A stretch of DNA of 34,950 nucleotides, taken from positions 1-34,950 of the forward strand of contig CAJOFR010000018.1 of assembly GCA_905234195.1 (NCBI GenBank), given 5' to 3'. The number at the start of each line of letters is the position of its first letter. Within the stretch, counting starts at the first letter, position 1. Both the position numbers and the translations under genes were made by a program. The notes below the pieces were generated by a model. That model was not told where the DNA came from. It ran no database searches and saw nothing but the letters and a program-made list of their open reading frames with translations. Source of the stretch: an uncultured Selenomonadaceae bacterium. GTDB lineage: Bacteria; Bacillota; Negativicutes; Selenomonadales; Selenomonadaceae. Shown here in pieces: positions 1 through 34,950 of the stretch.

Positions 1-100
1 AGTGGTTCCACCTGTTCCCTTTCCGAACACAGCAGTTAAGCACTCACACGCCGAAGGTACTTCGTTGGAGACGACGCGGGAGATTAGGTATTCGCCGGTC
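1..100 (+). rRNA. rrf: 5S ribosomal RNA, 3' part (5' end outside the window)
   Basis: The sequence from base 1 carries the conserved 5S core: the CCGAACACAGCAGTTAAGC stretch around 23-41, the GCCGAAGGTACTTCG segment around 51-65 and the GGGAGATTAGG segment near 78-88. About 15 bases at the 5' end lie outside the window. The 3' boundary near base 100 is set by comparison with usual 5S length and is uncertain by a few bases. A strong hairpin with a T run follows at once, as expected for the end of an rRNA operon. The short ORF that can be read through this stretch is not a gene. Confidence 0.93.
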
Positions 101-112
101 GAAATTCTTAGA

Positions 113-146
113 AAGGTTATCGTGAAATTGGGCGATAACCTTTTTT
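113..146 (+). terminator. Rho-independent terminator of the rRNA operon
   Basis: A perfect 10-bp inverted repeat (113-122 AAGGTTATCG against 133-142) encloses a 10-base loop and runs into a stretch of six T (141-146). It sits directly after the 5S gene and before rsmD. Confidence 0.9.
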
Positions 147-198
147 GCGTGTGGATACATTTTTTTGCAGGAAAATTACCAAAATTGAAGAATAAACT

Positions 199-765
199 AT
201 GAGAATTATTACAGGCAAAGCAAAAGGGCTTAGGTTGAAAACTCCCGCCGGCTGGACTACCCGCCCGACAAGCGACCGCGTCAAGGAATCTCTTTTCAGC
301 GTGCTGAACGGCATGATTGATTTTTCCGAAGTCGAAACCGTTTTGGATATTTTCGCCGGCACGGGCTCTTTGGGGCTTGAATCCGTCTCGCGCGGCGCAG
401 AGTCAGCTGTCTTTATCGATTCAAGTACCACAGATTTAATCGGCGATAACGTCCGGCGCGCGAAGTTTGAAAATCAGTGCAGGGTTTTGCGCGGTGACTT
501 CGTCGGGCTGATGAAAAAAATTTCCCGCCAAAATCTGCAGTTCGAGCTTATTTTCAGCGACCCGCCCTATAAAAAAAATCTTGCTCAAATTTCGATTAAT
601 CTCGTCGCGGAACTTGACTTGCTGAAAATAAACGGTCTGCTTGTCGTCGAACACGGCGGCGACGAAATTTTTGACAGCTTGCCCGAAAATCTTAGCCCTG
701 TTAGAAAATTGAGTTACGGAAATACGACGACGATAGAAATTTATTCAAAAAATTTGTCGAGGTGA
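199..765 (+). CDS. rsmD: 16S rRNA (guanine-966-N2)-methyltransferase RsmD
   Basis: This gene encodes a 188-residue S-adenosylmethionine-dependent methyltransferase that modifies one guanine of 16S rRNA during 30S assembly in the cytoplasm. The N-terminus MRIITGKAKGLRL and the following RPTSDRVKESLFS segment are typical of RsmD. The SAM-binding loop is DIFAGTGSLGLE (about residues 50-61). The catalytic motif of N2-guanine methyltransferases appears as SDPPY (about residue 120). Length matches the family. The stop is 3 bp before coaD, the usual rsmD-coaD pair. The Shine-Dalgarno (GAAG near 187) is weak. Confidence 0.95.
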   Translation: MRIITGKAKGLRLKTPAGWTTRPTSDRVKESLFSVLNGMIDFSEVETVLDIFAGTGSLGLESVSRGAESAVFIDSSTTDLIGDNVRRAKFENQCRVLRGDFVGLMKKISRQNLQFELIFSDPPYKKNLAQISINLVAELDLLKINGLLVVEHGGDEIFDSLPENLSPVRKLSYGNTTTIEIYSKNLSR

Positions 766-768
766 ATC

Positions 769-1251
769 ATGAGAAAGGCAATTTGTACGGGGAGTTTTGA
801 CCCCGTCACGAACGGACATATTGATATTTTTGAGCGGGCCGCTAAGCTCGTCGACGAGTTGGTTGTTTGCGTCTTCGTCAACAAGCGGAAAAATTTTCTC
901 TTCACTATCCCCGAACGCGTCGAGTTGCTCCGCGAATCAACCCTGCATATCGATAATCTGACCGTCGATTCTTATGACGGGCTTGTTACGGATTATATCA
1001 AGGCTCACGATATTAACGTTATAATTCGCGGGTTGCGTTCGGCGGGCGATTTTGAGTACGAGTACAATCAAGCTCAAATGATTAGGCATCTCGCGCCGGA
1101 AACTACCACGATTTTTTTATTGACATCTCCGGAATTTTTGTTTATAAGTTCTTCGGGAATAAGGGAGCTTGCGCAATTTCGCGGCGACGTCCACAGGCTC
1201 GTTCCGGAATGCGTGGAAGTTGCCCTGCGTTCCAAGCAACAAGAGAAATAG
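769..1251 (+). CDS. coaD: Phosphopantetheine adenylyltransferase (CoaD)
   Basis: The enzyme transfers AMP from ATP to 4'-phosphopantetheine, the penultimate step of coenzyme A synthesis. It has 160 residues, the normal length. The nucleotidyltransferase signature is visible as GSFDPVTNGHIDI near the N-terminus (the T/HxGH motif), and the second ATP-binding motif ISSSGIRE lies near residue 126. A GAGGTGA ribosome site sits just before the ATG and overlaps the end of rsmD, so the two genes are probably co-transcribed. Confidence 0.96.
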   Translation: MRKAICTGSFDPVTNGHIDIFERAAKLVDELVVCVFVNKRKNFLFTIPERVELLRESTLHIDNLTVDSYDGLVTDYIKAHDINVIIRGLRSAGDFEYEYNQAQMIRHLAPETTTIFLLTSPEFLFISSSGIRELAQFRGDVHRLVPECVEVALRSKQQEK

Positions 1252-1281
1252 CAACTTGAATGAATCAGAAGGGGGGATGTT

Positions 1282-1878
1282 GTGCCTATGGCAGTGCGTG
1301 ATACCTTGAACAGAATAGAAAATCTCGTAGCCGGTGCGTCGCATTTGCCGCTGACCGGCAAGGCTGTCATTGACGAAGACGAGTTAGTTCACCTCGTCGA
1401 GGATTTGCGGCGGGATTTGCCTCAAGAATTGGAGCGCGCGGATGAAATTATGCGGGAGCGCGATAACCTTATCAATATGGCGCAACAGGAAGCGGATAAA
1501 ATAATTAAGCAGGCGCATGTGCGGGCGGAACAGCTCGTGGACGAAAATGACGTCGTTGTCAAGGCGCGCGAACGTTCGCGAATGGTTATTGCTCAGGCGC
1601 AACAGCAGGAAAGCGAAATTTTAAAGCGTACGAGCGAACAGGCGCGTCATTTGCAGGAGGACGCCGACCGCTACGCCAATCAAGTTTTCGATAGCCTTAT
1701 TGCCTACGTCACGAATACTGTTCAGGGCGTGAAGGCGGCAGAGGCAGGGCTTGAGCAGGCACTTCAGACCTTGCAACAAAATAAAATTCAAATGAATCAG
1801 CAGGCCGCCGCGCAGTACGCCGCCTACAACCCGCAACAGCCAACGCCGCCGCCCTCCGGTTATCAAAACACGCAATAA
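1282..1878 (+). CDS. Coiled-coil protein of unknown function (ATP synthase subunit B/H-like or DivIVA-like)
   Basis: The 198-residue protein is almost entirely charged, Gln-rich alpha helix, predicted to form a coiled coil from about residue 40 to 165, and ends in a Pro/Gln-rich tail (NPQQPTPPPSGY). No signal peptide or membrane segment is visible, so it is cytoplasmic or peripheral. Proteins of this appearance next to coaD in Bacillota are often auto-annotated as ATPase or V-type ATPase subunit H; that label rests on helical composition only. The start is GTG at 1282 behind AGGGGGGATG; an in-frame ATG at 1288 has looser spacing and is also possible. Function is unknown. Confidence 0.8.
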   Translation: MPMAVRDTLNRIENLVAGASHLPLTGKAVIDEDELVHLVEDLRRDLPQELERADEIMRERDNLINMAQQEADKIIKQAHVRAEQLVDENDVVVKARERSRMVIAQAQQQESEILKRTSEQARHLQEDADRYANQVFDSLIAYVTNTVQGVKAAEAGLEQALQTLQQNKIQMNQQAAAQYAAYNPQQPTPPPSGYQNTQ

Positions 1879-1894
1879 GACGAGGAATTTTATC

Positions 1895-3040
1895 ATGAAA
1901 ACTATCATAAATGGGAAAACTATTTTGCCGGACACGTCCGGTAATTTTTTTGTAAGCAACGAAAATATTACCTTCGACGAAAAAATTATTGACGTCGGGA
2001 ATTTTTATGACGCCGCAGAAATTATCGACGCGGAAAATAATTTTGTCGCGCCGGGATTTATAAACATTCACATTCACGGCTGCGCGGGCTGTGACGCGAT
2101 GGACGATTCGCCCTCCGCGCTCGAAAAAATCTGCGCGTTTTTGCCGGCTTGCGGCGTGACGGGTTTTTTGCCCACGACTATGACGACGCCGCTTGAAGAT
2201 ATTAAACGCGCTCTGATAAATATCCGCGAAAAAATTTCAGCGCAAGAAAAAAATCTCGGCGGCGCAAAAATTCTCGGCGCACATGTAGAAGGACCTTTTA
2301 TCAGCGAAAAATTTTGCGGCGCGCAGGACAAAAAAAGTATTCGGCGCGCGGATTTTAACCTGCTTGCCGAATTTGCCGACGTCGTAAAAATTATCACCAT
2401 TGCCCCCGAAGAACTCAACGACTTCGATTTTATTGACCGTTGCCGCGAAAAAAATATTATCGTCTCGATTGGACACAGCGCGGCGGATTACGACACCGCC
2501 CTTGCCGCGATTCGGCGCGGAGCGACGCACATTACTCATTTTTTCAACGCGCAGAGCGGACTTCACCATCGCAAGCCGAATATCGTTGGCGCGGCGTTCG
2601 ATTCAAATGTTGTCGTTGAGCTGATAACTGACAACGTCCACGTTCACCCCGCCGTCCAGCGTCTCGTTTGGAAGGTTAAGCCCCGCGACGAGATTATTTT
2701 GATAACGGATTCGATGCGGGCTTGCGGGGTTGGTGACGGGGTTAGCGAACTCGGCGGGCAAAAAGTTTTCGTCAAGGGGAATTTAGCCACGCTGGAGAAT
2801 GGAAATATTGCGGCAAGTGTTGCCAAAATGAATGACGTCGTGAAAAATTTCCGCGCGAATACTTCAATCGACGTGGCTGAAGTTGTCGAGCTGGTGACGA
2901 AAAATCCTGCGCGCGATTTAAAAATTTATGACAATCTCGGCTCGTTGGAGGTGGGCAAGGCGGCAGATATTGTTATCTTCGACGAAAATTTCAACGTTCA
3001 AAAAACTTTCGTTAATGGAATATGTTTTTCTAATTCCTAA
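1895..3040 (+). CDS. nagA: N-acetylglucosamine-6-phosphate deacetylase
   Basis: This amidohydrolase removes acetate from N-acetylglucosamine-6-phosphate, feeding amino-sugar recycling and peptidoglycan precursor supply. The 381-residue length fits. Metal and substrate motifs appear in order: HIHG near residue 60, AHVEGPF near 130 (metal-binding Glu), IGHS near 193, THFFNA near 214 (usually THLFNA) and the catalytic Asp in ITDSM near 273. The C-terminal GSLEVGKAADIVIFDE segment closes the small beta domain typical of the superfamily. No nagB lies beside it. The gene begins 16 bp after the coiled-coil gene with a GACGAGGAA site, so it probably belongs to the rsmD-coaD transcript. Confidence 0.93.
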   Translation: MKTIINGKTILPDTSGNFFVSNENITFDEKIIDVGNFYDAAEIIDAENNFVAPGFINIHIHGCAGCDAMDDSPSALEKICAFLPACGVTGFLPTTMTTPLEDIKRALINIREKISAQEKNLGGAKILGAHVEGPFISEKFCGAQDKKSIRRADFNLLAEFADVVKIITIAPEELNDFDFIDRCREKNIIVSIGHSAADYDTALAAIRRGATHITHFFNAQSGLHHRKPNIVGAAFDSNVVVELITDNVHVHPAVQRLVWKVKPRDEIILITDSMRACGVGDGVSELGGQKVFVKGNLATLENGNIAASVAKMNDVVKNFRANTSIDVAEVVELVTKNPARDLKIYDNLGSLEVGKAADIVIFDENFNVQKTFVNGICFSNS

Positions 3041-3194
3041 TTATTCCGTCTCCAAAAGAGTTTGGAGCTCTTCTTTTCTTTTGGCGCAAAAGAAAAGAAG
3101 CAAAAGAAAACTGCCCGCAGAGGTCGCATCACGCGACCAAATGCGGGCGGCCGCACATCCCTGTGCCCCCTCTTCAAAATAAAATCTCTAGTCC
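3041..3194 (+). repeat. Convergent intergenic block with three consecutive hairpins
   Basis: The spacer between the converging nagA and larB genes holds three inverted repeats in a row. The first pairs CTCCAAA (3050-3056) with 3061-3067. The second pairs 14 bp perfectly (3070-3083 with 3087-3100) across a 3-base loop; its arms are pyrimidine- and purine-rich. The third is compound: GCCCGCA (3113-3119) with 3142-3148 enclosing GGTCGC (3122-3127) with 3133-3138. The second could terminate transcription from either side. The whole block looks like a dispersed intergenic element, but no second copy was found in this window. Confidence 0.6.
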
Positions 3195-3977
3195 CTAGTC
3201 ACTAACAACTAAATTAATCTTGTTGATTTTGCTCGCAAGGACACCCGCGCCAAAACCATTGTCGATATTCACGACGGAAACCCCCGCCGCGCAGCTGTTC
3301 AGCATTGCCAAAAGCGCGGCAAGCCCATTAAACGACGCACCGTAACCGATACTCGTCGGCACCGCGATAACCGGCTTATCAGTCAGCCCGCCCACGACAC
3401 TCGCCAGCGCGCCCTCCATTCCGGCGACGGCAATTATCACATTGGCAGTCTCAATCTCTTTCAGGTGAGCGAAAAGCCGGTGAATCCCCGCAACGCCGCA
3501 ATCGTAACAAGCCCCGACCGTGTTGCCGAAAAGATACGCCGTCAAACGCGCCTCTTCCGCAACGGGCATATCGCTTGTCCCAGCCGTGACGATTAAAATT
3601 TTTCGAGTGTCGTCGCGGCGGATTTTTTTATTTCTGTCGACGTAAATCATCTTTGAAATTTCGTCGAACTGCGCGGCGGGCACTGCGTCAATCAAAAATT
3701 CGTACTTCTCGCGGTCAGCGCGCGTGGCAATCAAATTCCCGTCGCCGCGTTCGTAAAGTGATTTGAAAATCGCGCGGAGCTGCTCCTTAGTTTTGCCGGC
3801 AGCGTATACGACTTCAGGGAAACCTTGACGAAGTTCGCGGGCATGATCCACCGACGCAAAACCTAAATTTTCTACGGCGTGCAACGGCAAATTTTTCAGC
3901 CGGGCAATCGCGTCCGTCTCGGAAATTTTTTCGGATTTATAGTCGTGCAAGAATTCTAATAAATCTTTTTCATTCAT
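3195..3977 (-). CDS. larB: Nickel pincer cofactor biosynthesis protein LarB (PurE/AIR-carboxylase-like)
   Basis: LarB carboxylates and hydrolyses nicotinic acid adenine dinucleotide to pyridinium-3,5-biscarboxylic acid mononucleotide, the first step toward the nickel pincer cofactor of lactate racemase. The 260 residues match the family. The C-terminal half is the PurE-like domain with TAGTSDMPVAEEA near 130, VAGMEGALASVVGGL near 185 and the very conserved PTSIGYGASFNGLAALLAML near 210. It is the last gene of the serS operon, 5 bp after the PLP lyase gene. Neither larC nor larE is in the window, so the cofactor pathway, if complete, must be finished elsewhere. Confidence 0.93.
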   Translation of the reverse strand: MNEKDLLEFLHDYKSEKISETDAIARLKNLPLHAVENLGFASVDHARELRQGFPEVVYAAGKTKEQLRAIFKSLYERGDGNLIATRADREKYEFLIDAVPAAQFDEISKMIYVDRNKKIRRDDTRKILIVTAGTSDMPVAEEARLTAYLFGNTVGACYDCGVAGIHRLFAHLKEIETANVIIAVAGMEGALASVVGGLTDKPVIAVPTSIGYGASFNGLAALLAMLNSCAAGVSVVNIDNGFGAGVLASKINKINLVVSD

Positions 3978-3982
3978 TTTTT

Positions 3983-5218
3983 CTAATCCTCAGTTACCAG
4001 ACGAGCTGCCGCCAAAATTGCTATAGCCGCGTGCTCGAAAGTCAGCCCGCCTTGCAGATAGACCGCGTAGGGAGCGCGCAGGGGGCCGTCCGCACTAAGT
4101 TCGATTGACGCGCCCTGCACGAAAGTTCCCGCCGCCATGATAACTTTGTCTTCGTAGCCGGGCATATCCCACGCCTCCGGCACGGCGAACGAATCGACTG
4201 GCGAATAATTTTGAATCGCGCGGCAAAATTTTATCAGCTTGTCCGCAGATTTTAACTCTATAGCTTGAATTATGTCGCCGCGAATTTCCGTAGGCAGGGG
4301 ACGAGTATTGTAGCCGAGCTGCGAAAAAATTCCCGCCGCAAAAATCGCCGCCTTTATCGCTTGGGCGGTGACATGCGGCGCAACGAACAACCCTTGATAC
4401 AAAAGACGCGGCGCGCCCAGACTTGCACCCAGCTCGTTGCCCATGCCCGGCGCAGTCAGCCGATAAGATGCGAGCTCGACGAGATTTTTTTTGCCGACAA
4501 TGTAGCCGCCGGTAGGAGCAAGCCCGCCGCCGATATTTTTAATCAGACTGCCCGCAACGATATCCGCGCCGACTTCCACCGGCTCGCGCGCCTCGACAAA
4601 TTCGCCGTAACAATTATCAACGAAAGTCACGCAAGCCGGATTGATTTTCTTGACCGTCGCGCAGATTTTTTCGACGTCGTCAATCGTCAGCGGCTCCCGC
4701 ATGGAATATCCCCGCGACCGCTGAATTAACGCCAGCTTCGTTTTGGAAGTCACGGCGTTTTTTATTTCGTCAAAGTCCACCTTGTTATTTTTAATCGGAA
4801 CTTCACGATAGCCGATGCCAAATTCTTTCAGCGAACCGCGCGAATCATGAGCATGCCCGATAACCGTTTGCATTGTGTCGTAAGGCTCGCCGGTCAGCGA
4901 AATCATTTCGTCGTTAGGGCGCAGAATCCCGAAAAGAACCGTCGCCAGCGCATGAGTGCCGGAAACAAATTGCGTGCGGACAAGTGCCGCCTCCGCCTTG
5001 AAGACGCGGGCAAAAAGTTCGTCAAGTTTTTCGCGCCCGATGTCGCCGTAAGCGTAGCCCGTCGAAGTTTTGAAATGCGCGTCGGAAATTTTCAGCTCGC
5101 GCATCGCCTCCAAAACCTTCAGCGTATTAATTTCCGAAACTTCCTCGACGTGAACGAACTGCCCGCGAATTTCCTCAAGCACGGATTTTTTCAAGCCCAA
5201 AAATTTTTCGTCAATCAT
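3983..5218 (-). CDS. PLP-dependent lyase of the aluminium resistance / methionine gamma-lyase-like family (Alum_res)
   Basis: The 411-residue protein belongs to a fold-type I PLP enzyme family annotated as aluminium resistance protein, cystathionine beta-lyase-like or methionine gamma-lyase family protein. The substrate has not been firmly assigned for the family. Visible marks are [17 protein letters not shown] near residue 80 (PLP phosphate region), VDNCYGEF near 200 (the Asp that pairs with the pyridine nitrogen) and [18 protein letters not shown] near 222, where the Lys should carry the cofactor. The start ATG overlaps the serS stop in an ATGA junction, implying translational coupling. 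No metal-resistance genes are nearby, so a role in sulfur amino-acid breakdown is as likely as any. Confidence 0.88.
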
Positions 5219-6486
5219 TTTATAATCTCGACGCCGCCCATGTACGGAACCAACGCGGCAGGAATTTTAACGGAACCGTCCGCCTGCTGATAATTTTCCA
5301 GAATCGCGGCAACAGTCCTGCCGACGGCGATACCCGACCCGTTCAGAGTGTGGACAAATTCCGGCTTAGATTTATTGTCGCGGCGGAACTTGATATTCGC
5401 GCGGCGCGCCTGATAATCTGTGCAGTTGGAGCAGGAAGAAATTTCGCGGTACTTGTTTTGCGCGGGCATCCAAACTTCAATGTCGTAAGTCTTCGCGGAA
5501 GTGAAACTCATGTCGCCGGTGCACAGCAAAACCACGCGATAAGGGATCTCCAAAATTTTCAGCACGTCTTCAGCCGCCGCAACCATGCTTTCCAGTTCGT
5601 CCCAAGAATCTTCGGGCTTAGTGAACTTAATCAGCTCGACCTTGTTGAATTGGTGTTGACGAATAAGCCCGCGCGTATCACGACCGGCAGCCCCCGCCTC
5701 CGCGCGAAAACACGCCGTGTAACAACTGATATATTCGGGCAGCTGTTCGGCGGATAAAATTTCGTCGCGGTGATAATTCGTCGTCGGAACTTCGGCGGTG
5801 GGTACGAGATAAAATTCTGCGCCTTCGATTTTGAACATGTCTTCGGCAAATTTCGGGAGCTGCCCCGTGCCAATCATGCTGTCGCGGTTGACAATGTATG
5901 GCGCAAGCATTTCCGTGTAGCCGTGCTTGTTCGCGTGCAAGTCCATCATGAAATTTATGCAGGCGCGCTCCAGGCGTGCACCCAGCCCGCGATAAAAAGT
6001 AAACCTTGCTCCGGAAACTTTTGCCGCGCGATCGAAGTCAAGGATATTTAAATCCGTGCCGATTTCCCAATGGGCTTTCGGCGCGAAGTCAAATTTTCTC
6101 GGCTCCCCGAAACGACGAACTTCCGGATTTTGCGTGTCGTCGACGCCGACGGGAACATCTTCCTTTGGAACGTTGGGGATATTCAGCAGGAAGTCGCGCA
6201 GATTATTTTCGACTTCGCGCAGTTCGTTATCGAGCGCGGAAATTTTTTCGCCGACGGCGCGCATCTCCGCAGAAATGGCAGTCGTATCTTCGCCGGATTT
6301 TTTCATTGCGCCGATTTTTTTTGAAGTCGAATTGCGTTGGCTTTTAAGCTGTTCGGTTTCGTTGAGAATTTCGCGGCGTTTCTTTTCCAGTTCGGTGAAG
6401 CCGTCCAAATTCAAAGAGTTGTTACGATTTTTCAGCATAGTACGAACAAAATCGAGATTGTCGCGTACAAATTTCATATCGAGCAT
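5215..6486 (-). CDS. serS: Seryl-tRNA synthetase
   Basis: The enzyme charges tRNA-Ser with serine. From the ATG at 6486 it has 423 residues, the normal size; this start has an excellent AGGAGGG site at 6491-6497. The longer frame up to 6570 adds 28 residues unlike any SerS and is rejected. The N-terminal arm (residues about 30-100) is a long coiled coil. Class II motifs follow: motif 2 around [20 protein letters not shown], and motif 3 as [18 protein letters not shown] near the C-terminus. There is no room for a T-box in the 55 bp before the gene. Confidence 0.96.
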
Positions 6487-6541
6487 AAAATTCCCTCCTG
6501 AAGTAAAACATTTTTGTTTATAGCAAAAAAAATCAAGCCTG

Positions 6542-6925
6542 TCAACCTTTGACGGCCTTTCTTTTTGCAAAGTAATTCCACAGCGTCACGACGACGGTTG
6601 CGGCAAGTTTTGCGATTAGGTAGTGTAAAAAAATTATTTCCACGAAAAACCACATGCACACTTGATTTAAGCCCAACCCCACGACGCTTGAGCCGATAAA
6701 AATTGCCGCCTGCTTCGGTGTTTGTCGACGCGCGCCCTTGAAGACGTAGACGACGCACAGCCAATAGTTGAAGATGACCGACGCCGTGAACGAGATGCCC
6801 GCCGAATACAGGTAGTGCACGCCGAAAAATTCCGTCAAGGTGAAAAGAATCGTGCAGTCCACGATAAGCGACAGCCCGCCGACGAAACAAAATCTTACCA
6901 GCTCCAAAAAATTTTCGCGTTTCAT
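6542..6925 (-). CDS. GtrA-family polytopic membrane protein
   Basis: The 127-residue protein has four predicted membrane helices (about residues 8-28, 35-57, 73-95 and 99-120) and short basic ends, the standard architecture of the GtrA/DPMS-type family. Members are thought to help flip or position undecaprenyl-linked sugars for cell-surface glycosylation; direct biochemical evidence is limited to a few cases. The N-terminal [19 protein letters not shown] segment is typical. Its start overlaps the stop of the upstream deacetylase-like gene by 4 bp, suggesting the two products work together on a surface glycan. Confidence 0.9.
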
Positions 6926-7773
6926 TTTTCCGCCAAAAGTTCATTGTAATTTGTGACGACGATATTTTTTTCTTCGAGCAGTTGCAAAATTTTCGGGGAA
7001 GTCACGGCGGCGAGCTCCTGTTCGTAATCGTGATTCCAGTTGCAATAATCCTGCAGAAATTTGTTGTTCGTCCCGACGTGCACCATAACTTCGGTTGTGC
7101 CCTCCTGCATATTTTCGATGACGTCCGACAAAAATTCTTCGCTGACGGATCTGTTTCCGATAAGCCCGGCGAAATTTTCGGGTGTCAAAAAATTTTTCTC
7201 TTGAGCTTTTTTCCTGGCGATTTTCGTGAGTATGGAAAAGCCGAACAACGTGCAAATTTGCCGAAAAGTTTTCGGAGACTTGTCAAGAATTTTCGTGTCC
7301 GCAATGCGCACCTTTTTAATCCCCGCCGCGCCCGCGACCTCGAACGCAATTTCGGAGACGCCGGGCAGGTGGTGCAAATGCGTGTGGCTGTCGAAATGCG
7401 TTATCTTCAAACCTGCGCGACGAATCTTTTCAATCTGCGCGGCAAGTTCGGATTTAATTTCGTCGTTGGAAATTTTTCCTTGACAATAAGCCGTCACAAA
7501 CTTTTCGTAAGTTTCAAACAGAGTGCCCTTTTCGGTGACGAGCGTGGGAATTTCTTCGGGCGGCAGGACGGGCGCGCAGTCGACAAGAGTAAAATGAACC
7601 CCGACGCCCAAATTTGGATTTCTATTCGCGATTTTAACGGCGTCGTCAAAAGCCGCACCGCCCGCCATCATTGTCGTTGACCGAACGCAACCTTCACGAA
7701 CGGCCTTTTCTATAGCGCGATTGATAAATTCGTGATAACCGAAGTCGTCAGCGTTCACAATTATTTTTTTCAA
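6922..7773 (-). CDS. ChbG/YdjC-family carbohydrate deacetylase
   Basis: The 283-residue protein has the YdjC/ChbG/HpnK family plan. The metal-binding motif NADDFGYHEFINRAI is at the extreme N-terminus. GVGVHFTLVD near residue 56 and HFDSHTHLHHLPGV near 125 supply further metal and catalytic His residues. Family members remove acetyl groups from chito-oligosaccharides or from lipid-linked sugars. Coupling to a GtrA-like gene favours a lipid-linked or surface-sugar substrate here, which is inference. The start is a TTG at 7771-7773; no in-frame ATG lies upstream and the ribosome site (GGGGG) is weak. It is the first gene of the five-gene operon that runs to larB. Confidence 0.9.
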   Translation of the reverse strand: MKKIIVNADDFGYHEFINRAIEKAVREGCVRSTTMMAGGAAFDDAVKIANRNPNLGVGVHFTLVDCAPVLPPEEIPTLVTEKGTLFETYEKFVTAYCQGKISNDEIKSELAAQIEKIRRAGLKITHFDSHTHLHHLPGVSEIAFEVAGAAGIKKVRIADTKILDKSPKTFRQICTLFGFSILTKIARKKAQEKNFLTPENFAGLIGNRSVSEEFLSDVIENMQEGTTEVMVHVGTNNKFLQDYCNWNHDYEQELAAVTSPKILQLLEEKNIVVTNYNELLAEK

Positions 7774-7789
7774 GACTAAGCCCCCAAAA

Positions 7790-7817
7790 TAAAAAAGCGG
7801 AGATTAAATTTCCCCGC
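7790..7817 (-). terminator. Terminator of the ChW-repeat gene
   Basis: On the minus strand GCGGGG (7817-7812) pairs with CTCCGC (7802-7797), including one G-U pair, across a 9-base A/T loop, followed by a run of six T (7796-7791). It lies between the ChW-repeat gene and the deacetylase-like gene, so it should separate or attenuate the two transcripts. Confidence 0.7.
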
Positions 7818-7828
7818 GCCGAAAATTT

Positions 7829-8518
7829 TTACCAACTATTTCCTTGACGTCTGTTGGATCTTCTCCAGTCGTCGTAGTCGTCATAATCATCGTCGTAGCG
7901 ACTTCTTCCTGAAGAGTTGTCCCAGTTGCCGGAGTTCCTGCGGTCGTTGTATCTGTCGTCTTCGTCGTAACGGTGGCGGCGGTCGTGGGAATATCTGTCG
8001 TCGTCGTCGTCGTACCTGTCATAGCGGGAGCTGCTCCCTCTGTTCCTGAAGGAAATTTGAATCGCCTCAATCGCGCGACCTTGTCCGGTGGTGCCGGCAA
8101 TATCGCCGTTCCTCACCCAATCCAGCCAGCCTCTTTTTGAAACGTAGACGCGATAATAAATATCGTAGTTGTTGGAGTAGCTGCTACTCAAGCGGATAGC
8201 GATTGCCTCCATTTGTTTGCCTTCGCCGGTCGTGCCCGCTACTTCACCGCCGCGCCGCCAGCCCTGCCAGCCGATTTTCGCGATATGCGCGTTGTAGGAA
8301 ATGGCGTTGTTGTTGTCCGCGTTGATAACAATCGCCTCAATCGGTCGGCTCTGTCCTGTTGTTCCCGCCGTCGAACCATTGCGCACTCTCGACATCCAGC
8401 CGAGACCCGAAACATGAACTTCGTAAGTGACATTGGGAACTGCCTGCGCCGTACCGAAAATTACGAAACACATCAAAAATGCAAACGCACTGAAAATTTT
8501 CTTAAATCCGTAGCCCAT
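7829..8518 (-). CDS. Secreted protein with three ChW repeats and an Asp/Arg/Tyr-rich tail
   Basis: The 229-residue precursor has a Sec signal peptide (basic MGYGFKK, then a hydrophobic stretch, cleavage probably after GTAQA). Three consecutive ChW (clostridial hydrophobic, conserved Trp) repeats follow at about residues 30-70, 75-117 and 120-158. Each has a GLGW/KIGW/KRGW turn, a conserved downstream Trp, then AGTTGxxxxxEAI. ChW repeats occur in exported, surface-associated proteins of Gram-positive anaerobes and are thought to bind surface ligands. The last 70 residues are low-complexity Asp, Arg, Tyr, Ser and Asn, strongly zwitterionic. The gene has a good ribosome site (GAGGTGAT) and its own promoter and terminator. 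Confidence 0.88.
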   Translation of the reverse strand: MGYGFKKIFSAFAFLMCFVIFGTAQAVPNVTYEVHVSGLGWMSRVRNGSTAGTTGQSRPIEAIVINADNNNAISYNAHIAKIGWQGWRRGGEVAGTTGEGKQMEAIAIRLSSSYSNNYDIYYRVYVSKRGWLDWVRNGDIAGTTGQGRAIEAIQISFRNRGSSSRYDRYDDDDDRYSHDRRHRYDEDDRYNDRRNSGNWDNSSGRSRYDDDYDDYDDWRRSNRRQGNSW

Positions 8519-8554
8519 AGCGAATCACCTCGATTAATTTTTTTAATCAAAAAT

Positions 8555-8583
8555 ATTATAACACCGGCGGAAAACAGCGTCAA
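8555..8583 (-). promoter_or_regulatory. Sigma-A type promoter of the ChW-repeat gene
   Basis: Read on the minus strand, TTGACG (8583-8578) and a perfect TATAAT (8560-8555) are separated by 17 bases. The box lies about 37 bp before the ATG of the ChW-repeat gene. This is the best consensus promoter in the window. Confidence 0.8.
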
Positions 8584-8591
8584 CAAAAACC

Positions 8592-8840
8592 TTATTCGAC
8601 TTCCAAAAGTTCAATTTGCCCTATCGCCTCACTGTACAGGAAAGCAACAGGGAGTAATCAGCTCAATTCTGCAGCCCCCCCCCATATCATTTTTGTCCTT
8701 GCCAATTCCATAAACTGAATAAAAATTTTTCGCGCCTCGTCAAGAATGCGCGGCGTGGAAACAGCGTAACCCAGCTTTTGAAAATCGGCGACGGCATCGT
8801 TTATATCCGTGACGTAATAGCCCACGTGATGAATCTGCAT
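8592..8840 (-). pseudogene. Decayed VOC/glyoxalase-family gene (internal deletion and stop)
   Basis: An ATG at 8840 behind AAGGAG opens a frame starting MQIHHVGYYVTDINDAV and reaching IQFMEL, a normal N-terminal half-module of a vicinal-oxygen-chelate protein of the methylmalonyl-CoA-epimerase-like type. The frame meets a run of nine C (8675-8683 on the plus strand) and a TGA at 8658-8660. Past the stop, the same frame reads PVAFLYSEAIGQIELLEVE and ends with TAA at 8592-8594, which looks like the C-terminus of the same family. The middle, probably 40-60 residues, is missing. A shifted frame just after the homopolymer reads IELITP, another family-like fragment. An assembly error at the homopolymer cannot be excluded. 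Confidence 0.72.
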
Positions 8841-8905
8841 GATTTTTCTCCTTGACAAATGATTTTAAATTATACCATGACACGGAAAATCGTCAATAAA
8901 AATTC

Positions 8906-8935
8906 TTGCATTTGTTATTAGTTTTGTGATATAAT
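8906..8935 (+). promoter_or_regulatory. Promoter of the rpsB-tsf operon
   Basis: TTGCAT (8906-8911) and TATAAT (8930-8935) are separated by 18 bases, giving a transcript with about 90 bases of leader before rpsB. Confidence 0.75.
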
Positions 8936-8944
8936 TTACAGCGT

Positions 8945-9015
8945 TAATGACACGCAGGGCGGAGCGTCGACCTGTGCTGAAAAGTTGATTCGGCGCGTGA
9001 ATGTCCTGCGAATGC
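8945..9015 (+). promoter_or_regulatory. Candidate structured leader of rpsB
   Basis: Between the promoter and the rpsB ribosome site, CGCAGGG (near 8953) can pair with the TCCTGCG just before the start region (near 9005-9011) with one G-U pair, enclosing GC-rich smaller helices. Ribosomal protein S2 represses its own operon through the leader in several bacteria. Whether this leader belongs to a known S2-leader class cannot be decided by eye. Confidence 0.4.
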
Positions 9016-9034
9016 AAAACAGGAGGATTTAAAA

Positions 9035-9826
9035 ATGGCAGTTATCTCAATGAAACAGCTTTTGGAAGCCGGCGTGCATTTTGGGCACCAGACCCGCCGC
9101 TGGAATCCGAAAATGGCGAAGTACATCTTCACCGAACGCAACGGAATTTACATTATTGATTTGCAAAAGACCGTTCGCAAAGTCGACGACGCCTATAATT
9201 TTATTCGCAGCGTCGCGGAGGAAGGCAAGACAATTCTTTTTGTCGGCACGAAGAAACAGGCGCAAGAGGCCGTGAAAGAAGAGGCAGTGCGCGCAGGACA
9301 ATTTTTCGTTAATGAACGTTGGCTCGGCGGCATGCTGACGAACTTCCAGACGATTCAAAAGCGTATTCATCGTCTCAAGGAACTGGAGGCAATGCAGGCT
9401 GACGGAACTTTTGACGTGCTCACAAAAAAAGAAGTCATGCAACTCAAGCACGAAATGGCTCGTCTTGAAAAATATCTCGGCGGCATTAAGGAAATGAACA
9501 AGTTGCCGGGCGCGCTCTTTATCGTTGACCCGCGCAAGGAACGTATCGCCGTCGCGGAGGCGCGCAAGCTGCATATTCCTATTGTTGCGATTGTCGACAC
9601 GAACTGCGACCCCGACGAAATAGATTATGTTATCCCCGGCAATGACGACGCAATTCGCGCGGTAAAACTTTTGACGGCAAGAATGGCCGATGCGGTCATG
9701 GAAGGTCGTCAGGGTGCGGGCGCAGATATTTTTGACAGCGCGGGCAATGTCCCCGAAACTGAAGACGAAGAACAGCCCGTCGAAGAGGAACCCGTTGAAG
9801 AAAATGTGGAGCCCGAAGAAGAATAA
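9035..9826 (+). CDS. rpsB: 30S ribosomal protein S2
   Basis: Protein S2 joins the small subunit late in assembly and helps anchor S1 or the mRNA platform. The 263 residues include the diagnostic N-terminal [20 protein letters not shown], the [12 protein letters not shown] segment near 69 and the [13 protein letters not shown] segment near 94. The C-terminus is an acidic Glu-rich tail (about residues 240-263), longer than in the shortest S2 proteins but common in Bacillota. A consensus AGGAGG lies 8 bp before the ATG. It is paired with tsf 31 bp downstream, the nearly universal arrangement. Confidence 0.97.
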
Positions 9827-9857
9827 TTTTAGTTTGAAAATCGGAGGTTTATTATAA

Positions 9858-10742
9858 ATGGCAAATATTACTGCGGCAATGGTTAAGGATCTGCGCGAAA
9901 AAACCGGCGCGGGCATGATGGATTGCAAAAAGGCGTTGTCCGAAACCGGTGGCGACATGAAGAAGGCTATAGATTATCTTCGCGAAAAGGGAATTGCGAA
10001 GGCGGCGAAAAAATCCGGACGTATCGCGGCAGAAGGTGCCGTCGCGGCGTATGTGTCCAAAGATAAAAAAGTTGGCGTGCTCCTCGAACTCAACTGCGAA
10101 ACTGACTTCACTGCCAACAACGAAAATTTCCGCGCCCTCGAAAATAAAATTATCGAACACATTGCGAAAACCAATCCCGCTGACATTGACGCCCTTAACG
10201 CAAGCAAACTCGAAGGCAAGAAAACTGTTGCCGACTGTGTGACGGAAGCTACGGCTACTATCGGTGAAAAAATTTCCCTGCGTCGTTTCGTCCGCTACGA
10301 GACCGAAGGCAAAATCACCAGCTATATTCATATGGGCGGAAAAATCGGCGTCCTCGTTGCTCTTTCCGGTGGCAGTGACGAACTCGGCAAGGATGTTGCA
10401 ATGCAAATCGCGGCGGCTAATCCTTCGGCTATTGACCGTGACAGCGTCGACGCGTCCGAACTGGAGCACGAAAAAGAAATTCTTCGCAAGCAAGCTCTGG
10501 AAGAGGGCAAGCCCGAAAAAATCGTCGACCGCATGGTTGAAGGGCGCATTAATAAATTCTACAAGGAAGTTTGCCTCGTTGAGCAGGAGTTTGTAAAATC
10601 TGACCCGACCAACAAACAGACTGTCAAAGATATTTTGAAGGACGTAAAAGTTTTGAACTTCACGCGCTACCAACTCGGCGAAGGCATTGAGAAAAAGGAA
10701 ACTGACTTTGCTGCCGAAGTTGCCGCGCAGCTGAAAGCTTAA
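9858..10742 (+). CDS. tsf: Elongation factor Ts
   Basis: EF-Ts recycles EF-Tu by displacing GDP. The 294-residue protein opens with the UBA-like N-domain ending [16 protein letters not shown]. The [10 protein letters not shown] segment near residue 80, just after ELNCE, is the conserved core contact with EF-Tu (usually TDFVARN). Two core subdomains and a C-terminal helix follow. The ribosome site is CGGAGGT at about 9842-9848. A terminator-like hairpin follows the stop, so the operon likely ends here. Confidence 0.97.
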
Positions 10743-10769
10743 ATTAACATTTTTGGACGGAATCCAAAA

Positions 10770-10814
10770 AAATCCGCTGGGCACTTGAAATATTTCTGCA
10801 CTCGGCGGATTTTT
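10770..10814 (+). terminator. Terminator after tsf
   Basis: AAATCCGC (10770-10777) pairs with GCGGATTT (10805-10812) across a long, partly structured loop, followed by TTTTT. No clear promoter is visible between it and the next gene, which starts 33 bp later, so it may be leaky. Confidence 0.8.
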
Positions 10815-10846
10815 GTTTAATTTTTTAAGAAAAAGAGCGATTCTCT

Positions 10847-12349
10847 ATGTCAAAAACCAAAATCTTGTTTATCGCCGCGATTTTTGTCCTGTTGCTTAGC
10901 GGGTGCGGAAAATCTGACAAGGCGGAAGAAATTAACGACCTTGAGGAACTGAATCAGTCGAAATACAAAATCGGCGCGGTAGTCGGCGCGGCGTCCGAAC
11001 CCTATGTCGGAAAAGCTTTTCCCAATGCTGCCGAAGAACAATTTGCGGATTTGAATAACTTGATAGCGGCGTTGGAGAACGGGCAGATAGACGCGATTGT
11101 TTTCACGCGAGCGACGCTGGAAAGCATAATGGAGGAAAAATCCGCGACGCTGAAAATTTTAGATGAGCCGGTCGGCATGACTGATATTCACACCGTAATT
11201 TCTCCGCACACGAAAATAAAAAATCTGGAGCAGGAACTGAACGAATTTTTGGCGGCGGCAAAAGCTGACGGCACACTCGAAAGAATGTACAAATATTGGT
11301 TGGTAGACCACGAAACCGCGATGCCCGAAATTCCTCGTCCGCAAAACCCCACGAAAAAACTTGTTGTCGGAACCGGCGGGGACACTATGCCCATGAATTT
11401 TTACGTCGGCGAAAAACTTAGCGGCTTTGACGTAGAAATTACCGAAAGATTTGCCGCCGCTTACGGTTACGAAATCGAATACCGCGTTGAGCCTTTTCTG
11501 TCACAGCTTTCCGACGCCGAATTTGGAAAAATTGATTTGGTGGCCGGCAGTATCATGTACACCGACGAGCGCGCAGAACGTGTGATTTTCCCGAAGACTC
11601 CGCTTTTCTCCCTGCCTATCTCCGTCATTGTCAGGAAGGAGGGCGCGCCGCTCGCGCAGGAAAATTTCTTCGAGAGCTTGCAAGAATCTTTCGAGAAAAC
11701 TTTGATTCGCGAAGACCGTTACAAAATGGTTTTGGAAGGCTTGAAAGTCACGCTGATTCTGTCAATCGGCTCCCTTATTCTGGGAACGTTGCTTGGATTT
11801 TTGTTTTGCATTTTGAAACGTAGTAAAATTAAAATAGTTTCCAAAATAATGGAAGGTTTTATCGCGCTGATGAGCGGGCTGCCGATTGTTTTAACGCTGA
11901 TGATTTGCTTTTATATTGTTTTCTCGTCGACGAGCCTGAGCGGTATAAGCATTGCGATAATTGCGTTTTCGGTTGACTTCGGTTGCTACGTCGCAATAAT
12001 TTTGAACAGCGGCATTGAAGGCGTGGCGGTCGGTGAAATCGAGGCGGCGACGGCAATGGGCATGAGCAACATACAAACTTTCTTCAAGATAATTTTACCG
12101 CAAGCCGTCAAAAATATTTTCGGCGTCTACCGGCGGCAAGTCATATCGCTGATAAAAGCAACTTCAATCGTCGGATATATCGCAGTGCAGGATTTGACGA
12201 AGGTGTCGGATATAATTCGCGCGCGGACTTACGAGGCGTTTTTCTCGTTGATTTTTACGGCGGTAATTTATTTTATAATCGCCCGCATTTGTATATTCCT
12301 GCTGGACGTGGCGGAAAGAGAAGTCAATCGGAGGAAAAAATATGTCTAA
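10847..12349 (+). CDS. Amino-acid ABC importer: lipoprotein with permuted substrate-binding lobes fused to a permease
   Basis: A single 500-residue chain combines receptor and channel. Residues 1-20 are a lipoprotein signal with lipobox LSGC (Cys20). Residues about 38-155 resemble the second lobe and C-terminal part of a family 3 solute-binding protein (KIGAVVGAASEPYV through LERMYKYWL). Residues about 168-270 resemble the first lobe (LVVGTGGDTMPMNFY, LSGFDVEITERFAA, then ITDER-like YTDERAERVIF). From 285 on is a HisM/GlnP-type permease with the EAA loop EIEAATAMGMSNIQTFFKIILPQA near 405. The binding lobes are thus in permuted order. Comparable chains exist in other anaerobes as far as I recall. 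The stop overlaps the ATPase gene by 8 bp. Confidence 0.85.
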   Translation: MSKTKILFIAAIFVLLLSGCGKSDKAEEINDLEELNQSKYKIGAVVGAASEPYVGKAFPNAAEEQFADLNNLIAALENGQIDAIVFTRATLESIMEEKSATLKILDEPVGMTDIHTVISPHTKIKNLEQELNEFLAAAKADGTLERMYKYWLVDHETAMPEIPRPQNPTKKLVVGTGGDTMPMNFYVGEKLSGFDVEITERFAAAYGYEIEYRVEPFLSQLSDAEFGKIDLVAGSIMYTDERAERVIFPKTPLFSLPISVIVRKEGAPLAQENFFESLQESFEKTLIREDRYKMVLEGLKVTLILSIGSLILGTLLGFLFCILKRSKIKIVSKIMEGFIALMSGLPIVLTLMICFYIVFSSTSLSGISIAIIAFSVDFGCYVAIILNSGIEGVAVGEIEAATAMGMSNIQTFFKIILPQAVKNIFGVYRRQVISLIKATSIVGYIAVQDLTKVSDIIRARTYEAFFSLIFTAVIYFIIARICIFLLDVAEREVNRRKKYV

Positions 12350-13439
12350 GGGAAAAAAATTGCTTGAAGTCAAACACCTGCGGAAAAAATTTTCGGACAG
12401 CGAACCTCTCAAAGACATAAACTGCGAAATTCACGAAGGCGAAGTCATTTCCATAATAGGATCGAGCGGCACGGGTAAATCAACTTTTTTGCGGTGCATT
12501 AATCGCCTGGAAAAACCTACGAGCGGACAAATATTTTTTCGCGGAGAGGAAATAACCGACGATCCAAACGTTATTCGTCCTTTGCGGCAGAAAATCGGCA
12601 TGGTTTTTCAGTCGTTCAATCTCTTTTCAAACATGAGCATAATCGAAAATATAATCACCGGTCCGATATTGCTGAGAAATTTTTCGCAGGAAGAGGCAAT
12701 CAAAAAGGCAACGGCTTTGCTGGAAATGGTCGGGCTTTCGCAAAAAGCAAACAGCTATCCGGACGAACTTAGCGGCGGGCAAAAACAGCGCATTGCGATT
12801 ATTCGGACGCTGGCAATGGAGCCGGAAGTAATTTTGTTCGACGAGCCGACAAGCGCACTGGATCCGCGCATGGTCGACGAAGTTTTGGCGTTCATTCGCG
12901 CGCTCGCCACGAAGGAAAATTACGCGATGCTTATCGTCACCCACGAAATGCGCTTTGCCGAAAACGTAAGCAACAGAATTTTTTTCATGAACGAAGGATT
13001 GATTTACGAGGAAGGCACGCCGCAGGAGATTTTCCACGCGCCGCGCAGGGACGCCACAAAAATTTTCGTGAACAGGCTGAAAACTTACGAGAAAACTCTT
13101 GACGACGCGGAAATTAATTTGAGCATGATTCAAGCCGGGATTGAAAGATTTGCGCGTGACCAATTTATGAGCCGCCGCAAAAGTATGATTCTGCAACTTA
13201 TTTTTGAAGAGATGGTCTACGGGCAACTGATAAATCGTTACAAAAAAATCCCCGTGACCATGAAAATCATGTACGACGATGTTCACGACGAATGCGACGT
13301 GAAAATTTCTTACGGCGGTGAAAAATTTAATCCGCTTGAAGAAATTGTGAGCATCTCTTTGATTTTCCTTGAGGGGATTGTTCAGAAGAGCGAATATAAT
13401 TTCGATGGCGAAAATGTTTTGTATTTCAGGACGGTTTGA
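12342..13439 (+). CDS. Amino-acid ABC transporter ATPase with a C-terminal HATPase-like extension
   Basis: The first ~240 residues are a GlnQ-type ATPase with Walker A GSSGTGKST, Q-loop VFQSFNLF, signature LSGGQKQR, Walker B ILFDEPTSALDP and switch His in VTHEM, so it should be active. The remaining ~120 residues are not part of the ABC fold. They resemble a RsbW/HATPase_c-like domain: LQLIFEEMVYGQLINRY sits where the N-box helix would be and ISYGGEKFNPLEE where the G1 box (DxGxxFxPL) would be. The nucleotide-contacting Asn and Asp are absent, so this domain probably does not bind ATP and may be regulatory. That assignment is by eye. It is translationally coupled to the fused receptor-permease gene. 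Confidence 0.85.
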   Translation: MSKGKKLLEVKHLRKKFSDSEPLKDINCEIHEGEVISIIGSSGTGKSTFLRCINRLEKPTSGQIFFRGEEITDDPNVIRPLRQKIGMVFQSFNLFSNMSIIENIITGPILLRNFSQEEAIKKATALLEMVGLSQKANSYPDELSGGQKQRIAIIRTLAMEPEVILFDEPTSALDPRMVDEVLAFIRALATKENYAMLIVTHEMRFAENVSNRIFFMNEGLIYEEGTPQEIFHAPRRDATKIFVNRLKTYEKTLDDAEINLSMIQAGIERFARDQFMSRRKSMILQLIFEEMVYGQLINRYKKIPVTMKIMYDDVHDECDVKISYGGEKFNPLEEIVSISLIFLEGIVQKSEYNFDGENVLYFRTV

Positions 13440-13442
13440 TGT

Positions 13443-14456
13443 TTATTCTGCGCCGGCGGTAAATCTGCGCGAAACTTCAGCGGCCTCTGCCCTAAGGGTT
13501 TGAGCTTGCCGCTGTTTTTCTTCGGCAAATTTTATCGTCGTCGCCTTCCTGTCCTCCATCCAGCGCGCGTAGTCTTCAGCGTAGCCAATCTCCAAATCAC
13601 AAATTTTCATGTACAGATTCTGCAAGCTCCCTGCGGCGGCGGGCACCGACAAGCCGAAAAGTTCTTGCCTGCGTACTTCCCAATCTTTTTTAATCACGTC
13701 AAGCATCAAATTTTTCAGCTCCGAACGGGTATTGCTTTGACCTATCCCGCCAATCGCAAGGGAAGAATATTTTTGCTCCGCCTCCGAAATAGTTTTATCG
13801 TGGCGGGAATTTATTTCAGCCGTCTTTTCTAAATATCTCTCAAGTTGCGCACGACGGACGGCAGTTATTTGGCTCATGAAGTCCCCAAAATTTTCCAGGC
13901 GAACGAATTGCCAACGCCCCAATTCATTTTGATTCAAGACGGCTTTTAAAACAAACTCCCTCCCGATTTCCGGCTGATAAATCCGAACGCTCGCAACTGC
14001 CTCATCAAAATCGGAATTAATTTCTACTCCGTCCACACCGCGATATTCAATCCTGTCGATACCCGCCCGCTTCAAGAGTTCGCTGACTCCGGTGTCCTTG
14101 CTCTCGTTAAATGCGCCCGTCGCCACGTAGGATTCAATCGCCGTTTTCAAACTGGAAAGGAGCGGAGCTTTCATCATCTGCGTAAAATTTTTCACGGCGT
14201 CTTTCGCGTCGTTGCTCATGGATTTATCGACGTCCGTCAAGCCCTCAACAAGCCCGTCGTAGCTCGTGTTCAGTACGCCGTCCAAGTCAACAACGTCGTA
14301 AAAAGATTTTGTGTCGTGATTTTCTATCGCCTGTTCCAAAGTTTCAATCGCGTAGTCGGGCGTTCGTTGGTTCGCGTTAAGACAGTAGTAGCCGCCGCCC
14401 GCGATAATCAACGCAACAACACCCGCACCAATTCCGATTTTAATTTTGTTGTCCAT
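13443..14456 (-). CDS. Membrane-anchored DUF2939-like protein
   Basis: From the ATG at 14456 (GAGGGG site 7 bases upstream) the protein has 337 residues. The longer frame from 14471 begins on the ribosome site itself and is rejected. One N-terminal membrane helix (about residues 5-25, rich in Gly, Ala, Ile) anchors it with the bulk probably outside. The segment after the helix, PDYAIETLEQAIENHDTKSF and then VVDLDGVLN, matches the pattern of DUF2939 proteins (periplasmic or cell-envelope, function unknown). The C-terminal third is a charged helix with coiled-coil tendency. It converges on the ABC ATPase gene with only 3 bp between stops, leaving no room for a separate terminator. Confidence 0.75.
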   Translation of the reverse strand: MDNKIKIGIGAGVVALIIAGGGYYCLNANQRTPDYAIETLEQAIENHDTKSFYDVVDLDGVLNTSYDGLVEGLTDVDKSMSNDAKDAVKNFTQMMKAPLLSSLKTAIESYVATGAFNESKDTGVSELLKRAGIDRIEYRGVDGVEINSDFDEAVASVRIYQPEIGREFVLKAVLNQNELGRWQFVRLENFGDFMSQITAVRRAQLERYLEKTAEINSRHDKTISEAEQKYSSLAIGGIGQSNTRSELKNLMLDVIKKDWEVRRQELFGLSVPAAAGSLQNLYMKICDLEIGYAEDYARWMEDRKATTIKFAEEKQRQAQTLRAEAAEVSRRFTAGAE

Positions 14457-14611
14457 AAAAAGACCCCTCATGAAAAAATTTTTCAGATATATTCGGCGGC
14501 GTCAAAGATTATTCCTGCAGATTGCAAGCGTACCATTTAGACGAAACATAAGAGGAATTTTCTGCGCGGCGGCGAAATTACCACAGTAAATTTTTTTAAG
14601 GAGATTTTCAG
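14457..14611. other. Divergent intergenic region between the DUF2939-like gene and trpB
   Basis: The 155 bp hold the two ribosome sites (GAGGGG for the minus gene, AAGGAGAT at 14600-14607 for trpB) and A/T-rich DNA. No T-box features, tryptophan-codon leader peptide or clear consensus promoter could be identified on either strand. Confidence 0.5.
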
Positions 14612-15835
14612 ATGGATTACTCGACTTACTTAAAAAATTATCCGTCGAAGGACGGACGTTTCGGAAAATTTGGCGGCGCGTACCTGCCGGAAAATCTTGT
14701 GCCGGCAATGCAGGAAATTAACGACGCCTACTTGACGATTTGTCATTCGTCGCAATTTATAAACGAGTTGCGCAGGATTCGCAGGGAATTTCAGGGACGT
14801 CCGACGCCTGTCTATCATTGCGAAAGGCTTAGCCAAAAAATCGGCAAGTGTCAGATTTATCTCAAGCGCGAGGATTTGAATCACACGGGCGCGCACAAAC
14901 TTAATCACTGCATGGGCGAAGGGCTCCTTGCGAAATTCATGGGCAAGAAAAGAATTATCGCGGAGACCGGCGCGGGACAACACGGCGTTGCGCTGGCGAC
15001 GGCGGCGGCTTTTTTCGGGCTGGAGTGCACAATTTACATGGGCGAAGTCGATATCGCCAAACAAGCCCCGAATGTTGCGCGCATGAAAGTTCTCGGCACT
15101 AACGTTGTTCCCGTCACGCGCGGGCTGAAAACTTTAAAGGAGGCAGTCGACGCCGCCTTTGAAGATTATCTCGAAAACTACAAGGACACGATTTACTGCA
15201 TAGGTTCTGCGGTGGGTCCGCACCCCTTCCCGATGATTGTTCGCGATTTTCAAATGGTTGTCGGCTACGAGGCGCGCGAACAGTTCAAGGATATGATGGG
15301 ATTTTTGCCGGACGTCGTGACGGCTTGCGTTGGCGGCGGCTCTAATTCTATCGGAATGTTTTTGCCCTTCGTGAATGATCCCGTTGATATTGTCGGGGTT
15401 GAGCCGCTGGGGCGCGGTGAAAAAGTCGGTGACCATGCGGCGTCAATGACATACGGTTCTGAAGGCGTCATGCATGGTTTTGATAGTATCATGTTGAAAA
15501 ATGACAACGGGGAGCCCGCGCCGGTTTATTCCATTGCCAGCGGGCTGGATTATCCTTCGGTTGGTCCGGAGCATGCTTTTCTGCGCGAACTCGGTCGCGT
15601 GAAATATGACGTGGCGACGGACAGGGAGGCGGTTGACGCTTTCTTCAAGCTTAGCCGCTACGAGGGAATTATTCCCGCGCTGGAAAGTTCTCATGCTTTG
15701 GCGTACGCTATGCGCCGCGCGAAGGAGATGGGGCAAGGTTCTATCCTCGTCAATCTCAGCGGGCGTGGCGATAAAGATTTAGATTACGTCATTGAAAAAT
15801 ACGGCTTCGGAGAAGATTTTGTGGACTTCGATTGA
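14612..15835 (+). CDS. trpB: Tryptophan synthase beta chain
   Basis: TrpB joins indole and serine to tryptophan. The 407 residues carry the PLP lysine in [11 protein letters not shown], the catalytic Glu in [14 protein letters not shown], the phosphate loop [12 protein letters not shown] and the C-terminal SGRGDKD. All key residues are present. The [16 protein letters not shown] and [13 protein letters not shown] variants differ from the enterobacterial type and resemble a TrpB subgroup seen in other anaerobes. It stands alone: no trpA, trpC, trpD or trpE is in the window. It may salvage indole from outside, or serve a trpA located elsewhere. Confidence 0.93.
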
Positions 15836-15862
15836 AATTTGAACGCCTTGTAAAAATAAAAA

Positions 15863-15901
15863 CTCCTGTCGAAAAAAATTTCCGGCAGGAGCTTTTTTTT
15901 T
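15863..15901. terminator. Bidirectional terminator between trpB and the PTS IIA gene
   Basis: CTCCTGTCG (15863-15871) pairs with CGGCAGGAG (15883-15891), nine pairs with one U-G, followed by nine T on the plus strand. On the minus strand the same hairpin is followed by TTTTTATTTTT, so it can end both converging transcripts. Confidence 0.88.
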
Positions 15902-15921
15902 ATCTTAAGTTCAAAAATTTT

Positions 15922-16284
15922 CTACTTGGAATAAAACATAAGAGTATCGCCCGGGCGGAGTCTGGGCGGAATGGATCCTTTAACGACGATTTGACCGGGC
16001 ATCGTCCCTTGTCCGTTCACGACAACAGTGCAATGACCGCCTTCGCGCAGATTTTTATTGGCGGCGTCACCAACTTTTTCGACGGTGAAATCAGTGTTGC
16101 CGACCTTCAGCTCGTCACCGACGACGATATCGGCTTTGAGTTCGGCAACCGTGTGCTGTACGACCATATCAGCGAGATTCGGGCGAAAATTTTCGTCCAT
16201 CAAAATAAAACTCTTGTTGCTGTCCAAGAAAGGGCGCGCGTCTTTTCCAACAGCTGTGAACCTAACCTCGTATTTGACTTCCAT
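15922..16284 (-). CDS. PTS glucitol/sorbitol-type IIA component, orphan
   Basis: The 120-residue protein matches the GutA-type IIA family: MEVKYEVRFTAVGKDA at the start, the NLADMVVQHT segment carrying the putative phosphorylated His, DIVVGDELKVG, GDAANKNLREGGHCTVV, and the closing RPGDTLMFY. In sorbitol PTS systems this subunit passes phosphate from HPr to IIB. No IIB, IIC or polyol dehydrogenase gene is nearby, so it may serve a distant permease or act as a phosphate-sensing regulator. The start at 16284 (AAGGAAGGTGA upstream) is preferred over 16329, whose extra 15 residues overlap the promoter. Confidence 0.87.
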   Translation of the reverse strand: MEVKYEVRFTAVGKDARPFLDSNKSFILMDENFRPNLADMVVQHTVAELKADIVVGDELKVGNTDFTVEKVGDAANKNLREGGHCTVVVNGQGTMPGQIVVKGSIPPRLRPGDTLMFYSK

Positions 16285-16306
16285 TAAAATCACCTTCCTT
16301 GCCCGT

Positions 16307-16336
16307 ATAATACCACAGTTAAGTTTCATATTACAA
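16307..16336 (-). promoter_or_regulatory. Promoter of the orphan PTS IIA gene
   Basis: On the minus strand TTGTAA (16336-16331) and TATTAT (16312-16307) are 18 bases apart, about 22 bp before the start codon. This makes the gene a separate transcription unit from the exporter gene upstream. Confidence 0.6.
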
Positions 16337-16346
16337 GAAAATTTTT

Positions 16347-17699
16347 TTAATTTATCGCGTCGGACTTGTACGTCTCCTGCAAAAGTCTTTCCTGCTCCGC
16401 CCGGTCTTTTCTCTCGAAGGCTCTCTGCGCGAAAAGGTTGGGTATAGCCGCGCCGACTGCTATTCCGAAAATTATTAATACCGCGTCGACGCCGGACTGT
16501 ATCGCGCCCAAAAGTTGTTCAAGTTTTAAGTCGCGGATATGTATCATCGCGAAAAGGAACCGGTAAATTAAAACGCCTGGCACCAACGGAATTACCGCCG
16601 GCACAATTAAAACTTGCATGGGCGTATGCAACCAGTGTATCGCACGCACCGCCAAAATGCTGACGACTGTTGCGCCGGCGAGTGTACCCAGCTCCGAGCC
16701 CCAACCGCATTCAAAGACCAAAAAATTTCTCGTGCAGACACTCAACGCGCCGCCTATTCCTACTGCGGGCAAAAGTCGTGGCGGGAGATTGAACAGCACG
16801 GAAAAACCCATTGCCCCGATTGCCGCCGCCGCCGCGAAACTTAAATAGTCACTGTCCGGCAACATGCGCAGGTTTGTAAAATCGACGACGGGGAACATTC
16901 CTATCGCGAAGACTATTCCGAAAGTCATTCCCCCGATAATTAACGACGTCCGCAAAAATTGCGCCGCGCCGCTGAATAAAAAGGTATTGAGCATATCCGT
17001 CAAGCCGTTGATTATCGGGACGCCTGGCACCAAAAATAATGCGCAGGCAATTATCGGATGCCAAGGGGTTGTCGTCGGCAGGTAGTGCGCGAAATATGCG
17101 GCGACTGTTGCGACGAACGCCGCGAACGCCATCCCCACATATTCGTTTATTCCGAGATGAGCGCAACGGATTTGTACGAACTTGCCGAGCGACGCGCAGA
17201 CCGCCGTATAAATTGCCGCGCTGAAGTCACAGCCGAACAAGACGCAAAAAGCTCCGCACGCCGCGCCCGTCACCAAAACATTTTGCCACCAATTATAATA
17301 GCGGGGACGTTCGGCGATGCGCTTCAGATTTTCTCGAAACTCTTCAAGCATGAACCTGTCACGAAGAGCCCGCCACGTCAGCTTGCTCACCGCAGAAATA
17401 ATCCTCATGTCGACGCCGTGTTTCGTGCATTTGCGGAAGGAAGTATGCGAATGATTTTCGTCACTGATATTCAGCATCAACGTCGTGTACATTATGTGCA
17501 GGTGAAATTTTTCTTCGGGTATCCCCATGAATGCCGCGACTCTTTTCATATTGCGGACGACACGATCTGCGCTCGCTCCGTGCTCCAGCAATAACTGCCC
17601 GACCGTCAAAAGCAACTCCGCTTTTTTTCCAATCTCACTGAACGTTTCGCGCAGATTTTCCTGTTGCTCGTCGTAATAATTTTTATAATCGCCGCCCAT
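16347..17699 (-). CDS. ThrE-family threonine/serine exporter (fused two-domain form)
   Basis: The 450-residue protein joins both ThrE domains in one chain. The N-terminal soluble part and first five helices correspond to the YjjP-like domain (LLTVGQLLLEHGASADRV near residue 29, later LVPGVPIINGLTDML near 223). The second helix bundle corresponds to the YjjB-like domain (VPAVIPLVPGVLIYR near 375). About ten membrane helices are visible. Characterised members export L-threonine and L-serine using the proton gradient; closer substrate assignment is not possible. The start is 3 bp after the hslU stop, so it rides on the hslVU transcript, where codY stands in many Bacillota. Confidence 0.88.
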   Translation of the reverse strand: MGGDYKNYYDEQQENLRETFSEIGKKAELLLTVGQLLLEHGASADRVVRNMKRVAAFMGIPEEKFHLHIMYTTLMLNISDENHSHTSFRKCTKHGVDMRIISAVSKLTWRALRDRFMLEEFRENLKRIAERPRYYNWWQNVLVTGAACGAFCVLFGCDFSAAIYTAVCASLGKFVQIRCAHLGINEYVGMAFAAFVATVAAYFAHYLPTTTPWHPIIACALFLVPGVPIINGLTDMLNTFLFSGAAQFLRTSLIIGGMTFGIVFAIGMFPVVDFTNLRMLPDSDYLSFAAAAAIGAMGFSVLFNLPPRLLPAVGIGGALSVCTRNFLVFECGWGSELGTLAGATVVSILAVRAIHWLHTPMQVLIVPAVIPLVPGVLIYRFLFAMIHIRDLKLEQLLGAIQSGVDAVLIIFGIAVGAAIPNLFAQRAFERKDRAEQERLLQETYKSDAIN

Positions 17700-17702
17700 A
17701 AT

Positions 17703-19142
17703 TTATAAAATGAACTGGGACAAATCGCGATTCTTCGCAATTTCTTTCAGGCGTTCGTCAACGTAATCGGCGTCAATCAAAATTTCAGTCTTGCCCTCCT
17801 TGACCATATCCGGCGCGTCGAAAGAAACTTCCTCCAAAAGTTTTTCAAGGAGAGTGTGCAACCTGCGCGCGCCAATATCTTCAGACTGCTCGTTGACGTC
17901 GTACGCCATTTCGGCAATGCGCTCAATCGCCTCCGGTTTAAATTCCAAGTCAAGCCCTTCAGTTTTAAGCAGGGCTTTGTATTGTTTGATAAGCGCGTTT
18001 TGCGGCTCCGTCAAAATTTTCTCGAAGTCCTCTTTCTGCAGAGACTTCAGCTCCACGCGAATGGGAAAACGCCCCTGCAATTCGGGAATCAAGTCAGAGG
18101 GTTTCGCCGTGTGGAACGCGCCCGCCGCGATAAATAAAATGTGATCCGTTTTTACGGGACCATATTTCGTCATGACGGTGGAACCTTCGACAATCGGAAG
18201 AATATCGCGTTGCACACCTTCGCGGCTGACGTCCGGGCCGGAACTGGAACCTTTCACGGCGACCTTGTCAATCTCGTCGAAGAAAACAATTCCGCTACGT
18301 TCGGCAAGTTCGACGGCGGCTTCTGCCACGTCCTCCATGTCGATAAGTTTTTCCGCCTCTTCCTGCTCAAGGATTTTTCGCGCGGCGGCGACTGTGACTT
18401 TTCTCTTGCGCATGCGTTTAGGAATAAGACTGCCAATCATATCTTGAAGGTTATCGCCCATGCTCTCAAGACTGGAACCGGAAAACATCCCGACCATCGG
18501 TTTTGCATGGTCAGCGACCTCCAACTCAATCAATTCATCTTCGAGCTTGCCGCTCTCAAGACGCTTGCGAATAAAATCGCGCCCCGCCTTCCCCGTATCG
18601 GGAGGAGTTTCGGTTTTCTGCTCGTTGTTCGCGTCCACGCCGCCAAAAAGTTTGCTCAAAGGATTCTGCGTTTGTTTCGGCTCCGGCACCAAAATTTCCA
18701 GCAGGCGTTCGTTGGCATTTTCCGCCGCCTTCTCTTTTACTTCTTCAGTCTTTTGACGGCGAACCATGCGGACGGCAATTTGCATAAGGTCACGAATAAT
18801 TGATTCGACGTCGCGCCCGACATAACCGACCTCCGTAAATTTCGTAGCCTCCACCTTGATGAAAGGAGCCTTGACGAGTTTTGCAAGACGGCGCGCAATT
18901 TCAGTCTTGCCGACGCCGGTGGAACCAATCATCAAAATATTTTTCGGAATAACGTCGTCGCGAATATCCTCCGCGAGTTTTCGGCTGCGCCAACGATTCC
19001 TGAGCGCGATTGACACAGAACGCTTTGCCTCGTCCTGCCCGACAATGTGTTTATTGAGCTCCTCCACGATTTCGCGCGGCGTCTGCTCATTCAAACCAAG
19101 CTCCGTGATAATTTCTTTAGCGTCATCTTTTTTTTCTAACAT
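17703..19142 (-). CDS. hslU: ATP-dependent protease ATPase subunit HslU
   Basis: HslU is the AAA+ unfoldase ring that feeds substrates to HslV. The 479 residues show the N-domain [20 protein letters not shown], Walker [10 protein letters not shown], the pore loop GYVGRDVES, a variable I-domain (about residues 115-250), Walker [10 protein letters not shown] and a sensor region. The C-terminus RDLSQFIL inserts into HslV and is intact. Walker A has Ser where GPTGVGKT is usual. The ribosome site CGGAGGT lies 10 bases before the ATG. HslV is immediately upstream, the normal pair. Confidence 0.96.
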
Positions 19143-19163
19143 TTAAAATTAACCTCCGATTTT

Positions 19164-19697
19164 TTAATCAAGTTCCTCGACAATAATATTCTGATTAGTG
19201 AAAACGCAAATGTCCGCCGCGATAGACAAAGCCTCCTTTGCAATTTCGGCGGCAGTCATTTCCGTGTGGGAAATAAGTGCACGACCGGCAGCAAGCGCGT
19301 AAAATCCGCCCGAACCAATCGCCGCAACATCCCCGTCCGGCTCAATGACTTCGCCGCTCCCCGAAAGCATCAAGATTGTGTCTTTGTCGGCGACGAGCAA
19401 CAGGGCTTCCAGGCGGCGTAAAATTTTATCTGTGCGCCAATCTTTTGCCATAGCCACCGCCGCGCGCTGCAAGTGCCCGTGACATTCTTCCAGCTTGCCC
19501 TCGAATTTTTCAAAGAGCGTGAAAGCGTCAGCGACAGAGCCCGCGAAACCCGCGATAACTTTATCGTGATACAGCCGCCGAACTTTTTTTGCCGTCGATT
19601 TCATGATTGTATGTTCGCCAAAAGTAACCTGCCCGTCTCCGGCGATTGCGGTTTTGCCGTTGCGTTTAACGGCGACTATTGTAGTTGCGTGAAACAT
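19164..19697 (-). CDS. hslV: ATP-dependent protease proteolytic subunit HslV
   Basis: HslV is the proteasome-like peptidase partner of HslU. The 177-residue precursor begins [10 protein letters not shown], so removal of a short propeptide exposes the catalytic Thr of TTIVAV. The Lys region [15 protein letters not shown] and the [14 protein letters not shown] segment are intact. Length is normal. Its ATG directly follows the trmFO stop (TAAATG), indicating tight translational coupling. Confidence 0.96.
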
Positions 19698-21017
19698 TTA
19701 TTTCAACTCCATTTCGTTTGAAAATTTTTCTATAGAATTTAATGCGCGTCTTGCAAGTTCAGATTTCCTGTCACGTTTTTTGATTCGCCCTTCGAGCGGC
19801 GGCAACAACCCGAAAGTTACGTTCATGGGCTGAAAATTTTCCGCGTCCGCCGTCGTGATATAATTCGCCAGCGCGCCGTGACAGGTTTCTTGCGGAAAAA
19901 TTATCGCGTCGAGATTTTTCGCGAGCCGCGCCGCATTTATCCCCGCCATTAATCCTGCCGCCGCCGATTCGACGTAGCCTTCGACGCCCGTCATTTGTCC
20001 CGCGAAAAAAATTTTCGGCGAGGATTTTAATTGGAACGTCGGCAACAAAACTTTCGGCGAATTAATGTAGGTGTTGCGGTGCATGACTCCGTAGCGAACA
20101 ATTTCCGCCGCCTCAAGCCCGGGTATCATTCGCAAAACCCGCCGCTGTTCCGTCCAAGTCATATGCGTTTGAAAACCGACAAGATTATACAACGTCGCCG
20201 CCGAATTATCCTGCCGCAGTTGCACGACGGCATAAGGCAAAATTTCCGTGCGCGGGTCGATTAGCCCAACCGGTTTCATTGGTCCGAAGCGCAGGGTATC
20301 TTCTCCGCGCGAGGCGATAACTTCAATCGGCAGACAACCTTCAAAAAAAATCTCTTGCTCAAAATCATGCGGCTTAGTTTTTTCGGCGTCGACGAGTGCC
20401 GCGCGAAAGGCAAGATATTCTTCGCGGGTCATCGGGCAATTCACGTAGGAATTTTCATCGCCCTTGCCGTATCGCGACGCGAAAAAAGCCTTGTCGAAAT
20501 TAATTGAATCGCCGGTGACAATCGGTGCCGCCGCGTCGTAAAAATAAAACTCTTCGCCGCCGGTCAGCTTTTTAATTTCGTCGGCAAGCGCGCCCTCCGT
20601 CAAAGGTCCGCTCGCGATAATCAAAATGTCTTCGGAATTTATCAGCGCGTCAAGGTCGGTGACTTCCTCCTGTGCGAAATTCACGGCGGCTTTAATTTTT
20701 TTCGTGACGACTTCGGAAAATTTTTCTCGGTCGACGGCAAGCGCGCCGCCCGCAGGAATTTTCGTTTCGTCGGCGGCGGAAATTATCACCGAATCCAGCC
20801 GGCGCATCTCTTCTTTCAAAACTCCGACCGCGTTTGAAAGACCCGCCGCGCGCAGGGAATTGCTACAGACCAGCTCGGCGAAATTTCCGGATTTATGCGC
20901 GGGAGTTTTTTTCAGCGGGCGCATCTCGTGCAAAATAACTTCGACGCCGCGTTTTGCAATCTGCCACGCCGCTTCAGAGCCCGCCAGCCCCGCGCCGATA
21001 ACATGAACTTTTTTCAA
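19698..21017 (-). CDS. trmFO: Methylenetetrahydrofolate-tRNA-(uracil-54-C5)-methyltransferase TrmFO
   Basis: TrmFO makes ribothymidine at position 54 of tRNA using methylenetetrahydrofolate and FADH2. The FAD-binding N-terminus is [20 protein letters not shown], and the conserved [21 protein letters not shown] segment with its Cys lies near residue 50. Other marks are [17 protein letters not shown] near 222 and [16 protein letters not shown] near 345. The 439 residues match family length. The start is a TTG at 21015-21017 that overlaps the TGA of the preceding topoisomerase-like gene (TTGA), an unusual start that depends on coupling. Confidence 0.96.
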
Positions 21018-22702
21018 GCCTTCACCTTCGATTTTGATTCAGATTTTTTCGCCGCGAGTTCCGCCTTGCGAATTTTGCGCGCCTCGTAACGTTTTTGAGA
21101 GTCGGCAATAATTTTATTGACGGGGTGATTTTCGCGCGTCGGACAATTTTCATTCCCGCAATAGAGCATCGCCGGACGATCCTTGAACCTGTGCAAAAAC
21201 ATCGTTGAACCGCAATTCTTACACGCCAGAGCTTGCGGCTCGTCCCACGTCATGAAATTACACGTCGGAGAATTTTCGCAGAGGAACAAATTTTTATTCT
21301 TCCCAAAATTTCTGAGCGTAATCCTCCCGCCGCACTTCGGGCACTTGTAGTTGGTGTACTCGACAATCGGTTTGGCGTTCTTGCATTCGGGGTAGCCGGA
21401 GCAAGCAAGAAATTGCCCGTACCGCCCGCGCTTAATCAACATGGGACGCCCGCACTTTTCGCAAATCTCGTCCGTCTCTATAAGCGGCTCCTCCTGCGGC
21501 TTCGCGTCTTCACCCAGAGAATCCATCGCCGCGCCGAAACTTTTCATGAACTTGTCACAATAGCCCGCGATGACAGAATTTTTTTCAGCGCGCCCGTCAG
21601 CGACGGCAAAAATCTGCGCGGCAACTTTGTTGTAGGAGTCGACGCTAAAAATTTCGTCAAAGAAACCGTCCAGCGCGCCCAAAACTCTTTTGCCCATCTC
21701 GGTGACTTTGAAAACGGAATCTTCAAGCGCAACATACCGCCGCTTAATCAAACTGTTAATGCCCGTCGAATAAAATTCCGCCCAATCTATTTTGAGATTG
21801 TCCAGCGTCGCCAAAATGGCGGCCTCGTTGCGTTCACCGCTCAGCTGAATTTTCACGGAAACTGTTCCGGCGTTGACCTGCGAATAAATCAGATTGTACA
21901 GCTTGAATTGCGCGTCGGTCAAATAATTTTTGACGTCGTCGGGGTTGCGCTCTTCGGTAGTCAGAAAAATTTCGCCGTGATAAGGATATTTGACGAGCCC
22001 GCCGAATCCTTCTTTGTCGAAGTTCAAACCTTCGTAAAGCTGATCCAAAACCAAGCGGGTTTTCGTCGCGGAAAAATTTAATTCCTTCAGAGCCAGCTCC
22101 TGCAAAACGCCGAAGGTAAAATTTTTTTTGACATTGAACTCACCGCCGGGCAAATCGCCGCTGATAATTTTCAGGAGCATCGCGCGGAACCTGCCGACTT
22201 TTACTCCGCGATAAATTTTGTAAGAAAGGTACTCGCCGATTTTGTGGCTGACGAACTTGTCAATAATTTGCCGCGTCTGAAAAGCGTCAACAAGTTTATC
22301 GTCAATCGGTCGGGCATTTTCCAGCGCGGTAAGCACAGAATTTTTCGTCAGCTCGTTGAAATCCATACGGCAACGAGATTTTTCATTGACGCCGAAAAGT
22401 TGACAGCACTGTTTCGCCAAAAATTCTCCGCGCGCATCGGGATTCATCGCCAGAAAAATTCTTCGCGCGTTAAGAGTTTCTCGCTTGAGTTCCCTGAGCA
22501 GGGGACCTTTGCCGCGCACGGTGATATAATCCGGCGCGTAATTATTTTCCGCGTCGATACCGATTCGGCTTTTCGGCAAGTCTTTCAAAAATCCGTCGGT
22601 GGACGCGACAAGATAACGCCTTCCGACAAATTTTTTAATGGCGCGAGCCTTCCCCGCGCTGTCCGTGAGTATCAGCGATTTTAATTGAGTTTTTCCCGCC
22701 AC
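21014..22702 (-). CDS. Topoisomerase I-like protein with degenerate catalytic core and intact zinc fingers
   Basis: The 562-residue protein sits exactly where topA is expected, before trmFO-hslVU, and aligns with type IA topoisomerases in order, but almost every catalytic element is changed. The TOPRIM Glu is Asp (TDSAGKA, residue 14). The conserved His of GHLRDLP is Phe38. The acidic DxDxE motif reads N87-P-D89-A-R91. SAGRVQS reads KVGRFRA. About 100 residues usually between that segment and the LQxxA helix are missing. The catalytic Tyr segment ITYMRTDS reads VKYPYHGE near Tyr239, and the HEAIRP segment is gone. Three C4-type zinc fingers follow (from Cys414, Cys454 and Cys494) with a basic tail. 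The frame is open throughout from a GTG start. DNA binding seems likely; DNA relaxation does not. Confidence 0.88.
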
Positions 22703-22940
22703 AAAACTTCTCTCCGTTCCATTTTAAAATATATGCTACGACTTTTATTTATTCTAAACGAAAATTTAAATATGGGCAAGTTTTTGAAAATAAACCTTGC
22801 GGCTTTACAATTTTTGTTTTGGTTGATAAAATTAACGGAAACATCCGGATTAGTCTAACAGAGGAAAAAGATTTTGTAAAGGAGGCAAAGCCGCACTCCT
22901 CCCACCGATTTAACGGGGAGTTCTTTGCGACGAACTGTGT
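22703..22940. other. Divergent intergenic region with candidate promoters both ways
   Basis: For rnhB, TTTACA (22804-22809) and TAAAAT (22827-22832) are 17 bases apart. For the minus operon, TTGCCC and TAGAAT 17 bases apart can be read near 22776-22747. A perfect AAAGGAGG stretch near 22878 is not followed by a usable start in the rnhB frame, so its role is unclear. No RNA gene was recognised. Confidence 0.4.
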
Positions 22941-23621
22941 ATGACGAGGCATTTTGATACCGACGCAGATAAAGAACGCGTCGAAAAACTTTGGTTTTTT
23001 GAAGACGAGGCCGTCAAGGCAGGTTACAAATTAATTGCCGGAGTTGACGAGGCGGGGCGTGGCTCTCTCGTCGGACCTATGGTAGTAGCTGCGGTTATTT
23101 TGCCACAGGACAAGTATTTTGAAAAGCTCGACGACTCGAAAAAACTTTCGCAAAACGTCCGTGAAAAACTCTATGACGAGATTGTTACGGCGGCGATAAG
23201 TGTTTCTTCAGTTTTGGTCAGCGTCGAAGAGATTGATACGCTCAATGTTTATCAATCGACGATTAACGGAATGTATCGCGCGATACGAGCCCTGCACGTC
23301 AAGCCGGATTTTGTTTTGACGGACGCGATGAAATTGGACTTCAAGGGTGAAATAAAAACTCGTTCGATAATTCACGGCGACGCGCTTTCCGCGTCAATTG
23401 CCGCCGCGTCGATTGTTGCTAAGGTTACTCGTGACAGATTGACGGACGTTTGGAGCGAACAATATCCGGAATATGGTTTTGACAGAAATCGCGGGTACGG
23501 CACGAAGGAACATTTTGAGGCGATAAAAAAATTTGGATATACGCCTCTGCACCGCCGCAGTTTCGATCCGGTGAGGAGTATTTTGGCGGGAAAAGAGATA
23601 AGAGAATACGGGAATAGATAG
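22941..23621 (+). CDS. rnhB: Ribonuclease HII
   Basis: RNase HII cleaves RNA in RNA-DNA hybrids and removes single ribonucleotides from DNA. The 226 residues show the catalytic Asp-Glu pair in AGVDEAGRGSLVGPMV, the KLDDSKKLS segment, the third Asp in HGDALSASIAAASIVAKV and the GYGTKEH C-terminal motif. An N-terminal helix of about 25 residues precedes the core, as in Bacillota enzymes. No good ribosome site precedes the ATG, and no alternative start is apparent. Confidence 0.95.
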   Translation: MTRHFDTDADKERVEKLWFFEDEAVKAGYKLIAGVDEAGRGSLVGPMVVAAVILPQDKYFEKLDDSKKLSQNVREKLYDEIVTAAISVSSVLVSVEEIDTLNVYQSTINGMYRAIRALHVKPDFVLTDAMKLDFKGEIKTRSIIHGDALSASIAAASIVAKVTRDRLTDVWSEQYPEYGFDRNRGYGTKEHFEAIKKFGYTPLHRRSFDPVRSILAGKEIREYGNR

Positions 23622-23644
23622 CCTCTAGGGAAGGAGCGTTTACA

Positions 23645-26116
23645 ATGCCGATAAATGCAGGAGCCGTAGGGATTCGCCCTGTAACTCCGGAGCGACCGAC
23701 AGGCGGGGTTGATGGCGTTCAGCGGCGGGACGACGGCGGATCTGCCGGTGGTTTTCGACCGCAGACTAATGTTTCATTAAAGACGGCGATTCAAGACTTG
23801 ACGGGAACTTTGTCGAAAATTGCTTCGCAGGAAAAATTCGGCATTGAAAGGCTACCGCAGGAAGTCGGGCAAGTCGTCAAAAATATTTTGCAACAAGCTT
23901 TTTCTATGGACGCGACACTTTCGCAGGGGATAGGCAGCACGATTGAAAGTCAAAGGTTTTCAATGGAGCAGCTGTCGACTTTTGCGCGGATGTTGTCACA
24001 AATTGGCGCGCTTGCGGAAAAAGGATTTTCTATGGAGTTGAGCGACGAAACTCAAACGATTTTGACGCAGTTCAAAAATTTAATAGTCTCGGAACGCGGC
24101 GGCAGTGCACTGGAGCCGGTTTTGATGTCGAAGGCGGCGTTTGAATTGGTGGATTCAAAAAACGCCGACCAACTTCCGCCGGCACTGTACGATATGTTAG
24201 CACAGCTCGCGCAGTCCCCGACAATGCCAATCACCCAGCCGCAACAATCGGAGGGGATGCAATTTTTAAAACAGCTCGTACAATATTTTATGCCGCGCCC
24301 TTCCGCCGAAACGACTTCTTCAGATCAGCAACAACCTCAGCAACAACAGCAGGGACAACAGATGCCGCGCCAAACGGCAACACAGCGGCTTTTGCAGTCC
24401 ATGTACCGGCAGTATGACGACCCGTATGCCTCGCCGCAGGCTAAGCAGATCATTCAGAATCAGCAGTCGCGGCAGATGCCGCAGGGGTTCCAGCAAACGC
24501 CGCCGCAGTCACAAAACCAGAATCAAGGACAAAATTTCCAGCCGCATCAAAATCAACAGCCCTTGCCGCAAAATCAGAATCAAGGACAAAATTTCCAGCC
24601 GCAGAATCAAAATCAACAGCCCTTGACGCAAAATCAGAATCAAGGACAAAATTTCCAGCCACAGAATCAGAATCAACAGCCCTTGCCGCAAAATCAGAAT
24701 CAAGGACAAAATTTCCAGCCGCATAATCAGAATCAACAACCCTTGCCGCAAAATCAGAATCAAGGACAGAATTTTCAGCCGCAGAATCAAAATCAACAGC
24801 CCTTGTCGCAGAATCAGAATCAAGGACAGAATTTCCAGCCGCATAGTCAAAATCAACAGCCCTTGTCACAAAATCAGAATCAAGGACAGAATTTCCAGCC
24901 GCAGAATCAAAATCAACAGCCTTTACCACAGAATCAGAATCAAGGACAAAATTTCCGGCCGCAGAATCAAAATCAACAGCCCTTGACGCAGAATCAGAAT
25001 CAAGGACAAAATTTCCAGCCGCATCAAAACCAACAGCCTTTGTCGCAGAACCAGAATCAAGGACAGAATTTCCAGCCGCATAGTCAAAACCAACAGCCCT
25101 TGTCACAAAATCAGAATCAAGGACAAAATTTCCAGCCGCATCAAAATCAACAGCCCTTGTCGCAGAACCAGAATCAAGGACAGAATTTCCAGCCACAGAA
25201 TCAGAATCAACAGCCCTTGTCGCAGAACCAGAATCAAGGACAGAATTTCCAGCCACAGAATCAGAATCAACAGCCCTTGTCGCAGAATCAGAATCAAGGA
25301 CAGAATTTCCAGCCGCAGAATCAGAATCAACAGCCCTTGTCGCAGAATCAGAATCAAGGACAGAATTTCCAGCCGCAGAATCAAAACCAACAGCCCTTGA
25401 CGCAGAACCAGAATCAGGGACAGACTTTCCAGCCGCATAGTCAAAACCAACAGCCCTTACAAAATCAGAATCAAGGACAGACTTTCCAGCCGCAGAATCA
25501 AAACCAACAGCCCTTGACGCAGAACCAGAATCAAGGTCAGAATTTCCGGTCGCAGAATCAAAATCAACAGCCCTTGTCGCAGAACCAGAATCAAGGTCAG
25601 AATTTCCAGCCACAGAATCAAAATCAACAGCCCTTACAAAATCAGAATCAGGGACAGACTTTCCAGCCGCAGAATCAAAACCAACAGCCCTTGCCGCAGA
25701 ACCAGAATCAGGGACAGACTTTCCAGCCGCAGAATCAAAATCAACAGCCCTTGTCACAAAATCAGAATCAAGGACAGAATTTCCAACCGCATCAAAATCA
25801 ACAGCCTTTGACGCAAAATCAGAATCAGGGACAGACTTTCCAGCCGCAGAATCAAAACCAACAGCCCTTGCCGCAAAATCAGAATCAAGGACAAAATTTC
25901 CAGCCGCATAATCAAAATCAACAGCCCTTGACGCAAAACCAGAATCAAGGACAAAATTTTCATCCGCAGAATCAAAATCAACAGCCCTTGTCACAAAATC
26001 AGAATCAAGGACAGAATTTCCAACCGCATCAAAATCAACAGCTTCCAGCCGCAGAATCAGAATCAACAGCCCTTGTCGCAAAACCAGAATCAGGGACAGA
26101 CTTTCCAGCCGCATAA
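23645..26116 (+). CDS. YlqG/FliK-like repeat protein, N-terminal part (frame broken at about 26042)
   Basis: The gene starts 24 bp after rnhB with an AAGGAG site, the position of ylqG-like genes in Bacillota. Residues 1-230 form a helical, Gln/Met-rich domain of unknown function (MPINAGAVGIRPVTPERP at the start). From about residue 290 on the protein is a Gln/Asn-rich array with a 20-residue unit of the type NQNQGQNFQPQNQNQQPL plus P, S or T and Q, repeated some 26 times in this frame. Near 26042 the unit is interrupted and the frame runs into 24 unrelated residues and a stop. The other frame continues the same array, so this is the front half of one gene that was, or still is, a single protein of about 1,470 residues. 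Confidence 0.85.
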   Translation: MPINAGAVGIRPVTPERPTGGVDGVQRRDDGGSAGGFRPQTNVSLKTAIQDLTGTLSKIASQEKFGIERLPQEVGQVVKNILQQAFSMDATLSQGIGSTIESQRFSMEQLSTFARMLSQIGALAEKGFSMELSDETQTILTQFKNLIVSERGGSALEPVLMSKAAFELVDSKNADQLPPALYDMLAQLAQSPTMPITQPQQSEGMQFLKQLVQYFMPRPSAETTSSDQQQPQQQQQGQQMPRQTATQRLLQSMYRQYDDPYASPQAKQIIQNQQSRQMPQGFQQTPPQSQNQNQGQNFQPHQNQQPLPQNQNQGQNFQPQNQNQQPLTQNQNQGQNFQPQNQNQQPLPQNQNQGQNFQPHNQNQQPLPQNQNQGQNFQPQNQNQQPLSQNQNQGQNFQPHSQNQQPLSQNQNQGQNFQPQNQNQQPLPQNQNQGQNFRPQNQNQQPLTQNQNQGQNFQPHQNQQPLSQNQNQGQNFQPHSQNQQPLSQNQNQGQNFQPHQNQQPLSQNQNQGQNFQPQNQNQQPLSQNQNQGQNFQPQNQNQQPLSQNQNQGQNFQPQNQNQQPLSQNQNQGQNFQPQNQNQQPLTQNQNQGQTFQPHSQNQQPLQNQNQGQTFQPQNQNQQPLTQNQNQGQNFRSQNQNQQPLSQNQNQGQNFQPQNQNQQPLQNQNQGQTFQPQNQNQQPLPQNQNQGQTFQPQNQNQQPLSQNQNQGQNFQPHQNQQPLTQNQNQGQTFQPQNQNQQPLPQNQNQGQNFQPHNQNQQPLTQNQNQGQNFHPQNQNQQPLSQNQNQGQNFQPHQNQQLPAAESESTALVAKPESGTDFPAA

Positions 26117-26300
26117 TCAAAACCAACAGCCCTTGCCGCAAAATCAGAATCAAGGACAGACTTTCCAGCCGCATAGTCAAAACCAACAGCCCTTGACGCA
26201 AAATCAGAATCAAGGACAAAATTTCCAGCCGCAGAATCAAAATCAACAGCCTTTGTCGCAAAACCAGAATCAAGGACAGACTTTCCAGCCACAGAATCAG
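24510..26300 (+). repeat. Tandem array A, about 30 coding units of roughly 60 bp
   Basis: Units of 60 bp, with some of 57 bp, follow one another without spacers and encode NQNQGQNFQPQNQNQQPL-type 20-mers. Variation concentrates at a few codons: Q/H after FQP, N/S next to it, P/S/T after QPL, and N/T before F. In several units the Gln-Asn step is shortened (QPHQNQQPL). Neighbouring units share variants, for example four near-identical copies in 25190-25430, which indicates recent local duplication. One junction near 26042 is out of register. Confidence 0.93.
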
Positions 26301-28085
26301 AATCAGCCGACCCAGCAAAATTTCCAACAGCCGCAAAATAATTTCCAAAGTCAACAGCAACTCTTACAGCAGAATCAAAATCAGCCGACCCAGCAAAATT
26401 TTCAACAGCTACAAAATAATTCCCAAAGTCAACAGCAACCCTTACAGCAGAATCAAAATCAGCCGACCCAACAAAATTTCCAGCAACCGCAAAATAATTT
26501 CCAAAGTCAGCAACAACCTTTACAGCAGAATCAAAATCAACCGACCCAGCAAAATTTTCAGCAACCGCAAGATAATTTCCAAAGTCAGCAACAACCTTTA
26601 CAGCAGAATCAAAATCAACCGACCCAGCAAAATTTCCAACAGCCGCAAAATAATTTCCAAAGTCAACAGCAACCCTTACAGCAGAATCAAAATCAGCCTG
26701 CCCAGCAAAATTTCCAGCAACCGCAAAATAATTTTCAAAGTCAACAGCAACCTTTACAGCAGAATCAAAATCAGCCTGCCCAGCAAAATTTCCAGCAACC
26801 GCAAAATAATTTCCAAAGTCAACAACAACCCTTACAGCAGAATCAGAATCAACCGACTCAACAAAATTTTCAGCAGCCGCAAAATAATTTCCAAAGTCAA
26901 CAGCAACCCTTACAGCAGAATCAAAATCAGCCGACCCAGCAAAATTTTCAACAGCCACAAAATAATTTCCAAAGTCAACAGCAACCCTTACAGCAGAATC
27001 AAAATCAGCCTGCCCAGCAAAATTTCCAGCAGCCGCAAAATAATTTCCAAAGTCAACAGCAACCCTTACAGCAGAATCAAAATCAGCCGACTCAACAGAA
27101 TTTCCAGCAACCGCAAGATAATTTCCAAAGTCAGCAACAACCCTTACAGCAGAATCAGAATCAGCCGACCCAGCAAAATTTCCAGCAACCGCAAAATAAT
27201 TTCCAAAGTCAACAGCAACCCTTACAGCAGAATCAGAATTATCAGCCAGTCCAACAGAATCAGCCGCAACAAGACGATTTCTTTTCGCGGCAACAGGACA
27301 TGAAAGAACAAATGCAGGCGGCAAAAACTACGCTCCTCCGCCAGCCACTGCAGAACACCCCGCAGACAATGGACGCCATGAAAAGCCTCGCGCAAATGCT
27401 CATGCGAAACACCGAAATGAATCCGCGCGAAACCGCCATGCTCCAAAATTTCGTCAACAACTCCCAGCCGATGATGTCCGAAGGCGAAGCCCGCCACTTG
27501 CAAAATCTCCTGCGCCTCTGTCAACAAAATGTCCCCGTCACCGTCCAACAAGCCGCCGTCCAACAAAAATTGCCGGACTTGCCGCGACTTTGGGCTTTTA
27601 TGCAACTCTGCGATATGGCAGGGCTCACCACGCAAATGACTGCCCGCGCCTTCAAGCGCGCAGGTCGTGACGTTTCGGACTTCGCCAATGCAATGCGCAA
27701 CGCCATGAGTAGCGATAACGCCACCGTCCAAAATCAACGCTCCTTCCAAATGATGCTCCCGCTGTATCTCGGCGATAACGAAACCAGCTACCCCACTTAT
27801 CTCAGCGTCTACGACGAAAACGAGCACGATAAAGAAATCGGCGTCGATAAAAAGGAGACGTGGGTCAGAATTTGCGTCCTCACTGATAATATCGGCGCGG
27901 CTGAAATGATTTTCCGCGTCTACGAAAAAACTCAACTCGATATGAGATTTTATTTTTCACAGCGCGAAGTTGCCAACGAGTTCAAAAATTATATCGCGGA
28001 CTTGAGAAATTCCCTGCGCGAAACTGAACTCAATCTTAACGAAATTCGTATCGGCAGCGTCGGCACGAAAATGGTCGGTCATTGA
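26073..28085 (+). CDS. YlqG/FliK-like repeat protein, C-terminal part
   Basis: This frame continues the repeat protein; the TTG that opens it lies inside a repeat and has no ribosome site, so it is unlikely to be a real start. It holds about four more 20-residue units, then 12 perfect-length 26-residue units (QPTQQNFQQPQNNFQSQQQP type), then an unrepeated domain of about 270 residues. The last 100 residues (TWVRICVLTDNIGAAEMIFRV through LRETELNLNEIRIGSV) resemble the C-terminal domain of the hook-length protein FliK, as YlqG-like proteins do. No flagellar gene is nearby, and the ylqH/FlhB-like gene that usually follows is absent. No signal peptide is visible at the N-terminus of the joined protein. 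Confidence 0.82.
   Translation: MSQNQNQGQTFQPHNQNQQPLPQNQNQGQTFQPHSQNQQPLTQNQNQGQNFQPQNQNQQPLSQNQNQGQTFQPQNQNQPTQQNFQQPQNNFQSQQQLLQQNQNQPTQQNFQQLQNNSQSQQQPLQQNQNQPTQQNFQQPQNNFQSQQQPLQQNQNQPTQQNFQQPQDNFQSQQQPLQQNQNQPTQQNFQQPQNNFQSQQQPLQQNQNQPAQQNFQQPQNNFQSQQQPLQQNQNQPAQQNFQQPQNNFQSQQQPLQQNQNQPTQQNFQQPQNNFQSQQQPLQQNQNQPTQQNFQQPQNNFQSQQQPLQQNQNQPAQQNFQQPQNNFQSQQQPLQQNQNQPTQQNFQQPQDNFQSQQQPLQQNQNQPTQQNFQQPQNNFQSQQQPLQQNQNYQPVQQNQPQQDDFFSRQQDMKEQMQAAKTTLLRQPLQNTPQTMDAMKSLAQMLMRNTEMNPRETAMLQNFVNNSQPMMSEGEARHLQNLLRLCQQNVPVTVQQAAVQQKLPDLPRLWAFMQLCDMAGLTTQMTARAFKRAGRDVSDFANAMRNAMSSDNATVQNQRSFQMMLPLYLGDNETSYPTYLSVYDENEHDKEIGVDKKETWVRICVLTDNIGAAEMIFRVYEKTQLDMRFYFSQREVANEFKNYIADLRNSLRETELNLNEIRIGSVGTKMVGH
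26301..27236 (+). repeat. Tandem array B, 12 coding units of exactly 78 bp
   Basis: Twelve contiguous 78-bp units fill 936 bp without remainder. Each encodes 26 residues, starting NQP(T/A)QQNFQQPQ and ending QSQQQPLQQNQ. Differences are few: Thr or Ala at residue 4, Asn or Asp at residue 13, and a more diverged second unit with Leu and Ser changes. The unit differs in sequence and length from array A, which ends where this one begins. Confidence 0.96.
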
Positions 28086-28105
28086 AATTATTCATTATTT
28101 TTATG

Positions 28106-28135
28106 TTGCATAGAATTCTCTTTATTTGGTAAAAT
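28106..28135 (+). promoter_or_regulatory. Promoter of the GGDEF-smpB-ter gene group
   Basis: TTGCAT (28106-28111) and TAAAAT (28130-28135) are 18 bases apart, just after the repeat-protein stop. It has the same -35 hexamer and spacing as the rpsB promoter. Confidence 0.6.
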
Positions 28136-28154
28136 ATACCCCACAACAAGAGGC

Positions 28155-28194
28155 GAGGAGGTGACAGCGGCAGGGATTTTTGCCGCTTTTTCCT
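28155..28194 (+). promoter_or_regulatory. Ribosome site, terminator-like hairpin and possible 17-residue leader peptide before the GGDEF gene
   Basis: A strong site GAGGAGG (28155-28161) is followed by a 7-bp hairpin (28166-28172 with 28181-28187) and TTTTT, then the ATG at 28195. The gene's only good ribosome site is therefore 33 bases from its start codon, unless the hairpin forms and brings them within about 11 bases. The same site also fits a GTG at 28161 that opens a 17-codon frame (VTAAGIFAAFSYDRFKF) ending at 28214, inside the GGDEF gene. Either attenuation, coupled translation or structure-assisted initiation is possible. Confidence 0.5.
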
Positions 28195-30069
28195 ATGACA
28201 GATTCAAATTTTAAAATTCCAACGGAGTTCGACACGGAAATTTACCGCACGTTGAACAACATTGATAATATAATTTACTTCACCTGGAAAATCGGAATCG
28301 ACAGCATGGAATTTACTTCCCCCGTCGAACAATCCGATTACGATTTGCCGCAAATTGCCGCTCCCGCGTCGACAGTTTTTTTCGGGGGGAAAACTATTCA
28401 CCCCGACGATAAAACTAAGTTTGAAAAGTTTTTCGACGAAATGTTTTGGCTCCAAAATACAAAAAACGATTATAAATTTTTCAGCAACAAAATTCGTCTT
28501 CGCGGCAAGGAGGGGCGCGGCTACCTTTGGGCGGAGTTCCGCCTACTCCTGTACTTCGACGAAAACGGTCCGCAAATCGCTTTCGGCTGTATCTGCAATA
28601 TCAACGTCAAGCAGCTCTGGCAAATGGAACTCCAACACTCTGCCGAACACGACGTACTCACCGGTTTTTTTAACAAGGTGGCGACGCAAAAACATATCGA
28701 AGAATATTTGAACAGCTTGACGCCTACAGACCTGCCGCCCGCGCTGATTATTATCGACGCTGACGGATTCAAGGCGATTAATGATTCTTTCGGGCACCTT
28801 TTCGGCGACGGCGTCCTTGCGGATATGGGGCACGAGATTCGCGGGATTTTCCGGCAAAAAGATATTGTCGGCAGAATCGGCGGCGATGAGTTCGTTGTTC
28901 TCTTCCGCGAGATGCCTTCGCAGGACGTCCTGGAAAAACGTTGCGTCGAACTGTTGAAAAATCTCGACCGCCACTACGAAAGTAACAACGAAAGCTTGCC
29001 TTTTTCGGTGAGCATAGGTATCGCGCTTTATCCCGAACACGGCACGACTTACACCGAACTTTTTAAACGTGCAGACCGCGCGCTTTATAATTCAAAGTCT
29101 CGTGGAAAAAATCAGTACTCGATTTATCATTCAAGTTTAATCGGGCGCAGTTTGGCGGTTGATTCCAGCCGCGACCCTCAACACGCCGAAGATATCCGCC
29201 AAAAGGCTTTCCAAGATAACATGCTGGAATTTATTTTGAATATGCTTTACGAAACGCAGAATCCCGAAATGACTATAACCGTCTGCCTGGCTATGTTCGG
29301 CAAGCAATTTAATTTGGATAGAATTTCCGTGGCTAGGTACGAGCGCAGCTCCAACCGCTATGTAAATTCTTTTGAGTGGTTGAGTCCGAACGGCTTTTCC
29401 ATTGTCTCGAAGGAGGCGCGCCAAAATTATGCGGATCTCCTCGAAAGACGCTACTTTATTATCGACGCGAACTACCGCCCCACTCCTTACGGCGTCATGT
29501 CCATTTGCGAAGACACCGCCGTGAAATATCCCAACGACAAAAAAGTTTTCAGCGCGCTGAAATTGGGGGCGTTTGCTCATTCGCAGATAGCTCGCGGCAG
29601 TGAAATTGCCGGCAGTGTCGCTTTTGAAAGTGCTCACCCGCGAATTTTCGAGAAAGAGGAATTGTCGAAGCTTAGCGTTTTTTCCGTGTTGCTCGGAAAT
29701 ATTTTGCTTGACCACCGCAACGATAATATCTCGGAGCGCATGAGTAAACACCTGCAAAATATTTTGGATCACATGCAGGAATTTATTTATGTCGTCGATA
29801 AAGAGACTTACGAGCCGATTTTTTTCAACTCGACGATTCGCCAGACAATTATTTCTACCGCGATGGAGCAGACTTGTTATAAACGTTTCCACAATCTCGA
29901 CGCGCCCTGCAAAGGTTGTCCCGTGAAAAAACTTTCTAAGGACGGCAACGAGTATATCGACGTCAAGCTTGACAACTGGGGCGTGGAAACTCCTGCGCGC
30001 GCGTACAATATCCACTGGGAAGACGAGATGGACAAAAGTTTGGCGTTGATTATCCAATCTTCTTTTTGA
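28195..30069 (+). CDS. Diguanylate cyclase with PAS-like, GGDEF, GAF-like and Cys-bearing PAS-like domains
   Basis: The 624-residue cytoplasmic protein has an N-terminal PAS-like sensor (about residues 15-145), then a GGDEF domain (about 150-310) with an intact active site RIGGDEFVVLF and a product-inhibition I-site RQKD five residues before it, so it should make c-di-GMP under feedback control. A GAF-like region follows (about 335-500). The end is PAS-like (about 520-624) with three Cys in CYKRFHNLDAPCKGCP, a pattern seen in PAS domains that could hold a metal or sense redox. No membrane helix is present. The ATG at 28195 is chosen over a TTG at 28180 that lies in the hairpin. Confidence 0.9.
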   Translation: MTDSNFKIPTEFDTEIYRTLNNIDNIIYFTWKIGIDSMEFTSPVEQSDYDLPQIAAPASTVFFGGKTIHPDDKTKFEKFFDEMFWLQNTKNDYKFFSNKIRLRGKEGRGYLWAEFRLLLYFDENGPQIAFGCICNINVKQLWQMELQHSAEHDVLTGFFNKVATQKHIEEYLNSLTPTDLPPALIIIDADGFKAINDSFGHLFGDGVLADMGHEIRGIFRQKDIVGRIGGDEFVVLFREMPSQDVLEKRCVELLKNLDRHYESNNESLPFSVSIGIALYPEHGTTYTELFKRADRALYNSKSRGKNQYSIYHSSLIGRSLAVDSSRDPQHAEDIRQKAFQDNMLEFILNMLYETQNPEMTITVCLAMFGKQFNLDRISVARYERSSNRYVNSFEWLSPNGFSIVSKEARQNYADLLERRYFIIDANYRPTPYGVMSICEDTAVKYPNDKKVFSALKLGAFAHSQIARGSEIAGSVAFESAHPRIFEKEELSKLSVFSVLLGNILLDHRNDNISERMSKHLQNILDHMQEFIYVVDKETYEPIFFNSTIRQTIISTAMEQTCYKRFHNLDAPCKGCPVKKLSKDGNEYIDVKLDNWGVETPARAYNIHWEDEMDKSLALIIQSSF

Positions 30070-30084
30070 AAGACGGCGTTTAAA

Positions 30085-30555
30085 ATGAAGGACAAAGAAA
30101 AAATTAAAATCGCCTGCGAAAATCGCAAGGCACGTCACGATTATTTTATTCACGAAACTTTTGAGGCGGGAATAGAGCTTAAGGGAACAGAGGTTAAGAG
30201 TCTACGCGTCGGCAAGGCGAATTTGAAGGACAGCTACGCCGAAGTGAAGGACGGCGAAATTTTTGTCGAACACATGCATATCAGCCCGTACGAGCAGGGA
30301 AATATTTTTAATCACGATCCTTTGAGGCGGCGCAAACTTTTGATGCACAAGAAAGAAATTTTAAAACTCTTCGGCAAGACGCGCGAAAAAGGTTTTACTC
30401 TTGTCCCGCTGAAAATTTATTTTAAGAACGGGCGCGCGAAAATGGAACTCGCCTTAGCAAGCGGCAAGCACAACTACGACAAGCGCGCAGCTCTCGCCGA
30501 AAAAACTGCCAAACGCGATATTGAACGTGCCATGCGCGATAAGCAGAAGTTTTGA
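30085..30555 (+). CDS. smpB: SsrA-binding protein SmpB
   Basis: SmpB binds tmRNA and delivers it to stalled ribosomes. The 156 residues include [20 protein letters not shown], the conserved [28 protein letters not shown] and the C-terminal [14 protein letters not shown] tail that mimics the anticodon stem. It follows the GGDEF gene by 15 bp. No ssrA (tmRNA) gene is recognisable in the window, although it often lies close to smpB. Confidence 0.97.
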
Positions 30556-30564
30556 GGCGGTATC

Positions 30565-31125
30565 ATGAAAATTTTCGGGGCGTTGAATATTTTTATCTTG
30601 AGTGCTATCATTATGGTTGCGGCGGCGAAAAATTGCGCGGCAATGGAGCCGGTACAAATCAGCGATTACGACGTCGGGGAGTTCGTCCACGAGTACAACA
30701 ACGTTGCAAGCAATACCAACTTCCGCTACGATATTTCTATCGGCGGCAACCTAAAGGCGGATCCTCTCATGTCGGACGAAACTTACGACGTGTACATTGC
30801 GTTTTGCGGTCCGAAGAATCACGATATGACGCTGATAATTTATGCGAACATGGCGGGCGTCGTTTCCAAAATCGATTTGATTTTCAATTACAAAGACCGG
30901 CTTGCGGCGCAGTGCGCGGAAGAGATTTACCCGATTTTATTTCAGACGCTCGGTTTTAGTCCGCAGGGGCTTTTGAATATCGAACAGGAGATGCAGGAAA
31001 ATCCGGAGGCGGAGGCGTATAAGTTTTGGTGTGAAAAAGCTGACCGCTACATTTTTTTCAAGAGGAACTACGCGCCGAATGGGATTGAAAAATTTTTGCA
31101 GGTGTTGTTGTACGCAGAAGCTTAA
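30565..31125 (+). CDS. Small exported protein of unknown function
   Basis: The 186-residue precursor has an N-terminal signal (MKIFGALNIF then hydrophobic, with a likely cleavage near AKNCAAM). The mature part is acidic, with predicted mixed alpha/beta structure, two Cys (in AFCGPKN and FWCEKA) and no recognised domain. The ribosome site GAGGCGG overlaps the end of smpB, and TerD-type genes follow 24 bp after its stop, so it probably belongs to the same transcript. I do not recognise the family. Confidence 0.75.
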   Translation: MKIFGALNIFILSAIIMVAAAKNCAAMEPVQISDYDVGEFVHEYNNVASNTNFRYDISIGGNLKADPLMSDETYDVYIAFCGPKNHDMTLIIYANMAGVVSKIDLIFNYKDRLAAQCAEEIYPILFQTLGFSPQGLLNIEQEMQENPEAEAYKFWCEKADRYIFFKRNYAPNGIEKFLQVLLYAEA

Positions 31126-31149
31126 AGTATTTTCAGGGTAGGTGGTATT

Positions 31150-32373
31150 ATGGAACTTCGCAAGGGGCAAAAAATTCCACTCAACGAAAATTTTTTGTCG
31201 ATAAGGTTTGAAAAAAATTCGACGGCGGTTGATATTGACACGTCGGCTTTTTTGGCGGGCGCGAACGGAAAAGTTGCGGGGGATGAGGATTTTATTTTTT
31301 ACGGCAACCCGCGCCACAATTCCGGCGGCGTTGTCTATCGTGATGATTCGATTGAGATTGACTTGACGAAAATCCCGCGCCACGTCGAAAAAATTTCGCT
31401 GACCGCTACGATTTATGATGCGGACGTTCGCAAGCAAAATTTCAGCATGATTCGCGGAGCGGTCTTGCGGCTGAAAAATTCTTCCGGCTCGGAAATTGCG
31501 ACTTTTCCGCTGGAAAATTTTACCGTCGAAACTGCGATTGTGCTCGGTGAAATTTATCGGCACAAGGGCGCGTGGAAGTTCAACGCAACGGGCGCAGGGT
31601 TTAGTGGCGGTCTTGCCGCGCTGTGCAAAAATTTCGGCATCGAAGTCAGCGACGAAATGACCGCTCCCCCGACGGAACCGCCGAAAATTAATTCCGACAA
31701 GCCGAAAATCGATACCCGCCGCGAAAAATCTTCCCCGCCGACGAGAATTGACACTCGTCAAGAAAATCCGCCGCCGCCGAAAAAAATTGAACTGCGCAAG
31801 GGGCAAAAAATTAATCTCGTCAAAAAAGATGGCGCGCTCGGAGAAATTGTTATCAATCTGAATTGGAATCAGCCGGAGCGCACGGGATTTTTCGGGCGCG
31901 TTTTCAGTCGCGGCATTGATTTGGATTTGTGTTGTCTCTTCGAGCTGAAGGACGGCTCTATCGGCGCGATTCAGGCTCTGGGCAAACATTTCGGGAGTTT
32001 GACGCGGCCGCCGTATATTTCCCTTGACGGCGACGACAGAACGGGCAGCGTTGCGGCGGGCGAAACTATTCGCGTCAACGGAAAGTTTGTTAATAAAATT
32101 CAGCGCATTTTGGTTTTCACCTTCATTTACGAGGGCGCGGCGAATTGGGAGGAGGCGAAAGGCGTTGTCACCGTAAAATGTCCGGGCAGTCCCGAACTTG
32201 TCGTTCGCATGGACGAATACGGCTCGAATCTGCACACCTGCGCGATAGCTCTGCTGGAAAATGTCGGCAATACTTTCAGCGTCGAAAAGGTCGTCAATTT
32301 TTATCATGACTCTAAGGAAATGGACGAGGACTTTGATTGGGGCTTGCAGTGGGTATCCGGCAGGAAGGATTAG
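31150..32373 (+). CDS. Two-domain TerD/TerA-like protein
   Basis: The 407-residue protein has an N-terminal TerD domain (about residues 1-175; MELRKGQKI, FLAGANGKVAGDEDFIFY, ETAIVLGEIYRHKGAWKFNA), a Pro- and charge-rich linker (about 178-222) and a second, TerA-like domain beginning IELRKGQKINLVKK. TerD domains bind calcium and occur in stress and membrane-associated Ter systems. The N-terminal copy lacks the acidic loop that its neighbour has ([13 protein letters not shown]), so it probably binds calcium weakly or not at all. The second domain keeps an Asp pair in LDGDDRTG. It forms a pair with the terD-like gene 25 bp downstream. Confidence 0.87.
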   Translation: MELRKGQKIPLNENFLSIRFEKNSTAVDIDTSAFLAGANGKVAGDEDFIFYGNPRHNSGGVVYRDDSIEIDLTKIPRHVEKISLTATIYDADVRKQNFSMIRGAVLRLKNSSGSEIATFPLENFTVETAIVLGEIYRHKGAWKFNATGAGFSGGLAALCKNFGIEVSDEMTAPPTEPPKINSDKPKIDTRREKSSPPTRIDTRQENPPPPKKIELRKGQKINLVKKDGALGEIVINLNWNQPERTGFFGRVFSRGIDLDLCCLFELKDGSIGAIQALGKHFGSLTRPPYISLDGDDRTGSVAAGETIRVNGKFVNKIQRILVFTFIYEGAANWEEAKGVVTVKCPGSPELVVRMDEYGSNLHTCAIALLENVGNTFSVEKVVNFYHDSKEMDEDFDWGLQWVSGRKD

Positions 32374-32398
32374 TTTTTAGAGATTAGGAGGCAAAAAA

Positions 32399-32977
32399 AT
32401 GGCTATCAGTTTGAGAAAAGGTCAGAAAGTTGATTTGACGAAAGGTAATCCCAGTTTGAAAAAACTTTTGATTGGTCTTGGTTGGGACGTTAAACGTTAC
32501 GACGGCGGCTTTGATTTTGACTTGGACGCGGCGGCATTTTTGCTCGGCGCAAGCGGCAAAGTCAACAGCGACGAAGATTTTGTTTTCTACAACAACCTTA
32601 AGCACAAAAGCGGCTCCGTTGAACACATGGGCGACAACCTCACCGGCGCGGGCGAAGGCGACGACGAGGAAATTAAAATCGACCTCGAAAAAGTTCCCGC
32701 GAACGTCGAGAAGATTGACTTCACCGTCACTATCTACGACGCCGAAGCGCGCAATCAGACTTTCGGACAGGTTGAAAACGCATATATCCGCGTTGTTGAC
32801 GACGTGACCGGCAATGAAATTATTCGCTACGATTTGGGCGAAGATTTTTCCGTCGAAACGGCTGTTGTTGTCGGCGAAATTTATCGCAACAAAGGCGAAT
32901 GGAAATTCAACGCGATTGGCAGCGGCTTCAGCGGCGGGCTCGCGGCTCTCGGCAGAAATTACGGCGTCAACGTGTAA
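32399..32977 (+). CDS. terD: TerD-family stress protein
   Basis: The 192-residue protein is a full-length single TerD domain: [13 protein letters not shown] at the start, [28 protein letters not shown], the calcium loop [30 protein letters not shown] and the closing [19 protein letters not shown]. Family members bind calcium and are linked to tellurite, phage and general stress responses; the exact role is unsettled. AGGAGG precedes the ATG. No terC, terB or phosphoribosyl-transferase partner gene is in the window, so this is a minimal Ter set. terE or terZ are equally possible names. Confidence 0.92.
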
Positions 32978-33002
32978 AATTTAATTCCCCTAAATAAAAA
33001 AG

Positions 33003-33041
33003 CCGGCGCGTTCAATTTTGAACACGTCGGTTAATTTTTTT
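33003..33041. terminator. Bidirectional terminator between terD and purA
   Basis: A 13-pair imperfect stem (33003-33015 with 33018-33030) contains the perfect GTTCAA/TTGAAC helix at its tip. It is followed by TTAATTTTTTT on the plus strand and preceded by AAAAAA, which reads as a T run for purA on the minus strand. Confidence 0.82.
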
Positions 33042-33043
33042 GC

Positions 33044-34327
33044 TCAAAAAATTTTTTCAAGAATGATTGTTTGATCTCGATTGGGACCAACAGAAATGAT
33101 CCCCAACTTAATATTCGTGATCTCCGCCATGCGCTCAAGATATTTTTTCGCGTTTTCCGGCAAGTCGTCGTATTTGCGCACCTTCGTTATATCGCTCTTC
33201 CAGCCGGCAAAAGTTTCGTAGACCGGCTCAACCTGCGCGAGGACTTTCAAACTTGCGGGTATCTCGTCAAGAATTTTGCCGTCGATTTTGTAGCCGACGC
33301 ACATTTTAATTTCGTCGAAGTCGTCAAGAATATCCAGGCGCGTGACTGCCATATAATCTATGCCGGAAATTTGCCCGGCGTACTTCACGACGCAAGCATC
33401 AAGCCAGCCCGTCCGACGCGGACGCCCCGTAACAGTTCCGTACTCGTGCCCGGCTTCGCGTAGCTTTTCGCCGATAGAATTTAATTGCTCTGTCGGGAAA
33501 GGACCTTCGCCCACGCGCGTGCAGTACGCCTTGACGACGCCGACAACCTTATCAATTTTTTTCGGCGCAATACCCGTGCCGACGCCAATGCCGCCGCTGA
33601 CAGGGTGGCTCGCCGTGACGTAGGGATAAGTGCCGTAATCAATGTCAAGCATCGTCGCCTGCGCGCCCTCGAACAAAATTTTCTTGCCGGCGTCAAATTG
33701 CTTGTTCAAGAAAGAAATCGTATCGCAGACATACGGACGAAGCCTCTCCGCGTAATTTTTGTAGACGCTCAAAATTTCTTCGTAGTCAAGCGGCGCATGA
33801 TTGTAGACCCTTTCGAGAATAAAATTTTTCTGCGCAAGAATATCTTTCAGCCGCGCGGCAAATTCCTCGTCGTCAATCAAATCGCAAACCCTAATTCCGA
33901 TTCTGTCCGCCTTATCAATGTAGCAAGGACCAATTCCGCGTTTAGTCGTGCCGATTTTTTTATCGCCGCGATTTTGTTCGTTGAGTTCGTCAAAAAGTTT
34001 GTGATAAGGCATGACGACATGCGCGCGCTTGGACAGGCGAATGTTGGAGACGTCGACGCCGCGATTTTTCATGGCGTCAATTTCCTCAAGCATGCACTCC
34101 GGATCCACCACGACGCCGTTCGCAATAACGCACGTCGTACCTTTGTACAAAATCCCCGAAGGCAGCAGGCGCAACTTGTATTCCTCGCCGTTCACCGTGA
34201 CAGTATGTCCGGCGTTGCTGCCGCCCTGAAATCTGACGACGGTATCTGCTTTTTCGGCAAGGTAGTCTACAATTTTGCCCTTGCCCTCGTCGCCCCACTG
34301 CGTCCCGCTGATAACAACTGCAGGCAT
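33044..34327 (-). CDS. purA: Adenylosuccinate synthetase
   Basis: PurA joins IMP and aspartate using GTP, the first committed step to AMP. The 427 residues start with the GTP-binding segment VVISGTQWGDEGKGKIVDYL and the RFQGGSNAGHTV segment with the catalytic His. Further conserved stretches are IGTTKRGIGPCYIDKADR, FEGAQATMLDIDYGTYPYVT, the aspartate loop GTVTGRPRRTGW and the C-terminal VGPNRDQTI. Nothing is missing. The ribosome site AAGGAG lies 12 bases before the ATG. Confidence 0.97.
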   Translation of the reverse strand: MPAVVISGTQWGDEGKGKIVDYLAEKADTVVRFQGGSNAGHTVTVNGEEYKLRLLPSGILYKGTTCVIANGVVVDPECMLEEIDAMKNRGVDVSNIRLSKRAHVVMPYHKLFDELNEQNRGDKKIGTTKRGIGPCYIDKADRIGIRVCDLIDDEEFAARLKDILAQKNFILERVYNHAPLDYEEILSVYKNYAERLRPYVCDTISFLNKQFDAGKKILFEGAQATMLDIDYGTYPYVTASHPVSGGIGVGTGIAPKKIDKVVGVVKAYCTRVGEGPFPTEQLNSIGEKLREAGHEYGTVTGRPRRTGWLDACVVKYAGQISGIDYMAVTRLDILDDFDEIKMCVGYKIDGKILDEIPASLKVLAQVEPVYETFAGWKSDITKVRKYDDLPENAKKYLERMAEITNIKLGIISVGPNRDQTIILEKIF

Positions 34328-34344
34328 ATTTTTTCCACGCTCCT

Positions 34345-34380
34345 TTTAGTGGCAAGAATTAAGGGAAAAGTTCTTGCCCC
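34345..34380 (-). promoter_or_regulatory. Hairpin in the purA leader
   Basis: GGCAAGAA (34351-34358) and TTCTTGCC (34371-34378) form a perfect 8-bp inverted repeat with a 12-base loop, about 24 bp before the purA start. There is no T run on the minus strand, so it is more likely an operator or leader structure than a terminator. Confidence 0.4.
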
Positions 34381-34394
34381 TTATCCTTTATCCC

Positions 34395-34739
34395 TTACTT
34401 ATGGTCGGCAATATATTTCCTCATAAACTGAATAGTGTCGTCGCGAATGACATTATCTTTTTTCTCGTAGTTGATAATCCTGAAAAGCATGCTGACGCGG
34501 TCAATAATCCCCTTGTTCGCCGTACGAAAAGTTTCGCCGTTAATCGTAAGATCCGCCTTGCCCGTCGTGGAAAGGACGCTGAACGACACGCCAAGCAACT
34601 GTTTGCCCGACAAATCATTAATCGAATAGCGAATATCCATATCTCCGGCACTCGTCTCCCACGTTAGCTGACGGTTTATCGCCTGATAAACCAGCACGTC
34701 AATATACTCGCGGATAATTTCATGAGTCCTGGTATTCAT
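34395..34739 (-). CDS. Small protein of unknown function upstream of purA
   Basis: From the ATG at 34739, behind a long GGGGGGAGG site, the gene encodes 114 residues; the frame extends to 34757 but those codons overlap the ribosome site. The protein is soluble and mixed alpha/beta, with an N-terminal helix (HEIIREYIDVLVYQAI), a beta region (WETSAGDMDIRYSI, LLGVSFSV, ADLTINGETF) and a C-terminal helix. No known motif was recognised. It lies 67 bp before purA on the same strand, so the two may be co-transcribed. Confidence 0.75.
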   Translation of the reverse strand: MNTRTHEIIREYIDVLVYQAINRQLTWETSAGDMDIRYSINDLSGKQLLGVSFSVLSTTGKADLTINGETFRTANKGIIDRVSMLFRIINYEKKDNVIRDDTIQFMRKYIADHK

Positions 34740-34794
34740 AAAAAAACCTCCCCCCAAAATTTTATACAGTCAAAGTTTCTAAATCATCCGGCAC

Positions 34795-34900
34795 TTGACA
34801 CTCCCCACGCCTAAAGGCGGGGGATTCTTGAGAAGTTTGAACTCTGTAGAAGTCAGTCCTTATTCGCTGACGTGCGCCCTTATTCTCAATGGCAATGCCA
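34795..34900 (-). ncRNA. Candidate TnpB guide RNA (omega RNA) 3' scaffold
   Basis: In IS605-family elements the RNA that guides TnpB spans the 3' end of the gene and the element's right end, and its guide is the flanking DNA. Here the scaffold would end at the GTGTCAA at 34801-34795. The guide would then be read from 34794 downwards into the spacer before the small unknown gene. Evidence is position plus the terminal hairpin only. Confidence 0.5.
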
Positions 34901-34948
34901 AGTTGCCTCTACACTGTTACCTTTCGGCTTCAGCTTACTTTTTCTACT
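34886..34948 (-). CDS. tnpB: Possible C-terminal end of a tnpB gene (partial)
   Basis: The minus-strand frame is open from the window edge to a TGA at 34886-34888 and reads SRKSKLKPKGNSVEATWHCH. A basic, Ser/Gly-rich tail just before the right-end hairpin is what a TnpB C-terminus looks like, but 20 residues are too few to be certain. Confidence 0.4.
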   Translation of the reverse strand, partial: SRKSKLKPKGNSVEATWHCH

Positions 34949-34950
34949 TT

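Follow-up and report, generated by a model that had tools for sequence, protein, structure and literature searches.

The closest described relatives of the protein analyzed here are bacterial DNA topoisomerase I (TopA; TIGR01051, with E. coli TopoI and S. mutans 6ozw as examples) and topoisomerase III (TopB; TIGR01056), which belong to the same type IA fold family. In the accessible portions of PMC9352719, binding of RNA polymerase (RNAP) by E. coli TopoI is attributed to its C-terminal domain (CTD) and zinc domain, with 'in situ relaxations' and 'structural clamping' left as alternatives, and overexpression of the inactive Y319F variant is described as toxic, with R-loops forming, so that in E. 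coli, at least, a TopA without activity does harm. Y319F and isolated CTD constructs, as presented there, do not cut but retain the RNAP-binding C-terminal parts. Pseudoenzymes in general, pseudophosphatases for example, combine a conserved fold and purifying selection with the loss of catalytic residues. Within the open-access literature, which leaves most subscription papers outside, no conserved pseudo-TopA, bacterial type IA pseudoenzyme, or bacterial genus without Topo I was found described, and no paper was found for PDB entries 9gda-9gdh.

The window, a 34,950-nucleotide stretch from an uncultured Selenomonadaceae bacterium, encodes a protein (pseudo-TopA; Table 1) with three Pfam domains above the cut-off: Toprim, Topoisom_bac (best stretch 325-410 of 411), and Zn_ribbon_Top1. 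The protein scores 227 bits against NCBIfam TIGR01051 topA_bact, half of the equivalog cut-off of 456.4, which is thereby missed, and 29.9 bits against the topoisomerase III model, setting it apart from TopB, a real copy of which (629 bits) is encoded separately in the same genome. Like TopA, it keeps the C-terminal C4 zinc ribbons; unlike TopA, it lacks both domain II halves and part of domain III, and its metal site and Tyr surroundings are lost. Like the E. coli Y319F and CTD constructs, as far as the consulted sections of PMC9352719 describe them, it combines lost cutting with retained C-terminal parts, but those are laboratory constructs whose overexpression is toxic to E. coli, whereas pseudo-TopA is natural, genus-wide, and also gate-less. 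The structure prediction suggested in the preliminary description, performed as an AF2 model with a pLDDT of 87.6 and a pTM of 0.76, shows the TopA fold. The Toprim insert (aa 37-65) exhibits a high pairwise identity (0.72), yet the lowest model confidence is found there (block means 52-69), and this segment may become ordered on a partner or nucleic acid only.

Table 1. Features of the pseudo-topA locus within the window.
Feature	Position	Strand	Evidence
Pseudo-topoisomerase I (topA orthologue), 562 aa, GTG start	21014..22702	-	Uninterrupted ORF, profile matches, cluster topA-trmFO-hslV-hslU
Degenerate Toprim domain, ~aa 8-133, including conserved insert aa 37-65	22304..22681	-	Pfam Toprim match aa 10-118, alignment columns, conservation; limits set from predicted model
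Former DxDxE metal site, now N87-P-D89-A-R91	22430..22444	-	Translation and orthologue columns
Former SAGRVQS motif, now KVGRFRA, aa 168-174	22181..22201	-	S168K and Q173R in 49/49 main-clade orthologues
Domain II deletion junction 1, ~aa 182-195; 49 + 17 TopA residues absent nearby	22118..22159	-	Alignment
Former catalytic tyrosine region, aa 235-244 (TopA: VGLITYMRTDS)	21971..22000	-	Alignment
Domain III deletion junction, ~aa 246-252; 31 + 11 TopA residues absent, including HEA of HEAIRP	21947..21967	-	Alignment
Domain II deletion junction 2, ~aa 282-290; 13 + 54 TopA residues absent	21833..21859	-	Alignment
Three C4 zinc ribbons, ~aa 410-527, 12 invariant cysteines	21122..21475	-	Pfam Zn_ribbon_Top1 62.6 bits in one stretch; 12/12 Cys in 57/57 orthologues
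trmFO, TTG start, 4-base overlap with pseudo-topA frame	19698..21017	-	ORF and profile match
hslV, neighbour	19164..19697	-	Profile match, cluster
hslU, neighbour	17703..19142	-	Profile match, cluster

Elsewhere in the window, an Asn/Gln-rich tandem-repeat protein with units of 60 and 78 bases occupies 23645-28085 of the forward strand, split into overlapping frames (23645-26116 and 26073-28085) in different phases, and the array seems to hold a frameshift, reflecting either an assembly error or switching. Two further forward-strand frames of 407 and 192 aa at 31150-32977 resemble, by eye, TerD/tellurite-resistance-type stress proteins.

All catalytic residue changes named in the preliminary description were found in the translation of the gene, with the Toprim Glu replaced by D14, the metal site reading N87-x-D89-x-R91, and the Tyr present without its YMRTDS context and the subsequent Arg. 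Across 59 orthologues, the Toprim Glu column contains E (45), D (12), and gaps (2), and the conserved His column F (54), L (2), S (1), and gaps (2). The first Asp of DxDxE appears as N45, D7, S2, E2, T1, A1, and one gap, the second as D51, N5, V1, G1, and one gap, and the third position, Glu in TopA, as Q26, R13, E8, A6, K2, T1, S1, D1, and one gap, so that Q, R, A, K, T, or S occupies it in 49 of 59. The Tyr column comprises Y43, F11, C3, and W2, with Arg following it in 5/59. The six checked catalytic residues occur together in none of the 57 near-full-length orthologues, and DxDxE is intact in one of them, G031 (E-D-D-E-Y-K).

With the TopA of G053 as reference, the deleted blocks comprise 49+17, 31+11, and 13+54 residues, 175 in total, of which each of the 59 orthologues retains 0 to 15 (median 0), the eight divergent orthologues among them keeping 4-15, compared with 168-175 in seven intact TopAs. 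The loss of gate residues described earlier thus stands, its extent growing from about 100 to the 175 counted here. The domain II arch is absent in both its halves and domain III in part, with the arch gone in 59/59 orthologues and the HEA of HEAIRP missing in 59/59. Because some divergent orthologues with this same deletion keep more of the metal site, the alignments suggest that the gate was lost before the metal site. As the metal site, the arch, and the conserved Tyr setting are all gone, strand passage is, in our judgement, excluded for pseudo-TopA; its loss, already proposed for the single sequence, is supported by 59 orthologues sharing the deletion and a degraded catalytic set.

The genus, known from uncultured Selenomonadaceae MAGs of gut or rumen, was sampled with 66 genomes, one per species, most of them fragmented or incomplete. 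Orthologues with the same deletion are present in 59 of these, the window's own included; 57 of the proteins are stop-free with lengths of 538-573 aa, and two more are truncated by contig ends. A canonical TopA over the TIGR01051 cut-off occurs in a single genome (G003, 823.6 bits) at the same locus. Pseudo-TopA was not found in G002, G035, G062, G063, and G070, where a trmFO match is missing too, indicating that the locus is unassembled or lost there, nor in G006 (99% complete), whose contig ends inside trmFO. Fourteen genomes reach at least 90% completeness with no more than 5% contamination; 12 of them carry pseudo-TopA, and the other two are G003 and G006. A second pseudo-TopA in pieces (C207, C30, C161; L110, L116), with frames of 332 and 292 aa, was observed in G066, a genome with 6% contamination, possibly representing a strain mixture or a duplication.

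Beyond the genus, a profile built from the 57 orthologues was run against 380 genomes of the class. Among the matches listed, the genus stood well apart from the rest: its 59 orthologues scored 727-980 bits, accompanied by the G066 fragments, while TopAs outside the genus were matched piecewise, with a best score of 311 bits and frames mostly of 730-840 aa, a few being shorter, e.g., 321 and 383 aa. In 398 phylum genomes searched for gate-less proteins at E 1e-75, 11 genomes matched, namely G000 and 10 of its family, the matches in those 10 being C-terminal pieces of TopAs; distant gate-less forms could fall below this threshold.

The window gene is a topA orthologue, nested among Negativicutes TopA and lying in the same cluster, topA-trmFO-hslV-hslU, that was present in 6/6 class outgroups examined. 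In the TopA tree of 34 rows, the 22 pseudo-TopAs included (of 59) form one clade with support of 100/100, its stem measuring 1.02 changes per column; the G003 TopA, which is intact, is the sister of this clade (99/96), and G292 comes next. A quick TrmFO tree of 32 rows groups these genomes with G003 (SH-aLRT 92) but leaves the position of G003 at the genus base unsettled, with a long branch of 0.79, and a single gate loss after the G003 split is therefore argued from the TopA tree. G003 (L097), assigned to the same genus, combines an intact TopA and this very long TrmFO branch of 0.79 with no TopB found, and may be a misplaced or fast-evolving lineage.

Selection was assessed on the 40 closest of 1,711 orthologue pairs, giving omega values of 0.103-0.286 for pseudo-TopA and, in 38 of those pairs (one or two from a 39-codon stretch), 0.026-0.162 for trmFO. 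The protein is therefore constrained, if slightly less tightly than TrmFO in most pairs, in agreement with the earlier proposal that it is under selection. Neither the relaxed selection nor the broken frames of a pseudogene were found, omega being low and the frames stop-free. With its catalytic residues lost, and its frame and predicted fold kept under purifying selection, the window protein is a pseudoenzyme.

Conservation is unevenly distributed along the protein. All 12 zinc-ribbon cysteines are invariant in 57/57 orthologues, and the mean pairwise identity of the three ribbons, 0.76/0.60/0.67, lies near the 0.76/0.64/0.55 of intact TopAs, confirming that the zinc fingers are well conserved. 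In the core, pairwise identity is 0.63 versus 0.87 among intact TopAs for the first part of Toprim, 0.64 versus 0.84 for the D4 groove, and 0.57 versus 0.82 for the first D3 part, a contrast that is, if anything, understated because the intact set of seven TopAs (six for the third ribbon) spans the class whereas the 57 orthologues represent one genus. At a threshold of 95%, 25 of 46 TopA-invariant columns are retained in the zinc part and 31 of 229 in the core. In the main clade (49), 51 TopA-invariant columns carry a different residue in at least 85% of the sequences, with S168K, Q173R, V172F, H98Q, and M240P found in 49/49; new residues have thus become fixed at the former active site, a sign of constraint towards a new state and not of drift. 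M240P is reminiscent of topoisomerase III, in which a conserved Pro follows the catalytic Tyr, as given in the available part of PMC10969213. Across 15 active-site columns, the net charge is -2 in TopA and averages +1.06 over the 49 main-clade sequences; the same columns average -2.6 in the eight divergent orthologues, and a wider column set yields only +0.49 in the main clade. A positive active-site charge was accordingly rejected as a general rule, holding for the main clade alone.

The window's genome comprises 2.09 Mb in 47 contigs and is 88% complete. A Topoisom_bac search matched two places in it, pseudo-topA and a 663-aa frame on contig 35 adjoining glmM. The latter is TopB, exceeding the TIGR01056 cut-off of 515.75, and its translation contains DPDRE, YPRSD, and HHAIIPT, which we take to be its catalytic motifs. 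TopB is thus the only complete type IA enzyme found in the genome: the second, complete topA that the preliminary description had proposed to look for was not found in this 88% complete assembly. A split gene with gate domains encoded elsewhere was likewise rejected, the same search having matched TopB and pseudo-topA alone. As a substitute, topo IB was found in 0/66 genus genomes (the control matched in 1/14 genomes). Topo IV was rejected for the window's genome, where the sole GyrA/ParC-family gene is GyrA (1171.6 bits, cut-off 877), gyrase being the only type IIA enzyme found. A GyrA/ParC-family match at 1e-20 was obtained in 60/66 genus genomes, one each except G002 (two pieces), GyrA and ParC being distinguished for the window's copy only; the six genomes lacking a match are 59-82% complete.

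TopB matches were obtained in 63/66 genus genomes, a figure that excludes G003 from 64, its single Topoisom_bac match and only type IA gene being its TopA. No TopB match was found in G011 and G027 (70% and 59% complete), though pseudo-TopA is present in both, and several genus genomes show two or more. As 172 of the 189 family genomes have a TopB above the curated cut-off (at E 1e-60, 181 match, G003 through its TopA), the enzyme looks ancestral rather than newly acquired. The genus TopB tail, seen for example at L001 (1060-3030), carries one CxxC pair in 20 of 31 loci inspected and two or three pairs in 11; among seven TopBs inspected from family relatives, six have two pairs, with frames of 831-844 aa and the second pair after a linker, and L167 has one.

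Our favored reading, to which we assign a probability of roughly 55%, is a neofunctionalised pseudo-topoisomerase serving as a non-cutting nucleic-acid clamp, probably RNAP-associated, while TopB relaxes DNA. It is favored because conservation is strongest in the zinc ribbons, which in E. coli TopoI reportedly contact RNAP jointly with the CTD; together with the predicted fold, these ribbons suggest that DNA or RNA binding is retained. In one Selenomonadaceae genus, topA has been stripped of the domain II arch, of a portion of domain III and, apparently later, of the metal site, and what is left would be a non-cutting protein that combines three zinc ribbons with the D1/D4 platform of TopA. 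The ribbons would tether this clamp to transcribing RNA polymerase, where it would hold or restore strands behind the polymerase, with topoisomerase III taking on supercoil relaxation. TopB in this genus may have taken over relaxation. Counted against the clamp are the reported toxicity of dead TopoI in E. coli, the Tyr in 43/59 orthologues, the DxDxE of G031, the restriction of the charge switch to the main clade, and the failure to find pseudo-TopA in G006. The wider picture is put forward tentatively, at slightly less than even odds: the genus would lack a catalytic topoisomerase I, depend on gyrase alone among type IIA enzymes and on topoisomerase III alone among functional type IA enzymes, and have converted topA into a polymerase-linked, non-cutting clamp.

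Next after the RNAP clamp ranks a role as an accessory subunit of TopB, in which the dead TopA would supply zinc ribbons in trans and so guide TopB, as the one active type IA enzyme, towards the polymerase or its substrate. The TopB matches in 63/66 genus genomes, the single tail CxxC pair in 20/31 genus TopBs against two in 6/7 family relatives, and G003, with an intact TopA and no TopB found, all speak for it, but 11/31 genus TopBs have two or three pairs, the relative L167 has one, topB of the window's genome lies on another contig beside glmM, and G006 has TopB with no pseudo-TopA found; we consider this partnership unlikely. Binding of RNA or ribosomes, or a partnership with TrmFO unrelated to supercoiling, is less probable again; the linkage to trmFO and the ability of type IA enzymes to act on RNA, stated in the consulted part of PMC10969213, count for it, but the linkage also occurs with intact TopA (6/6 class outgroups, G003, Clostridia loci) and therefore says little about a new function.

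That the protein still works as an enzyme, be it topoisomerase or nuclease, through a rebuilt active site appears very improbable. The Tyr in 43/59, a Toprim Glu or Asp in 57/59 (two gaps), the second Asp of DxD in 51/59, and the new K168 and R173 in 49/49 main-clade sequences would fit it, but the first Asp of DxDxE persists in 7/59, the third Glu in 8/59, and the Arg after Tyr in 5/59, the Tyr is replaced in 16/59, and the arch is absent in 59/59; we know of no precedent for strand passage without domain II. Less credible still is a leader reading frame kept solely for trmFO translation: despite the 4-base overlap and a directly downstream trmFO in 50/59 genomes, it is the amino-acid sequence that is under selection, and the full set of 12 zinc cysteines is retained. 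In the other nine genomes, trmFO was not found beside pseudo-topA, and eight of these have 1.49-5.41 kb of downstream sequence without it, although MAG chimaeras are possible. Pseudo-topA thus persists apart from this coupling, which the preliminary description had advanced as an argument for selection and which proves weak in that respect. With almost every assembly of the genus fragmented or incomplete, single cases could be artefacts, but 59 assemblies share the deletion with uninterrupted frames, synteny, and low dN/dS, refuting both an artefact and a decaying pseudogene.

A TopA over the curated cut-off is missing from 65/66 genus genomes, mostly incomplete MAGs, yet 59 keep the gutted orthologue under selection, suggesting that a bacterium can rely on topoisomerase III as its one type IA relaxase. 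The genus offers a natural case in which the structural role of TopA is split from its catalytic one, a question left open for E. coli in the accessible portions of PMC9352719. Should the wider picture hold, TopA would be shown to fulfil a structural role that selection can maintain apart from the relaxation of DNA.
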